Below the pieces are notes generated by a model. That model was not told where the DNA came from and ran no database searches. It worked only from the letters and a program-made list of their open reading frames with translations. The translations under genes and the position numbers were made by a program. From NCBI RefSeq assembly GCF_019703855.1, contig NZ_AP024086.1, forward strand, positions 1,570,501 to 1,634,500: a DNA stretch of 64,000 bases, written 5' to 3'. Numbering within the stretch: position 1 is the first letter of the stretch; each line of letters opens with the position of its first letter. Shown piece after piece: positions 1-64,000 of this stretch. This DNA is from Desulfomarina profundi. GTDB lineage: Bacteria > Desulfobacterota > Desulfobulbia > Desulfobulbales > Desulfocapsaceae.

Positions 1-1
1 T

Positions 2-391
2 ACAGGTTGCAGCCTAGGTAAGAGATCTATGCACTGGCTTGACTACGGTGTAATGGCCGCGACTTTTGTGAATCTTTCTAATGGAAAAGCTGTGAGAATC
101 ACAGCCCTTGAGGAAGCACGTGAAATATCCAAAAAATATTGTTCTGAAATTGAGAATAAATACAAGCGGCAGCTTGAGGCTTATAAAATCATGAAAGAGG
201 AGGAGCTTTTTCGAGTTCAAAAGGTCAAGGTGAAAATCCCGGAAGAAAATATGCCAGGCAGGCCACTCAAACGTGTCCAGTGTGAAGGATGCGGAGACTG
301 GGTCCAGGATAAGCGTGATGTTACAGTAGAAGGTAAAATACTCTGCCGCCAATGCGCAGAAGGAAGATATTACGAAATTCTGGATTCCTGA
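2..391 (+). CDS. FmdE-like protein, C-terminal part (5' truncated by window edge)
   Basis: The open frame runs in from the left edge with no start, so only about 129 C-terminal residues are seen. It begins with TGCSLGKRS followed by a DYG-x4-ATF stretch, which matches the conserved cysteine loop of the FmdE family (named for subunit E of formylmethanofuran dehydrogenase). The C-terminus carries a zinc ribbon with CEGCGDWV and CRQCA pairs, as in longer FmdE proteins. In bacteria without methanogenesis the family is usually of unknown role, often linked to molybdenum enzymes. An internal ATG at 29 is not the likely start because the homology continues upstream of it. The next gene, hisHF, starts 120 bp downstream and is functionally unrelated. 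Confidence 0.75.
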   Translation, partial: TGCSLGKRSMHWLDYGVMAATFVNLSNGKAVRITALEEAREISKKYCSEIENKYKRQLEAYKIMKEEELFRVQKVKVKIPEENMPGRPLKRVQCEGCGDWVQDKRDVTVEGKILCRQCAEGRYYEILDS

Positions 392-511
392 TGCTTTTAC
401 AGTTTCCTCAATATCTTTGTTTATTTCTAACAAAACTCAGGAAAATGTCCAAAAGTATCTGTATAAATCTGAGTGTCCGGAATTATATAATACATATTTC
501 AAGGAAAAGGC

Positions 512-2125
512 ATGGTAACGCTTCTAGATTATGGCGCAGGTAATATCCGCAGCGTAAGAAACGCAATAAAAAAACTTGGTTTTTCAGTCAACGAGATAAA
601 AACTCCTGAAGATATTTTCTCAGCAGAAAAATTGATTTTTCCGGGTGTAGGGAGTTTTGGCCTGGTCATGCAAAGACTGAGAGAAAAAGGATATGCCGAA
701 CAGATAATTCGTCGAATCCAGGCTGATAAACCGTTTCTCGGAATATGTGTTGCTTTGCAGACTCTTTATGAGGGCAGCGAGGAATCCCCGGGAGTTGCCG
801 GTCTGGGTCTGATTCCTGGGCAAATAAAACGATTCCCTGAAGGGAAAACTGCCGTTCCGCAAATTGGATGGAACGGGATAACTTCTCAAAAATTCTCACC
901 TCTTCTTGAGGAGTATAAGGGAGAAAAACTCTACTTCGTCCACTCGTATTATGCTTCTCTTACTGAGAAAAGTGCAGATTGGACATTGGCAACGACAGAT
1001 TACGGCCTGGAATTCGTTTCCGCCGTGAAAAGGGGAAATTGTACTGCTTTTCAGTTTCATCCTGAAAAAAGTGGGGAAGCCGGTCTGAAAATGCTGGCAA
1101 ATTATCTGGCTTCATCTTTTGCTGAAACTGTTGAAATACGTGGGAAAAACAACCTCGAAAACAAATTTGTTGCCACTGAACAGGGAAAGACTTCTATTGG
1201 AAAGAGAATTATTGCCTGTCTCGATGTTCGCACAAACAGTTCAGGTGATCTTGTTGTGACAAAAGGGGACCAGTATGATGTAAAGGATGGTGGGGAGGTT
1301 CGAAATCTTGGGAAACCTGTTGCCCTGGCAAGACGATATTATGAAGAGGGTGCAGATGAAATAACTTTTCTCAATATAACAGGTTTTCGGGATTTTCCCA
1401 TGCAGGACCAACCTATGCTTGAAGTTTTGAGAAAAACATCTGAAAATGTTTTTGTCCCCCTTACAATCGGTGGTGGAATTAAGGAATTTACAGACTCAGA
1501 GGGAAAACATTATTCGTCCCTGGATGTCGCTCATGAATATTTCAGATCAGGTGCAGATAAAATATCTATAGGGAGTGATGCAGTTTATACCGTTGAAAAA
1601 TATCTTGAAAATGGAGAAAAAAACGGTTGCAGTTCAATAGAGCAGATTTCCAGGGTTTATGGTGCACAGGCCGTTGTTGTATCTGTTGACCCGAGAAGAA
1701 TATATGTTTCTTTTCCCGATGAAACCGGTCATACCGTTATTAAAACTGATATTCCCGGTCCCAAGGGAGAAAAATACTGCTGGTATCAGTGTACCGTTAA
1801 AGGTGGCCGTGAGGGCAGGGATATAGATGTTGTACAGCTGGTTACTGTCTGCGAGAAACTGGGAGCGGGTGAAATCTTATTGAACTGCATAGACAGGGAT
1901 GGAACAAACAGCGGGTTTGACCTTGAACTCATACAACTGGTCAAGGAAAATGTTTCGATCCCCGTTATTGCATCCAGTGGTGCAGGAAAAGCCGATCATT
2001 TTGTCGAAGTATTCCAAAAGACATCTGCAGATGCTGCACTGGCGGCAGGAATTTTCCATAGAAAAGAGGTGGCAATCGCGGAAGTTAAATCACAGGTGAA
2101 AATTGCCGGGATAGAAGTTCGATAA
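512..2125 (+). CDS. hisHF: Bifunctional imidazole glycerol phosphate synthase, HisH-HisF fusion
   Basis: Histidine biosynthesis: the glutaminase half releases ammonia and the cyclase half makes imidazole glycerol phosphate and AICAR from PRFAR. In this 537-aa protein residues 1-205 are a class I glutaminase with Cys79 in LGICVALQ and the His183/Glu185 pair in FHPEKSG. A linker of about 25 residues follows. Residues 231-535 are the (beta/alpha)8 HisF barrel with catalytic Asp238 in ACLDVR and Asp393 in SVDPRR. The HisF half carries the insertions typical of yeast and plant HIS7 (for example GDLVVTKGDQYDV, GEKYCWYQCT), absent from ordinary ~255-aa bacterial HisF. It stands alone rather than in a his operon. 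The start has a purine-rich AAGGAAAAGG just upstream. Confidence 0.93.
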   Translation: MVTLLDYGAGNIRSVRNAIKKLGFSVNEIKTPEDIFSAEKLIFPGVGSFGLVMQRLREKGYAEQIIRRIQADKPFLGICVALQTLYEGSEESPGVAGLGLIPGQIKRFPEGKTAVPQIGWNGITSQKFSPLLEEYKGEKLYFVHSYYASLTEKSADWTLATTDYGLEFVSAVKRGNCTAFQFHPEKSGEAGLKMLANYLASSFAETVEIRGKNNLENKFVATEQGKTSIGKRIIACLDVRTNSSGDLVVTKGDQYDVKDGGEVRNLGKPVALARRYYEEGADEITFLNITGFRDFPMQDQPMLEVLRKTSENVFVPLTIGGGIKEFTDSEGKHYSSLDVAHEYFRSGADKISIGSDAVYTVEKYLENGEKNGCSSIEQISRVYGAQAVVVSVDPRRIYVSFPDETGHTVIKTDIPGPKGEKYCWYQCTVKGGREGRDIDVVQLVTVCEKLGAGEILLNCIDRDGTNSGFDLELIQLVKENVSIPVIASSGAGKADHFVEVFQKTSADAALAAGIFHRKEVAIAEVKSQVKIAGIEVR

Positions 2126-2151
2126 AAGACGTAGCCGGACTGCTCTCCGGC

Positions 2152-2246
2152 GAACATTGTGTTTATTTGATTAAGAGTACCTGCCAGGCTGACCTTGTGA
2201 AGGTATTAACCCATATCAGAATCAAGGATACCTTAACACAATGTTC
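2152..2246. repeat. Inverted repeat with 12-bp arms downstream of hisHF
   Basis: GAACATTGTGTT at 2152-2163 is mirrored exactly by AACACAATGTTC at 2235-2246. The 71-bp interior has further partial complementarity (AAGGTATTAACCC near AAGGATACCTTAA). It lies between the hisHF stop and the convergent lipoprotein gene, so it may act as a terminator or be a remnant palindromic element. There is no T-tract directly after either arm. Confidence 0.5.
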
Positions 2247-2289
2247 ATGAAAATGCGGGTCAGGTAGAAGTGAGTCTTGAATTCATGGT

Positions 2290-2919
2290 TTAAAAAAAGC
2301 GCAGACTGCTGAGAAAAACTTCGCACTCATCTTCAAATGATTTTTGCGGTACATTTTCTGAAGCAAGATAACTTTCCTGGTAATACATATCAATGCCATT
2401 GCCTGGAGTTTTTGGATGCATACAGACCAGGCCACTGTTTTTCACTATTATGAAATTGCTCTGCAGGATTTCTTTTTTACTGTGATCCTCATATTCCTGA
2501 AAATATCTGACACAATATGGAGAAAGCCCGACATCAGCCATGTATTGAAATTTAATATTCCGGTAATCACCTTGAGCAGGCCGTATTTCTTTCTTTTCCT
2601 TTACAAACTGAATAAAAGCATTTTTGTTAAGTTCTTTTTCTAGTAGATGAATTTCCGTTGCCTTGGCAAAAATTGAATATTTTTTTTCTTCCGTTATTTT
2701 CAGATAATAAAGACTGTCCCTATTGTGTTTTTCATACCACCGTGCTCCTGAAGGCGGTGAAATCGAAAAACCAAGACTGCTTTCCCTCGCCTTTAGGTTT
2801 TTTACCGGAAAATATCGATTTTCCTGAGAAGCACAGGAACAGAACAGAATCGCTATGAATGACAGGGACAGAAAACAACCCTGTTTACGGATTGATCGGA
2901 AGCATGAGGAAATATTCAT
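2290..2919 (-). CDS. Putative lipoprotein of unknown function
   Basis: About 209 residues from the chosen start. The N-terminus has a basic stretch (RSIRKQG), a hydrophobic run (FLSLSFIAILF) and a cysteine in CSCASQ that resembles a lipobox, so the protein is probably exported and lipidated. The mature part is hydrophilic with no motif I recognise. A start 14 codons upstream (2961) is possible but would add a second hydrophobic stretch before the signal peptide. Neither start has a convincing Shine-Dalgarno site. It converges on hisHF and is divergent from dctB. No function can be given. Confidence 0.6.
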   Translation of the reverse strand: MNISSCFRSIRKQGCFLSLSFIAILFCSCASQENRYFPVKNLKARESSLGFSISPPSGARWYEKHNRDSLYYLKITEEKKYSIFAKATEIHLLEKELNKNAFIQFVKEKKEIRPAQGDYRNIKFQYMADVGLSPYCVRYFQEYEDHSKKEILQSNFIIVKNSGLVCMHPKTPGNGIDMYYQESYLASENVPQKSFEDECEVFLSSLRFF

Positions 2920-2952
2920 TAAAATTTTCAAAAAGTGTAAATAAAAAAAGAA

Positions 2953-2993
2953 CATAAACAACCGGGCCGGACCAAGTGGCTCAGTTGTTTATG
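2953..2993. repeat. Perfect 10-bp inverted repeat upstream of the lipoprotein gene
   Basis: CATAAACAAC at 2953-2962 and GTTGTTTATG at 2984-2993 are perfect inverted copies, with an inner GGCC/GGC pair. It sits in the divergent intergenic space between the lipoprotein gene and dctB and could be an operator or a hairpin in the 5' leader. Confidence 0.4.
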
Positions 2994-3170
2994 CCCTATG
3001 TGTATTTATGCCTTCCGGAACCAAAAACTGATGAACATCCAACTGCGTCAGATAAATTTTCCAAGGCCAAATTTACAAATCATAATATTAACACGCAAAC
3101 ACTACTTACAACTACCAGATCAATGTAGTTAAAAAACATACCTGAATCAAGATGATTTTGTAAAAGGTCT

Positions 3171-5030
3171 ATGAAAACACCATTGCTCAATAATTACCCG
3201 TCAAAAGGTCGTAAAATAATTATCAGCGCCCTCTTTTTCATCATCCTGACCCTTCATCTGCTGACCATGGTTTCAGCCTGGACCTACCAACGTGGTCTGG
3301 ATGATCTTGCGGAACAGGGCAATATCCGCCTTGAACTGTATATCAATTATCTCAAAGGTGTTTTGGAAAAATATGAGAGTCTTCCCGAACTTCTTGCAAT
3401 TGATAAAAATCTCGTTAAAGCATTGCTCAGCCCCCATGAGCACAAGAGAATAGAAAAACTGAACAAATACCTTGAGACTATAAACAAGGTCAGTGATGCT
3501 CTCGATACCTATCTCATGAATAAAGATGGTCTCACTATTGCAGCGAGCAACTGGAAAGAGAAGCATCCGTTTATCGGAAGGAATTTCAGCTACAGACCAT
3601 ATTTCAAGCAGGCAATGAAAGGTAAGCTGGGTAGATATTTCGCCCTTGGGACAACTTCTTCCAAAAGAGGTTACTATTTTGCTTACCCTGTGCAGAAGGG
3701 CAGGGAGATCCTTGGAGCAGTAGTTGTCAAAATTGATATTGACAATGTGGAGCAGACCTGGGCCCACAGGGATGAAAGTTTTCTTGTGACAGATCCGGAT
3801 GGAGTCATTTTTATCACAACTCGTCCTGAATGGCGGTACAAAACTCTCCAGCCACTTGAAAAGGAAGTTGTTGCCAGGATTGCCGAGTCTAAAAGATACC
3901 CAGTGAAATCACTTATTCAGCTCAGTCGGAAAGAAATCAATACGAAAAATAAAATGCAGATACTCGAAATAACAATGAATAATGAAAAAAAACCAAGGCG
4001 TCTGTTGAAACAGTCTAGAAAAATGGTCGATGCCGGTTGGACAGTTCATATTCTCTCAGACACGAATGTTGTTAAAAAACGTGTAATTCTCGTTAACACG
4101 ATGGCAGCCTCCAGTCTTTTCCTTACATATTTTATAATTGTCATGCTTATCCAGCGGAGGGAAAGACTGGCAGAACTCAAACGAATTGAGGAGGAGGCCA
4201 GAAAAGCACTGCAGGAAGCCAACGAATTGCTGGAATCCCGGGTTCTTGATCGAACACAGAAACTGACAGAGGCCAATATTCTCCTGAAAAAAGAGATATT
4301 GGAAAGAAAGCAGGCTGAGGTAAAATTGAAAAAAACCCGGAGAGAACTGATTCATGCCGCCAAACTGGCAGCTCTTGGACAGATGTCAGCCGGAATAAAC
4401 CATGAGCTGAATCAACCACTTGCGGCAATCAGAAGTTATACTGACAATGGTTTGCAACTACTCCAGAAGGGCCGACTTGAAGATACCATGTGGAATTTGG
4501 AACAGATAGGCGAACTGACAGAAAGAATGGCCCAGATAGGAGTCCAGTTGAAGCTCTTTTCCAGGAAATCAAGTGGCCAGATAACCGTTGTGCCAGTTCA
4601 CGGTGTGATCAGCGGGGCACTGGAAATTTTAAAACCCAGTCTGAAAAAATCAGAAATCAGGATTACTGTTCATATAAAACCTGAAAATATTGAAGTCAGG
4701 GCGAATGATGTTCTTCTTCAGCAGGTGATGGTTAATCTGATAAGTAATGGTATTCACGCCATGGAAGGGATAGAAAAAAAAGAGATCAGTATTGAGGCCT
4801 TTATTATTGAAGAACATGTACAGATAGCTGTACATGACAGTGGTCCTGGAATTTCAGAACAGCACAGTAAAAGAATATTTGATCCGTTTTTTACAACAAA
4901 GAAATCCGGACAGGGTCTGGGCCTTGGTCTCACTATCAGTGATCGTATAATTCGTGATACCGGAGGTCGGATCTATCTGGCTGAATCCAGTTCCGGAGCC
5001 CGTTTTGAGATAATTTTATTGAAGGCATGA
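3171..5030 (+). CDS. dctB: C4-dicarboxylate-type sensor histidine kinase DctB
   Basis: Membrane sensor kinase, 619 aa. Transmembrane segments lie near residues 15-37 and 305-327 and enclose a periplasmic double-Cache-type sensing region of about 265 residues. A charged coiled coil (about 330-395) leads to the HisKA helix, with phosphoacceptor His411 in INHELNQP, and then to the GHKL ATPase with an N-box (NLISNGIHAM) and G-boxes (DSGPGI, GQGLGLGL). The layout matches DctB. The adjacent response-regulator gene dctD starts 7 bp after the stop, and a TRAP transporter follows, so the ligand is probably a C4-dicarboxylate or a similar organic acid. AAAGG precedes the ATG. Confidence 0.9.
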   Translation: MKTPLLNNYPSKGRKIIISALFFIILTLHLLTMVSAWTYQRGLDDLAEQGNIRLELYINYLKGVLEKYESLPELLAIDKNLVKALLSPHEHKRIEKLNKYLETINKVSDALDTYLMNKDGLTIAASNWKEKHPFIGRNFSYRPYFKQAMKGKLGRYFALGTTSSKRGYYFAYPVQKGREILGAVVVKIDIDNVEQTWAHRDESFLVTDPDGVIFITTRPEWRYKTLQPLEKEVVARIAESKRYPVKSLIQLSRKEINTKNKMQILEITMNNEKKPRRLLKQSRKMVDAGWTVHILSDTNVVKKRVILVNTMAASSLFLTYFIIVMLIQRRERLAELKRIEEEARKALQEANELLESRVLDRTQKLTEANILLKKEILERKQAEVKLKKTRRELIHAAKLAALGQMSAGINHELNQPLAAIRSYTDNGLQLLQKGRLEDTMWNLEQIGELTERMAQIGVQLKLFSRKSSGQITVVPVHGVISGALEILKPSLKKSEIRITVHIKPENIEVRANDVLLQQVMVNLISNGIHAMEGIEKKEISIEAFIIEEHVQIAVHDSGPGISEQHSKRIFDPFFTTKKSGQGLGLGLTISDRIIRDTGGRIYLAESSSGARFEIILLKA

Positions 5031-5036
5031 AAGAAT

Positions 5037-6392
5037 ATGAAAATTGGGAATGAAGTACTTTTTATTGATGATGAAAAACACATAAGACAGGCGAACCAGC
5101 AGACTCTTGAACTTGCCGATCTGGTAGTAACCTGTATCGATTCAGCAGAAAAGGGTCTTGAGCTCCTGTCCAGGGAATGGTCTGGAATAATAGTATGTGA
5201 TATTCGTCTTCCGAAAATGGACGGCATGCAGTTTTTAAAGGAAGTGAGAAAAATTGATCAGGATCTTCCGGTTATCCTGATTACAGGTCATGGGGATATT
5301 TCCATGGCGGTTCAGGCAATGCGGGATGGTGCATACGATTTTATCGAAAAACCTTATTCCACGGAGCGCCTGGTCAAAACAGTTCTGAGAGGTCTTGAAA
5401 AAAGAAGTCTTACCCTGGAAAACAGAATTCTTCGGCGAGAACTTGAATTACACAGTGCTCCGGGACCAAGAATTATCGGCCGGACCAGAATAATGGAACA
5501 TCTTCGGACTACCATCGCCCAGGTGGCAGATACGGGTGCCGACGTCCTTGTCCTCGGTGAAACCGGAACAGGCAAGGAACTGGTGGCAAGAGCACTGCAT
5601 GAAAACAGTCGTCGGCGCACAGAGAATTTTGTCGCCATAAACTGCGGAGCTGTCTCAGAATCCATAATGGAAAGCGAGTTATTCGGTCATGAAGCCGGCG
5701 CCTTTACGGATGCAAAAACACAGAGAATCGGCAAATTTGAACATGCAAACGGAGGAACTCTACTCCTGGACGAAATAGAATCGATGCCCCTGAGAGTCCA
5801 GATTCATCTGCTCCGGGTCCTTCAGGAAAGGGCCCTGGAAAGACTTGGATCCAACAACCTGATCCCCCTTGATCTGCGAGTTGTCGCCGCGTCAAAAGTT
5901 GATCTTCGATCTGCTGCAGAAAGAGGTGAGTTTCGGGAAGATCTCTATTATCGTCTCAATGTCGTATGTCTGGAAATCCCCCCATTACGTGAACGAAGAG
6001 AAGACATTGCGCTGCTTTTTCACCATTTTCTCCTTGTCGCCGGACATAGGTACCAGAAGGAGGCACCTACCCCTGATGGTTCCCAGATGAATGTGCTCAT
6101 GTCATACCAGTGGCCCGGTAATGTCAGGGAGTTGAGAAATCTTGCGGAACGATATGTCCTTCTAGGCCACCAATTTGATTATTCTCTTGAAAAACTCCTC
6201 TCAGGACAGGACAGAGATCAGGAGAGTTCTCTTCCTAAACAGGTTGATTGCTTTGAAAGAAGCCTGATTGAACAGGCTCTTACCGGTGCCAACGGTTCAA
6301 TCAAGGAAGCAATGAGCACACTCGCCATACCGAGAAAGACCCTTTACGACAAAATGAGGAAATATGGTCTTGATAAAAGTGACTATAAATAA
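5037..6392 (+). CDS. dctD: Sigma-54-dependent response regulator DctD
   Basis: Transcription activator of 451 aa. The receiver domain (1-120) has Asp55 in VCDIRLP as phosphoacceptor. The AAA+ domain (about 143-380) has Walker A GETGTGK (174-180), Walker B in LLLDEIES and the sigma-54 contact loop at 221-226. A Fis-type helix-turn-helix closes the protein (SIKEAMSTLAIPRKTLYDKM). The contact loop reads GAFTDA instead of the usual GAFTGA. The gene forms an operon with dctB, and a sigma-54 promoter lies ahead of dctP downstream, so the circuit DctB-DctD-dctPQM is well supported. DctD binding sites were not pinned down. Confidence 0.92.
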   Translation: MKIGNEVLFIDDEKHIRQANQQTLELADLVVTCIDSAEKGLELLSREWSGIIVCDIRLPKMDGMQFLKEVRKIDQDLPVILITGHGDISMAVQAMRDGAYDFIEKPYSTERLVKTVLRGLEKRSLTLENRILRRELELHSAPGPRIIGRTRIMEHLRTTIAQVADTGADVLVLGETGTGKELVARALHENSRRRTENFVAINCGAVSESIMESELFGHEAGAFTDAKTQRIGKFEHANGGTLLLDEIESMPLRVQIHLLRVLQERALERLGSNNLIPLDLRVVAASKVDLRSAAERGEFREDLYYRLNVVCLEIPPLRERREDIALLFHHFLLVAGHRYQKEAPTPDGSQMNVLMSYQWPGNVRELRNLAERYVLLGHQFDYSLEKLLSGQDRDQESSLPKQVDCFERSLIEQALTGANGSIKEAMSTLAIPRKTLYDKMRKYGLDKSDYK

Positions 6393-6431
6393 AATCAGGG
6401 GAATCATAAAAAAACGATTTTGACCCAAAGG

Positions 6432-6469
6432 AAAATGAAAATTGGCGGATTCCCGCCAATTTTCATTTT
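6432..6469 (+). terminator. Intrinsic terminator after dctD
   Basis: Perfect 17-bp stem (arms 6432-6448 and 6453-6469) with a 4-base loop. The stem's outer A/T pairs supply the T-rich end in both directions. It separates dctBD from dctPQM. Confidence 0.85.
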
Positions 6470-6531
6470 ACGCTTTTTCTGAATTTTCTATAACATGCTG
6501 TACACCATGATCTTTTTAAATTAAACTATAC

Positions 6532-6547
6532 TGGTTTCATTTTTGCA
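6532..6547 (+). promoter_or_regulatory. Sigma-54 promoter of dctPQM
   Basis: TGGTTT at 6532-6537 and TTGCA at 6543-6547 give the diagnostic GG-N10-GC arrangement (GG at 6533-6534, GC at 6545-6546). Transcription would start near 6559, about 85 bp before dctP. The preceding gene encodes the sigma-54 activator DctD, which supports the call. Confidence 0.75.
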
Positions 6548-6644
6548 AAGCACTATGAACAGAAAGCTTCAGTTCTGGAGCAGATTTTTCGGGCTGTTCT
6601 CGGCCCAGGGAAGCAATTCATTATTAATCTGAAGGAGGAAACGT

Positions 6645-7643
6645 ATGTTATTGCGTAAAATCACAACACTTGTTGCCACTGCTGCACTCTCAACCCTGTT
6701 GGTTACCGGCTCAGCACTGGCTGGTGGTCCTGTTGTACTCAAGTTTTCCCATGTTGTTGCTGAAAACACACCTAAAGGGCAGATGGCCAACAAATTCAAA
6801 GACCTGGTTGCAGAGCGACTCGCTGGAAAAGTTACGGTAGAAGTATTCCCCAACTCCCAGCTCTTTGGCGATAACAAGGTTCTTGAAGCAATGCTGCTCG
6901 GGGATGTACAGATGGGTGCACCTGCTCTTTCAAAATTTTCTCGCTACACAAAAAAACTGCAAATTTTTGACCTGCCGTTTCTTTTTAAAGACATGAGTGT
7001 AGTAGAAAAATTCCAGAAAAGCCCTAAAGGTCTTGAACTCCTCGATTCTCTGAAGAAAAAAGGTCTTGTCGGTCTTGGATACCTGCATAACGGCATGAAA
7101 CAGCTCTCATCCAGCAAGCCCCTTCGGGTCCCTGCTGATGCAAAAGGTCTTAAATTCCGTATTATGTCCTCAGACGTACTTGCCGCCCAATTCAAAGCTG
7201 TTAACGCTACCCCACTGAAAAAGCCGTTTTCTGAAGTTTTCACCCTGCTCCAGACAAAAGCTATTGATGGTCAGGAAAATACCTGGTCAAATATCTACTC
7301 CAAAAAATTCTTTGAAGTACAGCCTTACATCACAGAATCTAACCATGGCGTGCTCGACTATATGGTCGTAACTTCCAAGGAATTCTGGATGAGCCTTGAT
7401 AAGGATGTTCAGGTTGAGTTGAAAAAAGCTCTCGATGAGGCCATTGCTTACGGGAACCAAATTGCCGCACAAAAAGCACTTGACGATCGTCAGAAAATAA
7501 TTGATTCCAAACGTTCTGAGATTATACAGCTTTCAGACGCCCAGCGAAATCAGTGGGTTGAAGCTATGAAACCCGTATGGGAAGAGTTTGAGAAACAGAT
7601 TGGCAAAGATATGATTGACGCTGCGTATCAGGCCAACATGTAG
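6645..7643 (+). CDS. dctP: TRAP transporter periplasmic solute-binding protein DctP
   Basis: Extracytoplasmic binding protein of a tripartite ATP-independent transporter, 332 aa. A cleavable signal peptide (hydrophobic core to SALA-GG, about residue 26) precedes a DctP-family fold. Family features include LKFSHVVAENTPKG near the mature N-terminus, LRVPADAKGLKFR, and DGQENTWSNI in the region where family members hold the carboxylate-binding site. A strong Shine-Dalgarno AAGGAGGA sits just before the ATG. It is the first gene of dctPQM under a sigma-54 promoter. Substrate is inferred to be a C4-dicarboxylate (succinate, fumarate, malate) from the DctBD context; other organic acids are possible. 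Confidence 0.93.
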   Translation: MLLRKITTLVATAALSTLLVTGSALAGGPVVLKFSHVVAENTPKGQMANKFKDLVAERLAGKVTVEVFPNSQLFGDNKVLEAMLLGDVQMGAPALSKFSRYTKKLQIFDLPFLFKDMSVVEKFQKSPKGLELLDSLKKKGLVGLGYLHNGMKQLSSSKPLRVPADAKGLKFRIMSSDVLAAQFKAVNATPLKKPFSEVFTLLQTKAIDGQENTWSNIYSKKFFEVQPYITESNHGVLDYMVVTSKEFWMSLDKDVQVELKKALDEAIAYGNQIAAQKALDDRQKIIDSKRSEIIQLSDAQRNQWVEAMKPVWEEFEKQIGKDMIDAAYQANM

Positions 7644-7763
7644 GACTATGACATTTGACAGGGGGCTGATTCAATCCCCTGTCAAGATTTTCTTTGCTTA
7701 TCCCCAAGCGGTCATTCCACTTTTTCAGGTTTGGCCGCATTTGAGTTCTGCAAGAGGTAAATT

Positions 7764-8309
7764 ATGTTTATGCGCTTCATCAATCGTGCAGAAGAAGCTG
7801 TTATCTGTATACTGCTGGTATTGACAACCCTGCTTGTATTTGTAGATGTAGTCATGCGATTCGGGTTCAACTCCGGTTTTATGTGGTCCCAGGAGCTAAC
7901 CCTGCATATGTCCGCCTGGATGGTCCTTTTCGGTGCCTCTTATGGGTTGAAGGTAGGATCCCATATTGGTATGGACTCATTTGTAAAACTTTTTCCCAGG
8001 ACCGGAAGAAGAATACTCACCGGAATCGCCGCTGTTCTGGCCCTGGGCTACTGCGGTCTCATATTTTATGGCAGTTGGATTTATCTGAAAAAAATGAAAC
8101 TGATAGGTATAGAACTGGAAGACCTGCCCATTCCCGCTTGGCTTGCCCATGGGATGCTGTTGGTTGGTTTTCTTTTCCTTATTGTCCGTCTGATCATAAT
8201 ACTATCATCTGTAATTACCGGAAAGGCTGATGGCTTCAAACACGCAGATGAAGCAAAAGACAGTATGGAGCTTGCAGAGGATATCGCTAAAGAGGAGGGG
8301 ATTTCATGA
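7764..8309 (+). CDS. dctQ: TRAP transporter small membrane subunit DctQ
   Basis: Small integral subunit of 181 aa with four hydrophobic segments (about residues 12-32, 45-65, 84-106, 124-148), as expected for DctQ. The conserved WSQELTLHMSAWMVLFG region between segments 1 and 2 is recognisable. The charged C-terminal tail (about 30 residues) is somewhat long. AGAGGT precedes the ATG, and a second ATG two codons later is equally possible. The stop overlaps the start of dctM (ATGA), indicating translational coupling. Confidence 0.9.
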   Translation: MFMRFINRAEEAVICILLVLTTLLVFVDVVMRFGFNSGFMWSQELTLHMSAWMVLFGASYGLKVGSHIGMDSFVKLFPRTGRRILTGIAAVLALGYCGLIFYGSWIYLKKMKLIGIELEDLPIPAWLAHGMLLVGFLFLIVRLIIILSSVITGKADGFKHADEAKDSMELAEDIAKEEGIS

Positions 8310-9703
8310 CAACCGCAGCACTTTTTACACTTCTCTTTGGTTGCATGTTACTCGGCATGCCCATTGCGTTGGCTCTCGGTCTTTCAAGTATTACTACCAT
8401 TCTTCTTTTTTCACACGATTCTCTGGCATCTATCGCCCTGAAACTGTTTGAGTCATTGTCGGAGCATTATACCCTGCTTGCTATTCCGTTTTTCATCCTG
8501 TCATCATCTTTTCTGTCGACAGGAGGTGTAGCCAAACGAATAATCCGCTTCGCCATGTCTCTGGTAGGACATATTCAGGGCGGTCTGGCAATGGCTTCAG
8601 TAATGGCATGTATGATCTTTGCTGCAGTTTCCGGTTCTTCTCCGGCAACAGTCGCCGCTATCGGTTCGATAGTTATTGTCGGCATGGTAAAAGCCGGCTA
8701 TCCGGAAAGCCTGGCAGCAGGAATCATTGCCAATGCCGGTACCCTTGGAATACTTATTCCTCCGTCCATCGTTATGCTAGTTTATGCTGCGGCGACGGAA
8801 GTCTCAGCAGCCCGCATGTTCATGGCTGGTTTTATTCCCGGATTAATGATGGGCCTCATGCTCATGATTGTCATATATTTTGTCGCAAAGTATAAAAAAA
8901 TCCCGGCGTTGCCATGGAAAGGTTTTTCAGAAATACTTGCATCCGGTTTCAGTGCTTTTGGCGGACTGATGCTTATCATCATTGTTCTGGGATCCATCTA
9001 CGGTGGTATTGCAAGCCCGACCGAAGCAGCAGCAGTTTCAGCAGTGTATGCGTTTGCTGTAGCAATATGGGGATACCGTGATATAGGTCCTTTGAGAAAT
9101 GAACCATGGAAAAAAGAAGGCGAATCTACAGGCAGCATGGTTTTCAGAAACCTGAAGATGATGACGATCGCCATTCCCCAGTGTTTTACAGACAGGGAAG
9201 TCAACAAAGTTGTTCTGGATGCTTCAAAAGTCAGTATCATGCTTTTGTTTATCATCGCCAATGCGATGCTCTTTGCCCATGTGCTCACTACTGAACGTAT
9301 TCCTCACCACATCGCTCACATGATTGTAACCTGGGGACTTTCCCCGTGGATGTTCCTGATTGTGGTCAACCTGCTTTTACTTGCAGCGGGCAACTTTATG
9401 GAACCTTCTGCCATTCTTTTGATAATGGCTCCTATCCTTTTTCCCATTGCTGTTAAACTAGGTATTGATCCAATTCACCTTGGTATTATCATGGTGGTAA
9501 ACATGGAAATTGGTATGCTTACACCTCCTGTAGGATTGAATTTGTTCGTCATATCCGGAGTAACAGGACATTCCATCGGCTGGGCTATTAAATCCGCTTT
9601 GCCATGGCTCTGTGTACTCCTCGTTTTCCTTATGATCATCACCTATGTTCCTCAGGTTTCCCTTTTCCTGCCTGAGTTGCTGGATAAAATACAGGGTTAT
9701 TAA
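8306..9703 (+). CDS. dctM: TRAP transporter large membrane subunit DctM
   Basis: Main translocation subunit, 465 aa, with about 12 hydrophobic segments. Typical DctM stretches are visible: SGSSPATVAAIGSI, GTLGILIPPSI, GGIASPTEAAAV, and GMLTPPVGLNLFVISG near the C-terminus. It is about 35-40 residues longer than most DctM proteins; the extra length is a hydrophilic loop around residues 258-305. Last gene of dctPQM, followed by a terminator. Confidence 0.92.
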   Translation: MTTAALFTLLFGCMLLGMPIALALGLSSITTILLFSHDSLASIALKLFESLSEHYTLLAIPFFILSSSFLSTGGVAKRIIRFAMSLVGHIQGGLAMASVMACMIFAAVSGSSPATVAAIGSIVIVGMVKAGYPESLAAGIIANAGTLGILIPPSIVMLVYAAATEVSAARMFMAGFIPGLMMGLMLMIVIYFVAKYKKIPALPWKGFSEILASGFSAFGGLMLIIIVLGSIYGGIASPTEAAAVSAVYAFAVAIWGYRDIGPLRNEPWKKEGESTGSMVFRNLKMMTIAIPQCFTDREVNKVVLDASKVSIMLLFIIANAMLFAHVLTTERIPHHIAHMIVTWGLSPWMFLIVVNLLLLAAGNFMEPSAILLIMAPILFPIAVKLGIDPIHLGIIMVVNMEIGMLTPPVGLNLFVISGVTGHSIGWAIKSALPWLCVLLVFLMIITYVPQVSLFLPELLDKIQGY

Positions 9704-9726
9704 ATAATCCATTTCTGGCATTGATC

Positions 9727-9769
9727 AAAAACGGTCGTTTTCCATGAAGCAGGAAAGCGGCCGTTTTTT
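9727..9769 (+). terminator. Intrinsic terminator after dctM
   Basis: Stem of 17 bp with two G-T wobbles (9727-9743 with 9753-9769), an 8-9 base loop and a run of T. It closes the dctPQM operon. Confidence 0.8.
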
Positions 9770-9802
9770 ATTTCATGCACTCAATTTTTCTGCTATATCA
9801 AT

Positions 9803-10761
9803 ATGAAAGTACCTATCCCGCAGGTAAAATCTACTATGGAAAATTCATTTCAAATATACCTTGCATCTCCGAGAGGGTTCTGTGCCGGAGTGGAAAGAGC
9901 TATCGAAACAGTAAAACTCTGTCTTGAAAAATATGACAGACCAGTATATGTCCTCCATGAAATTGTTCATAATAAACACGTTATCGGTGAGCTTGAAGAA
10001 TCCGGTGCTATTTTTGTGGAAAACCTGAAGGCTATCCCAAGGGGTGAAGTCTGTATTTTCAGTGCTCATGGTGTTTCAGTAGAAATTGAAACAGAAGCGG
10101 AACTACTCGGTTTACGCACAATTGATGCGACATGCCCCTAGTCGGTAGTGTTCATCGTATGGTTGAAAAATACCACTCACTGGGACACCATGTTATAATT
10201 ATAGGACATCATAATCACCCGGAAGTTGAAGGAACCGCAGGAAGAGTGAAAAGCGGTGTTCATATTGTTGCCAGTGTGAGGGAAGCCGGATCAGTAGAAA
10301 TACCAGACAGGAAAAAAGTTGCCTATGTTACCCAGACCACACTCTGTAAAAACGATGTCTCTGATATTCTGGAAATTCTTATTCAGCGGTTTCCAGATAT
10401 CAAGGGACCTCGGTCCAATATCTGTTTTGCCACTCAGAACAGGCAAAATGCCGTAAAACAGCTCTCCAGAAAATCTGACTTACTCCTGGTGGTGGGATCA
10501 AAAAACAGTTCCAATTCAAATCGTCTGAAAGAAGTTGCAATCCAGTGCGGAACAGATGCCCACCTTATTGATGATAAAAATGATATTCATCTCGAATGGT
10601 TTCAGGGTGTTGAGAATGTTGGCGTTACGGCTGGTGCATCCGCCCCTGAACGTCTGGTGGAAGGAGTCATTGAATTAATGCTGGACAACGGAGGAAACGA
10701 AGTTATTGAACTGGAGGGGACAAAAGAAAACATTCATTTCAAACCTGCCTTGTTTGCTTAA
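9803..10761 (+). CDS. ispH: 4-hydroxy-3-methylbut-2-enyl diphosphate reductase IspH (frameshifted in this sequence)
   Basis: Last step of the non-mevalonate isoprenoid pathway: a [4Fe-4S] enzyme reducing HMBPP to IPP and DMAPP. The frame from 9803 ends at a TAG at 10139 within DATCP, and the rest continues in the -1 frame from the same place (PLVGSVHRMVEKY) to 10761. Adding one C to the C4 run at 10135-10138 gives a normal 319-aa IspH. All three cluster cysteines are present: GFCAGV (Cys27), DATCP (Cys111) and ICFATQ (about Cys208). The gene is essential where this is the only pathway, so a base-call error is likelier than inactivation. A start at ATG 9836 is an alternative; neither has a clear ribosome site. 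Confidence 0.88.
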
Positions 10762-10862
10762 CCCGCATTTATCATAAACATTGTGTCAATTTTAAGAATA
10801 AAGAAGAATATAAACAGTCAGCCAATCCACAGCAGATCTCACTTACAGGTTTTCTGTTTTTG

Positions 10863-10904
10863 TGTGGATGAAAACACAGAGTTACAAATCCTGTGACCAG
10901 TTAC
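10863..10904 (-). repeat. Dispersed repeat A, copy 1
   Basis: Read on the minus strand: GTAACTGGTCACAGGATTTG then TAACTCTGTGTTTTCATCCACA. Copies 2 (22430-22471) and 3 (63405-63447) on the plus strand differ by only a few bases. All three are intergenic. Confidence 0.8.
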
Positions 10905-10989
10905 TACGTTTTTATGATGATACCTAAATCTTGCACTTCGGGAATAAAGAAAAAATACTTTTTCCGTATAAACATATAATTATCATGTC

Positions 10990-11075
10990 GCAGTACGAGC
11001 TGCACCCTTGATCCCCCGCATCTCCGGCAGGTAGCGTAGACTCCGAACTTGCCAATTGTGCAGGATTTAGGTGAT
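10990..11075 (+). repeat. Dispersed repeat B, copy 1
   Basis: Contains ATCTCCGGCA followed by CCAATTGTGCAGGAT and GATATTAAAAAC. A diverged copy at about 46165-46240 keeps the same blocks in the same order (ATCTCCGGCA, CCAATTGCAGGAT, TATAATAAAAAC). Confidence 0.55.
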
Positions 11076-11123
11076 ATTAAAAACTGACTTTGCAACCATC
11101 ACGAAACCGTCACAGGTTCACAA

Positions 11124-12347
11124 TTATTTCAGCTTCTCTGTCAGTCTGGTCATAGCGGTCTGAACATTTTCATAACTGTTGAATGCAGAAATTCTAATAT
11201 ACTGGTTACCGCATTTGCCAAAACCTCCTCCGGGAGTGCAGACTACACCTGTTTCCCTGAGGAGCATATCAAAAAACTCCCAGGAATCTCTTTTACCGTC
11301 TATCCAGATATATGGTGAATTCTCTCCTCCAGCAAATTCATAGTTCAAACTTCTGAATGTATCGCAGACGGCATCAGCATTTCTCATATAATAATCGACA
11401 AGAGCTCTGGTTTCTTTTTTCCCTTCCTCACTGTATGTGGCCTCAGCTGCTCGCTGAACGGGGTAGGAAACACCATTGAACTTTGTACAGTGCCGCCTGT
11501 GCCAGAGAGAATGAATATGCTGGATATTTCCTTTGCCATCATAGGCCCGGCATTCCTTCGGGACAACGGTATAGGCACATCGTGTTCCGGTAAATCCTGC
11601 ATTTTTAGAAAAGCTCCTGAATTCTACAGCAACCTCTCTTGCACCTTCAACTTCATAAATAGTCTTTGGAAGAGAATCGTCACGGATAAATGATTCATAG
11701 GCAGCGTCGAAAAGGATAAGGGCTTTATGATCCCTGGCATAGTCAACCCAGTTTTTCAGTTCGGTTTTGGAAATTGTTGAACCGGTAGGATTATTGGGAA
11801 AGCAGAGATAGATCAGGTCTACTTTATCTTCCGGAAGATCAGGAACAAAATTATTTTCTCTGGTGCTCTCAAGATAAACAACACCCCGGTACCTGCCATC
11901 TGCAAACTCTCCAGTCCGACCTGCCATGACATTGGTATCGAGATAAACAGGATAAACCGGATCGGGTATGGCAATGGTTATATCGGAAGTAAAAAGTTCC
12001 TGAAAGTTGCCTGTATCACATTTTGCCCCATCGCTGACAAAAATTTCATCACTGGAAATATCAGCTCCACGGCTCTGAAAGTCATTGACCGCTATGGCCT
12101 CGCGAAGAAACTCATACCCCTGTTCAGGTCCATAACCTCTGAAGGTTGCATCATCGGCCATTTCATCCACAGCTTTATGAAAGGCGGCAATTGAAGTAGG
12201 TGTCAATCCCTTTGTAACATCGCCGATACCAAGCTTTATCACATCAATTTCCGGGTTTTCCTTCTGAAAGGAGGTCACACGTGCAGCTATGTCTGAAAAG
12301 AGGTATGATGCCTGGAGCTTAAAATAGTGTTCATTGAGAGTAATCAT
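11124..12347 (-). CDS. dapL: LL-diaminopimelate aminotransferase DapL
   Basis: Single-step conversion of tetrahydrodipicolinate to LL-diaminopimelate for lysine and peptidoglycan, the route known from plants, Chlamydia and many Desulfobacterota. The start at 12347 gives 407 aa, the usual family length, beginning MITLNEHYFKLQASYLF, which matches DapL N-termini; AGGA lies upstream. A further upstream ATG (12416) would add 23 unrelated residues. Family features include KLGIGDVT, GYGPEQGYEFLREAI, CFPNNPTGSTI and the PLP-binding lysine in FRSFSKNAGFTGTR. Divergent from pepN. Confidence 0.95.
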   Translation of the reverse strand: MITLNEHYFKLQASYLFSDIAARVTSFQKENPEIDVIKLGIGDVTKGLTPTSIAAFHKAVDEMADDATFRGYGPEQGYEFLREAIAVNDFQSRGADISSDEIFVSDGAKCDTGNFQELFTSDITIAIPDPVYPVYLDTNVMAGRTGEFADGRYRGVVYLESTRENNFVPDLPEDKVDLIYLCFPNNPTGSTISKTELKNWVDYARDHKALILFDAAYESFIRDDSLPKTIYEVEGAREVAVEFRSFSKNAGFTGTRCAYTVVPKECRAYDGKGNIQHIHSLWHRRHCTKFNGVSYPVQRAAEATYSEEGKKETRALVDYYMRNADAVCDTFRSLNYEFAGGENSPYIWIDGKRDSWEFFDMLLRETGVVCTPGGGFGKCGNQYIRISAFNSYENVQTAMTRLTEKLK

Positions 12348-12696
12348 AAACAATCGAATCCTGTTATTATGAATAAAAAAATGATTATATGAAACTCGGC
12401 CTGATACGACAGGCACATCTCAAACTTGGACGAGATTCATGGATAATCAGAATAAAAACGACATATTAACCTGCAACTGTATTGCTGAATTATCAAGCTC
12501 AGCCATTTATGAGTCTGTTGATTTACACCCCTGGGCCGCAGCAGACAATGAAAATCCGACTGCGGCAGAATACCTATCGTGGCGGGATTTTCAGATAAAT
12601 TCTGAACCTGATTTTTACTATAATTAAATGGTTCCAAGTGTCAACAATCAAGATAGTGTAAATGAGAAGGTTTTAAAACCCGGGAGCAAAACGAAT
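12348..12696. other. Divergent dapL/pepN intergenic region
   Basis: About 350 bp that should carry both promoters. It also contains the small doubtful frame at 12439-12627. No clear -35/-10 pair or hairpin could be assigned. Confidence 0.4.
12439..12627 (+). CDS. Possible small protein or leader upstream of pepN (doubtful)
   Basis: A 62-codon frame beginning MDNQNKNDILTC and ending DFYYN, whose TAA is followed directly by an ATG (12628) in the pepN frame. It has no match to a family I know, is acidic, and has only a weak GACGAG ahead of the start. It may be coupled to pepN translation or be chance. Confidence 0.2.
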   Translation: MDNQNKNDILTCNCIAELSSSAIYESVDLHPWAAADNENPTAAEYLSWRDFQINSEPDFYYN

Positions 12697-15330
12697 ATGA
12701 ATCAAGCCGGAAAAACTGTTTTTTTCAGGAAAGATTATAAAGCACCTGAATATTCGATAGAAAAAATCGACCTCAACTTTCAATTGTACGATACCAAAAC
12801 AAAGGTTACGGCAATAAGCTGTGTTCGAAGAAATAATAAAGAAAATCGAAGCCCCTTAATCCTCAATGGAGAGAACCTGCAACTCATCTCCGTTAAAATT
12901 GATGGTAATGTTCTTTCTTCTTCTGAATATATACTGGATAATACCAGCCTTACTGTTCTCACACCACCGGCTGTTTTTGAGCTCGAAATAGTAACGGAAA
13001 TTTACCCACAGGAAAACAAGGCACTGGAAGGGTTATATCAATCCGGCCCTATCTTCTGTACCCAGTGTGAAGCAGAGGGTTTCAGGAAAATCACCTATTA
13101 CCCGGATCGACCTGACATCCTTGCTGTTTTTACCACCAGGATTGAAGCAGATGTCGAGAAATGCCCGGTGATGCTCTCCAACGGCAATCTCATCGAAACA
13201 GGGTCTGTTGAGGAGGGCGGCCGTCATTTTGTCGTCTGGAAAGATCCATTTCCAAAGCCCTGTTATCTTTTTGCCCTTGTTGCCGGCAGACTTTCCTGTG
13301 TTAATGACGAATTTATTACCAGCTCAGGTCGGGCGGTTGACCTGAAGATCTATGTTGAAGAAAAGAATCTGAACAAATGTGACCATGCCATGGTCTCCCT
13401 GAAAAAGGCAATGGAATGGGATGAAAAGACCTATGGGCTTGAGTACGACCTTGATACCTATATGATCGTTGCAGTAGATGATTTCAACATGGGAGCCATG
13501 GAAAACAAGGGTTTGAATATTTTTAATTCAAAATATGTCCTTACTTCCCCTGAGACGGCTACTGATGAAGATTATATCGGTGTTGAAGGTGTTATTGCCC
13601 ATGAATATTTCCATAACTGGACCGGTAACAGGGTTACCTGCCGGGACTGGTTTCAGCTCAGTCTGAAAGAAGGTCTCACTGTTTTCAGGGACCAGAATTT
13701 TTCTGCTGAAATGAATTCTCCAACAGTACAACGGATTAAAGACGTCCAGATCCTTAGAAATTTTCAGTTCAGGGAAGACAGTGGACCCATGGCTCATCCT
13801 GTCCGTCCTGAAACATATGAAGAAATCAATAATTTTTATACAGTTACAGTCTATAACAAGGGTGCTGAAGTGGTCAGGATGGTGCAGACACTTCTAGGGA
13901 GAGAAGGTTTTCGAAAAGGGATGGATCTCTACTTTCATCGCCATGATGGCCAGGCTGTAACCTGTGATGATTTTATTGCGGCAATGGCTGATGCCACTGG
14001 GACAGATCTTGAGCAGTTTAAAAACTGGTATTGTCAGGCAGGAACACCTGTACTTGAGGTGAGCTCACACTGGGAAGCAGACTCCAGTAGTTTTCATCTT
14101 ACTGTTACTCAGAACTGTCCGGATACACCGGGACAGAAGGGAAAAAACAAAAAACCTTTTCATATTCCTCTGGCTCTTGGTCTTATGACTGAAAACGGTA
14201 AAGATCTTTTTGGAAAAAACGGCTGCAAGACCGAAATCCTGCACCTTAAAGAGCAAAAACAGACATTTACCTTTACGAACATTGCTGAAAAACCAGTTGT
14301 TTCCTTCCTCAGAGATTTTTCCGCCCCTGTGGATGTGAAGACATTCCAACAGGATGAAGAACTTGCTTTTCTGATGAAATATGATTCTAATCTCTACAAC
14401 CGCTGGGAGAGTGCAACACGGCTTTCAGCTTCCACAATACTGGATGTTGTCAGACAGCTCGAGAAGGGTACTCCCATTCAATTCAATGAACTGTTTTTTG
14501 ACGGTGTACTCCACTCAATAACAGAAAAAATAGAAGATCCGGCACTACTCGCACTGGCACTGGAACTACCTCCGGAAACTGCTCTGGCGCTGCAGTTGGA
14601 CAGTGTGGATCCTGACTTGCTTTTCCAGGGGAGAACAATAATCAAACGGGAGCTGGCAACACGTTTTCAAAACGAGTTTCTCTTTCTCTATATAAATAAT
14701 CAGGAGGCTGGAAAATACCGTATCTCTCCCGAAGCCATGGGAAGGCGACGTTTAAAGAACTGTGCGCTTTCCTACCTGATGAGCCTTAATCCGCCACAGG
14801 ACAAATTTCTGCAACTCTGCATCGATCAGTTCAGCAAAAGTGCAAACATGACCGACACCATTACTGCCTTGCGATTGATCAGTCACCACCCGGGAACAAC
14901 ACGGGACGCTCTCTTTACAGATTTTTACAGAAAATGGGAGCACGACAGCCTTGTTATGGATAAATGGTTTGCCATACAGGCCATGTCCTCCCATGAAAAT
15001 TGCCTGTCAACGGTAAAACATCTTTTAAGTGATAGACTGTTTTCAATGGAGAATCCCAATAAGGTCAGAGCGTTGATTGGAGCCTTCAGTTCCGGAAACC
15101 ATGTTCAGTTCCACGCAATCAATGGCGAGGGGTATTCTTTCCTGGCTGACATGATTTTACAGCTGGACAGTATAAACCCACAAATCGCGGCCCGTCTTGT
15201 TTCTCCGCTGACTAACTGGAAGCGATATGAAAAGAGAAGACAGATTCTGATGAAAAAAGAACTGGAACGAATAGCGAAAAAACCGGGTCTTTCACCAGAT
15301 GTTTCTGAAATTGTGAATAAAAGCAGATAA
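12697..15330 (+). CDS. pepN: Aminopeptidase N (M1 family)
   Basis: Zinc metallo-aminopeptidase for cytosolic peptide turnover. From the start chosen here the protein is 877 aa, close to E. coli PepN (870 aa), and the zinc motif HEYFH falls at about residue 302 (about 297 in E. coli). The frame stays open to an ATG at 12628, which would add 23 residues of little M1 character; neither start has a good ribosome site. The substrate-binding MGAMENKG motif precedes HEYFHNW, and the third zinc ligand is the Glu of LKEGLTVFRD, 18 residues after the second His. The helical C-terminal domain is complete. It is divergent from dapL and not in an obvious operon. Confidence 0.94.
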   Translation: MNQAGKTVFFRKDYKAPEYSIEKIDLNFQLYDTKTKVTAISCVRRNNKENRSPLILNGENLQLISVKIDGNVLSSSEYILDNTSLTVLTPPAVFELEIVTEIYPQENKALEGLYQSGPIFCTQCEAEGFRKITYYPDRPDILAVFTTRIEADVEKCPVMLSNGNLIETGSVEEGGRHFVVWKDPFPKPCYLFALVAGRLSCVNDEFITSSGRAVDLKIYVEEKNLNKCDHAMVSLKKAMEWDEKTYGLEYDLDTYMIVAVDDFNMGAMENKGLNIFNSKYVLTSPETATDEDYIGVEGVIAHEYFHNWTGNRVTCRDWFQLSLKEGLTVFRDQNFSAEMNSPTVQRIKDVQILRNFQFREDSGPMAHPVRPETYEEINNFYTVTVYNKGAEVVRMVQTLLGREGFRKGMDLYFHRHDGQAVTCDDFIAAMADATGTDLEQFKNWYCQAGTPVLEVSSHWEADSSSFHLTVTQNCPDTPGQKGKNKKPFHIPLALGLMTENGKDLFGKNGCKTEILHLKEQKQTFTFTNIAEKPVVSFLRDFSAPVDVKTFQQDEELAFLMKYDSNLYNRWESATRLSASTILDVVRQLEKGTPIQFNELFFDGVLHSITEKIEDPALLALALELPPETALALQLDSVDPDLLFQGRTIIKRELATRFQNEFLFLYINNQEAGKYRISPEAMGRRRLKNCALSYLMSLNPPQDKFLQLCIDQFSKSANMTDTITALRLISHHPGTTRDALFTDFYRKWEHDSLVMDKWFAIQAMSSHENCLSTVKHLLSDRLFSMENPNKVRALIGAFSSGNHVQFHAINGEGYSFLADMILQLDSINPQIAARLVSPLTNWKRYEKRRQILMKKELERIAKKPGLSPDVSEIVNKSR

Positions 15331-15364
15331 CTCCCACAAAGTTATGTGCCCGGGTATCAAGAGA

Positions 15365-15406
15365 TTCTCCTGTCTGAGACAGTAGCTCTCTGTGATGACA
15401 GGAGAA
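15365..15406. terminator. Hairpin after pepN (possible terminator)
   Basis: TTCTCCTGTC (15365-15374) pairs perfectly with GACAGGAGAA (15397-15406), with an inner ACAG/CTGT pair. The downstream side is A-rich, not T-rich, so termination on the plus strand is uncertain. It lies between convergent pepN and the small cytochrome gene. Confidence 0.45.
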
Positions 15407-15439
15407 AGCCTGAAAAAAAATTGCCTGACCTTGTATCTG

Positions 15440-15703
15440 CTACCGTTTGTGGCAGAATAAACAACGGTACTTGGGAGGATGTCCTTCAGGAAGAGGGCTG
15501 TCCTTTCCCTCATCATGACACTTCAGGCAAAACTTTTCCGCCTCTTTTTTCTTCTTTATCTTGTGAAATTCAATATGAATATCATCCTGGGGAAGGGGTG
15601 ATGTCGTTTCTTCCGGGGCATTGAGCAAAAAAGCAATAATCGCTATGGAAAAAAGGACAAACAGCACATTCAAAAGCCATATATTTTTCTTTTTTGAGTC
15701 CAT
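15440..15703 (-). CDS. Small membrane-anchored di-heme c-type cytochrome
   Basis: An 87-aa protein with one N-terminal transmembrane or uncleaved signal segment (about residues 8-27), a polar linker, and a short C-terminal module with two CXXCH heme motifs, CLKCH and CLFCH, the second almost at the C-terminus. It would be anchored in the inner membrane with both hemes in the periplasm. With only about 30 residues around two hemes it is very small; it may be a docking or electron-relay subunit. It lies next to the flavoprotein gene on the same strand (about 100 bp apart), so co-expression is possible. No specific partner can be named. Confidence 0.7.
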   Translation of the reverse strand: MDSKKKNIWLLNVLFVLFSIAIIAFLLNAPEETTSPLPQDDIHIEFHKIKKKKEAEKFCLKCHDEGKDSPLPEGHPPKYRCLFCHKR

Positions 15704-15802
15704 ATTCTCCCTGATAATTCACGGCCTGACTAAACACTGACTGATTACAGGCCAACATTTCATGAGAAATGCTTTTATAGTATTTGTGCACTTGTAAGCG
15801 CT

Positions 15803-16850
15803 TCACCTGCATGCTGATGAGCTTGCCATCTCAACAGTATGAAACTTCAGTATGGAACAACGTAGGCCTGTCAAAATCAGCTCTGAAAGTATCTGTGCAA
15901 TGAAACGGTTTTTTCCTGTAAAGACAGCCATGTTCCTGTGTAGTCTGTGTTTTTTCAGTAACCTGAAAAATTCATCCAGTGATCGGCCCGGGTCGAGAAT
16001 ATACCGGGCAATCATTTCACCAGACAGTATTGCCGGATATATTCCTTCACCCGTCAGCCCCGATGCGAGTCCTGCCGCATCACCCGCCAGAAAAAAATTA
16101 TCAAATTTCCATCCTCTGAAATCGAAATTTACATAATCTGCACTGACTTTTACCTGGCTCAGATCTATATGTTTTGTATCTGCCGCCCATTTTATAAGAT
16201 TTTCCTTTAATTGTCTTGCGCTAACTATGTTGCTGCCTGCATAAGTCCCAATTGATACAGTCTTTCTATGTGGAAAAATCCAGCTGTAGCCGTTGCCAAA
16301 AAGAGAAGAATCAAAAAACCACTCCATATTTTTAAAATCACCGGGAAGCTGATAGTTAATACCCACTCCCATATGAACAGACGGAATATTAAGATATTTT
16401 CTTACAATCGAATTGGAGCCATCAGCCCCACAAGGTACCGAAAACGTATTTTTTCTGTTTTTTTATTCGTTGAGGAAGAAACCGTAATATGATCAGGAGC
16501 AATCGACCGAACACAAGTTGAGTGACGAATACATGCGCCGGAATTTAATGCACGTTCAGCCATATAGCTGCCAAATTTTTCTCTGTTGATCGTGGCGATA
16601 ATAGGGGAGGGGATGTGATTTTAACCCGTTGACAACGGGAACGGATATATTGAATAGGAAATTCTTTTTCAGGAATGAAACCCGGAATTTTTTTAATAAG
16701 ACCATTCCAGGTAATACCACCTGCGCAGACTTTAGGACCAATTTTTTCTTTTCTTTCAATGACCAGGGTATTCAGGCCACCTTCCGCAGCCTTTTCTGCA
16801 CATGCAAGTCCAGCAGGCCCGCCACCGATAATGACCATGTCAAAAAACAT
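15803..16850 (-). CDS. Geranylgeranyl-reductase-family FAD oxidoreductase (two frameshifts in this sequence)
   Basis: Flavoprotein of the GGR family, which reduces isoprenoid double bonds in archaea and plants and has other roles in bacteria. The N-terminus has the FAD Rossmann motif IIGGGPAGLACAEKA and PKVCAGGIT; the C-terminal half has the second FAD motif FLAGDAAGLASGLTGEGI. The frame breaks twice: at the G4 runs 16604-16612 and at the C4 run 16426-16429. Adding one base at each place gives a continuous 349-aa protein, including the family-typical YLVGADGSNSIVRK. Two losses in homopolymers of one gene favour base-call error over decay. It lies downstream of sdhCAB on the same strand, separated by a strong hairpin. 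Confidence 0.82.
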
Positions 16851-16884
16851 GAACCACCCCCATCACGTAACCCGCATTTCTCAT

Positions 16885-16929
16885 ATAGTCAGGCTGTCGT
16901 ACGCCAATTGCATACGACAGCCTGACTAT
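16885..16929. terminator. Perfect 17-bp palindromic hairpin between sdhB and the flavoprotein gene
   Basis: Arms 16885-16901 and 16913-16929 are perfect inverted copies around an 11-base loop. It lies just downstream of sdhB and upstream of the next gene. Neither side has a proper T-tract, so it may be a factor-assisted terminator, an mRNA-stabilising hairpin or an operator. Confidence 0.6.
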
Positions 16930-16989
16930 GAAATAAAAAGGAAACTCCCGGAAAACCAGCCGGCATGGCTGGACCAGATGACTAATCAG

Positions 16990-17745
16990 TTACCCTTCAG
17001 TAAGGGTTGCCATCAGATATTCTCTGTTCAGCCTGGCAATATTTCTGATGGAAATTCCCTTTGGACAGACAGCTTCGCACTCTTTAGCATTTGTACAATT
17101 TCCAAAACCTTCCTTGTCCATCTGTTCCACCATTGAAAGAGCTCTCTGTTTTCTCTCAGTCTGTCCTTGAGGCAGGAGAGCAAGTTGGGAAATCTTGGCA
17201 CTGGTAAATAACATGGCTGCCCCGTTGGGACAGCTGGCTATACAGGCTCCACAGCCGATACAGGCGGCCGCGTCCATAGCAAGCTCGGCCTTGTCTGACG
17301 GAATTGGAATACTGTTCCCATCGGGAGTGCCACCAGTATTTACAGAGACATACCCTCCTGCCTGGATGATTCTGTCCAGGGCGGAACGGTCTATCAGCAG
17401 ATCTTTTTTTACGGGAAAGGCCCGTGAACGAAATGGCTCAATGACGATGGTGTCGCCGCTGGAGAAGTTTCGCATATGCAGCTGACAGAGGGTAACCTCC
17501 TTCTCGGGACCATGTGCCACGCCATCTATAACCGCACCGCACATTCCACAGATACCTTCACGACAATCATGATCAAAGGCAACAGGATCCTTGCCTTCTT
17601 TGGTCAGTTTTTCATTCAGAATATCCAGCATTTCAAGAAACGACATGTCTGTGTGAACATCGTCAAGATTGTAGGTTTCCAGACTGCCGAGTGCGTCACT
17701 GTTTTCCTGTCGCCAGATTTTCAATGTCAGGTTAATGCTGCTCAT
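16990..17745 (-). CDS. sdhB: Succinate dehydrogenase/fumarate reductase iron-sulfur subunit
   Basis: Electron-transfer subunit of 251 aa linking the flavin to the di-heme membrane anchor. The N-terminal ferredoxin domain holds the [2Fe-2S] ligands ([10 protein letters not shown], then a later Cys in TLCQLHM). The C-terminal domain holds [14 protein letters not shown] and [14 protein letters not shown] for the [4Fe-4S] and [3Fe-4S] clusters. It is the last gene of sdhCAB. In Geobacter the like-organised complex works in both directions; which direction dominates here cannot be told from sequence. Confidence 0.94.
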
Positions 17746-17794
17746 TTTATCTTTACCCTAAAAGTTCAATTTAAAGGTTCGCTGTAGCCAAACC

Positions 17795-19723
17795 CTATTT
17801 ATAGCTTCTCTGGCTTGGTGTTACAAATTCAAAGTCCAGCATTTCTTTGTGCAGTTTCGGAGGTTCGTCTGAAGAGACATGCTCCCATACGGCGACATGC
17901 ATGAAATTTTCATCGTCGCGTTTTGCTTCATTTTCTTCAGTTTGACTCTCCTCTCTAAGGTGGCATCCACAGGACTCCTCACGGGCCAGTGCATCACGAA
18001 TCATAATTTCCGCAAACTCCAGAAAATCCGCCACACGACCGGCTCTTTCAAGGGACTGGTTCAAAGCCTTTCCATCACCGGGCACATATACATAGTCCCA
18101 GAATTTCTGACGTATTTCAGGCAGCTCTTCAAGAGCTTTTTCCAAATCTTCCTTATTACGTGCCATACCGCAGTTATCCCACAGCAATCTGCCCAGCTCC
18201 TTGTGTATTTCATCGACAGTCAGTTTTCCGGCAGGACCGCCACTGCTGTTCTTCAACAGCATATCGATCCTGTCTTCCACTTCCCGTTTTGAATCCTTGA
18301 AAGGTGCTTCGGTTCCCGAAATCTTTTCCATGCTGGTAGTCCCGAGATAGTGGGCAACGGAGGTAGCAATAATAAAATAACCGTCTGCCAGCCCCTGCAT
18401 CAGCGCACTGGCTCCCAGCCGGTTTGCCCCATGATCAGAGAAATTACACTCACCGATGGCAAAAAGTCCAGGGATTGTGGTCATGAGATCGTAATCAACC
18501 CAGAGCCCGCCCATGGTATAGTGAACTGCAGGATAGATCATCATTGGTTCCACAAGTGGATTTGAATCGGTGATCTTCTCATACATCTGAAAGAGGTTAC
18601 CATATTTTTTGAGGATTGTTTCCTCCCCATCACGCCTTATCGCTTCAGCAAAATCCAGATAGACGGCAAGACCGGTATTACCTACACCTTTTCCTGCATC
18701 ACACTGTTCCTTGGCGTTTCTGGAGGCGACATCCCTCGGTACGAGATTTCCGAAACTGGGATATTTATTCTCGAGATAATAATCGCGATCTTCTTCAGGA
18801 ATCTCAGAAGGATGACGTTTATCACCAGGATTCTTCGGTACCCAGACACGACCATCATTTCTGAGGCTTTCACTCATAAGAGTCAGTTTTGACTGATAAT
18901 CCCCATGTACTGGAATACAGGTCGGGTGAATCTGGACAAAGGATGGGTTGGCAAACCCGGCACCTTTTTTATGGGCGCGCCAGGCAGCTGTTACATTAGA
19001 AGCCATGGCATTGGTTGAGAGGAAATAGGCATTACCATAACCACCGGTTGCAAGAATCACGACATCCGCCCAGAAGGTTTCAACTTCACCAGTCATGATA
19101 TTCCTGGTGGTGATACCTCTGGCCTGGCCGTCCACCAGAACAACATCCATCATCTCACGACGGGTAAACATTTCAACCTTGCCGGCATGTATTTGCCGAG
19201 AGAGGGCGCTGTAGGCTCCGAGCAAGAGCTGCTGTCCGGTCTGTCCCCTGGCATAAAATGTTCTTGAGACCTGTGCGCCACCGAAAGACCTGTTTGCAAG
19301 AGTACCGCCATACTCACGGGCAAAGGGAACACCCTGGGCTACACACTGGTCAATGATTTCGTTACTGACCTCCGCCAGGCGGTAAACATTTGCTTCCCTG
19401 GCACGAAAATCACCACCCTTGATTGTGTCATAAAAAAGACGATGAATGGAATCTCCATCATTCTGGTAATTTTTGGCGGCATTTATTCCACCCTGAGCCG
19501 CAATCGAATGGGCCCTTCTGGGGCTGTCCTGAATGCAGAAAGTTTGCACATTATACCCTTGTTCTGCAAGGGTAGCGGAAGCTGATGCTCCGGCCAGGCC
19601 GGTGCCGACAACGATGACTTTGTATTTTCTTCTGTTTGCGGGATTGACAAGTTTATTGGAGAACCTGTGATTGGACCATTTATCCGCAAGTGGGCCTGAA
19701 GGTACACGAGAATTAAGTTCCAT
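17795..19723 (-). CDS. sdhA: Succinate dehydrogenase/fumarate reductase flavoprotein subunit
   Basis: Catalytic subunit of 642 aa with covalently bound FAD. Visible features: [19 protein letters not shown] dinucleotide fold, [15 protein letters not shown] including the histidine that carries FAD in this family, [14 protein letters not shown], and [11 protein letters not shown] near the active site. Length and motifs fit the B-type (Bacteroides/Geobacter/epsilon) subclass with a di-heme cytochrome b, rather than the E. coli enzymes. It sits between sdhC and sdhB in one operon. In a sulfate-reducer-like cell it would oxidise succinate or reduce fumarate imported by the TRAP system; that link is inference. 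Confidence 0.95.
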
Positions 19724-19797
19724 ATCTAAAACCTTGGCTGTTTTTATTAATTGATAGAAGAATTTGGATTTATATTCTGAAAATCATTCTGCTTCTA

Positions 19798-20451
19798 TCA
19801 GAAAGAAGCGCCGAGACCGGTCATGAAATAAAGGGGGATTCCCGCAAACAGGACCAGGAAAAAGAGTGGAATAATCAGTGTCAGTTTTGAGATTGCGACA
19901 TTGTACCTGGGATGATTAATTCCAAAAGTCTGCAGCATACTCCAGAAACCATGACTTAAATGTATTGCAAGAGCAATAAACGATACGATATAAAAGAGAC
20001 CATAAAAAAAGTTGCCCAGGTATTCCTTGACCGTAGTTGATATGGGCACATCTTCCGGTCCAAATGTAAAACCAAAAATATGCACAAAAAGAAACAGCAG
20101 GATAAACAGACCGGTATACGGCATGGTTTCAGAAGCAAAGGAATTTTTTACTACTCGCGTCTGGACTTCATACCTGGAGCTGCTTACCTGTCTGTTCTGA
20201 TAAAAAAGAAAGATGCCTACACCAATGTGTGCGGCAAAAATGGCCAGGAAAAGCAGGCTGAACACAATGACAATCAAGGGATGACTGTGCAACTCGTCAG
20301 CATAACCCTGGAAGACACTGCGGCTCATGTAAATCGTTGCATTACCAGCTGCATGGGAACACAAAAAAAGGATAAGCAGCAACCCTGTAGTTGCCATTAC
20401 TAATTTCTTGCCGATTGAAGACGATAAAAACCTGACAAACCACATAAGCAC
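19798..20451 (-). CDS. sdhC: Succinate dehydrogenase/fumarate reductase cytochrome b subunit (di-heme)
   Basis: Membrane anchor of 217 aa with five hydrophobic helices, binding two b hemes and quinone. Candidate heme-ligand histidines occur in CSHAAGNA, LHSHPLIV, AAHIGVGI, FVHIFGF and LSHGFWSM. This single five-helix subunit replaces the SdhC/SdhD pair of other types and defines a B-type complex, in which electron transfer may be coupled to the membrane potential. It is the first gene of the operon; AAGGAG lies 7-8 bp before the ATG. Confidence 0.93.
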   Translation of the reverse strand: MLMWFVRFLSSSIGKKLVMATTGLLLILFLCSHAAGNATIYMSRSVFQGYADELHSHPLIVIVFSLLFLAIFAAHIGVGIFLFYQNRQVSSSRYEVQTRVVKNSFASETMPYTGLFILLFLFVHIFGFTFGPEDVPISTTVKEYLGNFFYGLFYIVSFIALAIHLSHGFWSMLQTFGINHPRYNVAISKLTLIIPLFFLVLFAGIPLYFMTGLGASF

Positions 20452-20789
20452 TCCTTGTTTTTATTTGAAGGGTTATGAGTATATACTGCGAAACTGTGTT
20501 CTGATATTAAATTAAAATAAAAAAAATGAAAGGAAAAACTTGTGATATTCGTATTCTTCCTGTTATCAAAAGAGTCATATGTGAGTAATTGATTATTTTT
20601 AATCCTTATATTACAATATATTATGTTTGAATATCATTTTTTCATCTTTGTTATAAATTATACTTGACTTTATTGGAATTCATTTTGATACATATCTTTT
20701 TTTTCTACCCCCAGTTTAATTCTGACGAAATGAACTTCATTCCATGTAACATTGTTATCATCTAATTTCTTCTGAGGAGAATGTAAGAA
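20452..20789. other. AT-rich divergent promoter region between sdhC and the DUF445 gene
   Basis: About 340 bp, very AT-rich, no gene. Ribosome sites are clear at both ends (AAGGAG for sdhC, GAGGAG for the DUF445 gene). Many TATA-like hexamers exist, so no promoter could be picked with confidence. Confidence 0.5.
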
Positions 20790-22403
20790 ATGGCTTCATT
20801 ACCACCTGAATTCCTCCCCTATATAAAATTCGCAACGCCTCCTGTTATTGGCGCAATAATTGGTTATGTAACAAACAGAGTTGCAATAAAAATGCTGTTC
20901 AGACCATTAAAAGCGTGGAAAGTAATGGGAATCCGGGTACCTATGACACCCGGCGTCATTCCGTCAAAACGATTTGAATTAGCACGAAACATGGGAGAGG
21001 TTGTTGGAGACCATCTTCTCACCGGTAAAGAAATCGGCGAAGGATTGCAGCAGGAGGTTTTCCAGGACAAACTCTTTCATCTCATTGACAACCGTATCCA
21101 GAGTGTTCTTGATAAGGATCTCGGATCACTTCCTTCGATTATTCCTTCAAACTTCAAAATCTATTTTGATCTTGGTTCCAGGGCAGGTCTTTTTAAAATC
21201 AAAACAGGAATTCAATCTTTTCTGGCGGGCGAAGAGTTCGCAGCACTTATTCAAAATAATTTTGATGAGGTCCTTGAAACTATTCTCAACAAAGAACTGG
21301 GTAGTCTTGTTTCCATTGATAGCCGGGAAGCAGGGTATCATCTGGTGGAGCTTAACCTGAAAAAAATGTTTTCCAGCCGTGATATGGAACAATGGCTGGA
21401 CGATTTTGTCCATCAAAAAGTATATACAATTCTGCAGAGAGAAAAATCCATTGCAGATATTCTGCCGGCTTCAGTACATGAACTCATCCTGACCCTTATT
21501 GAAAAACAGAGCCCGGCAATTCTGGTGAAACTGTCAACCCTCATTGCCGAACCGGAAGTCAGAGACAATATTATCAAGGGTGTATGTAATGGCGTAGATA
21601 AATTTATAGACTCCCTGGGATCCATGGCTGATATGGTTCGCGGATTTTTGAAAATGGAGATGGTAGAAGAAAAGGTGCGGGAATACCTGGTTGAAAAAAA
21701 TGATGACATTATCGCCTGGCTCCAATCGGAAAAAGTCCAGAGAAAGGTGGCAGAGGCTCTTGCGGAAAGAAGTTCTGATTTCATGGCAAAACCGATTGTA
21801 AGCTATATTAAAACAGAAGACCAGGCGGTCATCGACGACTTCTGTCGGGAACTGTCCCGTCAGATTCTTCTGCTTCTGAATGATCAGGACGTTGTTTCTG
21901 TTATCTCAGGAATGATACGATCAAATTTTGAAACCTTTATTGACTCCGGAAACATCGCGCTCAGGGAATTTATTGAGGAACTTTTCGGAAAACACCATCT
22001 AGACAGTGGCAGGAAATGGATGAAGGACGAGCTTCTTTTATTTTTCCGTTCAGAACGTGTATCCACAGCCGTTGACTCAATAATTGACAATCTTGCCGGA
22101 CAATTATTAAACAAAAAAATAGGAAAACTCTCCAGGATAATACCGGCAATTGTCAAAACAGCTATCTCAAAAACTCTGCAGAGGTTTGCATCATCAATGC
22201 TCGCAAGCGAGGTGCCCGGTCTTGTTCAAACATTGAATATCCGCAATATTGTTACGGAAAAAGTCAACTCCCTTGATTTGCTGAAACTGGAAGGACTGCT
22301 CCTGACCATCATGGAGGAACAGTTTAAATATATAAATCTTTTTGGAGCCCTGCTCGGATTTTTAATCGGCTGCCTGAATTTATTTTTTATCTATGGATTG
22401 TAG
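20790..22403 (+). CDS. DUF445 family membrane protein
   Basis: A 537-aa protein of the DUF445 (YheB-like) family. It opens with a hydrophobic helix and the family signature GAIIGYVTNRVAIKMLFRP, then MTPGVIPSKR and a long helical, charged middle part. It closes with a second hydrophobic helix (NLFGALLGFLIGCLNLFFIY). The layout suggests both ends lie in the membrane with a large extended domain between. The family's function is unknown, with links to cell envelope proposed. GAGGAG precedes the ATG. Divergent from sdhCAB, convergent with rlmN. Confidence 0.85.
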   Translation: MASLPPEFLPYIKFATPPVIGAIIGYVTNRVAIKMLFRPLKAWKVMGIRVPMTPGVIPSKRFELARNMGEVVGDHLLTGKEIGEGLQQEVFQDKLFHLIDNRIQSVLDKDLGSLPSIIPSNFKIYFDLGSRAGLFKIKTGIQSFLAGEEFAALIQNNFDEVLETILNKELGSLVSIDSREAGYHLVELNLKKMFSSRDMEQWLDDFVHQKVYTILQREKSIADILPASVHELILTLIEKQSPAILVKLSTLIAEPEVRDNIIKGVCNGVDKFIDSLGSMADMVRGFLKMEMVEEKVREYLVEKNDDIIAWLQSEKVQRKVAEALAERSSDFMAKPIVSYIKTEDQAVIDDFCRELSRQILLLLNDQDVVSVISGMIRSNFETFIDSGNIALREFIEELFGKHHLDSGRKWMKDELLLFFRSERVSTAVDSIIDNLAGQLLNKKIGKLSRIIPAIVKTAISKTLQRFASSMLASEVPGLVQTLNIRNIVTEKVNSLDLLKLEGLLLTIMEEQFKYINLFGALLGFLIGCLNLFFIYGL

Positions 22404-22429
22404 TTTTTACCTTGTTCAGCACCCTTTTT

Positions 22430-22471
22430 GTAACTGGTCCCAGGATTTGTAACTCTGTGTTCTCATCTACC
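22430..22471 (+). repeat. Dispersed repeat A, copy 2
   Basis: GTAACTGGTCCCAGGATTTG then TAACTCTGTGTTCTCATCTACC. It lies between the convergent DUF445 and rlmN genes and differs from copy 1 at about four positions. Confidence 0.8.
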
Positions 22472-22479
22472 TTAATCAC

Positions 22480-23637
22480 TTATTTCTTTTTTCCTGCCAG
22501 CTGACCGCAGGCAGCCGAGATATCGCTCCCCCTGCTATTGCGGATAAAAACGGAATAGTGTGCTTTGCGCAAGATATCCTGAAAGGCGTGAATTCGGTCC
22601 TCATCAGGACTTCTGTAGGGAAGATGAGGAGATTCATTGTATGGAAGAAGGTTGATTTTGCATGGAATTTTCCTCAGCATTCTTGCAAGTTCACGGGCCT
22701 CCCGATCGGAATCGTTAATGCCTTTCAACAGGATATACTCGAACATTATTCTCTTTCTTTTCGGCATGGGGAAATTCCTGCAGGCTCCGAGAAGAGTTTT
22801 GAGGGGATATGTCCGGTTGATCGGCATTAATTCATTCCTGGTTTTGTCATCCACTGCATGGAGTGATATTGCCAGGTTGACGGAGCTTTTCCGACCCAGT
22901 TCCCTAAGTTTCGGGGCAATACCGCACGTTGAAACAGTTATTCTCCGTTCCGCCAGATTCAACCCCCTCGGGTCGGTCATGATTTCAATGGAGGTCAGGA
23001 CATTGTCCAGGTTATTGAGTGGTTCACCCATACCCATAAAGACAACATTTGTGATGGCAACCGGACCAACCAGGTTTTTTTCCGGCTCATCCAAGAGAAA
23101 ATCTCTGACCCCGCAAACCTGGTTGACAATCTCAGAAGGGGTGAGATTCCTGGAAAATCCCATGGTACCGGTAAGACAGAAAGTGCATTTCATTGCACAT
23201 CCCACTTGAGAGGAAATGCAAAGGGTATTTCTTTCCGGTTCCGGAATAAGAACAGACTCGACAATATTTCCATCATCAAGCTGGAATCCGAACTTTACAC
23301 ATCCATCCGCGGCCCTTTCAATCAGAGGATCAGAGAATATGGAAAAAGAACATTTTTCCTGCAGCAGTTGACGAAAGCTTTTGGCCAGATCAGTCATCTG
23401 GGAAAATTCTGAGATCCCAGGACGATAAAGCCATCCCATGATCTGCTTTCCCCTGAATGGAGACTGGCCAAGACTCTCGACATATGACACAAGCTGATCC
23501 TGACTGAAATTTTTCAGATCAGTTTTGCTCTTTTTACCTGAAAATCCCGCCATAGAAGGTATTTCTGCTGCAGTCGAATTTTCATTGCTTTGTTGTTGCC
23601 GAACCACTTGGTCCGATTTTGCGGATTTATCAATCAT
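22480..23637 (-). CDS. rlmN: Dual-specificity 23S rRNA/tRNA adenine-C2 methyltransferase RlmN
   Basis: Radical SAM enzyme that methylates C2 of A2503 in 23S rRNA and A37 in some tRNAs. The 385-aa protein has a non-conserved N-tail of about 35 residues, then the RlmN accessory domain (FRGKQIMGWLY). The cluster motif is CAMKCTFC, followed by GMGEPLNN, ITVSTCGIAP and the C-terminal methyl-carrying cysteine region SAACGQL. Its start overlaps the stop of the upstream radical SAM gene (ATGA), so the two are coupled. Confidence 0.94.
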   Translation of the reverse strand: MIDKSAKSDQVVRQQQSNENSTAAEIPSMAGFSGKKSKTDLKNFSQDQLVSYVESLGQSPFRGKQIMGWLYRPGISEFSQMTDLAKSFRQLLQEKCSFSIFSDPLIERAADGCVKFGFQLDDGNIVESVLIPEPERNTLCISSQVGCAMKCTFCLTGTMGFSRNLTPSEIVNQVCGVRDFLLDEPEKNLVGPVAITNVVFMGMGEPLNNLDNVLTSIEIMTDPRGLNLAERRITVSTCGIAPKLRELGRKSSVNLAISLHAVDDKTRNELMPINRTYPLKTLLGACRNFPMPKRKRIMFEYILLKGINDSDREARELARMLRKIPCKINLLPYNESPHLPYRSPDEDRIHAFQDILRKAHYSVFIRNSRGSDISAACGQLAGKKK

Positions 23638-24536
23638 AAGGCTCGCATTCTTTCCGGTACTAGTTTTTGTCTACCATCGAGGGCATCTTCAATCATTGTA
23701 AGAAAAAGCACCCTGTCCCTTGGAAGACGCCCGGCCAGGGGGAGATAATTGGAAGCATGATTCGCATGAAATTGCGCACGTTTCAGTTTAAGCAGGCTAA
23801 TTAATGTATGAAGCTCCCTGAGCATGGCATCGCTGTCAGGCAGTTGAAAAATCTTCTTTCCCATTTCCTCCGCCAGCTCAGTCCCCTCAAGAACCATAAG
23901 TGTCAGAGCGGCAACCTGGCTGGGCTGAATTGTATTGAGGGCCCTGGCCGTCAATTCCGCATGTTGTTGAGACAATTCCACACCACCAAGTCCCAGGAGG
24001 ACTGTGACAGAGAGGAAGAGGTCAGCCTTCCTTACCATTCTTCCGGCCGTTACCATTGATTCAGCACTGCAACCTTTTCTTACCCTTTTCAGCACATCAT
24101 CACAGCCGCTTTCCAACCCCATATAAATTCTGTCAAGACCATTTTTTTTTAATTCAATCAAATTGTTGGTCTTTTTCCCGGCAATTGATCGACCGCTACC
24201 GTAAAGGGATATTTTCTGAACCCATGGCAGACGTGTTTTAACTGTACGTAAAAGTTCGAGCAGGTGTGACTGCCGGAGGGCAAGGACATCCCCGTCAGCA
24301 AGAAATACCCGCTTCTGCCTGCGGCAGTATTGTGCAGCAAAGTTGAGGGCCTTTTCAAATGCCGCAGCAGGTTTCAGGCAAAACTCGACATTTTTATATG
24401 CTCCGCAGAAAGTACATTTGTTATACGGACATCCGACCGTCACCTGAAGAATGATTGAGTTCGCCTCACTTGGCGGTCGGATGAGATTACCTGTATAATC
24501 CATGAAAGGCCGGTCAGGCTGGATTATCCAGTTCAA
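23634..24536 (-). CDS. Radical SAM protein of unknown function
   Basis: A 300-aa radical SAM protein. The cluster motif is CPYNKCTFC, spaced CX4CX2C rather than the usual CX3CX2C; related proteins with C-P-W/Y-N-x-C-T-F-C are known, so this is a subfamily trait. It is followed by FCGAYKNVEF and the barrel motifs GLESGCDDVLKRVRKG. No extra cluster-binding cysteines are evident at the C-terminus. It lies between serC and rlmN and overlaps both (23 bp with serC if the first ATG is used; an ATG at 24503 would avoid this). Substrate unknown; the fixed link to rlmN may hint at RNA or translation. Confidence 0.78.
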   Translation of the reverse strand: MNWIIQPDRPFMDYTGNLIRPPSEANSIILQVTVGCPYNKCTFCGAYKNVEFCLKPAAAFEKALNFAAQYCRRQKRVFLADGDVLALRQSHLLELLRTVKTRLPWVQKISLYGSGRSIAGKKTNNLIELKKNGLDRIYMGLESGCDDVLKRVRKGCSAESMVTAGRMVRKADLFLSVTVLLGLGGVELSQQHAELTARALNTIQPSQVAALTLMVLEGTELAEEMGKKIFQLPDSDAMLRELHTLISLLKLKRAQFHANHASNYLPLAGRLPRDRVLFLTMIEDALDGRQKLVPERMRAL

Positions 24537-25599
24537 ACTGTTTCATGAATTCAACCAGCTTGACAATACCGTCCCGGGGAAAAGCGTTATATATTGACGC
24601 TCTGCATCCACCAATAGATCTATGGCCCTTCAGCCCGTTCAGGCCAATCGTGGCCGCTTCGGCAATAAATTTTGCCTCAAGTTCCGCTGTCGGCAGGTTA
24701 AAAGAGATATTCATCAATGAACGGGATTCTTTTTCAGCATGGCCGATATAGTAATCAGTGCTGTCTATGACATCGTAAATAAGAGTTGCCTTTTCCCTGT
24801 TAATTTCCTCCATGGCTGCAACTCCACCCTGTTTTTTCAACCATTTCAGTACTTCACCCACTGCATAGATTGCAAAACAGGGTGGGGTGTTAAACATTGA
24901 TCCCTTATCAGCATGGGTTTTATATTTGAGCATGGTCGGAGTGTTTTGCGGTGTTCTCTCAAGCAGATCATCTCTGATAATGACAATAGTTACTCCAGCG
25001 GGTCCCAGATTTTTCTGGGCACCGGCAAAAATCAGACCAAACCTGGAAATATCAATTTTCCTTGAAAGAATATCAGACGACATATCACTGATCAGCATTT
25101 TTTCAGTTTCTGGAAATTCCGGAAACTGGGTACCATATATGGTATTATTGGATACAAAATAGAGATATTCTGAATCTTCCGCTACCGTGTACTCATCCTG
25201 TGTTGGAACTCTGTTAAAACTATTCTCCTCACTGGAGTAGGGGACGTCAATTTCACCAAAGAGTTTTGCCTCCTTGATCGCTTTTTTTGCCCATGTTCCG
25301 GTATTGAGGTAGGTTGCTTTTTTCCCGTTGCCAAGTAAATTCATAGGGATCATGAAAAATTGACTGGAGGCTCCTCCCTGGAGAAATAATACTTTATAGT
25401 TATCCGGTATTTCCATGAGTTCCCGAAGATTTTTTTCAGCTTCTTCAGCAACTGCCATAAATTCCCTGGATCTATGACTGATTTCGATAAGACCAATACC
25501 TGTTTCCTGAAAATTAACTACATCTTTACCAGCCTGAACAAGAACCTCATATGGAAGTGTTGCCGGACCGGGGCTGAAATTAAAAACTCTTTCCGTCAT
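24514..25599 (-). CDS. serC: Phosphoserine aminotransferase
   Basis: PLP enzyme of serine (and sometimes pyridoxine) synthesis, converting 3-phosphohydroxypyruvate to phosphoserine. 361 aa, the usual length. Features: NFSPGPATLPYEVL at the N-terminus, LFLQGGASSQF for phosphate/PLP contact, the Schiff-base lysine in FAGAQKNLGPAG, and the C-terminal GLKGHRSIGGCRASIYNA. It is followed by the radical SAM gene and rlmN on the same strand, probably one transcript. TGGAGGAATTATTCC lies before the ATG (ribosome site GGAGG). Confidence 0.95.
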   Translation of the reverse strand: MTERVFNFSPGPATLPYEVLVQAGKDVVNFQETGIGLIEISHRSREFMAVAEEAEKNLRELMEIPDNYKVLFLQGGASSQFFMIPMNLLGNGKKATYLNTGTWAKKAIKEAKLFGEIDVPYSSEENSFNRVPTQDEYTVAEDSEYLYFVSNNTIYGTQFPEFPETEKMLISDMSSDILSRKIDISRFGLIFAGAQKNLGPAGVTIVIIRDDLLERTPQNTPTMLKYKTHADKGSMFNTPPCFAIYAVGEVLKWLKKQGGVAAMEEINREKATLIYDVIDSTDYYIGHAEKESRSLMNISFNLPTAELEAKFIAEAATIGLNGLKGHRSIGGCRASIYNAFPRDGIVKLVEFMKQFELDNPA

Positions 25600-25690
25600 G
25601 GAATAATTCCTCCAGATTAAATTAAAGGGTACCTTGAAAAATATTCACTTTTATTTCATTTTACCTGAATCTGCGACTGCTTTGTGACAG

Positions 25691-26164
25691 TCAGGAAAAT
25701 TCAGAGTTACTGTTCTGTCTCAGGGCTTCATATAAGACAATTCCCGCTGTCATTGCAAGATTCAGACTGCGGATATTTCCATTGGACATGGGTAGCGTAT
25801 AGCATCTATCCCTGTAGAGTTTCAGAATGTCACTCGGCAATCCCTTGGTTTCTTTACCAAAAATAAGAAAATCTCCAGGTTTGAATTCAGCTTGAGTATA
25901 ACTTTCCCTGACCTTGGTTGTGAAAAAAAACAATTTATTTTCATCCTGCACCTTCAGAAAACTCTCTAGATTTTCCCAGTAGGTAATTGACACATATTTC
26001 CAGTAATCAAGACCTGCACGTTTTAACTGTTTATTATCGGTTGAAAATCCAAGGGGACGAATAAGATGAAGATGGCAGTCCGTGGCGCCGCACAATCTGG
26101 CAATGGAGCCCGTATTAGGCGGAATCTCCGGTTCGACAAGAACTATATTAAAAGCTGTTTTCAT
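25691..26164 (-). CDS. trmL: tRNA (cytidine/uridine-34-2'-O)-methyltransferase TrmL
   Basis: SPOUT-class methyltransferase that modifies the wobble base of tRNA-Leu. From ATG 26164 it is 157 aa, as for E. coli TrmL, starting MKTAFNIVLVEPEIPPNTG. Conserved blocks are present: GSIARLCGATDCHLHLI, LIFGKETKGLP and SLNLAMTAGIVLYEALRQ, which form the knot and SAM site. An in-frame ATG 18 codons upstream is unlikely. serC lies 91 bp downstream on the same strand. Confidence 0.93.
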   Translation of the reverse strand: MKTAFNIVLVEPEIPPNTGSIARLCGATDCHLHLIRPLGFSTDNKQLKRAGLDYWKYVSITYWENLESFLKVQDENKLFFFTTKVRESYTQAEFKPGDFLIFGKETKGLPSDILKLYRDRCYTLPMSNGNIRSLNLAMTAGIVLYEALRQNSNSEFS

Positions 26165-26425
26165 TTTTTTTTCGTAGCGATACAGAGGTCGGCAAAAGGG
26201 CCATTTATGGACAGGCACAACCTTATAAAGCGGGCATATATCCAGGTTGGTTGAATTTCAACCGCAATCAGGATTTTTTTAGAATTGTGTTTTGAGTATT
26301 TTTAGTAATTAATTGAAAATAGAATGAAAATATTTAACAGAAAATTTATTCAATTGCATTTTTTTATTGGCAGTATAAACTCCAAACCTGAAAAACGCAG
26401 GTAATTTAATACGAGCCGTTGAAAA

Positions 26426-26869
26426 GTGAATAAAAAAATAGATAAGTCCGTTCAACCGAGAGATAAACGTTTCGATGCTCTGCTTTTTTTTGCGTCTGTA
26501 CTTCTCCTCTCTGCCACTTTTGATTCATCGATTTTAACAAATGAAAATAATTACAATTTGCATGAACAACTTCGTATAACTAATAACAATTTAGTACTTA
26601 TATGCAATCCAAAAGAGCATTTCATCCAACCCGTAACTGCTCCGACTTTCCGCCCATTTTTCTGGAAAAAAATCCCCATCAACCAGGCAGACAGCCACCT
26701 TCTTATGACAATCAAAGGAATAGGACCGGGGCTGGCAGAAAAAATCATCGAGGCCCGGGAAAGAAGAGGATTCTTCCATACTATAAACGACCTTCAACAA
26801 ATCAAGGGGGTGGGGAAGAGACGGGCTGCATATTTTATGAATGTATTCGACTTCGGTGACCCACAATGA
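26426..26869 (+). CDS. ComEA-like helix-hairpin-helix protein
   Basis: A 147-aa protein with a GTG start. One N-terminal hydrophobic segment (about residues 19-33) suggests a membrane anchor or signal. The C-terminal 65 residues hold tandem helix-hairpin-helix motifs (INQADSHLLMTIKGIGPGLA and LQQIKGVGKRRAAYF), the DNA-binding module of competence protein ComEA. A role in DNA uptake or DNA binding at the membrane is plausible. The stop overlaps the miaA start (ATGA). No clear ribosome site, so the exact start is uncertain. Confidence 0.75.
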   Translation: MNKKIDKSVQPRDKRFDALLFFASVLLLSATFDSSILTNENNYNLHEQLRITNNNLVLICNPKEHFIQPVTAPTFRPFFWKKIPINQADSHLLMTIKGIGPGLAEKIIEARERRGFFHTINDLQQIKGVGKRRAAYFMNVFDFGDPQ

Positions 26870-27810
26870 ATCCTCCATCTGTGAATCTACCAGTTCTCGT
26901 TCTTGTGGGGCCCACCGCAATCGGAAAAACATCTTTATCCATTGAACTTGCACAAAAATTCAACTGTGAAATTGTCAGTGTAGATTCCATGCAGGTCTAC
27001 AAGTACATGGATATCGGCACGGCGAAAGCAACCAGGCAAGAGATGAAAGGCATTCCCCATCATCTCATTGATATTGTAACACCGGATATACCCTACGATG
27101 CCGCAAGATTTTCCATAGACGCGGCCTCTGCCATAACATCTATCCACTCGAAAGGAAAAACCCCCCTCCTGACAGGAGGAACCGGCCTTTACCTGAAAAC
27201 CCTTTTTTACGGTATTTTCGAGGAACCAACTAAAGATGAAATAATTCGATCCCGTCTCAAAAAACGACTGGAAGAGGAGGGCGCAGAATCACTACAAAGC
27301 GAGCTTCGTGCCTGTGACCCGGAAAGTGCAGCAAGAATCCATATAAACGACACCCACAGGTTACTCAGAGGCCTTGAGATATATCTTACCACCGGCAGAA
27401 CATGGTCATCATTTCTTAAAACTGATAACAGCCAAAATAAACACAAAAGATACACCAAAGTTCTACAGATTGGTCTCCAAACTGAAAGGGAAACGCTTTA
27501 TAACAGAATCAACATGCGAACCCAAAAAATGCTGGCTGAAGATTTCGAGGGCGAGGTTCGGTCACTCTTAAACAGAGGATACTCAGGAAATTTAAAGTCC
27601 ATGGGTTCAATTGGATACCGCCATATGGTAGCTTACCTATCCGGTGAAACAACATACCAGGAGATGCAGGAAACCCTGGCTAGAGACACCAGACGGTACG
27701 CCAAGAGACAGATAACCTGGTTTAAGAAAACAGAAGAACTCAACTGGATTGATATAAACGACAAAAAGCGGGCGGTGAAATTAATAACCTCATGGCTCGA
27801 ACAACTCTAG
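26866..27810 (+). CDS. miaA: tRNA dimethylallyltransferase MiaA
   Basis: Adds the dimethylallyl group to A37 of tRNAs reading UNN codons; MiaB, encoded 4.3 kb downstream, then methylthiolates it. 314 aa with the P-loop GPTAIGKTSLSIELA, DSMQVYKYMDIGTAK, PHHLIDIV, GGTGLYLK and the C-terminal GSIGYRHMVAYL and TRRYAKRQITWF motifs, all standard. It overlaps the comEA-like gene and precedes recJ in what looks like one operon. Confidence 0.95.
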   Translation: MNPPSVNLPVLVLVGPTAIGKTSLSIELAQKFNCEIVSVDSMQVYKYMDIGTAKATRQEMKGIPHHLIDIVTPDIPYDAARFSIDAASAITSIHSKGKTPLLTGGTGLYLKTLFYGIFEEPTKDEIIRSRLKKRLEEEGAESLQSELRACDPESAARIHINDTHRLLRGLEIYLTTGRTWSSFLKTDNSQNKHKRYTKVLQIGLQTERETLYNRINMRTQKMLAEDFEGEVRSLLNRGYSGNLKSMGSIGYRHMVAYLSGETTYQEMQETLARDTRRYAKRQITWFKKTEELNWIDINDKKRAVKLITSWLEQL

Positions 27811-27837
27811 TTATTTAACTTATCACCTTGTTATATC

Positions 27838-29549
27838 GTGACTTCCATCAACAATAAAATCCCAGGCGTTATTCTCGAAATTCTTCAATCAAAAGGGATT
27901 TCCAACCCGGAAGCCATCAACAGATTTCTTTTCCCTAAACTATCAGAACTTCCTGATCCTTTTAAAATGAAGGGGATGAAAAAGGCTACGACTCTCATTG
28001 GAAAATATCTTAAAAAAAATCATCCAATCCTCATATGGGGGGATTATGATGTTGATGGAACTACCGGTACTGCACTTCTTATTAACATTTTCAAAGCTAT
28101 CGATAAAGATGTCCACTACCATATTCCAAACAGGATGACTGAAGGTTATGGTCTGAATTCAGAGTATTTTACTACCAGGCAAGATTTCTTTCTTAACTCG
28201 CCATTCCTGGTTATCACGGTCGATTGTGGCATATCAGATGGAAAAACGATTGCAGAAATCCAGCAGAACTTTCCGGATATTGAATTTATTGTCAGCGACC
28301 ATCATACTTTGCCACATTCCGACCTCCCTGAATGTATAACCCTCAAGCCTTCTGACAGTTCATGCGGATTTCATGAAGAAAAACTTGCCGGAGTAGGGGT
28401 GGCGTTCTACCTTGCTGCAGGCCTTCGATCATTTCTTATTCAAACAGGTTTATTTTCATGTAAAGCAAAAAAAATTAAACTCAAAGATTATCTGGCATTT
28501 GTTGCCCTTGGAACCGTTGCGGATATGGTCCACCTCACCAGAACGAACAGAATTCTTGTCAGGGCAGGTTTTGAAGCTCTTGAAAACACAAAGTTTCCAG
28601 GATTAAAAGAACTTTTACGTTGCTGTGATATTGCTGATTCTAAAATTAATTCCGAAGAAATAGCTTTTCTTATTGGTCCACTCCTCAATGCTCCTGGCAG
28701 ATTGGGGACAGCGACCTTTCTGTTCAAACCCTTATTGCAGACACTTCACAAAAGGCAGGTAAGTTATGCAGAAAATTATTTAAAATTAACAACACAAGAA
28801 AAAGGCTATGTGAAGATTCTTTAGAATTTGCATTAACTCTTCTCATTCCTATGGAAGTTGAGCAAAACAGATGCGCAATAGTTAAAGGTGATATTCATCT
28901 TGGCGTTGCAGGTATAGTTGCTTCCAAGCTGGTTGAGCACTACAAGGTTCCGGCAGTAGTTCTTGGGGTAAAGGAAAAAAATGATTCAAATCAGAACAAA
29001 ACTATTCTTTCTGGTTCTCTCAGGTCTGTTGATGGAATAGATGTTGTTTCAATTCTTGAAAAATGCTCACACTGTCTCATTAAATTTGGTGGGCATGATA
29101 TGGCTGCAGGTATATCTCTTTACGCCAAAGATTTTAATGATTTCAAAAAGATGTTCATAAAAGAACTCAATAGATCTTGGCTGTTGAAATCTCACAACAA
29201 AGTAGATGTTACAAATAAAATCAAATGTACCGTTGAAGAACTTTACTCTGGTACAACACTGAAATATCTGAAATTTTTAGAACCATTTGGCCCTGGAAAT
29301 GAACGACCTGTTTTTATCGATCAAAATGCTACAATTCATCACTGCAGAAAGGTTGGCGCCGATGGAGTTCATCTCCAGGTGGCCATCAGGGGGAAATTTG
29401 GAAATTTTAAAGGGATTGGTTTCGGTTTTGGTAACTTGTTGCCTTTGCTTCAGAAAAATCCGTATGGCACTATAATATATTCCCCAACAATTAATAGGTA
29501 CAGGGGAACCAAAAGCTGGCAGATAAGGATTATTGATATTATCTGTTGA
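27838..29549 (+). CDS. recJ: Single-stranded-DNA-specific exonuclease RecJ (frameshifted in this sequence)
   Basis: 5'-3' ssDNA exonuclease of recombination and mismatch repair. GTG start. The DHH phosphoesterase core is intact: DYDVDGTTGTALL, TVDCGIS, SDHHTLP. The first frame stops at 28824, while homology continues in the -1 frame from about 28775 (KINNTRKRLCEDSLEFAL) through the DHHA1 region (SLRSVDGIDVV, KFGGHDMAAG) and the OB-like end (PFGPGNERP) to 29549. Adding one A in the A-rich stretch 28772-28785 restores a 570-aa protein, close to E. coli RecJ (577 aa). A lost base in a homopolymer is the simplest reading. Confidence 0.88.
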
Positions 29550-29582
29550 ATCGCTATTATATTGTTTTCCAACGTATTTTTT

Positions 29583-29618
29583 GTCACATTTATTAATCAG
29601 ATGTGACGTTTTTTACTT
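29583..29618 (+). terminator. Terminator after recJ
   Basis: GTCACAT (29583-29589) pairs with ATGTGAC (29601-29607), followed by a T-rich stretch. A third ATGTGAC occurs at 29630-29636. Confidence 0.6.
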
Positions 29619-30243
29619 TTTTATTTCTTATGTGACAAAAGAATTACTGTGAATTTTCTCCCTGATTTAAAACGGAACAGGTGTTTTTCCAAACCTGTCT
29701 CAGTTTGTCAGATCAGAGGTAATTGAAAAAAAATTTTATTAAATTTTCCTTAATTATGCATTGATCAATAAATAACAGATTGACCTGTCATTATCTTGCT
29801 TTTATTTTTTTTATAAAATGAAATTACCATCTGGGAGAATGACACTTTAAAGAAAATAACCTTCCATGAAAAGGCATCCAGATCATGGTTGTGGTAATTG
29901 CGAACATAAATAATAAATATCAAAAATATTTTTCCATGTTTTTTTAAAGATAAAAAGAGTACAGCCCAAAACGACAAGAAGAAGATAAATTTAATATAAA
30001 TCTAGTAATATTATGTGTAATAGGCTGTTATTTAACAGTTAATATTTTTATATACATAATATACATTATGCGACATTGGTTTTCCGGTTAAACTGGCAGG
30101 TCATTGATAAAAAATTTGTGGACTAACCTCATCTGGTTTTCTCACACCAATTGTGCAGATTGTTTTTAACAAGACCAGGAAGAATTTTTCTTTTAAAAAT
30201 CTGACACCAAACGCAACCTATCTTTTTGATGCCCATTATCGTG

Positions 30244-30272
30244 ATGTAAACATGTAAAAATAATGCTATAGA
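30244..30272 (+). promoter_or_regulatory. Probable sigma-70 promoter of purB (extended -10)
   Basis: TGC-TATAGA at 30264-30272 is a good extended -10; the -35 (ATGTAA, 30244-30249, 17-bp spacer) is weak. The same TGCTATAGAGA core occurs in the promoter before the SH3b gene (39806-39816). Confidence 0.5.
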
Positions 30273-30388
30273 GAGAACTTGAGTGTGAACTGATTAAGTA
30301 ATCTATAGTCCATCCTTTCACAGGTAAATTAATTTAACAACGTAACCATGCGTAGATAATACAATAATCCAGATATTTTGGAGATATT

Positions 30389-31837
30389 ATGAGAAGAGAT
30401 ATTTACCAGGAACCACTGGTCAGCAGATATACCAGCAGTGAAATGCAGCACTTATTTTCTGAAGAAAAAAAATTTACCACCTGGCGCAAGTGCTGGCTCG
30501 CCCTTGCCGAAGCTCAATTTGAGCTAGGCCTTGATAATCTTATTTCTGAAAACATGCTCAACGAACTTAGAAATAACATTAACAATATTGATTATGGTAT
30601 CGCCGCAGCAAAAGAAAAGGAAATAAGACATGATGTTATGGCTCATGTCTATGAATATGGGAAAAAATGCCCATCTGCTGAAGGAATAATCCATCTAGGA
30701 GCCACCTCTCAATTCGTTGTCTGCAATACAGACCTGCTTATCCAGCGCGATGCCTTTCGCCTTATTCGAAAAAGTCTTCTTGGTGTTATCAGCAACCTTG
30801 CTGATTTCTGTTCTCAACATAAAGACCTTCCGACTCTTGGTTATACCCACTACCAACCTGCCCAGCCAACTACAGTTGGTAAACGGAATACACTGTATAT
30901 TCAGGATTTATTGATGGATCTTGATTATGTTGACATCTTTCTTGAAAAAATGAAAGCTCGTGGTGCTAAAGGAACCGTTGGTACTCAGGCCACTTTTCTT
31001 GAGCTGTTTCAAGGTGATCATGAAAAAGTTAATAAGCTTGATAAACTGGTTTCTAAAAAACTGGGATTTGATTCAGTATTTGCTGTTACCGGCCAGACTT
31101 ATACCAGAAAACAGGATATGAAGCTTGCTGAAACCCTGGCCGGGATCGGGGCCACCGCCCATAAATTTGCAGTAGACCTCCGCCTACTTTCTAACTTAAA
31201 AGTTCAGGAAGAACCTTTTGCAAAAAATCAGACTGGTTCTTCGGCAATGGCATACAAACGAAACCCCATGCGCTCTGAGAGAATGACAGGATTAGCCAGA
31301 AAACTACTCGGCCTTGTTCAAAACTTTGGAGCCACTTACGGGAACCAATGGTTTGAAAGAACACTTGACGATTCAGCAATCAGGCGAATGGATATCCCCC
31401 AGGCCTTTCTGCTCACAGATGCAATCTTAAAGTTATTTATTAATATTACATCGAATATGGTTGTTTATCCGAATCAAATTAAAAGACAACTTCTAGCCGA
31501 ATTACCTTTTATGGCAACAGAAAAAATCCTGATGGAAGCCGTGGAAAGAGGTGCGAGCAGGCAGGATATGCATGAACTCATTAAGGAGCATTCAATAGCC
31601 GCGGGCAGGGTAGTTAAAGAAGAAGGTGGAGAGAACGACCTTCTTCAACGGTTGGGGGAAGATAAAAGGGTCCCCTTCTCTCTCGATGAAATCCAGAATC
31701 TCATCAGTGACTTTTCACAGTTTACCGGCCGAGCCAAAGAGCAGACAGAAGAATTTCTCGATCAGGTAGTCTATCCGCTGCTTGAAAAAAACAGAAAAGA
31801 TCTGGAGAGTCCCCTGGATGTCAGTCTCTCAGTTTAA
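30389..31837 (+). CDS. purB: Adenylosuccinate lyase, eukaryote-like form
   Basis: Acts twice in purine synthesis, releasing fumarate from SAICAR and from adenylosuccinate. 482 aa, close to human ADSL (484 aa) and longer than usual bacterial PurB (430-456 aa). Stretches such as RHDVMAHVYEYG, GIIHLGATSQFV, TLGYTHYQPAQPTTVGKR, KGTVGTQATFLELFQGD, TGQTYTRKQD and SSAMAYKRNPMRSERM follow the animal enzyme almost word for word. The signature loop and catalytic His and Ser are present. First gene of purB-DUF4911-miaB; TTGGAGATATT gives a ribosome site. Confidence 0.95.
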   Translation: MRRDIYQEPLVSRYTSSEMQHLFSEEKKFTTWRKCWLALAEAQFELGLDNLISENMLNELRNNINNIDYGIAAAKEKEIRHDVMAHVYEYGKKCPSAEGIIHLGATSQFVVCNTDLLIQRDAFRLIRKSLLGVISNLADFCSQHKDLPTLGYTHYQPAQPTTVGKRNTLYIQDLLMDLDYVDIFLEKMKARGAKGTVGTQATFLELFQGDHEKVNKLDKLVSKKLGFDSVFAVTGQTYTRKQDMKLAETLAGIGATAHKFAVDLRLLSNLKVQEEPFAKNQTGSSAMAYKRNPMRSERMTGLARKLLGLVQNFGATYGNQWFERTLDDSAIRRMDIPQAFLLTDAILKLFINITSNMVVYPNQIKRQLLAELPFMATEKILMEAVERGASRQDMHELIKEHSIAAGRVVKEEGGENDLLQRLGEDKRVPFSLDEIQNLISDFSQFTGRAKEQTEEFLDQVVYPLLEKNRKDLESPLDVSLSV

Positions 31838-31838
31838 T

Positions 31839-32066
31839 ATGACAACAACAATTGGAAATTTCAAAACACTGTACCTGAGAATAGGCCCGGAAAAGTATCA
31901 TTTTCTCAAATTTATACTTGAAGGATATGACAATCTGGCTGTCCTCTCCAGTATTGAAAGCAAAAAGGGGCTGGTTGTTCTTCGCTATGCAGGTGAGAGC
32001 GAAAAAGATATTTTTTCTCTTCTCTCCAGTATAGCTGGATCATTATTAACGTTAAATCGACTATAA
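31839..32066 (+). CDS. DUF4911 domain protein
   Basis: A 75-aa protein starting MTTTIGNFKTLYLRI one base after the purB stop. The sequence (KYHFLKFILEGYDNLAVLSS, then GLVVLRYAG) resembles the DUF4911 family, small alpha/beta proteins that in Desulfobacterota often precede miaB. Function unknown; the fixed position beside miaB suggests a link to tRNA modification or simply to amino acid-sensing folds. It lies 25 bp ahead of miaB. Confidence 0.7.
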   Translation: MTTTIGNFKTLYLRIGPEKYHFLKFILEGYDNLAVLSSIESKKGLVVLRYAGESEKDIFSLLSSIAGSLLTLNRL

Positions 32067-32091
32067 AAATATAAAAGTTAATCTTATTTCT

Positions 32092-33444
32092 ATGTCTGAA
32101 AAAGTTTTCTACATCAAAACCTTTGGGTGTCAGATGAATGAGCGGGACTCGGAAATCATCGCCCAGTCACTGGCAGGCAAAGGCTATATTGAAGGGATGG
32201 ATCTGGATGATGCCGATCTTGTCATCCTTAACACCTGCTCCATTCGTGCTAAAGCTGAGCAGAAAGTTATGAGCCTGCTTGGCTACTTGAGAAAAAACAA
32301 GCGGGCAAATCCAGCGCTTAAAATCTGCGTGGCCGGATGCGTCGCCCAGCAGGAAGGAGATCGTATTATTGACAGGATGAGCCATGTTGACCTGGTAATC
32401 GGTACCCAGAATATTTACAATATAGCTGAACTTCTTGTAAAAGCTGATCGGGAAGGATCTGTGGTGGCAACTGACCTCAAAGATCAGTACGATATCCCCA
32501 ATTTACTGCCCTCTTCAGATTCAGACCCAGATCAAAACAACACGCTTTTCCGTAAATTTGTTACCATTATGCAGGGGTGCAATAATTATTGCACTTATTG
32601 TGTTGTTCCCTATACAAGAGGACGTGAAGTTTCACGAAAACACAATGATATAACAGATGAAGTTAAAGCATTGGTTAATGAAGGTGTAAAGGAAATCACC
32701 CTTCTTGGACAAAATGTAAATTCCTACGGGAAAACCAATGAAGTCCATCCGGCAAACAACAAATACTCTTTCAGCGACCTGCTCCATGATGTTGCAGAAA
32801 TACAAGGCCTGAAAAGGTTACGTTTTACTACCTCCAACCCCAAAGATCTCACAGAGGAGCTGATGGTCTGTTTTAGGGATATCGATATCCTTTGTCCCCA
32901 GTTCCACCTGCCCGTCCAGGCTGGATCCGATTCCGTACTGAAAAGAATGAACCGGAAATACAGTGTGGCTGACTATCTTGATAAAGTTGATAAATTAAGA
33001 GAATTCTGCCCAGATATTGCCTTGACTACAGATATAATAGTTGGGTTTCCAGGAGAAACCGAAGACGACTTTGCAGGAACAATGCAGCTTCTGGAAACCG
33101 TTCGTTATCATGGTTCTTTTTCTTTTAAATATTCCGACAGACCTGGAACCCGTGCCAGTACATTTGACAAAAAACTCCAAATTGAGGAAAGCGTTAAATC
33201 CCGACGATTGTCACGCTTTCAGGCCAGGCAGGATGAAATCAGCTTGGAGCGCAACAGGGAATATATCGGAAAAATAAAAAATGTCATGATAGAAGAGTGC
33301 TCGGAAAAAGGAGTCAGAGGCCGTACGGACACCAACCATATCGTGCACCTGCCCTGCCCCACAAAACTTCCGGTTCCCGGAAGTTTTATCGACGTGAAAA
33401 TTGTCCACGCCGGGAATCATTCACTTCGTGGGGAAATAGTGTGA
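32092..33444 (+). CDS. miaB: tRNA-2-methylthio-N6-dimethylallyladenosine synthase MiaB
   Basis: Radical SAM methylthiotransferase acting on i6A37 made by MiaA. 450 aa in three domains: UPF0004 (1-130) with cysteines in TFGCQMNERD, LNTCSIRAKA and VAGCVAQQEG binding the second cluster; a radical SAM domain with CNNYCTYCVVPYTRGRE; and a C-terminal TRAM domain (about 380-445). All six cluster cysteines are present. It ends 3 bp from the convergent parC stop. Confidence 0.95.
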   Translation: MSEKVFYIKTFGCQMNERDSEIIAQSLAGKGYIEGMDLDDADLVILNTCSIRAKAEQKVMSLLGYLRKNKRANPALKICVAGCVAQQEGDRIIDRMSHVDLVIGTQNIYNIAELLVKADREGSVVATDLKDQYDIPNLLPSSDSDPDQNNTLFRKFVTIMQGCNNYCTYCVVPYTRGREVSRKHNDITDEVKALVNEGVKEITLLGQNVNSYGKTNEVHPANNKYSFSDLLHDVAEIQGLKRLRFTTSNPKDLTEELMVCFRDIDILCPQFHLPVQAGSDSVLKRMNRKYSVADYLDKVDKLREFCPDIALTTDIIVGFPGETEDDFAGTMQLLETVRYHGSFSFKYSDRPGTRASTFDKKLQIEESVKSRRLSRFQARQDEISLERNREYIGKIKNVMIEECSEKGVRGRTDTNHIVHLPCPTKLPVPGSFIDVKIVHAGNHSLRGEIV

Positions 33445-33447
33445 TTC

Positions 33448-35454
33448 TTACTTCTTGTCCTTATCAAGCCCAGGAAGGACCAGGTTTTTTTTCGCCGGCT
33501 CCGTCCTGGGACCGGCGGATCTGGCAACCCTTCGCACCGTTCTGTTTGAGACCCTCTTTCCCTTTGCCGCAACTCCTTTTATAAGATAGTCATCAAAAAT
33601 GACATCCAGGACATTGGTTCTCGCTCTCTGGGACGGTGTCATGTACACCCGGGCAAACTGTTCTTCTCCGTGTGTCAGCAGAAGAATTCTTGATTTTTTA
33701 TGCTCCGGAAAAAGCCTGTATTCTTTTTCCAATATAAACTTAGGTGTCTTAAATCGTTTCACGTAAGCCTGGCCGGATTTCCCATCCCGGTAAATGACAT
33801 TAAAAATACTCTTCCTTTTAACGACTCCCAGCCACTCCAGTTCATGGCCGACAAAGAGTTTTTCCGTTACCGGAATGATTTTATACAGGCCATTGGTAAA
33901 GATAAGAAACAGCCTGTCGTATTCCGAACAGGTAACCGACTGATCCTTCTTATCATCCTCAACCTTTATCTGGCTGCCAAGAAATCCACTTGTACGATTA
34001 TAGCCGATAACCAGGTTGGAAAGAGCCACTTTCCTGATGCTGACCTCCGAGAAACTTTTGATTTCCGTCTTTCTCGGATATAAATGGCCGTATTTTTCCA
34101 GAAGTTTATCAAGAAAGGAAATGGTATACTGTACCATGTTCTGCAGAGATTTTTTTATACCTGCTATCTCTTTTCGTATCCTGTTGATTTCCTTCTTTTG
34201 TTTATTGATATCCCACCGGGAGATACGTTTAATCCGGATCTCGAGCAACCTCTCAATGTCTTCTACAGTTACCGGCCTTAAAAGCTCACTGCTGAACGGA
34301 ACCAGACCGGTTTCCACACTCTTTATAACGGCTTTATAGCTTGTCTCCTCCTCGATATTTTTATAGAGACGCTCCTCAATGAAAATCTGTTCCAGCAACC
34401 TGGCCTGCAATTTTTCTTCAAGCCTGCCCAGATCAATTTCGAGTCCCTTCTGCAGATCGTCCTTGAGTTTAAAGGTGTTATGTTCAAGCACACGGGTAAC
34501 GGTAGTTGTTTCCGGGGTTGTGCCGTTAATCAGTGTCAGGTTGGGAGTAATGGACACTTCGCAGTCGGTAAAGGCGTAGAGGGCCTTGATCGTGTCTTTT
34601 GCGTATACGCCCCGGGCAAGTTTAATCTCAATTTCCACCTCTTCCGCGGTATAATCGTTTATGGAAACAATTTTGATTTTTCCTGCCTTGGCCGCCTTCT
34701 CAATGGAATCGGTCAATGACTGGGTTGTGGTGGTGTAGGGGATTTCCTTGATTATTATTGTTTTTTCGTTCTGTTCTTCAATCCTCGCCCGGCAACGGAT
34801 CTTTCCATTGCCGTTATCATAATTGCTGACATCAACAAATCCTTTCTGCGGAAAATCAGGAAAAAGAACATATTCCTCCCCTTTAAGGATTTTCTTCTGG
34901 GCTTCCAGCAGTTCACAAAAATTATGGGGCATTATCTTTGTGGCCATACCCACTGCAATCCCTTCCGCACCCTGGAGAAGAAGCAGAGGGATTTTTGCGG
35001 GCAGAGTTACCGGCTCCATCATTCTGCCATCGTAAGATTCAACATATTCCGTCAAATCCCTGTTAAACAGAATTTCCTTGGCGAGCGGTGAAAGTCTGCA
35101 TTCGATATATCTGGCTGCAGAGGCCCGATCCCCGGTGAGGACATTACCGAAATTGCCCTGCTGGGTAATAAGATACCCCTTGTTGGAAAGGTTGACCAGA
35201 GCGGCAAAGATTGACTGATCCCCGTGGGGATGGAGTTTCATGGTTTCTCCGACAACATTGGCCACCTTGTGGAACCTGCCGTCTTCCATGTTAAACAGGG
35301 TCTGGAGAATGCGGCGCTGGACCGGCTTTAAGCCATCATCAATGGCGGGAATGGCCCGCTCCCTGATGACATATGAAGTATATTCAAGAAAATTTTTATC
35401 AAAAAGCTGATGAAGTGTGCCTGCAGTTGATTCCATAATTGCATCAGTCCTCAA
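33448..35454 (-). CDS. parC: DNA topoisomerase IV subunit A (ParC-like)
   Basis: Breakage-reunion subunit of a type IIA topoisomerase. 668 aa, shorter than E. coli ParC (752 aa) because the C-terminal wrapping domain is reduced. The winged-helix domain reads GLKPVQRRILQTLF, and the active-site tyrosine is in ASAARYIECRL. The tower and coiled-coil parts follow, and the end is a Lys/Arg-rich tail. The N-terminal region HPHGDQSIFAALVNL covers the quinolone-resistance region. Its start overlaps the parE stop by 11 bp. Gyrase is not in this window, so assignment to Topo IV rests on domain size and pairing. Confidence 0.88.
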   Translation of the reverse strand: MRTDAIMESTAGTLHQLFDKNFLEYTSYVIRERAIPAIDDGLKPVQRRILQTLFNMEDGRFHKVANVVGETMKLHPHGDQSIFAALVNLSNKGYLITQQGNFGNVLTGDRASAARYIECRLSPLAKEILFNRDLTEYVESYDGRMMEPVTLPAKIPLLLLQGAEGIAVGMATKIMPHNFCELLEAQKKILKGEEYVLFPDFPQKGFVDVSNYDNGNGKIRCRARIEEQNEKTIIIKEIPYTTTTQSLTDSIEKAAKAGKIKIVSINDYTAEEVEIEIKLARGVYAKDTIKALYAFTDCEVSITPNLTLINGTTPETTTVTRVLEHNTFKLKDDLQKGLEIDLGRLEEKLQARLLEQIFIEERLYKNIEEETSYKAVIKSVETGLVPFSSELLRPVTVEDIERLLEIRIKRISRWDINKQKKEINRIRKEIAGIKKSLQNMVQYTISFLDKLLEKYGHLYPRKTEIKSFSEVSIRKVALSNLVIGYNRTSGFLGSQIKVEDDKKDQSVTCSEYDRLFLIFTNGLYKIIPVTEKLFVGHELEWLGVVKRKSIFNVIYRDGKSGQAYVKRFKTPKFILEKEYRLFPEHKKSRILLLTHGEEQFARVYMTPSQRARTNVLDVIFDDYLIKGVAAKGKRVSNRTVRRVARSAGPRTEPAKKNLVLPGLDKDKK

Positions 35455-37279
35455 ATATTAAATTTTCCATGATATATTTTCGACGATCCGGAGTGTTTTT
35501 TCCCATATAGAATGAAAGAACCTTTGAGACTTCACTCAAGGAATCGAGAGTCACCTGTTTCAGCCTGATATCGGGGCCGATAAATTGCTTGAACTCCTTT
35601 GGGGAAATTTCACCAAGCCCCTTGAACCGTGTTGTCTCCACCGCTTTCTTATTTTTCCCTTTTCCCTGCAGTTTCCGGGTTGCGCTTTTCTTTTCTTTTT
35701 CAGAATAACAGTAAATAGTTTCCTGTTTTGTTCTCACCCGGAAAATGGGTGTTTCAAAAATATAGATATAACCGAGCTTTACCAGGGGTTCAAAATAGTG
35801 AAGGAAAAATGTCAGCAACAGGTTGCGAATATGCAGGCCGTCAACATCGGCGTCCGTGGCCAGGATAACCTTGTCATAACGAAGATCACTTATTGAATTT
35901 TCGATATCAAGGGCCCGCATAAGCGAATACATCTCGTCATTTTTGTACAGCACAGCAAGTTTCTGGCCAAGTACATTCATGGGCTTGCCTTTCAGAGAAA
36001 AAACCGCCTGGGTCATCGGATCCCGGGAGGAGACAATTGATCCGGCCGCCGACTGCCCCTCGGTGATAAAAAGCATGTTCTCCCGGTCTTTCTCCGACCG
36101 TTTTTTTCTGGACGGATGATATTTGCAATCTTTGAGTTGGGGAATCTTCAAAGCCACTTTCTTGGCCTTGGCTCTTGCCTCCTTACGCACGGATTGAAGT
36201 TCTTTTCTTACCTTTTCATTTCTGAGGATTTTTTCGATCAGGATATCAGCGGATTCAGTATCCTTGTACAATGCACTTGAAACCGCGTCCTTCACCTTGT
36301 TGACCACAAAGGAGCGTATTTCAGTGTTGCCGAGTTTATTTTTGGTCTGGGATTCAAAGACAGGATCCTTGATTTTTATGGCGAGAGTTCCCACGATACC
36401 ATCCCGAACATCCCTATTGACAAATTTCCGACCGGCATATTCATTGATACCCTTTAAGATACCTTCCCGAAAAGCTGACAGATGCGTTCCTCCCTCACTG
36501 GTATAAGTCCCGTTGACAAAGGTAAAATATGTATCCCCGAAAGAATCCGTATGGGCGAAGGCAAATTCAAGAGTCCCCTCTTTGTAATAAATCGGGTTGT
36601 ACAGATTGGCTCCTTCCAACTCCTTGTCAAGCAGATCCAGTAATCCGTTGGCAGAATAAAAAAGCTTTTTATCAAGATAGAGTTTCAGGCCGGCATTGAG
36701 ATAGGCATACCTCCACATCCTTTTTTCCACAAAAAGTGGATCAAACCGAAATCCGGGAAACATTTCCCTCGAGGGCAGAAACTCTATCAGTGTACCGTTT
36801 TTACTGTTATCCTTCCCCTTTTTCTCTTCAACCAGATCACCGTTACGAAAAAAAGCAGTTGCAAATTTTCCGTCACGCCAGGCAGTTACTCGAAACTCTT
36901 CAGACAATGCATTAACTGCCTTTGTTCCAACACCATTGAGGCCGACCGAAAACTGGAAAACATCAGTATTGTACTTGGCGCCGGTATTAATCACTGAAAC
37001 ACAGTCAACAATCTTGCCCAGAGGAATACCGCGGCCAAAATCCCGAACAGCCACCCTGCCATCATCATCAATGGATATATTGATCCGTTTTCCCGCTCCC
37101 ATTATGAATTCATCAATGGCATTATCGACGACCTCTTTCAGGAGTATATAAATACCGTCATCCTGGTTCGAACCATCACCGAGACGGCCAATATACATTC
37201 CCGGCCGCTTTCTGATATGTTCCAGGGAACTCAGCGTCTTTATCTTACTTTCGTCGTAATTATGGGTAGATACATTCAT
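35444..37279 (-). CDS. parE: DNA topoisomerase IV subunit B (ParE-like)
   Basis: ATPase subunit, 611 aa. GHKL ATPase motifs: VDNAIDEFIMG, DFGRGIPLGKI, GLNGVGTKAVNALS. TOPRIM motifs: LFITEGQSAAGS and LATDADVDGLHIRNLLLTFF, with the metal-binding Glu and Asp residues. It lacks the long insert of proteobacterial GyrB. It begins MNVSTHNYDESKIKTLSSLEHIRKRPGMYIG. First gene of a parE-parC operon. Confidence 0.9.
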   Translation of the reverse strand: MNVSTHNYDESKIKTLSSLEHIRKRPGMYIGRLGDGSNQDDGIYILLKEVVDNAIDEFIMGAGKRINISIDDDGRVAVRDFGRGIPLGKIVDCVSVINTGAKYNTDVFQFSVGLNGVGTKAVNALSEEFRVTAWRDGKFATAFFRNGDLVEEKKGKDNSKNGTLIEFLPSREMFPGFRFDPLFVEKRMWRYAYLNAGLKLYLDKKLFYSANGLLDLLDKELEGANLYNPIYYKEGTLEFAFAHTDSFGDTYFTFVNGTYTSEGGTHLSAFREGILKGINEYAGRKFVNRDVRDGIVGTLAIKIKDPVFESQTKNKLGNTEIRSFVVNKVKDAVSSALYKDTESADILIEKILRNEKVRKELQSVRKEARAKAKKVALKIPQLKDCKYHPSRKKRSEKDRENMLFITEGQSAAGSIVSSRDPMTQAVFSLKGKPMNVLGQKLAVLYKNDEMYSLMRALDIENSISDLRYDKVILATDADVDGLHIRNLLLTFFLHYFEPLVKLGYIYIFETPIFRVRTKQETIYCYSEKEKKSATRKLQGKGKNKKAVETTRFKGLGEISPKEFKQFIGPDIRLKQVTLDSLSEVSKVLSFYMGKNTPDRRKYIMENLIFED

Positions 37280-37381
37280 AATAAAGAGTATTGAATAACA
37301 TGTTTTTAAAAAGATGTGCGCATACTATTGCATTTTCGAACAATGCGCAATATCTCTTGGTTGTGCCCAAAAAACCTCCTT

Positions 37382-37588
37382 CTACATCATACGGATACGT
37401 TCACAGTCAGGGCAGATCCAGGTCGGCCCGTTGCTGATCCCCCACTTGTTTTCCTCAAAGCATTCCTTGCAGATCTGAAAGCCGCAGGGACAGCTCCAAC
37501 AGAATTCCTGCTTTTTCCCGCAACAATGACACTTGTACTCCCCTATTTTCCTTCTCCTGTAATTTTTGGTCTTTTCCTGCTTTTTCAC
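37382..37588 (-). CDS. Small zinc-binding protein of unknown function
   Basis: 68 aa with eight cysteines in pairs: CHCC, CWSCPCG, CKEC and CPDC. The first and last parts are basic or charged. It looks like two small zinc ribbons (treble-clef type). The start overlaps the cutA stop (ATGA), so it is translated together with cutA. No specific function can be assigned. Confidence 0.65.
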   Translation of the reverse strand: MKKQEKTKNYRRRKIGEYKCHCCGKKQEFCWSCPCGFQICKECFEENKWGISNGPTWICPDCERIRMM

Positions 37589-37905
37589 CCTTCAATCTCC
37601 CCCGTTGCCCAGTGGTGATATTCATTACTGCAATGACTCACCGGGACGGCAACAATTTCCGGCAAATCGTAAGGATGCAGCTCCTTTATTCTTTTTTCCA
37701 CCAGATCATATTTAGATGCTGTTGTTTTCAGTTGCAGAAGATACTCAACAGATTTTTCTGTTTTTCCCTCCCAGCGGTAATGGCTCTGTATAGGCCCGGA
37801 AAGCTGGCCGCAGGCAATAAGATTTTCGGCCAGGAGTATCTCTGCTATTTTTTCTCCATCCCCTTTCCTTTCGAAAGTAGTTGAAATAATAATGAGAGAA
37901 TGCAT
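37585..37905 (-). CDS. cutA: Divalent cation tolerance protein CutA
   Basis: Small trimeric PII-like-fold protein, 106 aa from the start at 37905, which has a good GGAGG site. Typical features: IIISTTFERKGDGEKIAEIL, LIACGQLSGPIQSHYRWEGK and the C-terminal HPYDLPEIVAVPV. An upstream in-frame start (37959) is less likely. Its role in metal tolerance is historical; the molecular function is unclear. Divergent from coaX. Confidence 0.92.
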   Translation of the reverse strand: MHSLIIISTTFERKGDGEKIAEILLAENLIACGQLSGPIQSHYRWEGKTEKSVEYLLQLKTTASKYDLVEKRIKELHPYDLPEIVAVPVSHCSNEYHHWATGEIEG

Positions 37906-37992
37906 ATTATACGCCTCCAGTGTTATTTTCCGGTTGTATGCATCGTTTTGCCCCTGCATTCAACCATACTTTTTCCGACAGCGTGGTGTTAC

Positions 37993-38787
37993 ATGTTCTT
38001 CGTTATTGATATTGGCAATTCCCATACGGTTACCGGGCTCTACAGCAATGATAAACTTATTGGTCACTGGCGCTTTAAATCCAATAGAAAAAGCACTCCG
38101 GATGAACTGGCTGTACTGCACAATGCCCTTTTCACCATGGCAGGTATTGATAAGACTGCCATAAAAGGTGTTGTACTTGCAAGCGTCGTTCCCACTCTCG
38201 AAACCGCCTGGCTCGGCTGCTGCACAAAACATTTTAATTCAAATCTCGACAAAAAGATCTTTGTGGTCGCCGTCAATGACATTAAAGATCTGATTTCGGT
38301 CAAATTAAAAAATCCGGGCGAAGTGGGTGCCGATCGTCTGGTTAACGCCATCGCCGCCTGGAACGAGTTTCAGACAAGGCTCATTGTCATCGACTTCGGC
38401 ACAGCCATCACCTTTGACTGTATCACTGAAAAATGTGAATACACAGGTGGACTGATTATTCCAGGTATTGCCATATCCCTGGAGGCTCTTGCCACCAGAA
38501 CCGCAAAACTGCCGCACATCGATGTTTCTGAAAAACCGCCATCAGTTATCGGCAAAAACACTGATCATGCCATGAAAAGCGGTATTTTATACGGGTATGG
38601 TGCAATGATAAACGGTCTTATCGAGAATATCCGTATGGAAATGGCCCCAGGGGGAGAAAAAGTCACCGTCATTGCCACGGGTGGCATGGCAAAGGTTATC
38701 GCCCCATTCACCACTGCCTTTGATCATATCGATCCTATGCTTACCCTGAAAGGCCTGGAAATCATATATAAAAAGAAAATTTTGTAA
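37993..38787 (+). CDS. coaX: Type III pantothenate kinase
   Basis: First step of coenzyme A synthesis, ATP-dependent phosphorylation of pantothenate. From ATG 37993 it is 264 aa starting MFFVIDIGNSHTVTGLY, which is the family N-terminus; the frame remains open upstream but without homology. Other motifs: GADRLVNAIAAW, VIDFGTAITFDCI and GGLIIPGIAISLEAL, the ASKHA-fold phosphate and substrate loops. The stop overlaps the ldcA start (TAATG). Confidence 0.93.
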   Translation: MFFVIDIGNSHTVTGLYSNDKLIGHWRFKSNRKSTPDELAVLHNALFTMAGIDKTAIKGVVLASVVPTLETAWLGCCTKHFNSNLDKKIFVVAVNDIKDLISVKLKNPGEVGADRLVNAIAAWNEFQTRLIVIDFGTAITFDCITEKCEYTGGLIIPGIAISLEALATRTAKLPHIDVSEKPPSVIGKNTDHAMKSGILYGYGAMINGLIENIRMEMAPGGEKVTVIATGGMAKVIAPFTTAFDHIDPMLTLKGLEIIYKKKIL

Positions 38788-39713
38788 TGGCTCCCTTACC
38801 TCTCTATCCTCCACCCCTGAAAAAAGGTGATACCCTCGCTGTTATAGCTCCCGCAGGGCAGTTGCAGGAGCCTCAAAAGTTTGCAAAAGGGATTTCCCTG
38901 CTCGAAGAAATGGGTTTTTCCGTAAAATTTCCAAGGGATTTATGGCCGGGAAATGACTATCTGGCCGACAGCGATGAAAACCGCGCCCACGAATTCAATA
39001 CATTTATCAATGATCCCGAAACAGCCGGACTTATTTCAATGCGAGGTGGATTCGGTTGCCTGCGCATGCTGGATAAGATTGATCTCGGGCAGATCGCCGG
39101 CCATCCGAAAACTATCCTGGGCTTTTCTGATATTTCAATTCTCCACAACTACCTGCATACCAGAACAGGCCTTGTCTGCTTCCATGGACCTGTCCTGACT
39201 TCCCTTACCACCCTGACTTCACCTGCGCTTGAAAGACTGTATCATTCTCTTACCGGTCAATGGCGGGCACCAATACATACACGAAAGATAGAAATTCTCC
39301 GGGACGGCACGACCTCTTCAGGAAGATTGCTCGGTGGAAACCTGACAAGCCTTGTTACTCTACTGGGAACTCCCTATGATTTTTCCTGGGACAATGGTGT
39401 TATTTTTCTGGAAGATATCAATGAACCACCGTACAAAATTGACCGTATGCTGACCCAGCTTTTTCTTGCCGGAAAATTTGACGACCTCTCCGGCCTTATT
39501 CTAGGGGATTTTTCCCTCTCCTCCCACGAGGACACCCTGGAAAAAATCCGCTACAGAGAACAGGTCTGGATGCGAATACTTGAGTTAACCGGGCGATTCG
39601 CATACCCGGTCTGGGCAAATATTCCCGTAGGTCACTGTCCGGATAATTACACCCTTCCACTGGGTGCAACGGTAGAAATGGACAGGGAAAAAACCCGGCT
39701 TCTCTTTCATTAA
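38787..39713 (+). CDS. ldcA: Muramoyltetrapeptide (LD-)carboxypeptidase, S66 family
   Basis: Cytoplasmic enzyme that removes the terminal D-Ala from recycled murein tetrapeptides. 308 aa. Family motifs: GDTLAVIAPAG, SMRGGFGCLRML, the nucleophile region LGFSDISILHNYL (Ser), the Glu in FLEDINEPPYKIDRML and the His in PVGHCPDNYTLPLG, together the expected Ser-Glu-His triad. It is coupled to coaX by a 1-bp overlap. Confidence 0.92.
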   Translation: MAPLPLYPPPLKKGDTLAVIAPAGQLQEPQKFAKGISLLEEMGFSVKFPRDLWPGNDYLADSDENRAHEFNTFINDPETAGLISMRGGFGCLRMLDKIDLGQIAGHPKTILGFSDISILHNYLHTRTGLVCFHGPVLTSLTTLTSPALERLYHSLTGQWRAPIHTRKIEILRDGTTSSGRLLGGNLTSLVTLLGTPYDFSWDNGVIFLEDINEPPYKIDRMLTQLFLAGKFDDLSGLILGDFSLSSHEDTLEKIRYREQVWMRILELTGRFAYPVWANIPVGHCPDNYTLPLGATVEMDREKTRLLFH

Positions 39714-39785
39714 GACTCACGATTTCACTGCATTATCCGGTTATCCGGTCCTGTGTCAGTTACGACGGGTATCATCAGCATATGT

Positions 39786-39814
39786 TTGACTTGATTGTAG
39801 AAAAATGCTATAGA
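39786..39814 (+). promoter_or_regulatory. Strong sigma-70-type promoter before the SH3b gene
   Basis: TTGACT (39786-39791), a 17-bp spacer, and TATAGA (39809-39814) with an extended TGC just ahead of the -10. It lies about 150 bp before the chosen start of the SH3b protein. Confidence 0.7.
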
Positions 39815-39962
39815 GAAATACCGGTTGTTAATTGAATGGTCACAGTGACATCTGCCGGCTTGTAAAGAGATGAGACGAAAGGATGACGGCCATTACCCGA
39901 TCCTGCCGGAAACAAGAATTACTTACATAAAAAATAAAAATATCAGAATCCATACAAATACC

Positions 39963-40430
39963 ATGATTTTTTCAAATTCAACAAAAACTTCCCTCCGCAT
40001 ACTCCTGGCATTAATCATCTTCAGTTTCTTCATATGCCCCAATGTCATTGCAGCTCAGTATGTCAGTGTAAAAAAAGACAATGTAAATGTAAGGACAGGT
40101 CCATCAAAGGATAACCCCGTTTCCATGGAGCTGTTTGAAGGATATCCGCTGAAAGTCATAAAAAAACAGGGTGACTGGTATAAGGTCATCGACTTTGAAA
40201 ATGATTCCGGCTGGATCCACAAAAATCTTGTCACCACCGGTGATACGGTCATCGTCAACGCCAAGAAGAGCGTGAACATGAGATCGGGCCCATCCACAAA
40301 AAGCTCCGTTGTCGCCGATGTGGAAAGAGGTGTTGTACTGACTAAAATCTCCCGTAAAGGAAAATGGGTGGAAGTAAGACACGCAAGTGGAACGGTTGGC
40401 TGGATTTACAAACCCCTGCTCTGGCCCTGA
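39963..40430 (+). CDS. Exported protein with two bacterial SH3 domains
   Basis: 155 aa from ATG 39963, where a typical signal peptide begins (hydrophobic ILLALIIFSFFICP, cleavage near VIAA-QY). Two SH3b repeats follow: one with KKDNVNVRTGPSKDNPV and one with AKKSVNMRSGPSTKSSV, each ending in a GWI-x-K block. Such proteins bind peptidoglycan or act in envelope stress. The frame stays open to 39870, but the upstream part lacks signal-peptide character. It has its own promoter and terminator. Confidence 0.85.
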   Translation: MIFSNSTKTSLRILLALIIFSFFICPNVIAAQYVSVKKDNVNVRTGPSKDNPVSMELFEGYPLKVIKKQGDWYKVIDFENDSGWIHKNLVTTGDTVIVNAKKSVNMRSGPSTKSSVVADVERGVVLTKISRKGKWVEVRHASGTVGWIYKPLLWP

Positions 40431-40462
40431 TTCCAATTCAACTGAATTCAATCCAGGTTCAG

Positions 40463-40513
40463 GCCGGATTTTGTTCTGCTCTTTACCGGGCATTATGAAA
40501 TCCGGCTTTTTTT
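40463..40513 (+). terminator. Intrinsic terminator after the SH3b gene
   Basis: GCCGGATTT (40463-40471) pairs with AAATCCGGC (40498-40506), followed directly by seven T. Confidence 0.8.
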
Positions 40514-40595
40514 ATTCCATAACCTTTGACGTGGAGAGCCAGGCTTGTTTGATTTTAAGGATAGACAATCAACATGTTCACTGGAGAATACAAAA

Positions 40596-43508
40596 TTACC
40601 GTAGAAGTATGGTGGCGATTTGGCGGTCGAGTGCAAGAGGGAGTCGGACTTCCTTTCCCGCCTTGTTTTTAAATAAAAAATATCCATTTTCCAGTGCATA
40701 ATAGAGAAGGTCGCGGGTTAATTCCACATCGTCTTTACAGTATCTTGCGATGAGCTCTATTTTCCCCTCCCTGTACCACTGCAGTGCCTGGAGGCCATCT
40801 GCTGATTTTTTTCTGCCCAGTGTGGTGGCTGCCAGGCGATCGAGGCTCAGGCGATATCCAAGGTATTTCTGTACTTCGGCCAGCAGGTCGAGGTTAGGGA
40901 GTTGTGTCAGGTCTCGATCCGTATATGCCGAGATTACCCTGTTGTCAAAGCGAATATTGTTAAATCCCACAATAAGATCCAACCGATGGAGATGATCGAT
41001 AAAGTCATCTATCTCCTCTTCCAGGTAAGATACATAACTGTCAAGCCGTGAGTCATAGATTACCGCCACGGAGATGCCCATTTTCTCGCAATGCGCCCAG
41101 CCTCCCACCTCCTTTGCTGAACGGATTGTCTCCAGATCAAAAACACCAAAATGTTTGGGCAGGCTGTTCAGACCGGTTGGGTAGGAGTTTGTCTTATTTG
41201 CTTTCTTTTCCTCCTGGTTGATCATATTTTCAGGATCAAGGGGATTGGCAAAGATATGGCCGAAAAATTCCAAGCAGGCCTGTTTATCTATCGGCCTGTT
41301 CCCTGAACCGCATTTGGGTGAATGGACACAGGATGGACATCCGTTCTCGCAGCCACAGGTCATGATAACCTTATATGTTTCCCGAAGCAGCTCCTCTGCC
41401 CTGCCATACGCTGCCCTTGCCAGCCCCACGCCTCCCTGGTGCCCGTCGTACACGAAAATAGATCCTTTCTCCGTCTGATCATGGACAGGGCAGGAAATAC
41501 CGCCGATATCATTGTGGTCACAGAGAACAAGGAGGGGGAAAAGGGCTATTATTCCATGCTCAAAGGCGTGAATTGCCCCCATAAAATGAAGCTTTTTTTC
41601 TTCAAGATATGTCCTGGTTTCCTGCTCCACGTCAAACCAGATACCTTCCGTTTCTATGGTCTGTTCAGGAAGATCGAGATCTATGGTCGACATGGTTCTC
41701 TGTGTTCTTTTGTTCTTTTTCTGATAACCTGTAACCTTTTCCATCACTTTGACCCTGCCCAGAGAAACGGTGAGCCCAAAACAGGTTTTCTTCCCATATA
41801 CCTCCAGAATTTCAGTTCGTTTACTCACCATTGGCCGGGTATAATAATTTGGTGATTCCCGACGGACAACCACCTCCCCTCCCTCCAGGTCAAGGTGTTC
41901 GACCAGTTGTACCATTCCCCTGTGAATATAAACCGCACCGGGATGGCATTCCTTCAACGCCCTGGTGCTGTCAATTTCCCCGGTAATCTCCCCTCCCGGC
42001 AGCTCAATAATCACAAGCTGTCTGCCGCCACCCCGCAGACTCACAAGTCTCTGGGGGTATTTTCTGGTGGAGAGCCAGCAGCCGCCCGAACCGGTCTCAA
42101 GCAGGACGCCTTTTATTGTCATTTCAACTACTTTTTCCCTGATTTTGCTGTTCTGAAGAAGAGGCTCATTTCTTTTCAGCGAAAGTTCCGCACTGCAACA
42201 ATGCAGGTGTTGAGCCGAGATAATATCATTTTCAGGATTAAGGACTGCAGATTCAGGTGCTCTCTTGAAAAAATCTTCTGGATTTCTCATAAGATACTGA
42301 TCAAGCGCATCTTCCTGGGCAATAAGAATAACGGCGGACGACCTGCCCCCCCGACCTACCCTGCCCCCACGCTGCCAAGTGGCCATCACGGAGCCAGGGT
42401 AGCCCACGAGGATACAGAGATCAAGATCACCAACGTCTATACCAAGCTCAAGGGCAGATGTGGATATGACCCCGAGCAGGCGGCCGGAAAATAACCTCTG
42501 TTCGATGTCTCTTCGTTCTTCCGGTAGAAAACCGGCCCGATAAGCACTCAGTTTATCGGCCAACTGCCCAAGTCTCTCGGAAGTCCAGATGGCAATCAGT
42601 TCTGTCATCTTTCTTGACTGGGTATAGACAATGGTTCGCAGTCCCCTTTTCATTGCCGCCTCCAGGAGTCTGCTGGCACTGTATGCGGCACTGTCCCAGG
42701 GGTTGATCATCAGAAAATGCTTTTCCGATCTGGGCGCTCCACTTTCTTCAATTACTTTGACAGAACGATCCAATAACAATTCTGCAAGTTCCCCTGGATT
42801 GCCGATAGTGGCAGAAAGCAGAACAAAAACAGGTTCTGCACCGTACCAGGAGGCTATTCTCTGAAGTCGTCGAAGGAGCCAGCTCATATGACTGCCCAGC
42901 ACCCCCCTGTAACTGTGAACTTCATCAATAACTATATAACGCAACCTGGCGAAGAAATTTGCCCAGCTGTCATGGTATGGCAGTATGGAGAGGTGCAGCA
43001 TTTCCGGATTGGTCAAGAGTACAGGCGGTGGATCATTACGTATCTTACGCCTCATGTAGGGGGAGGTGTCTCCATCAAACAGTGCAGCAATTGGCCCGTT
43101 TTTCGGGTTTTGCCCCCCGCCTGCCAACTGTGCCAGGCTTTCGAGGGTATTCAACTGATCCCTTGCCAGGGCCTTCAATGGGAAAACGTAGATTGAGGTG
43201 CCGGGGATATCCTGATTCAGTTCATCCAGGACCGGGAGGTTATAGATCATGCTTTTACCCGAGGCGGTGGGTGTCGCCACAATAATATCATGACCCTGCA
43301 GAAGATACCGGATAGCCCTGGACTGGTGTGAAAAAATATTTTTTATTCCGGCCTTTTTCATTATCTCCCGGGATGTTGGAGATAGATCTGTTGCTTTTTT
43401 TGAGAATTTTGCAGGAACTCCGTCTATTTTTTTATGGAAGACGACCTGGGGCCCGAACCGGGGAGAATTTTTGAGAGAACTGATATATTCTGAAACATCC
43501 GGGTCCAT
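40596..43508 (-). CDS. Fused MrfA-type (YprA/DUF1998) helicase and MrfB-type (YprB) DEDDy exonuclease
   Basis: A 970-aa protein. Residues 1 to about 760 are an SF2 helicase of the YprA/Hrq1 group: ATPTASGKSM (Walker A), VIDEVHSYRG (DEVH), SALELGIDVGDLD, QRGGRVGRGGRSS, then a DUF1998 end with the four-cysteine motif in CGCENGCPSCVHSPKCG. Residues 787 to about 945 form an RNase H-like 3'-5' exonuclease: FDLET (Exo I Asp/Glu), GFNNIRFDN (Exo II Asp) and RYCKDDVEL (Y-x3-D, Exo III), a complete DEDDy set. In B. subtilis these are adjacent genes yprA/yprB (mrfA/mrfB), a pathway that removes mitomycin C lesions independently of UvrABC. A similar role here is inferred. It is monocistronic and convergent with the SH3b gene. 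Confidence 0.85.
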   Translation of the reverse strand: MDPDVSEYISSLKNSPRFGPQVVFHKKIDGVPAKFSKKATDLSPTSREIMKKAGIKNIFSHQSRAIRYLLQGHDIIVATPTASGKSMIYNLPVLDELNQDIPGTSIYVFPLKALARDQLNTLESLAQLAGGGQNPKNGPIAALFDGDTSPYMRRKIRNDPPPVLLTNPEMLHLSILPYHDSWANFFARLRYIVIDEVHSYRGVLGSHMSWLLRRLQRIASWYGAEPVFVLLSATIGNPGELAELLLDRSVKVIEESGAPRSEKHFLMINPWDSAAYSASRLLEAAMKRGLRTIVYTQSRKMTELIAIWTSERLGQLADKLSAYRAGFLPEERRDIEQRLFSGRLLGVISTSALELGIDVGDLDLCILVGYPGSVMATWQRGGRVGRGGRSSAVILIAQEDALDQYLMRNPEDFFKRAPESAVLNPENDIISAQHLHCCSAELSLKRNEPLLQNSKIREKVVEMTIKGVLLETGSGGCWLSTRKYPQRLVSLRGGGRQLVIIELPGGEITGEIDSTRALKECHPGAVYIHRGMVQLVEHLDLEGGEVVVRRESPNYYTRPMVSKRTEILEVYGKKTCFGLTVSLGRVKVMEKVTGYQKKNKRTQRTMSTIDLDLPEQTIETEGIWFDVEQETRTYLEEKKLHFMGAIHAFEHGIIALFPLLVLCDHNDIGGISCPVHDQTEKGSIFVYDGHQGGVGLARAAYGRAEELLRETYKVIMTCGCENGCPSCVHSPKCGSGNRPIDKQACLEFFGHIFANPLDPENMINQEEKKANKTNSYPTGLNSLPKHFGVFDLETIRSAKEVGGWAHCEKMGISVAVIYDSRLDSYVSYLEEEIDDFIDHLHRLDLIVGFNNIRFDNRVISAYTDRDLTQLPNLDLLAEVQKYLGYRLSLDRLAATTLGRKKSADGLQALQWYREGKIELIARYCKDDVELTRDLLYYALENGYFLFKNKAGKEVRLPLALDRQIATILLR

Positions 43509-43683
43509 AAATAATACCGGCTTACTCCATGGTTTCGGCTCAACCGGGAAACAAAATGTTGCTTAAACGATGAGGAAAGGATATTTTCTGTTTTCCTGCG
43601 TAATTCGGAGCATAATTGAAAACAGGAAATAAATAATAATAATAAATTAAAAACAAAAAATAAAAAATTACCCTTTATCAACA

Positions 43684-45375
43684 ATGGTCACTATTGCAAC
43701 CATGGGCCCTTCAGGCTCTAACAGTGTACTCGCCGCAAAACAGTATGATCCGGAGGCAGATTTAAAACTCTACCTAAAATTATCCGACTGTCTTGACGCG
43801 TTTAAACGAAAAGAAGCCGACTTTGCGCTCATCCCTGTCTATAACACACGGGAAGGTGAGGTAAAGGAATATTTCCGGCTGGTTGCAAAAATGGAAGAAG
43901 GTTACTGGATTGATAATGTTGTCCTGCCCATCCACCTCTCTTTTGGTATTTTCCAGGGAAATAATCCATCCCAGGTCAAGACAATTGTTGGAAGAGGCCC
44001 GGTATTCCGCCAATGTGACGAATATATTGAGGACAATTACCCGGATGTGACCCTGATGGCCGTTCAGAACATCGAAGAAGCCATGGAGGAAATCCGCAGG
44101 GAAGAAAAAAGCGGTTATGCGGTTATCGATTCCGAACAGTTACTGGAACAATACGGCTTTCAACTTATCGCAAGAGAAGTTGTTTCCCATAACCGTACAC
44201 GGTTTGCGGTGATTGGAAGAAGTATCGCGCCCCAGACCGGCTATGATGCCACGGCAATTATCACCCACCCTCTGCGGGACCGGGTGGGCATGCTGGCTGA
44301 CATCCTGGGAGAATTCACCAGAAGAGGCATTAATATTCTTGATCTCCAGTCTGAAAACGACATCAAAACGCAGAAACTGCGGATCTATGTCGAAATTGAA
44401 GGACATATCGAAAACAACAATATTTCCGAAGCCATACAAACCATAGAAACGACCGTAATCCAGGAGGAATCCGCTCTCAAGATCCTCGGCTCTTTCCCCA
44501 GGGTTGACATGCGGGTGAAAAAGATCAGGAATTTTGGTTTTATCGGCAGTGGCGATATGTCTCAATGGTTTGCAAAAAGACTGGAAAACGAAGGATATGA
44601 GACTCATATTTCAGGAAGGACATCAATTATCCCGCCTGAAAAGATGATCAAAGAGGTTGATGTGGTCATTGTCTGTGTTCCCATCTCTGTTACAGCCAAA
44701 ACAATCAAACAATATGGCCCACTTTTAAAAAACGGCCAGGCTCTTATAATTCTTGCGGGAGAATCGGAAAAGACCATACAGGCTGCCCTGGATTCCACAG
44801 ATCCCGGTGTAGAGGTTATGTTTGTCCACAATCTCTGGGGCCCTCAGGCCCTGACCATGAAGGATAAAAACGCGGCAATTGTCAGAACCCCGAGAAGCGG
44901 CAGTTTCTGCAGTGAATTCGAGGCATTTTTATATAAACATGGGGCCGATATCTACCATGACTCCGCCAAAAAACATGATCTGCTCATGGGAGTGGGACAG
45001 AAACTGCCCACAGCCATTTCCGTTGCCCTGGCAATGACTCTTAAGCAGTTTGGTATAGAAAGCCGGGATATAGACAGCCACTCGACCCTCACCTCCCTCT
45101 ACGGTATTCTTGCCATGGCCAGGGTTCATAACCAGAACCCGCGCACATATGCCGAAATTATGGCCACAAGGGGTGAGGGCGAAAAAATTGTCCGCAGTTT
45201 TGCTGAGAATCTGCGGGCCATTATTGACAGGGCCGAGCATGGCGATATTAATGAACTTTCAGAAATTATGGAAGAAAACAAAAAATCAATGTCGCCCTCC
45301 TTTCTTCGGTCCCGAATGAAACAAGCCAAAGCCGTTGATGATGTTATGAGCCGGCCGGATATGAAAATGCAGTAA
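43684..45375 (+). CDS. Prephenate dehydratase-like / ACT / prephenate dehydrogenase fusion
   Basis: A 563-aa three-part protein for phenylalanine and tyrosine synthesis. Residues 1-180 resemble prephenate dehydratase (PheA): MGPSGSNSVLAAK, IPVYNTREGEV and the catalytic TRF at 172-174. Residues 189-270 are an ACT regulatory domain (DRVGMLADILGEFTRRGINI). From 283 on there is a TyrA-type dehydrogenase: NFGFIGSGDMSQWFAKRL nucleotide fold and VHNLWGPQAL, which carries the active-site His region. No chorismate mutase domain is present. In the dehydratase part the usual PVEN is PVYN (Tyr53 in place of Glu), so activity of that half is uncertain. The start lacks a clear ribosome site and follows an AT-rich stretch. 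Confidence 0.82.
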   Translation: MVTIATMGPSGSNSVLAAKQYDPEADLKLYLKLSDCLDAFKRKEADFALIPVYNTREGEVKEYFRLVAKMEEGYWIDNVVLPIHLSFGIFQGNNPSQVKTIVGRGPVFRQCDEYIEDNYPDVTLMAVQNIEEAMEEIRREEKSGYAVIDSEQLLEQYGFQLIAREVVSHNRTRFAVIGRSIAPQTGYDATAIITHPLRDRVGMLADILGEFTRRGINILDLQSENDIKTQKLRIYVEIEGHIENNNISEAIQTIETTVIQEESALKILGSFPRVDMRVKKIRNFGFIGSGDMSQWFAKRLENEGYETHISGRTSIIPPEKMIKEVDVVIVCVPISVTAKTIKQYGPLLKNGQALIILAGESEKTIQAALDSTDPGVEVMFVHNLWGPQALTMKDKNAAIVRTPRSGSFCSEFEAFLYKHGADIYHDSAKKHDLLMGVGQKLPTAISVALAMTLKQFGIESRDIDSHSTLTSLYGILAMARVHNQNPRTYAEIMATRGEGEKIVRSFAENLRAIIDRAEHGDINELSEIMEENKKSMSPSFLRSRMKQAKAVDDVMSRPDMKMQ

Positions 45376-45451
45376 TTCATGTAACTGTTCCGTGAAATCA
45401 GAGTATCATGAGATTAAACACGGTTTTTAATTTTATTGAGGAGTGTTGTTT

Positions 45452-46102
45452 ATGATGTCCTGGGATTTAAAAATACTGGAAGAAGTAAAAATCTGCCCCC
45501 ACTGCAACAAAAAACTGACCTGTTGTGAGGCTCCGCAGATCCACGTGGGTGACGGTCTCGGCTGGGGCTCGGAAGTCCTGTTCATCTGCCTGAACGATGA
45601 ATGTTCCCTCTTTGTCAAAGGCTTTGATTACCTGGAGGAAAAATTTGGCCATCGGGCCTCCTACAGGTATATGGAACTCCCCGGCTCAAAAGAGAGCAAT
45701 GTCATGATGGTCGGAAACAAGAATGCTTTCAAGGGCAGTATTATCAATCCGGAGGTTATCAGGCAGCAAAACAAACGATACAGAAAGGAAAAGGAGGCCA
45801 AGGAAGCATTAAAGACCTGTCTTGAAGAAAAAAATCTCGAACCTGTTCTTACCCTGCTGCTTGACGAAGCCGCCATGAAAAGCACCAGGGTCGAAGCCCT
45901 GGACTATCTTGCCAGGCTCAATGATATAGCCTGTATTGATCCATTGAGAAACCATACCTTCAGAGACAGCTCAATGGAACAGAGTGTTAATATGATCCTG
46001 CAGAAGATCCTGCAGGCCAATTATAAAAAAGAATGTCCGTTCTGTGCCGAAATAATCAAATCCCAGGCAAAATTGTGTATGCATTGCGGCAAAGATGTGT
46101 AA
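45452..46102 (+). CDS. Zinc-ribbon protein of unknown function
   Basis: 216 aa from the ATG at 45452, with GAGGAG well placed upstream. The N-terminus holds a cysteine cluster (CPHCNKKLTCC, later CLNDEC), and the C-terminus a second zinc ribbon (CPFCAEIIKSQAKLCMHCGK). Between them lies a helical region resembling HEAT-like repeats (LEPVLTLLLDEAAMKSTRVE). No family function can be named. It stands between the aromatic-amino-acid fusion gene and tRNA-His. Confidence 0.7.
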   Translation: MMSWDLKILEEVKICPHCNKKLTCCEAPQIHVGDGLGWGSEVLFICLNDECSLFVKGFDYLEEKFGHRASYRYMELPGSKESNVMMVGNKNAFKGSIINPEVIRQQNKRYRKEKEAKEALKTCLEEKNLEPVLTLLLDEAAMKSTRVEALDYLARLNDIACIDPLRNHTFRDSSMEQSVNMILQKILQANYKKECPFCAEIIKSQAKLCMHCGKDV

Positions 46103-46164
46103 AATAGCAGGTCACAGGGTGCCGGAACCTTCCACGATCAGCCCGGCTTACGTATGACCTGGGC

Positions 46165-46240
46165 GCTTCGCCTTTGATGCCTCATATCTCCGGCAAGATT
46201 ACCAATTGCAGGATCGAGGTTATAATAAAAACACAAAACC
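46165..46240 (+). repeat. Dispersed repeat B, copy 2
   Basis: Shares the ordered blocks ATCTCCGGCA, CCAATTGCAGGAT and TAATAAAAAC with copy 1 at 10990-11075, with small insertions between. It lies between the Zn-ribbon gene and tRNA-His. Confidence 0.5.
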
Positions 46241-46323
46241 GTCTTTGATCCATGATTATATCTTGCAAAACAAAAACTGACCGGGTATAAAAGACACGCG
46301 TTTCAGATGATGAAATTCAATGT

Positions 46324-46401
46324 GGTGAATGTAGCTCAGCAGGTTAGAGCATCTGGTTGTGGCCCAGAAGGTCGGGAGTTCGAATCTCCTCATTCACCCC
46401 A
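46324..46401 (+). tRNA. tRNA-His (GTG)
   Basis: A full cloverleaf can be drawn: acceptor GTGAATG with CATTCAC, D-arm with AGCTCAG, anticodon stem TCTGG/CCAGA around loop TTGTGGC (anticodon GTG), and T-arm GGGAG-TTCGAAT-CTCC. The extra G at 46324 opposite C73 is the G-1 required by histidyl-tRNA synthetase. CCA is encoded (46399-46401). Confidence 0.96.
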
Positions 46402-46413
46402 CTTTACGCATAC

Positions 46414-46452
46414 AAGGGGTGGTTCCGGTATTGATGGAACAACCCCTTTTTT
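46414..46452 (+). terminator. Terminator after tRNA-His
   Basis: AAGGGGTGGTTCC pairs with GGAACAACCCCTT (one mismatch), ending in a run of six T. Confidence 0.85.
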
Positions 46453-46545
46453 ATATGAAAGTGAAGAAAATGAATGAGCGATTGCATCACTTTCATCGTT
46501 CGTTGTGGCTGTGATCCATAATTTGGTCCAGCCATGCTGGTTATC

Positions 46546-46591
46546 TGAAAATCTCGCTACCTAAGGTCGCTTTGCCGCAGTAAGATTTTCA
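46546..46591. repeat. Inverted repeat before the alpha/beta hydrolase gene
   Basis: TGAAAATCT (46546-46554) and AGATTTTCA (46583-46591) are perfect inverted copies. Another pair, ATGAAAGTG (46455-46463) and CACTTTCAT (46488-46496), lies just upstream. Possible hairpins in the leader of the next gene. Confidence 0.4.
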
Positions 46592-46657
46592 TTCGGTTTT
46601 TGCAGGTCTATTCCGTCCGTAAAAGGCTCTTCCGGAGCAATTAAAAGCGATATTAAA

Positions 46658-47458
46658 ATGGATACTTACTCAAAACTCGACAGTGATGCGATTCTCTCAA
46701 CCCTGTTTCCCCCGACGGATAAAACAAAGAATACGTCTTCTGACAGTGGAATTTCCGTCCACCTTCATCCATCCTGCTCCTGCCGTCTATTTTACCAAGA
46801 TAAGGAGAATCCGGTTTTCCTCAGTTTTCTGCCGGAGGAATCAAAAATGTTCGCAGAAACCCTAATCCAAAACGGTATTAACATCTTTATGATCACAGTT
46901 AACCCGTATAATCCGAAAAAAGGACAACCGACAATAACAGCCCTGATGAGTTCACTGTCGAAAATCCTGGAGAAAATAAAAGAGTGTATGGCCGACAATA
47001 AGTTGACCGGAAAACTTTTTGTCAACGCAAAATCGATAGGATCTGCATTTGCCCTGGAACTGGCCAGTAATTTTCCGGATGAATTCAAAGGAGTAATCCT
47101 TGAAAGCAGTGTCTGCGATACCATCCCTTTCCTGGAGGCAGCTGGAGTAGAGAAGGACAACCTCGGCTTTTCAGAAGACGAAGGCTTTAATAATTTGAAA
47201 AAAATTGAGAAAATCAAGCTGCCCACCATGTTTCTCCATGGCTCCCGTGATACACTGGTAGCTCCTGCTCTTGCTGAAAAACTTCAGGCATCTTCGGGGG
47301 CGAGAACCAAACAGTTTCATCTGGTTCCCGGAGCGGATCACTGGTCAGTGGCAGAGGCTGCCGGAGACTTGTACTATCAGACAATAAAGATTTTCGTGGA
47401 TAGTGTCTGCGGAATCAATACCTGGCGGCAGCGACGGAGGAAATTTCGCAAGTCCTAA
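46658..47458 (+). CDS. Alpha/beta hydrolase
   Basis: 266 aa. The alpha/beta-hydrolase triad is visible: nucleophile Ser in NAKSIGSAFALELA (the elbow reads A-K-S-I-G instead of G-x-S-x-G), Asp in FLHGSRDTLVAP and His in VPGADHWSVAE. The nearest general group is the dienelactone-hydrolase/prolyl-oligopeptidase type. There is no signal peptide, so it is cytoplasmic. Substrate unknown. The ATG lacks a strong ribosome site. dCMP deaminase follows 52 bp downstream. Confidence 0.75.
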   Translation: MDTYSKLDSDAILSTLFPPTDKTKNTSSDSGISVHLHPSCSCRLFYQDKENPVFLSFLPEESKMFAETLIQNGINIFMITVNPYNPKKGQPTITALMSSLSKILEKIKECMADNKLTGKLFVNAKSIGSAFALELASNFPDEFKGVILESSVCDTIPFLEAAGVEKDNLGFSEDEGFNNLKKIEKIKLPTMFLHGSRDTLVAPALAEKLQASSGARTKQFHLVPGADHWSVAEAAGDLYYQTIKIFVDSVCGINTWRQRRRKFRKS

Positions 47459-47510
47459 CACAGACAGATACACATTATCCCTTTAAAACACTCTGAGAAG
47501 GAAACATAGT

Positions 47511-48005
47511 ATGAAACGAACCGACTACCTGTCCTGGGATGAGTATTTTATGGCCGTGGCCCTGCTGGCCGCCCAGCGAAGCAAGGACCCCAATACTCAA
47601 GTGGGTGCATGTGTTGCCAACGAACAGAACAAGATTGTCGGGGTCGGGTATAATGGTTTTCCCTGGGGTTGCTCCGATGACGAACTGCCGTGGAATCGCA
47701 CCGGCGCCTTTCTTGACACTAAATACCCCTATGTCTGCCACGCTGAATTAAATGCTGTTCTCAATTCAATTTCCAAAGACTTGAGAAACTGCAGAATCTA
47801 CGTGGGACTTTTCCCCTGTAATGAATGCACGAAGGTAATTATTCAATCAGGCATTAAGGAAATCATTTATCTTTCTGATAAATACAAGGACAGTGACCAG
47901 GTAAAGGCGTCAAAAATTATGTTGAACTCCGCAGGCATCGCCTATCGCAGATTGAAAACAGAGCTGAGGAGTATAACTATCAGTCTGGTGCCACCGGAGT
48001 TATAG
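47511..48005 (+). CDS. dCMP deaminase family protein
   Basis: 164-aa zinc-dependent deaminase supplying dUMP for thymidylate synthesis. Zinc ligands and catalytic Glu in CHAELNAV (His/Glu) and [10 protein letters not shown] (two Cys). The N-terminus [27 protein letters not shown] is typical of deoxycytidylate deaminases, and QVGACV and [10 protein letters not shown] form the substrate site. GAAGGAAA precedes the ATG. Confidence 0.92.
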
Positions 48006-48025
48006 CATTCTTTATCCGATACAAC

Positions 48026-48391
48026 TTATTTTATCCTGCGCAAACCACCCTTTGTTTTTTTCTTTTCCGGTTGTGGAGTCGGAGTAGCTGAAACATTCGC
48101 TCCCATGTCAAGGGGCTGGACAAAACGCTCCTCCCCACCCATGGTAAAAATTTCCTGTCCAGTCATCTGCGGTATCCGAAGTGTCCAGGTTACCTTCTGG
48201 GGTGGAATGGACAGTATAGTGAAATGAAGGTGATACCATTCATCCTTCCTGGTTGGATCTCTTTTAAGATTGTTGACATATCCATACATGAGCATCTGGG
48301 GTTCTTTCGCGGCAACCAGGATAATATCACCCATATCAATTGTTTTTTTAAAATTGATCAGCCCCCGCAGTTCTTTTATCAGCTTTTCCAT
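48026..48391 (-). CDS. Conserved-looking protein of unknown function
   Basis: 121 aa, no signal peptide or membrane segment. The middle reads as a compact beta-rich domain (YHLHFTILSIPPQKVTWTLR), and the last 25 residues are Pro/Lys-rich (TPTPQPEKKKTKGGLRRIK), perhaps nucleic-acid or membrane contacting. It starts 3 bp after the stop of the upstream membrane-anchored protein and is probably co-translated with it. I do not recognise the family. Confidence 0.55.
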   Translation of the reverse strand: MEKLIKELRGLINFKKTIDMGDIILVAAKEPQMLMYGYVNNLKRDPTRKDEWYHLHFTILSIPPQKVTWTLRIPQMTGQEIFTMGGEERFVQPLDMGANVSATPTPQPEKKKTKGGLRRIK

Positions 48392-48394
48392 TTT

Positions 48395-50116
48395 TTATTC
48401 TACCACCTTGATTACCGATTCAATCACAACCCGATCTCCGTCAAAATAACTTCTGGTGGTTGTCTGGTCGAACATTTTCAAACCATCCAGGATCGGGTTA
48501 ACAAGTTTTTCAAGGACAACTCGCACCTTTACCGCAGCTTCCCTGTCCTCTATTGCCATAACTGTGCCTGTAAACTTCAGGACAGATTTCAGGATATCAA
48601 TGAGTTTTGCATTGTCTGTAAAACTTATGGAGTTATTTTCTTCAAGAAGCTTCTCCTCCATTTTACCGGAGGGATGATTCTTCAGCAGCCGTATTCCCAT
48701 TTTATCGGAATCTATAATCTCCCTGGCTGAAACCCTGCCGTTACCCACATACAGATAGCTGTCAATAAAACCATAAAGAGGTTCCAGCCCGTCTTTTGGT
48801 GATATCGTCCAGGAATAAAAGGCCCGGGATCCGTACTTATGTCTATCCATGGGGATATCATACCTGTTGACAATGCTTTTCAACATCTTTTTCATTTCTT
48901 CCGGTTGTGCCACTTTAAAAATCATCAAGCCATAGGGCAGTGCCAGTGAATCTTTGGCATCGTTTTTCATGAGGATATAACTGATTTCATGACCGAAACG
49001 ATCTATAAACTCAACAATGTCCTGCCCTGTCAGCTCCCTGATTGTCTCAGAAAAACGAATCAGTTTTTCATCATGGGTGAAGACATGTTCACCATAAAGG
49101 CGGTAAAGCAGTTTAAAATTGATTGTATTCGTCCAGTAAAACAGCAGTGGTTTTTCCGGAGAAAATTGTAAGGTATCGCAAACTGAAGGCGCTGTTGTTG
49201 TCTGATCTTCGACAATTTTGCTCACCATTTCCGGATTAAATGTGACAATAATCCGGTCGCTGATAAATGTACCGTCTCTTCGGGCACCGTAAACGGCAGA
49301 TATAAACCCCTGGGTCGAAGCCACTTCCTTTCTGAAAACATCTTTTCCGGAAAAATCACAGGATTGCAGGTGCTCTAACAGCAGCTCCCTTGTATGTTCC
49401 ACGGAAAAATAGACAAACTGATCAGTATTATCATATTGATGACGTAACGTCAGGTAGTCCCTGTTTTCAGCAAGTGAAGGGAGTTCCCCATCGTAGGTAT
49501 CAATGCATTTCCTCAACAGTTTTTCAGAAAAACTGCCAAGAAAATATCCATTCAGAACGACAGTTGAAAAAGTCTCCCCCTCCACTGTTATTCTTTTTAT
49601 AAAATGATCACCGTACTGGCGGGTAGCGATAACGATTTCATCCTTGTTTCTGGCAACATTTTCTGCGATTTCCTGTATGATGCCGGCGGGATGAGCAGGC
49701 CTGGCAATAATAACGCTGCCCTGCCTGAAAAAAGTCATACCATCATGAATCTCTGGCTCGACGGGTTGACAGAAGGCAAAGACAACCTTGTGATTGAATA
49801 TTTCTTTCACAAGTGGATTATCACTGCCCTTTTTCATTGCCGCATCAATTGTTTCAAAAATCTTCATTTCAGATTCCTGAAGGTCCAGTGATTTGCCCAC
49901 CTCGGCAAAATGTATCATTTTCAGAACCTTTCCAAACCTGGAATGCCCGGCATTCTGCAGGAACCGGCTGAAATTATCCTGTTCAAGATAAAATAGACTG
50001 TTTTCCGGTAGAAAACGGGCCAGATCACCGTATTGAGCTGGGCCAATCCGCCAGACAAGCAGATAAACAACGACCAGCAATAAAGATAACAAGGTCAGGA
50101 GGGTATTCTGTTTCAC
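48395..50116 (-). CDS. Membrane-anchored protein of unknown function
   Basis: 573 aa from a GTG at 50116 with GAGGA upstream; this start avoids the overlap with comM that an upstream ATG (50230) would cause, and places a transmembrane anchor (LLTLLSLLLVVVYLLVW) at the N-terminus. The rest would be periplasmic. It begins ARFLPENSLFYLEQDN, recalling DUF3352-type proteins that start with a 'lived-in' phrase such as LPADTPLYL; that resemblance is weak. No catalytic motif seen. Third gene in trmN6-comM-this-unknown. Confidence 0.6.
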   Translation of the reverse strand: MKQNTLLTLLSLLLVVVYLLVWRIGPAQYGDLARFLPENSLFYLEQDNFSRFLQNAGHSRFGKVLKMIHFAEVGKSLDLQESEMKIFETIDAAMKKGSDNPLVKEIFNHKVVFAFCQPVEPEIHDGMTFFRQGSVIIARPAHPAGIIQEIAENVARNKDEIVIATRQYGDHFIKRITVEGETFSTVVLNGYFLGSFSEKLLRKCIDTYDGELPSLAENRDYLTLRHQYDNTDQFVYFSVEHTRELLLEHLQSCDFSGKDVFRKEVASTQGFISAVYGARRDGTFISDRIIVTFNPEMVSKIVEDQTTTAPSVCDTLQFSPEKPLLFYWTNTINFKLLYRLYGEHVFTHDEKLIRFSETIRELTGQDIVEFIDRFGHEISYILMKNDAKDSLALPYGLMIFKVAQPEEMKKMLKSIVNRYDIPMDRHKYGSRAFYSWTISPKDGLEPLYGFIDSYLYVGNGRVSAREIIDSDKMGIRLLKNHPSGKMEEKLLEENNSISFTDNAKLIDILKSVLKFTGTVMAIEDREAAVKVRVVLEKLVNPILDGLKMFDQTTTRSYFDGDRVVIESVIKVVE

Positions 50117-50141
50117 TGGATGTTCCTCGAAAGAGTTGGTC

Positions 50142-51670
50142 TCAGGCCAACCGACGATATTGGATGGCTTCCGCGATATGGTTGGCGCCGATTGACTCTC
50201 TGCCATCCATATCCGCAATTGTTCGGGCAATCTTTAAAATTCGATGATAGGCTCTGGCCGACAGTCCCAATCTGTCGACACTTTTTTCCAGAAGTGCCGA
50301 AGAAGCTGCATCGGTTTTACAGAACTGTTCCACCTGCCTTGAGTTCATCTGGCTGTTACAGTATACAGCAGGCCAATCACCAAATCGTTTTTTTTGTATT
50401 GTCCTTGCAGCATCAACCCGCGCTTTCACCTGCAGGGATGTTTCCGTCTGCTCATTGCTGCTTATTTCATTGTAATTGAGCGCCGGAACTTCCAGATGAA
50501 TATCAATCCGATCCAGGAGAGGGCCGGAAATTCTGCTTTCATATTTGTGAATCTGCACACTTGTACAGTTGCAGCGATTTTTGCTGTCCCATAAAACCCG
50601 CAGGGACATGGATTCATGGCAGCAAACAGGGAAAACCTTGCCGGGAAAGTCAGGGCCATTTTAGCGCGTACAATGGTTACCGTCCCCTCCTCCACGGGCT
50701 GTCTTAAAAGTTCCAGAACATTTTTCTTAAATTCCGGCAGTTCATCAAGAAAAAGAACCCCGTTGTGGGCCAGAGACACTTCTCCAGGCCTGGGTGAGGT
50801 TCCACCCCCGATCAGCCCTGCATCCGAGATGGAATGGTGGGGAGCGCGAAAAGGGCGTGCAGTGCAGAGCAGGCTTTCCCCGGCTTTCTTTCCGGCAATC
50901 GAATATATTTTGGTGGTTTCCAGAATTTCATCAAGACTCATATCCGGAAGAATTGTGGGAAATCTCTTGGCCAGCATTGTTTTTCCAGAGCCTGGTGGTC
51001 CTTTCAGAAGAACATTGTGACCGCCGGATGCGGCAATCTCAAGGGCTCTTTTCACATGTTTCTGCCCTTTAATATCCGAAAAATCAACTCCGTACTCAAC
51101 ATTTTCCGTCAGGGGTGTCCCACTGAGGGGTGGAATTGGTGAAATATCCACCAGACCGGCTAGATACTCGACAACTTCCGGCAATGTCGATACGGGAATC
51201 ACATCAATCCCAGGCGGGCTCACCCGTGCCTCCTCCATATTTTCCACAGGGACAATTATTTTCGAGATACCCTGTTCTCTTGCCGCCAGTATCATGGGAA
51301 GAACCCCGTTCACCTTTCTGACACCACCGTCAAGGGACAATTCTCCGACAATACAGAAGGTCTTATGGCGTGATCTGTCCATGACCAGGGTTTCAGTTGC
51401 CTCAAGAATGCCGACGGCAATAGGGAGATCAAATCCAGAACCCTCCTTTTTGATATCGGCCGGGGCCAGATTGACTGTTATCTTCCTGCTTGGAAACTCA
51501 TAACCACAGTTTTTGATCGCAGCCTTGACCCTGTCTCTGCTCTCCCGTACAGCACTGTCAGGTAAACCTACAGTTGCAAAAACCGGCAGACCAAGGGCCA
51601 CATCAACTTCCACCTCAATCAGCCAGCCATGGATACCAATAACCGTACATCCTGTAATTTTAGAAAGCAT
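50142..51670 (-). CDS. comM: YifB/ComM-family Mg-chelatase-like AAA+ protein (frameshifted in this sequence)
   Basis: ComM is a hexameric branch-migration helicase needed for integration of DNA during natural transformation. The N-terminal Lon-protease-like fold, the Walker A GPPGSGKTMLAKRFP, Walker B VLFLDELPEF and MNPCPCGFYG are all there. Homology then jumps from the first frame to another in the G3 run 50588-50590 (shown here as CCC), continuing as NRCNCTSVQIHKYESRISGP to the stop at 50142. Adding one base gives 509 aa (E. coli 506). The zinc-binding cysteines lie right at the break and are intact after repair. Confidence 0.88.
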
Positions 51671-51703
51671 TCAATCCCTGTTCACTGATATTTTTCATCA
51701 CAT

Positions 51704-52459
51704 TCATTCGTAGTAGGAAACCACTTCCTGATCATATTCACCATTCTTCTCTTCATATATATGCAATGGGCGCATGATATCAACACCTGGACCACCGTTT
51801 TTAAGGAAACTGATCAGGACAAGTTCCGCGCTCTTTCCCCTGCCGGGATAGCTGTAAACAAACCTGATCTGTTTTGGCTCAAGGCCGTACTTTTTCGCAT
51901 CCTGTATCAGTTCAGCCAGTTCAGTTGCCGGATAAATAAAATAAACCGAGCCCCGATTTTTTACTGCCGCTGCAGCCACAGCCAGAAATTCAGTGAGTGA
52001 ACAGGAAATCTGATGGCGGGCAAGCAGGGATTCCTCATTGACTGAAACCCTCCCGCGGCCGGAACGATAAAAGGGGGGATTACAGATAACCTTTGAAAAT
52101 GACCCACGCTGGCAATAATCAAAAAGATTCCTGATATCTGCTCGATATACAGAACAGCTTCTGTCAAAACCGTTAGCCATGAAATTTTTTTCGGTCAGGG
52201 CGGCCAGAGAAATCTGAATTTCAACAGCAGTGATCGATGCAATCCTGCTGCCATGTCTATACATGAGAATAAGTCCGAGAATACCGCATCCACTACCCAA
52301 ATCCAGAATGCAGTCTCCCTTTTTCACCGTCGTAAAATGAGCCAGAAGTACTGAATCAATCGAAAATCGATAGCCCTCTTTATGCTGGTAACAGACAAGT
52401 CTGCCGTTAAAAAGTGTATCTTCGGTAAGCTCACGGTTTTCCCTGTCATGATCGACCAT
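51704..52459 (-). CDS. trmN6: tRNA1(Val) adenine-37-N6-methyltransferase family protein
   Basis: 251-aa SAM-dependent methyltransferase. SAM motif I is ILDLGSGCGILGL, motif IV is CNPPFYRSGRG (NPPF marks amino-methylation of a base), and the N-terminus RFSIDSVLLAHF is typical of TrmN6/YfiC. It is about the usual length. First gene of a four-gene run with comM. Specificity for tRNA-Val is inferred from E. coli. Confidence 0.85.
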   Translation of the reverse strand: MVDHDRENRELTEDTLFNGRLVCYQHKEGYRFSIDSVLLAHFTTVKKGDCILDLGSGCGILGLILMYRHGSRIASITAVEIQISLAALTEKNFMANGFDRSCSVYRADIRNLFDYCQRGSFSKVICNPPFYRSGRGRVSVNEESLLARHQISCSLTEFLAVAAAAVKNRGSVYFIYPATELAELIQDAKKYGLEPKQIRFVYSYPGRGKSAELVLISFLKNGGPGVDIMRPLHIYEEKNGEYDQEVVSYYE

Positions 52460-52936
52460 TAATTACCACCTTTTTTTCCTCTCCACTCTTGATAAAAACC
52501 ACATCTCCAAATAAGCTGCGTTTTATGAATGATGGACTCGTAAAAACTCCGATCTACTGCGTTGTGGGGTGATCGTGTAATGCTCGACGTACTCTATGTA
52601 CGCCTGCGCTTACACGACACCGCCACGCCTTGTATATCGAAGTTTTTCCAGAGTCCATCTGAGAACGTTGAACGACTTTTTACGAGATCATCATGAATAT
52701 TTATTTTAAAAAAAAAGTGCTTTAAAGGGGTGGACGTATTAAATAACTCTACCTATACATTTTAATTCGTGAGCGAAAACCTCACCTCAGCAAGTGATTT
52801 GTCTGAATTAATTTATGTTAAATATTTTAACCGTATTTTCAACATATTAAAAAAATAAATTCACAAAGCGGTCTCGAAATCAGACAGACCATAAATGTGA
52901 AGCAATGAACTCCCACCTGAAGGAGCTGAAGATACC
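52460..52936. other. Divergent intergenic region between trmN6 and queD
   Basis: About 480 bp with no gene. It contains the 127-bp MITE-like palindrome and, further right, an AT-rich stretch with a small hairpin (GTGAG/CTCAC near 52770-52787). A preQ1-type riboswitch was looked for upstream of queD and not seen. Confidence 0.5.
52532..52658. mobile_element. 127-bp imperfect palindrome, MITE-like element
   Basis: The ends ATGGACTC (52532-52539) and GAGTCCAT (52651-52658) are perfect inverted copies, and pairing continues inward (ACTCGTAAAAACT/AGTTTTTCCAGAGT, GTCGTGTAA-like arms around GTAC). The end motif CTCGTAAAAA recurs, inverted, just outside at about 52675-52691 and again near 58180-58192. 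No coding capacity. It fits a non-autonomous inverted-repeat element or REP-like sequence. Confidence 0.6.
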
Positions 52937-53308
52937 ATGTATGATATTTTTATAAAAACCCATTTTGCCGGTGCCCATCATTTACGCGACTATCCCGGAG
53001 ACTGCGAAAAGCCCCATGGGCATAACTGGAAGGTCGAAGTCATGGTCCGTGCGGCAGAACTTGACAACTGCGGTATGGGTATCGATTTTAAAATTTTAAA
53101 AAGAATCGTAAAGGAGGTTATTGACAAACTCGATCATCATGACCTCAATACCCTTCCCTGGTTCCAGGAAAAAAACCCTTCTTCGGAGCATATAGCCGAA
53201 TTCATTTTTGAAGGTGTCAGTGATCTGCTCCCCGACGACAACTGTTCTCTGCAGAGAGTCATGGTCATGGAAACAGATAGCCAGGGACTCTATTATTACG
53301 GTAAATAA
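52937..53308 (+). CDS. queD: 6-carboxy-5,6,7,8-tetrahydropterin synthase QueD
   Basis: 123-aa enzyme of the PTPS fold, making carboxytetrahydropterin from dihydroneopterin triphosphate for queuosine (7-deazaguanine) synthesis. Zinc-binding histidines are in FAGAHHL and KPHGHNW, and the catalytic Cys is in [16 protein letters not shown] carries the other active-site residues, with the Glu in [16 protein letters not shown] lies ahead of the ATG. No other que genes are in the window. Confidence 0.93.
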
Positions 53309-53346
53309 ATATATTCACATACAATGTTCAGAAACAAGGATTCTTT

Positions 53347-54627
53347 ATGCTGACCCTTGATACAGTAAAACTTGGAATCATAGGACTGGGGTATGTGGGT
53401 TTACCCCTTGCTGTTGAATTCGGCTCGCGTTACCCCACAATCGGGTTTGATCTCAACCTCAATCGTGTTACCGAGTTACAGGATGGAAAAGACAGCACCC
53501 TTGAAGTATCAAGTGAGGAACTGCGCAAAAAACGGGATCTTCTGGGATTCACTTCAAATCCTGCAGACCTCCGAGCATGCAATGTTTATATTATTGCAGT
53601 CCCCACTCCCATTGACTCATACAAACGCCCCAACCTCAAACCGCTGGAAAAAGGATCGGTGACGGTTGGAAAACTCCTCAATCCCGGAGATATCGTTGTT
53701 TACGAGTCCACGGTTTATCCCGGGGCCACGGAAGAAGTCTGTGTCCCGATTCTGGAAGAAGTATCAGGGTTGCAGTTCAATAAGGATTTCTTCTGCGGAT
53801 ACAGCCCGGAACGAATCAACCCGGGTGATAAAGAACACAGGCTGCCGTCCATCGTGAAAATCACATCCGGCTCGACTCCGGAGATTGCTTCATTTGTAGA
53901 TTCACTCTATGCTTCCATCATTACCGCCGGAACGTTTTCAGCCAGTTCCATCAAGGTGGCCGAAGCGGCAAAAGTTATTGAAAATACCCAGCGGGATGTC
54001 AACATTGCTCTTATCAACGAACTTGCTCTTATTTTTGACAAGCTCGGTATCAACACCAGAGAAGTTCTTGCCGCCGCCGGAACCAAGTGGAATTTTCTCC
54101 CCTTCCAGCCCGGCCTTGTCGGCGGACACTGTATAGGTGTGGACCCTTATTACCTGACCCATAAGGCGCAGGAGGTCGGCTATCATCCAAATATGATTCT
54201 CGCAGGGCGACGACTGAACGATTCCATGGGCGAATATATCGCCTCCGCGGTCATAAAAAAAATGATCAGGAAAGGAATTGACGCGGCCGAAGCGCGGATC
54301 CTCGTTCTGGGCCTCACCTTCAAGGAAAACTGTCCCGATCTCCGAAATACCAGGGTTATCGATATAGTCAATGAACTCGATGAATATGGAGTTGCGGTGG
54401 ATGTATATGACCCCTGGGTCAATCCTGAGGAGGCAGAAAAAGAATTCGGCATTGACCTGGTCGCTCATCTTGATAACCAGCGTTATGATGGTGTAATAGT
54501 CGCTGTTGCTCACCGCCAGTTTGCAGAAATGACAGTTGAGGATTTACAAAAACTGTGCCGTGATAAACACGTTATATATGATGTAAAAAATCTTTTCCCC
54601 CCCGATAAGGTTGACGGTTCCCTGTAG
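53347..54627 (+). CDS. tviB: UDP-N-acetylhexosamine 6-dehydrogenase, TviB/WbpA type
   Basis: NAD-dependent nucleotide-sugar dehydrogenase of 426 aa that oxidises C6 of UDP-GlcNAc (or UDP-GalNAc) to the uronic acid, a precursor for surface polysaccharide. Features: [18 protein letters not shown] nucleotide fold, [32 protein letters not shown], and the catalytic Cys in [29 protein letters not shown] follows in the C-terminal domain. It is closest in wording to Salmonella Vi-antigen TviB. No other polysaccharide genes are adjacent, which is unusual. Confidence 0.9.
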
Positions 54628-54696
54628 CGCAGGGAATCACGCCGACATAAACGAAACTCCCGCCCGAGCGGATTTCACAATATAGAAGGTTGAGCA

Positions 54697-55721
54697 ATGT
54701 TAAAAACAGTACCTGTTGAAGAAGCAGTTGGGATGGTTCTCCCCCATGACGTCACGGAAATAGTTAAAGATGAGAAAAAGGGCGTTGCATTTAAAAAAGG
54801 CCATATTATCAGAAAAGAAGATATCAATTATCTGAAAAGGCTGGGAAAAGATAATATTTACGTTCTCTCTCTTACGGAAAATGAAATCCATGAGAACGAA
54901 GCCGCTGTTGTTCTGGTAAACGCTCTTGCCGGAAAAGGGGTTGAATATCCCGACCAGCCGGCCGAAGGGAAAATAGCCATTAAGGCTGCTTTTGACGGTC
55001 TGCTACGAATTCATAAAGACAATCTTTTCCGATTCAATATGCTCGGTGAGGTCATGTGCTCGACCCTTCACGACAACACTCCGGTACGCAAAGGAGAAGT
55101 CGTGGCTGCAACCCGGCTCATTCCCCTGATTGCGTCTCGGAAACTGGTTGAAAAAGCAGAAAAAATTGCTGGAAAAAATGGAGGGACCGTAGAAGTTATC
55201 GCACTCCCTGAAAAGAAAATCGGGCTGGTCATTACCGGCAGTGAAGTCTTCCATGGCCGAATTGAGGATAAGTTTGAAGGCGTACTGCGCAAAAAACTTG
55301 AACTGCTTGGCTCAACGGTAACAACTGTAAAAATGGCCCCGGATGATCCGGATATAATTGGTGCTGAAATAAAAAACTGTATTGAGGCGGGAGTCGACTG
55401 TGTTGTCACAAGCGGCGGCATGTCTGTTGATCCTGATGATGTTACCCGCGAAGGCATCCTGCGTGCCGGAGCCGTTAATGTTGTCTATGGCACCCCGGTT
55501 CTGCCCGGAGCCATGTTTCTCGTGGGAAAAATCGGTGACGTTGATATCCTGGGACTGCCCGCCTGTGGTATGTATCACAAGATCACTGTATTTGATCTTG
55601 TCCTCCCCGAATTCTCACGGGAGAAAAGATAGGGAGAACGGAGCTGGCGGAACTCGGCCATGGCGGGTTGTGCAGAAACTGTAAAACCTGCACATATCCC
55701 GTTTGCAATTTCGGGAAATAA
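54697..55721 (+). CDS. Molybdopterin-binding (MoaB/Mog-fold) protein with C-terminal cysteine cluster (frameshifted in this sequence)
   Basis: Begins with a MoeA/CinA-like N-terminal half (VGMVLPHDVTEI) and continues with a molybdopterin-binding domain: GLVITGSEVFHGRIED and VVTSGGMSVDPDDVTREG, then VLPGAMFLVG. The first frame stops at 55632, but the next frame continues with IGRTELAELGHGGLCRNC, then KTCTYPVCNFGK, ending at 55721. This tail is typical of the family. Adding one A to the A4 run at 55624-55627 gives one 341-aa protein. The tail has four cysteines (C-x2-C-x2-C-x4-C). It could deliver or sense molybdenum cofactor, but the role is unproven. Confidence 0.78.
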
Positions 55722-55734
55722 CAACAGGACACCC

Positions 55735-56031
55735 TCAATCAGCCAACTCCCTGAGGTGGACAACGGTTGCGCCCCAGCTACCGTCAAAAAGATTTGCTGA
55801 CGAATATGAAACAACATACCCGTTTCTGTCGAGCAATGCCTGAACAGTTCGTCTGAGTACACCCTTTCCTTTACCGTGAATAATTTTTACACGGTAAATT
55901 TTCAGGCGAACACATTCCTCTATATAATCAGGAACAAGGGTCTTGATATCTTTTGGAGAAAAGGCATGGAGATCCAGAACACCATCAATCTCCAGTTTTA
56001 TTGTCATATTATCGTAGGTAAGCTCATCCAT
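55735..56031 (-). CDS. Smr domain protein
   Basis: 98-aa stand-alone Smr (small MutS-related) domain, with the LDLHAFSPKDI and IHGKGKGVLR motifs of the MutS2/SmrA/SmrB endonuclease module. The histidines in both motifs are kept. It overlaps the end of lpxB by 8 bp (ATGGATGA), so it is translationally coupled. In other bacteria Smr proteins cut RNA or DNA, for example in ribosome-collision rescue (SmrB); this one is too short to be typed. Confidence 0.82.
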   Translation of the reverse strand: MDELTYDNMTIKLEIDGVLDLHAFSPKDIKTLVPDYIEECVRLKIYRVKIIHGKGKGVLRRTVQALLDRNGYVVSYSSANLFDGSWGATVVHLRELAD

Positions 56032-57183
56032 TCAGCGTTTTCTCACCCAGGATCTCAAAAACCAGATCCGCAGCCTTCTCAGAAGCCCCGGCACCTCCGA
56101 GTTTTTTTCTCACTTCTTCAAGAGACTGCAGAACTTCTTTTCTTTCTTCAGTTTCTCCCACAAGCAATAAAAGCTGCTCTGCGATCGTTGCCGCCTTAAC
56201 TTCATCCTGTAAAAGTTCTGTTACAACCTTTTTTCCGGCAATGAGATTAACCAGAGAAAAATATTCAAGTTTTACCAGAAATTTTGCCAGCATATAGGTA
56301 ATTTTTGAGAGTTTATAGGCAATCACCATGGGGGTGGAGAGAATGGCCAATTCAAGGGTCACAGTGCCGGATGCAGCAACCACCGCCTGACAACTGTTCA
56401 TGAGATTATAGTTGTCTTCAGCGACTACCCTGATATCAAGAACAGCTCTGTACCGGCTGAGACCGGCTTCGTCAAGATCGTTTTCCGAAAGGGTTGAGGC
56501 AAGGGGAACAAGAAAAACCGGAGGTTGTTCTCTCAGGTTGGCCGTGATTATTTCTGCCGCTTCAAGAAAAACGGGAAGCAGTGACCTCACTTCCTGTTTT
56601 CGGCTTCCGGGAAGCAGACCGATGCAGCACTTACCGGGGCAATATCATATTTTTCATAAAATTTTTCACTGGTCAGTGTCGGCCTGACACTGTCCAGCAG
56701 GGGGTGGCCGACATACCTGGCATCAACGCCTCTTTTTTTTAAAAAAGATTCTTCAAAAGGCAGAATGACCCCGACTTTATCGGTACGTTCTCTGATGATT
56801 TCTGTTCGGCCCTGTCTCCAGGCCCAGACCTGGGGTGGAATATAATAAAATACGGGAATTCCAATCTTTTTTGCTTTTTTGGCAAGCAACAGGTTAAAAT
56901 CGGGTAAATCGATAAGGATCAGAAGATCGGGAGGATCCAGAACCATTCTTTTTTTCAGGATGGACTGGGCGGAAAAAATATCTTTCAGGCGGGCAACGAC
57001 TTCGACGATTCCAACCACGGAAACTTTTGCAGCATCAAAGAGGATCTCAACTCCAAGGCTCTTGAGTTCATTGCCTCCCATGCCGCAAAACGAGAGATCT
57101 GAAGAGCGCGACTGCAGAGCCCGGACAAGGTTGGCACCATGGAGATCACCGGAGGCCTCCCCGGTGACAATCATTATCTTCAT
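56024..57183 (-). CDS. lpxB: Lipid-A-disaccharide synthase (frameshifted in this sequence)
   Basis: Glycosyltransferase joining UDP-2,3-diacylglucosamine to lipid X in lipid A synthesis. The N-terminal part ([20 protein letters not shown]) and the middle ([17 protein letters not shown]) are in one frame; the part from [20 protein letters not shown] on is in another. One extra base near 56631-56639 (best placed in the G4 run 56636-56639, giving [15 protein letters not shown]) restores 386 aa, close to E. coli LpxB (382). Essential in most Gram-negatives. It lies between an NAD-dependent oxidoreductase gene and the Smr gene on one transcript. Confidence 0.9.
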
Positions 57184-57197
57184 CTCATTGAAAAAGT

Positions 57198-58172
57198 TTA
57201 TGGCTGTTTCAATTCTTTAAACAGGGCAAGCTGCTGATGCTCCTTGATCTGCTCTATGACCTGCAGGGCAACATCCAGTGCCCTTCGGCCTTCCAGCCCT
57301 GACACAACTGGCTTTGAGCGGTCTTTTATGTGGTGAACAAATGACTCTATTTCACTGCGAAGGGCATCTCCACCACTGAACTCTTTGACATCTATTTTCT
57401 GCTTGGGCATACCACTTTCCTGCAGTTCATCAGAAAGCTCTATGATCATCACCTTTTTATTGCCGAAATCCACATTGATGTACGAACCGGGCTGGAAAAT
57501 ACGCATTTTCCGCATATTGGTCCGCGATATCCTGCTGACGGTAACATTCGCTGTCGCCCCGTTTTCAAAGATTAACCTGGCATTGGCAATATCAGTGGTT
57601 CGGGTTGCCACAGGTGCTCCAACCGTATGGATGGTCTTGAGAGGAGATTTGATAATATTCAATATAATATCAATATCATGGATCATCAGATCCAGGACAA
57701 CATCAACATCTGAACCCCTGTTCTTAAATGTTGCAATCCTGTTGCTCTCTATGAAAACCGGGGTTGTGAGAAAAGGTTCCATGGCTTGGACGGCAGGATT
57801 GAATCGTTCAAGATGCCCCACCTGCAGAATAAGATCATTTTTTTCAGCTTCTGCAATTAAACCGTCCGCTTCCTCAAGAGTTACCGTTATCGGTTTTTCC
57901 AGGAGAATATCCTTGCCGGCCTTGAGACAGTCCAGTGCCACTTCAAAATGTAAAGGTGTCGGCACAACGATGGACAGAGCATCAATCTCGGGGAGAAGCG
58001 TCCTGTAATCCTGAAAAAACTGACAATTGCACTCCCCGGCAACCATCTGGCCTTGGTCAGAATCCGTATCCGCTATGCCAACCAGATTAACAGATTCAAT
58101 ATCCGCATATTTCTGGGCATGAAACCTGCCCAGGTATCCGGTACCAATAACACCAACATTTAACATTGTCAT
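57198..58172 (-). CDS. Gfo/Idh/MocA-family oxidoreductase (possible GnnA-like)
   Basis: 324 aa with an N-terminal NAD(P) Rossmann fold ([18 protein letters not shown]) and the EKPIT motif whose lysine is catalytic in the family, followed by the alpha/beta substrate domain. It starts 15 bp before lpxB. In Acidithiobacillus and Leptospira the oxidoreductase GnnA, encoded among lpx genes, oxidises UDP-GlcNAc at C3 so that GnnB can add an amine, giving amide-linked lipid A. The position suggests a similar role, but no GnnB-like aminotransferase is in the window. Confidence 0.82.
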
Positions 58173-58187
58173 AATTGATGGTCTCGT

Positions 58188-58224
58188 AAAAAGCTGAGCA
58201 TATCAGTTATATGAGAGCTTTTTT
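58188..58224. terminator. Bidirectional terminator between livF and the oxidoreductase gene
   Basis: AAAAGCT/AGCTTTT arms enclose an inner GCATAT/ATATGA pair. A-tract on the left and T-tract on the right let it work in both directions; on the minus strand it follows the oxidoreductase start region. Immediately left lies the GATGGTCTCGTAAAAA motif shared with the palindrome at 52.5 kb. Confidence 0.55.
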
Positions 58225-58279
58225 ATTTTCATTGCGACTCAGAAATCGAGTTAAAAGGCTATTTATGGTTAAGCACTGA

Positions 58280-58993
58280 CTAAATACCAAGATAGGCCTT
58301 CTGGATTTCGGCATTCCCCAAGAGCTCTTCAGCTCTGCCTGCAAGGGTTATCTTTCCGTTTTCCATCACATAACCTCTGTCGGCAATATGGAGTGCCTGG
58401 TTGGCGTTCTGTTCCACAAGAAAAATGGTTGTACCGCTCTCTTTATTAATTTTCTTTATAATTTCAAAAACCTGCTTAATGACAAGAGGAGCCAGCCCCA
58501 TGGACGGTTCATCCAGCAGCATCAGCTTGGGCCTGGCCATAAGGGCCCGGGACATGGCAAGCATCTGCTGCTCTCCCCCTGAAAGCGTTCCGCCGTCCTG
58601 ATTTTTACGTTCGGCAAGAATCGGAAAAAGATCAAAAACATAGTCAATATCTTTTTTTATTTCCTGATGATCCGATCGGAGAAAGGCACCCATGTCAAGA
58701 TTTTCCCTTACAGTCAACAACGGAAAAATATGCCGCCCTTCGGGAACCTGGCAGATTCCCATGCGAACTATTTCATCCGGTTCCTTATCCTGAATTTCCT
58801 CGCCAAGAAAAGATATTTTCCCCGCACGGGAGGGTACAACCCCACAGATCGTCATGAGTGTTGTGGATTTGCCGGCCCCGTTGGCACCGATCAAGGTAAT
58901 GATTTCGCCTTCGTTAATTTCCAGGGACACATCCTTAATAGCCAGGATATTCCCGTATCCAGCCTGTACATTCTGTAATTTAAGCATCGACAT
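58280..58993 (-). CDS. livF: Branched-chain amino acid ABC transporter ATPase LivF
   Basis: 237 aa from ATG 58993, overlapping the end of livG; an upstream start would extend far into livG. ABC motifs: Walker A GANGAGKST, Q-loop ICQVPEGRHIFP (typical of LivF), signature LSGGEQQ, Walker B LMLLDEPSMGLAP and the H-loop region FLVEQNA. Last gene of livKHMGF. Start could also be ATG 58987. Confidence 0.94.
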   Translation of the reverse strand: MSMLKLQNVQAGYGNILAIKDVSLEINEGEIITLIGANGAGKSTTLMTICGVVPSRAGKISFLGEEIQDKEPDEIVRMGICQVPEGRHIFPLLTVRENLDMGAFLRSDHQEIKKDIDYVFDLFPILAERKNQDGGTLSGGEQQMLAMSRALMARPKLMLLDEPSMGLAPLVIKQVFEIIKKINKESGTTIFLVEQNANQALHIADRGYVMENGKITLAGRAEELLGNAEIQKAYLGI

Positions 58994-59777
58994 CTTCCCC
59001 CAGGTAGGCCTTGATAACTGCAGGATTTTCGCGGATTTCAGCAGGGGTTCCCTGGGCAATTTTCTTACCGTAATCCATTACGAAAATCCTGTCTGACAGA
59101 CTCATCACCAGCTTCATATCATGTTCTATCAGCAGGATAGCCTGGCCATCGGCGGATATCTCTTTTATAAGTTCAACAAGTTCCAGAGTTTCTTGTGGAT
59201 TCATTCCTGCCGCCGGTTCATCCAGAAGCAGAAGGAGTGGTTCTGTTGCCAGGGCTCTGGCAATCTCCAGTCTTCTCTGCCCTCCATAGGGTAGATTTTC
59301 TGCAAATTCATTGGAATATTGCTCAAGTCCAACCTTCTGCAGGATGGCATAACTGGTCTCAAGAATAGACTGTTCCTCTTCACGGGTAGCCCTGTTCCTC
59401 AAGATCGCGCCAAGAATAAAAGCTTTTGTCCGGCAATGCCTTCCTATCATTACGTTTTCAAGAACCGTCATTTTCGGAAAAAGCCTGATGTTCTGGAACG
59501 TCCTGGCAAGACCTTTTTCCGTAACCTGATTCGGTTTCAGTCCTTTCAGACTTTCACTTTTTCCGGTTTTGGGAGAAGTTAACAGAACTTCCCCCGCTGT
59601 CGGCATATAAATACCTGTCACACAATTAAAAAAGGTCGTCTTACCGGCACCGTTCGGACCTATGAGGGCGACAATCTCTCCGCCATATACATCAAGATCC
59701 AATGCATTCAGAGCACGAATACCTCCGAAATCCATGGTCAGGCCGGTAACATTCAATATCGGACTGTTCATCATCAA
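58980..59777 (-). CDS. livG: Branched-chain amino acid ABC transporter ATPase LivG
   Basis: 265 aa. Walker A GPNGAGKTTFF, the LivG-type RTFQNIRLFPKMTVLENVM Q-loop, signature LPYGGQRRLEIARAL (in place of LSGGQ, normal for LivG), Walker B LLLLDEPAAGMNP and H-loop IEHDMKLV. It pairs with LivF to power the LivHM channel. Preceded by livM 34 bp upstream. Confidence 0.95.
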   Translation of the reverse strand: MMMNSPILNVTGLTMDFGGIRALNALDLDVYGGEIVALIGPNGAGKTTFFNCVTGIYMPTAGEVLLTSPKTGKSESLKGLKPNQVTEKGLARTFQNIRLFPKMTVLENVMIGRHCRTKAFILGAILRNRATREEEQSILETSYAILQKVGLEQYSNEFAENLPYGGQRRLEIARALATEPLLLLLDEPAAGMNPQETLELVELIKEISADGQAILLIEHDMKLVMSLSDRIFVMDYGKKIAQGTPAEIRENPAVIKAYLGEDVDA

Positions 59778-59811
59778 GGTTTTTTTAAATTATTTATTAT
59801 TTATTTATTTT

Positions 59812-61035
59812 TTATTTTCTGTTTTTCAGGTCAATATCCTCTGCCTTATACGTCCGGCGGATATTTGCTATCATTCCCTGCGGCCTGAAAACCATCATAG
59901 CAACCATAACGCCACCGAATGCAAGCATCCTGTACTCAGACAGGGCCCTGAGATACTCCGGCATTAGAATAAGAATCAAGGCACCCAGGATGACACCGAC
60001 AATCGACCCCATACCTCCCAGGACAACAATGGAAAGAATAATAGCTGACTCAAGAAAGGTAAAACTGGCCGGATTGATAAATGTGGTTTTTGCGGCAAAG
60101 ACCACCCCCATGAGTCCCGCCCAGAACGCTCCCAGTGAAAAGGCAACAAGCTTGGTTTTTCTTTTATCAATTCCCATGGCCTGACAGGCTATCTCATCCT
60201 CTCTCAGGGCAATCCATGCCCGGCCCAGACGTGAATCCTGAAGCCTGTTTACCACAAAAATCGTGACAATCACGCCCAATACCATAAGGTAATAAATATA
60301 AATAATGGATGCTTCCAGAGACAGATCAATACCGAAAAATCCGGGTCTCGGGATATTGGAAATACCACTGGGCCCTTTGGAAAATTCCCCCCAGTTTTCA
60401 AGAATAAGCCTGATTATTTCTCCAAAACCAAGCGTCACGATCGCCAGATAATCCCCGCGAAGCCGAAGAACAGGAAACCCGAGAAGAATACCAAAAAGAG
60501 CAGCAAGACAACCGCCTAATGGCAGAACAGTCCAGAAACCGAGATGAAAGTGAAGATTCAAAAGAGCATATGAATAGGCACCCACGGCATAGAAGGCAAC
60601 AAACCCCAGATCCAACAGACCGGCCATGCCGACAACGATATTCAATCCAAGTCCCAGCACCACATACATCAAGGCGGTGATCATCACGTTTGTCTGATAC
60701 GAAGAAAAGACAAATGGAAAAGCGATGGAAAATGCCAGAAGAACAGTCACCAGAATATTCTTTTTCTTTTTATCCATCAAAAGAGTATGGATAAAACTTT
60801 CAGCCTTCTGTTCTTTCTTTTTCTCAGATGTTTTCGGCTGTAATTGCCTGTATTTGTAAAACCTGATCAACAGGTAGATCAGGAATGTACCAACTGCCAC
60901 ATAGAGCACATTATTCCATCTCCAGCGAATAATCCTTTCAATAGGGTCGACCTTGATAACCATCAGGGGAAAGGTCAAAAAGACAAACCAGAGGGAAATA
61001 CCAACGGCTTTTTTCAATTCTTTTACTGAAATCAT
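59812..61035 (-). CDS. livM: Branched-chain amino acid ABC transporter permease LivM
   Basis: 407 aa, about 10 hydrophobic segments, and the permease signature around GLNIVVGMAGLLDLGFVAFYAVGAY. The N-terminal extension of about 90 residues with two extra hydrophobic segments and a Lys-rich loop resembles the longer enterobacterial LivM. The EAA-like loop is at GRAWIALREDEIACQAMGID. It starts 6 bp after livH. Confidence 0.93.
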   Translation of the reverse strand: MISVKELKKAVGISLWFVFLTFPLMVIKVDPIERIIRWRWNNVLYVAVGTFLIYLLIRFYKYRQLQPKTSEKKKEQKAESFIHTLLMDKKKKNILVTVLLAFSIAFPFVFSSYQTNVMITALMYVVLGLGLNIVVGMAGLLDLGFVAFYAVGAYSYALLNLHFHLGFWTVLPLGGCLAALFGILLGFPVLRLRGDYLAIVTLGFGEIIRLILENWGEFSKGPSGISNIPRPGFFGIDLSLEASIIYIYYLMVLGVIVTIFVVNRLQDSRLGRAWIALREDEIACQAMGIDKRKTKLVAFSLGAFWAGLMGVVFAAKTTFINPASFTFLESAIILSIVVLGGMGSIVGVILGALILILMPEYLRALSEYRMLAFGGVMVAMMVFRPQGMIANIRRTYKAEDIDLKNRK

Positions 61036-61041
61036 TGTGTA

Positions 61042-61949
61042 TTATACTTTCTGTGTTTCAGATTTTCCTAATAATCCGGATGGTTTGAAGATAAGAATGA
61101 GCACAAGAAGAGAAAAGGCAAAAACATCTTCATAGTCACTTGAAACATATCCGGTAGCAAAACTCTCCGTAAGCCCCAGAACAACACTGCCAAGAACAGC
61201 GCCGGGAATTGACCCGATACCTCCCAGAACAGCTGCTGTAAACGCCTTGATTCCAGCTATAAAACCAATATAAAAATTAATCTGACCGATATGGGAGGCA
61301 ATAAGAAGGCCACCTATCGCGGCGAGGGCGGAACCGATTATGAAAGTGGCGGAAATAATATTGTTCACATTGATTCCCACCAGCATTGCCATGGTCCTGT
61401 CCTGTGCGGTGGCACGCATGGCTTTTCCTATTCGGGTAAACTTGATGATATAGGTAAGAATCAGCATCACAACAGTAGTTGCTATCATGATGACCAGGTC
61501 TGTGGAGCCGACGATATGAGCAATTGGCTCCATGAATTCAAAATCAGGAATCAGGGCGGGAAATGGCAGAAAATCTGAAGTCTGTGCCAGCAGAACATAA
61601 TTCTGGAGAAAAATGGACATGCCAATGGCACTGATGAGTGGAGATAACCTCGGGCATGACGCAGGGGTTTGTACGCTATCTTCTCTATTGTGTAACCATA
61701 GGCACTTGACCACACTGCAGCAGCAACACCGGCAATGATTATGATCGCCAGCAGGGGAAAGCCGTAGATGGAGAGAACAGTGGCTACAATAAAAGCCGTA
61801 AAGGCACCGATCATATAGATTTCACCATGGGCAAAATTTATAAGACCGATGATACCGTAAACCATTGTATACCCCAACGCGATAAGCGCATAGATGGAAC
61901 CGCGGGTCAGACCACTGAAAAAAAGTTCAATAAAATATGAAAAGTCCAT
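61042..61949 (-). CDS. livH: Branched-chain amino acid ABC transporter permease LivH (frameshifted in this sequence)
   Basis: The N-terminal part (SGLTRGSIYALIALGYTMVY, GLINFAHGEIYMIGA) ends in a frame with a stop at 61551. Homology continues from KPLRHA into another frame with PRLSPLISAIGMSIFLQNYV to 61042. One extra C in the GGG/CCC run at 61652-61654 restores APRLSPLISAIG and a 302-aa protein, the usual LivH length. The EAA loop (TRIGKAMRATAQDRTMAMLVG) and C-terminal GLTESFATGYV are complete. Between livK and livM in the operon. Confidence 0.9.
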
Positions 61950-62031
61950 AAAAAATCACAAAAAATTACCTGAACCGAAGTGATTGAAAAATCACCCACT
62001 TCAGCCCAGGTAGATTAATATTGTATTAATG

Positions 62032-63162
62032 CTAGTTAACTTCTACAAACTTTGCATTTTCAACTTTATAGACAGAGAAACCGACACCGATGGCATCACC
62101 TTTATCATTAAAATAGATTTTTCCAACAGGGGTATCAACCTTTTCAGTCTGGAGTACTTTCTTCAGAGCTGCAAGATCCGTTGAACCTGCTTTATCGATG
62201 GCGTTAAGAAGCGCAAGAACGGCAGAATAGGCGTTCTCATAGAATGCACCCGGATCTGATTTATACTCGGCCTTATGTTCCTCAATAGCAACCTTGGATA
62301 ACGGATTTTTGGAATTATCTTTTGGTCCTGATGCATAGGCACCTTCAGCACTCTTTCCGGCGACCTTGATGAAGGTCATATCCTTCACACCGTCATCGGA
62401 AATAAACGTTGTCTTCAGCCGTTTTTTCTTCATCAGCCCAACAATTTTAGAGGCTTCAGGATGGTATCCACCAAAAATAACCGCTTCTGCTCCGGACTTC
62501 CTGATTTTCTGAACTATTGCTGAATAATCAACGGCTCCGGGGGTAACACCTTCATAGAGAACAACTTTTCCCTTACCGGATTCCTCAATGAATTTCTTGG
62601 CGAATTCCGCAAAACCTTTCCCGTAATCACCTTTATCATGAACAACAGCAATTTTAGTATATCCGAGCTTACCAAGAGCAAAATCCACATCAACCTTGGC
62701 CTGGGCATCATCCGGGGCAATGGTTCTGAAGAAATTGGGGTAGTCGCCGCTCTTGGTCAGTGCCGGGTTCGTAGCTGATGGAGACATGACAAGAATGCCA
62801 GCATTATTATATATGGGCAGAGCAGCTTTTGTTGCACCTGAACAGATATGACCAAGGACAACCTGAGCACCTTCCGTCACGAGCTTGGTTGCAGTATTTG
62901 TGGCAATTTCAGGCTTACAGACATCGTCTTCGATGAGCAGCTCAACCATTTTACCATTAATTCCACCATTGGCGTTGACCTTTTTCACCACAAGCTTGGC
63001 TGCATTTACAGAAGGTAATCCATAGGATGCAAGGTCACCACTATGGGGACCGGCAACACCTAACTTGATAGTATCACCGGCCATACCACTCACCGGCAGG
63101 GAAAGGGCCATTAAGACACAAGCTGCAGTAGAAACAAATTTACCAGTTAGAGCTAACTTCAT
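62032..63162 (-). CDS. livK: Branched-chain amino acid ABC transporter substrate-binding protein LivK
   Basis: 376-aa periplasmic binding protein. Signal peptide of about 29 residues (hydrophobic core to SGMAG-DT), then the type I binding fold with IKLGVAGPHSGDLASYG and a C-terminal YSVYKVENAKFVEVN-like end. Typical ligand-loop stretches include HICSGATKAALPIYNNAGI and SPSATNPALT. AGGGAGGAG precedes the ATG. Ligand could be Leu/Ile/Val or a related amino acid. First gene of livKHMGF; livH lies about 80 bp away. Confidence 0.94.
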   Translation of the reverse strand: MKLALTGKFVSTAACVLMALSLPVSGMAGDTIKLGVAGPHSGDLASYGLPSVNAAKLVVKKVNANGGINGKMVELLIEDDVCKPEIATNTATKLVTEGAQVVLGHICSGATKAALPIYNNAGILVMSPSATNPALTKSGDYPNFFRTIAPDDAQAKVDVDFALGKLGYTKIAVVHDKGDYGKGFAEFAKKFIEESGKGKVVLYEGVTPGAVDYSAIVQKIRKSGAEAVIFGGYHPEASKIVGLMKKKRLKTTFISDDGVKDMTFIKVAGKSAEGAYASGPKDNSKNPLSKVAIEEHKAEYKSDPGAFYENAYSAVLALLNAIDKAGSTDLAALKKVLQTEKVDTPVGKIYFNDKGDAIGVGFSVYKVENAKFVEVN

Positions 63163-63197
63163 TTTCTCCTCCCTCTAAATGAAATGATTTAAACAGA

Positions 63198-63227
63198 TAT
63201 ACAGTACTCGCCCTGTTACCCTCTCAA
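63198..63227 (-). promoter_or_regulatory. Possible sigma-70 promoter of livK
   Basis: On the minus strand TTGAGA (63222-63227), an 18-bp spacer and TGTATA (63198-63203), about 35 bp before the livK ATG. Confidence 0.35.
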
Positions 63228-63404
63228 CCTTTAACGGCAAAGAAAAGAGCAAGCAAATCCTGCGGCATGATATTAGTCTTTTACTACCGATTTTGCAAAA
63301 TCAAAAATCAAAAATGGTGTTTTTAATCACCTCATTCATTATATGCACTTAATATCAGCCAGTTATGATTAAAAATAACAGACACTCCGACCACTTTTAC
63401 CAAC

Positions 63405-63447
63405 GTAACTGGTCACAGGATTTGTAACTCGGTGTTTTCATCCACAT
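63405..63447 (+). repeat. Dispersed repeat A, copy 3
   Basis: GTAACTGGTCACAGGATTTG then TAACTCGGTGTTTTCATCCACA, only one or two bases different from copy 1. It lies in the divergent livK/lpxK space. Confidence 0.8.
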
Positions 63448-63860
63448 CAAACCTGCAAGTGACCTAAGTCTGGAGAAACGGTTTTTGTTATATCAAAAAT
63501 AATTAGTTCATGTCAAACTATTATTGATAAACAAAGCGATATATCCCAATTATCTTCATAATCCCTGCCGTATTCCGAGCAAATAAGTTTATTCTCACAA
63601 AACCTTTTTTCCCACAACTCCAATCCGGTTGAGTTTCATGGTAAACCGGATTTTGTTAAGAGCTCCCCCCCCTATTTATTATCAGTTTAAACGTTGTCAG
63701 GCTCAATATTTTCAGAGTTTTCATTTACTGAAGTGCAGGATTCAGGTATGAATGGTATTTTCAAATAAAGTTGAAATTTTATGCCGCCACTGGATTACCG
63801 TTACTACAGTTTTCTGACGGTGAAAACATTTGAACCTGCCAGTTCGCTGAAGGTGTTATT

Positions 63861-64000
63861 TTGAACAGCAAGTTAGATTTTCTTTTTTCCCTGGGTCGTC
63901 CCCTCAGTCCTGTTTATGCCAGCCTGATGGCCCTGAGAGCTTTTCTGTACAGAAAAAATATTTTAAAAATTCATTCCCTTCCTGTTCCTGTGATATCAAT
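63861..64000 (+). CDS. lpxK: Tetraacyldisaccharide 4'-kinase LpxK, N-terminal part (cut by window edge)
   Basis: A TTG start with GAAGGT upstream opens a frame that runs off the right edge after 46 codons. The sequence LDFLFSLGRPLSPVYASLMA, then LRAFLYRKNILKIHSLPVPV, has the N-terminal membrane-associated helix and the P-V-P-V-I-S lead-in that in LpxK precedes the VGN(I/L)T-x-GGTGKTP P-loop. LpxK phosphorylates the 4' position of the lipid A precursor made by LpxB. The P-loop itself lies outside the window, so the call is tentative. Confidence 0.6.
   Translation, partial: MNSKLDFLFSLGRPLSPVYASLMALRAFLYRKNILKIHSLPVPVIS

Follow-up and report, generated by a model that had tools for sequence, protein, structure and literature searches.

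A single reading frame in the genome of Desulfomarina profundi joins a prephenate dehydratase-like domain (PDT), an ACT domain and a TyrA-type dehydrogenase in one chain, in which the glutamate of the usual dehydratase motif PVEN is replaced by tyrosine. This raises the question of whether the chain houses two enzymes of aromatic amino-acid biosynthesis or whether its dehydratase half has taken on a different role, possibly in the service of the dehydrogenase to which it is attached. The gene lies in a window of 64,000 nucleotides (contig NZ_AP024086.1, positions 1,570,501 to 1,634,500), and the features discussed below are collected in Table 1.

Architecture, neighbourhood and distribution of the fusion

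The first-pass annotation of this DNA had described the domain order as dehydratase-ACT-dehydrogenase without chorismate mutase, and had noted PVYN in place of PVEN alongside an intact TRF motif. Both observations are borne out, the former by Pfam and by a structural model and the latter by alignments (residues 51-54 and 172-174). A Pfam search for chorismate mutase in the chain gave no match at E up to 0.1. In the TyrA half PDH_C (PF20463) covers residues 428-531 with 34.4 bits, above its cut-off of 22, and PDH_N covers residues 320-388 with 22.2 bits, below its cut-off of 26.5. The NCBIfam equivalogs for prephenate dehydratase and prephenate dehydrogenase each recognize one half, both far under their cut-offs, and the fusion is therefore regarded as a divergent member of both enzyme families. 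An AlphaFold model of the chain (mean pLDDT 84.7, pTM 0.70) resembles the PDT-ACT crystal structure 6vh5_D over residues 1-276 (Z 24.7, 265 residues, 3.5 Å) and TyrA from Haemophilus influenzae, 2pv7_B, over residues 277-554 (Z 25.6, 272 residues, 2.5 Å). The latter, a T-protein, is the top structural match of the TyrA half, and Bacillus anthracis TyrA (5uyy) is also among the matches retrieved with the model.

Table 1. Features of the fusion gene and its neighbours, in coordinates of the window.
Feature	Position	Strand	Basis or remark
PDT-ACT-TyrA fusion gene	43684-45375	+	ATG-start ORF, 563 aa
Prephenate dehydratase-like domain (PDT), residues 4-179	43693-44220	+	Pfam PF00800, 121.9 bits, cut-off 25.2
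PVYN, residues 51-54; Tyr53 for canonical Glu	43834-43845	+	alignments
WIDN, residues 75-78; Trp75, Asp77 and Asn78 nearly fixed in fusions	43906-43917	+	alignments
Gln110-Cys111, as in most canonical PDTs	44011-44016	+	alignments
NRTRF, residues 170-174; TRF motif retained	44191-44205	+	alignments
ACT domain, residues 198-254	44275-44445	+	Pfam PF01842, 30.6 bits, cut-off 27
QSEND, at the ESRP position of most P-protein ACT domains	44347-44361	+	alignments
TyrA dehydrogenase part, residues 278-563	44515-45372	+	Pfam, alignment to 2pv7, structure and profile matches
GxGxxG nucleotide-binding motif	44536-44559	+	alignments
Gly311-Arg312 after the second strand; no Asp at the E. coli D32 position	44614-44619	+	alignment
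HNLWGP; TyrA His (His382) retained	44827-44844	+	alignments
Arg480, aligned with the 2pv7 Arg at the presumed place of E. coli R294	45121-45123	+	alignments
Zinc-ribbon protein, 219 aa, no NCBIfam match	45443-46102	+	downstream of fusion
DEAD-box helicase, MrfA-type zinc-binding domain	40596-43508	-	divergent from fusion

A contig scan for the fusion found 88 relatives, from which 80 loci were kept. The chain was matched in all 80 and both halves were mostly spanned in 78, the partial ones being L080 (residues 98-556) and L086 (residues 1-451); reading-frame defects were seen in L041, with one internal stop, and in L087, which is out of frame as read. The record names are mostly those of Desulfobulbaceae, Desulfocapsa and related genera, and the loci include those of the cultivated Desulfoprunum benzoelyticum (L018) and Desulfopila aestuarii (L085), other names being Desulfobacterales (L017, L080 and L081), Desulfoarculaceae (L027), Deltaproteobacteria, Proteobacteria or a plain bacterium, and the hosts are mostly sulfur-cycling bacteria. 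Among 159 genomes of the order of the window, Desulfobulbales, each at least 90% complete, a profile of the whole chain matched 155 at E up to 1e-60, with partial or split copies in G038, G094, G030, G140 and G149. Together with the 80 loci, this tally rules out an accident of one genome or an artefact of gene calling.

When 247 genomes sampled from the phylum were searched with the chain profile, matches at E 6.5e-240 or lower came from 11 members of the order, D. profundi among them. Outside the order no match in this sample was better than E 2.3e-35, and the matches listed for these genomes span one part of the chain, PDT-ACT or TyrA. Long frames outside the order, taken from among the matches listed, were considered as candidates for further PDT fusions and set aside: of the eight judged by eye (G168, G204, G191, G175, G342, G267, G276 and G181; G324 and G327 were left out), three look like DAHP synthase-PDT-ACT chains in which the Glu is retained and five like P-proteins with an upstream open frame. 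At three loci of the phylum outside the order (L135, L136 and L137), chains that appear by eye to be DAHP synthase-PDT-ACT retain the Glu of PxEN.

In a quick tree of 84 PDT rows, from which 13 of the 39 fusion rows had been omitted for thinning, the fused PDTs fall into a single clade (SH-aLRT 100) apart from the P-proteins of the order, themselves one clade (98); the fused TyrAs are likewise a single clade in a tree with separate TyrAs. One clade for each half fits a single origin, in which a PDT-ACT copy would have been joined once to the front of a TyrA. In the PDT tree the fused PDT does not group with the P-protein of the order, from which it might have been derived, but with so long a stem (2.63 changes per column) such a derivation may still apply.

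The neighbouring genes were surveyed as well. The zinc-ribbon gene lies no more than 400 nt downstream of the fusion and on the same strand in 66 of the 75 loci with enough sequence, and further downstream in seven more. It also occurs away from the fusion in the order genomes G113, G115 and G135, and other orders have it without the fusion; since the gene is found apart from the fusion, a functional link was left out of the mechanism proposed below. Of 73 loci, 47 have a match to the helicase close to the fusion. At its C-terminus the D. profundi helicase weakly resembles a PolB-type exonuclease, with a score under the threshold. An Rfam search for an RNA leader or attenuator over positions 42500-46800, at E up to 1, returned a tRNA alone (tRNA-His), and inspection of the gap upstream of the fusion by eye revealed nothing conspicuous.

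The dehydratase half and the other dehydratases

Of the 117 fusion rows read, 115 are distinct, and not all are independent, as some may stem from one organism or from close ones. At residue 53, 109 of the rows have Tyr, three His and two Phe, and three have a gap. A Glu at this position in all homologues of the same architecture would argue against a changed role for the dehydratase half; neither Glu nor Asp occurs in any of the 114 filled rows. The five rows with His or Phe belong to four genomes of one family (G113, twice, G114, G115 and G118), in which the chain is otherwise intact. Of 58 non-fusion PDTs in an alignment that includes 39 fusions, 57 have Glu here; the one with Asp is the solo PDT of D. 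profundi itself. Thr172 and Arg173 are present in all 117 fusion rows, followed by Phe in 85 and Tyr in 32. The nearly fixed motif residues of the fused PDT can be written as PxYNTR, WxDN, QC and NxTR. Asn54, Gly58, Gln110, Asn170, Thr172 and Arg173 are retained in the fusions, and Tyr53, Arg56, Trp75, Asp77 and Asn78 are newly, and nearly, fixed; the column of Asn78 holds Glu in 57 of the 58 non-fusion PDTs.

The divergence extends well beyond residue 53. Conserved columns were defined as those in which a single residue accounts for at least 90% of the 54 P-protein-type PDTs, which come from putative P-proteins and have about 90 or more in-frame residues ahead of them. Of the 46 such columns, 16 are kept (the residue is present in at least 80% of the 39 fusion rows) and 22 are lost (at most 20%), the lost ones including F and H of GTFSH, E of GE, and S and H of SHP. 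Two controls were treated in the same way: of the 46 columns, 24 are kept and 14 lost in three DAHP synthase-PDT fusions; in the solo PDT of D. profundi the figures are 25 and 21. As the solo PDT is nearly as diverged as the fused PDT, the number of changes alone is no proof of lost activity. Over 11 order genomes in which both proteins were read, the fused PDTs share 46% identity on average in pairwise comparison and the P-protein PDTs 67%, the fused ones being less identical in 54 of 55 genome pairs; the corresponding value for the chorismate mutase of the P-protein is 58%.

The genome of D. profundi, a single contig with an estimated completeness of 95.6%, encodes three PDT domains: the fusion, a chorismate mutase-PDT (P-protein) and a solo PDT-ACT. 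The P-protein gene lies about 47 kb from the fusion, beyond the window, and has CM_2 and PDT in one frame; it contains the sole match over the cut-off in a search of the genome with the CM_2 family. The solo PDT-ACT (L002, 1414-2340) has the motif PVDN and a very long branch, and adjoins what appears by eye to be a TRAP-type transporter-like gene. The second pheA and the chorismate mutase that the first-pass annotation had suggested looking for are thus both present, together with a third PDT, and the possibility that the fused PDT is the sole PDT of the organism is ruled out.

The main rival to a regulatory reading of the PDT half is residual dehydratase activity, the chain then being a bifunctional branch-point enzyme in which the PDT half has retained its dehydration of prephenate, possibly at a reduced rate, the ACT and TyrA domains share control, and both branches are served by one polypeptide. 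Dehydratase chemistry is still possible, since Asn54, Gln110, Thr172 and Arg173 are kept, as is the PDT fold. According to an excerpt of PMC8192741, E159 of the E. coli enzyme (the Glu of PxEN) and E232 apparently serve substrate binding and are distinct from the four residues that serve catalysis; the solo PDT of D. profundi, also much diverged, carries Asp at the same position. A PDT match of any kind is found in 158 of the 159 genomes of the order, and in three of these (G004, G089 and G124) the fusion is the sole PDT, as a bifunctional enzyme would allow. The CM_2 match is absent from all three as well, as expected if one gene carrying both CM_2 and PDT had dropped out, and the simpler reading would be that the contig with the P-protein is missing from these assemblies. 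Against bifunctionality stands the broad provision of ordinary dehydratases: by hand tally, 151 of the 159 genomes have a PDT whose match reaches canonical strength (E 1.6e-58 or lower), and 148 have such a PDT together with the fusion; in a further four (G006, G061, G142 and G149) the canonical copies are broken or partial. The fused PDT is, moreover, far less conserved than that of the P-protein, and the motifs GTFSH, SHP and GE have been partly lost in addition to the Glu. A bifunctional enzyme is, on balance, unlikely.

The PDT half could also be a vestigial spacer, which binds nothing and merely positions the ACT dimer. Its low overall conservation would agree with this, 18 of 183 PDT columns being invariant in a 27-row alignment (A1) against 31 of 93 in the ACT domain; the value for the TyrA part is 92 of 287. 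The same may be said of one genome, G038 (single contig, L189), where a break of the frame within the PDT part leaves ACT-TyrA open behind it, a defect that may be a sequencing error. The few fixed residues are, however, located mostly in the motif stretches (51-58, 75-78, 110 and 170-173), and Tyr53, Arg56, Trp75 and Asn78 have become nearly fixed there for the first time. Residues of this kind would hardly be held across 117 rows by a mere spacer, which makes this explanation rather improbable.

A new enzymatic activity of the PDT half that makes use of Tyr53, for instance on arogenate or another prephenate-derived compound, would account for the new, nearly fixed polar and aromatic residues of the motif stretches and would have a parallel in GqqA, a PDT fold with another claimed chemistry (excerpt of PMC8192741), but is very improbable, given that the neighbouring genes do not point to such a reaction and that His or Phe takes the place of Tyr53 in five rows of otherwise intact chains.

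The ACT domain, the dehydrogenase and a proposed sensor

In the ACT domain, Glu222, Arg224 and Pro225 of the P-proteins are replaced across the fusion family (QSEN in D. profundi); they belong to ESRP, the Phe-binding motif of the P-protein ACT domain. Of 26 conserved P-protein ACT columns, 14 are kept and 11 lost in the fusions, against 14 and 12 in the solo PDT. The mean pairwise identity in the 11 order genomes is 64% for the fused ACT domain and 62% for that of the P-protein, the fused domain being the more identical in just 37 of 55 pairs. Because the ligand motif of the P-proteins has been lost and another, highly conserved motif gained, the fused ACT domain has probably acquired a new ligand specificity.

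The TyrA half has the GxGxxG motif and the PDH_C domain expected of a TyrA, and profile-profile comparison relates it to separate TyrAs at E 2.1e-40. Arg480, whose position presumably corresponds in residue number and role to R294 of E. coli TyrA, is found in 114 of 114 filled fusion rows, the same column of the separate TyrAs holding Arg in eight of 20 and Lys in another eight. His382 is conserved in all 115 filled fusion rows and in 20 of 20 separate TyrAs, and is equivalent to the invariant H197 of the E. coli enzyme (excerpt of PMC1173090). The position of E. coli D32 is occupied by Gly, as in 16 of the 20 separate TyrAs of the phylum; following the rule that a TyrA with neither Asp nor Asn at this position uses NADP+ (PMC1173090, in part), the fusion dehydrogenase is predicted to use NADP+. 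The fusions have HNLWGP where all 20 separate TyrAs of the phylum examined have HPLFG, and the substrate or kinetics may therefore differ from those of a textbook TyrA. As far as can be judged from sequence, the dehydrogenase active site is thus also remodelled. The NAD-binding part has a mean pairwise identity of 67% in the 11 order genomes; the C-terminal TyrA part, at 56%, displays no special conservation.

This dehydrogenase should be functional, as it is the sole TyrA found in the genome. A search of D. profundi for a TyrA apart from the fusion found none: with PF02153, at E up to 1, two matches were obtained, neither reaching the cut-off, namely the fusion itself and a stray of 14.1 bits (E 0.07), and a profile of separate TyrAs (A2, built from 16 TyrAs) had one match in the genome. 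A search of the same genome for a biopterin-dependent aromatic amino acid hydroxylase (PF00351) gave no match at E up to 1. Over the order, the separate-TyrA profile matches 155 of the 159 genomes, with exactly one match in 152 of these 155; among the matches listed, it falls in an open frame of at least 558 aa, save in G038, G061 and G094, where the copies are broken or cut. One order genome that is 98% complete, G082, has no PDT, CM_2 or chain-profile match and a single match to the separate-TyrA profile.

The reading that we favour, and consider fairly likely, is that the fusion is the tyrosine-branch dehydrogenase of the order and that its PDT-ACT front end is a ligand-binding regulatory module in which dehydratase activity has been lost or lowered. 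The TyrA half would convert prephenate (or arogenate), probably with NADP+. Phenylalanine synthesis would be served by the separate chorismate mutase-PDT, and the fused PDT half would have been released from this task; it is likely to be dead as an enzyme and would probably have become a sensor rather than a second enzyme. It would contain a remodelled prephenate-type cleft, with Tyr53, Arg56, Trp75 and Asn78 beside the retained Asn54, Gln110, Thr172 and Arg173, and we infer from the motifs of the family that the fixed residues line this cleft. That the PDT half is poorly conserved overall, yet keeps and refines a small set of motifs, suggests ligand binding. Together with the re-specified ACT domain, it would sense an aromatic ligand, be it prephenate, phenylpyruvate, Phe or Tyr, and in response control the dehydrogenase of the same chain allosterically.

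The first-pass annotation had anticipated much of this proposal, suggesting that the dehydratase half may have become a regulatory or binding domain and that the ACT domain controls the dehydrogenase. Regarding the former, a loss or change of function with retained binding is supported by the presence of the P-protein and of a third PDT and by the lack of Glu at residue 53 in the 114 filled rows, a complete loss of activity being no more than likely. Regarding the latter, the invariance of a third of the ACT columns and the changed ligand motif would fit such control.

A more specific proposal can be offered tentatively, as a possibility that we hold with some doubt: the former dehydratase, altered from Glu to Tyr, may act as a cross-branch sensor that reads prephenate or a metabolite of the phenylalanine branch and sets the flux through TyrA, having replaced the usual end-product sensor throughout the order. 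If true, this would be a clean natural example, order-wide and with the ordinary enzyme still present, of how a catalytic domain comes to regulate a competing branch, and would open to study the active-site changes by which a dehydratase becomes a sensor. For annotation purposes, the fusion chain should not be taken as evidence for a second phenylalanine route in these organisms.

Comparison with known systems

The P-protein of E. coli consists of chorismate mutase, PDT and ACT domains, and its T-protein of chorismate mutase and TyrA. The fusion is made of the same kinds of domain, but lacks the chorismate mutase that both E. coli proteins contain and has an altered PDT motif. The principle of a catalytic-domain paralogue that regulates a biosynthetic enzyme is also represented by HisZ of the short-form ATP-phosphoribosyltransferase; in contrast to the front end proposed here, HisZ is a separate subunit and belongs to another pathway.

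An excerpt of PMC1173090 names AroQ, AroF, HisH, ACT and REG as fusion partners of TyrA, besides the four-domain TyrA-AroQ-PheA-ACT chain of Archaeoglobus fulgidus, and a PDT-ACT-TyrA fusion is not among the TyrA fusions named there. A search of the open-licence literature by title and the start of the abstract found no paper on such a fusion, a weak negative in view of this coverage. The A. fulgidus protein resembles the fusion in having TyrA, PDT and ACT in one chain (PMC1173090, in part). It has TyrA first and includes chorismate mutase, whereas in the Desulfobulbales PDT-ACT comes first, the mutase is absent and there is a separate P-protein. The Bacillus-type TyrA-ACT, described in the same excerpt of PMC1173090, also combines a dehydrogenase with an ACT domain, which is C-terminal there; in the Desulfobulbales fusion the ACT domain precedes TyrA and is accompanied by a whole PDT domain. 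GqqA of Komagataeibacter is similar in that a PDT-ACT fold is claimed to have gained another activity, and differs in that its Glu is kept, PDT activity is reported from complementation and it is not fused to TyrA (excerpt of PMC8192741). The domain combination of the Desulfobulbales chain is one of known parts in a new arrangement.
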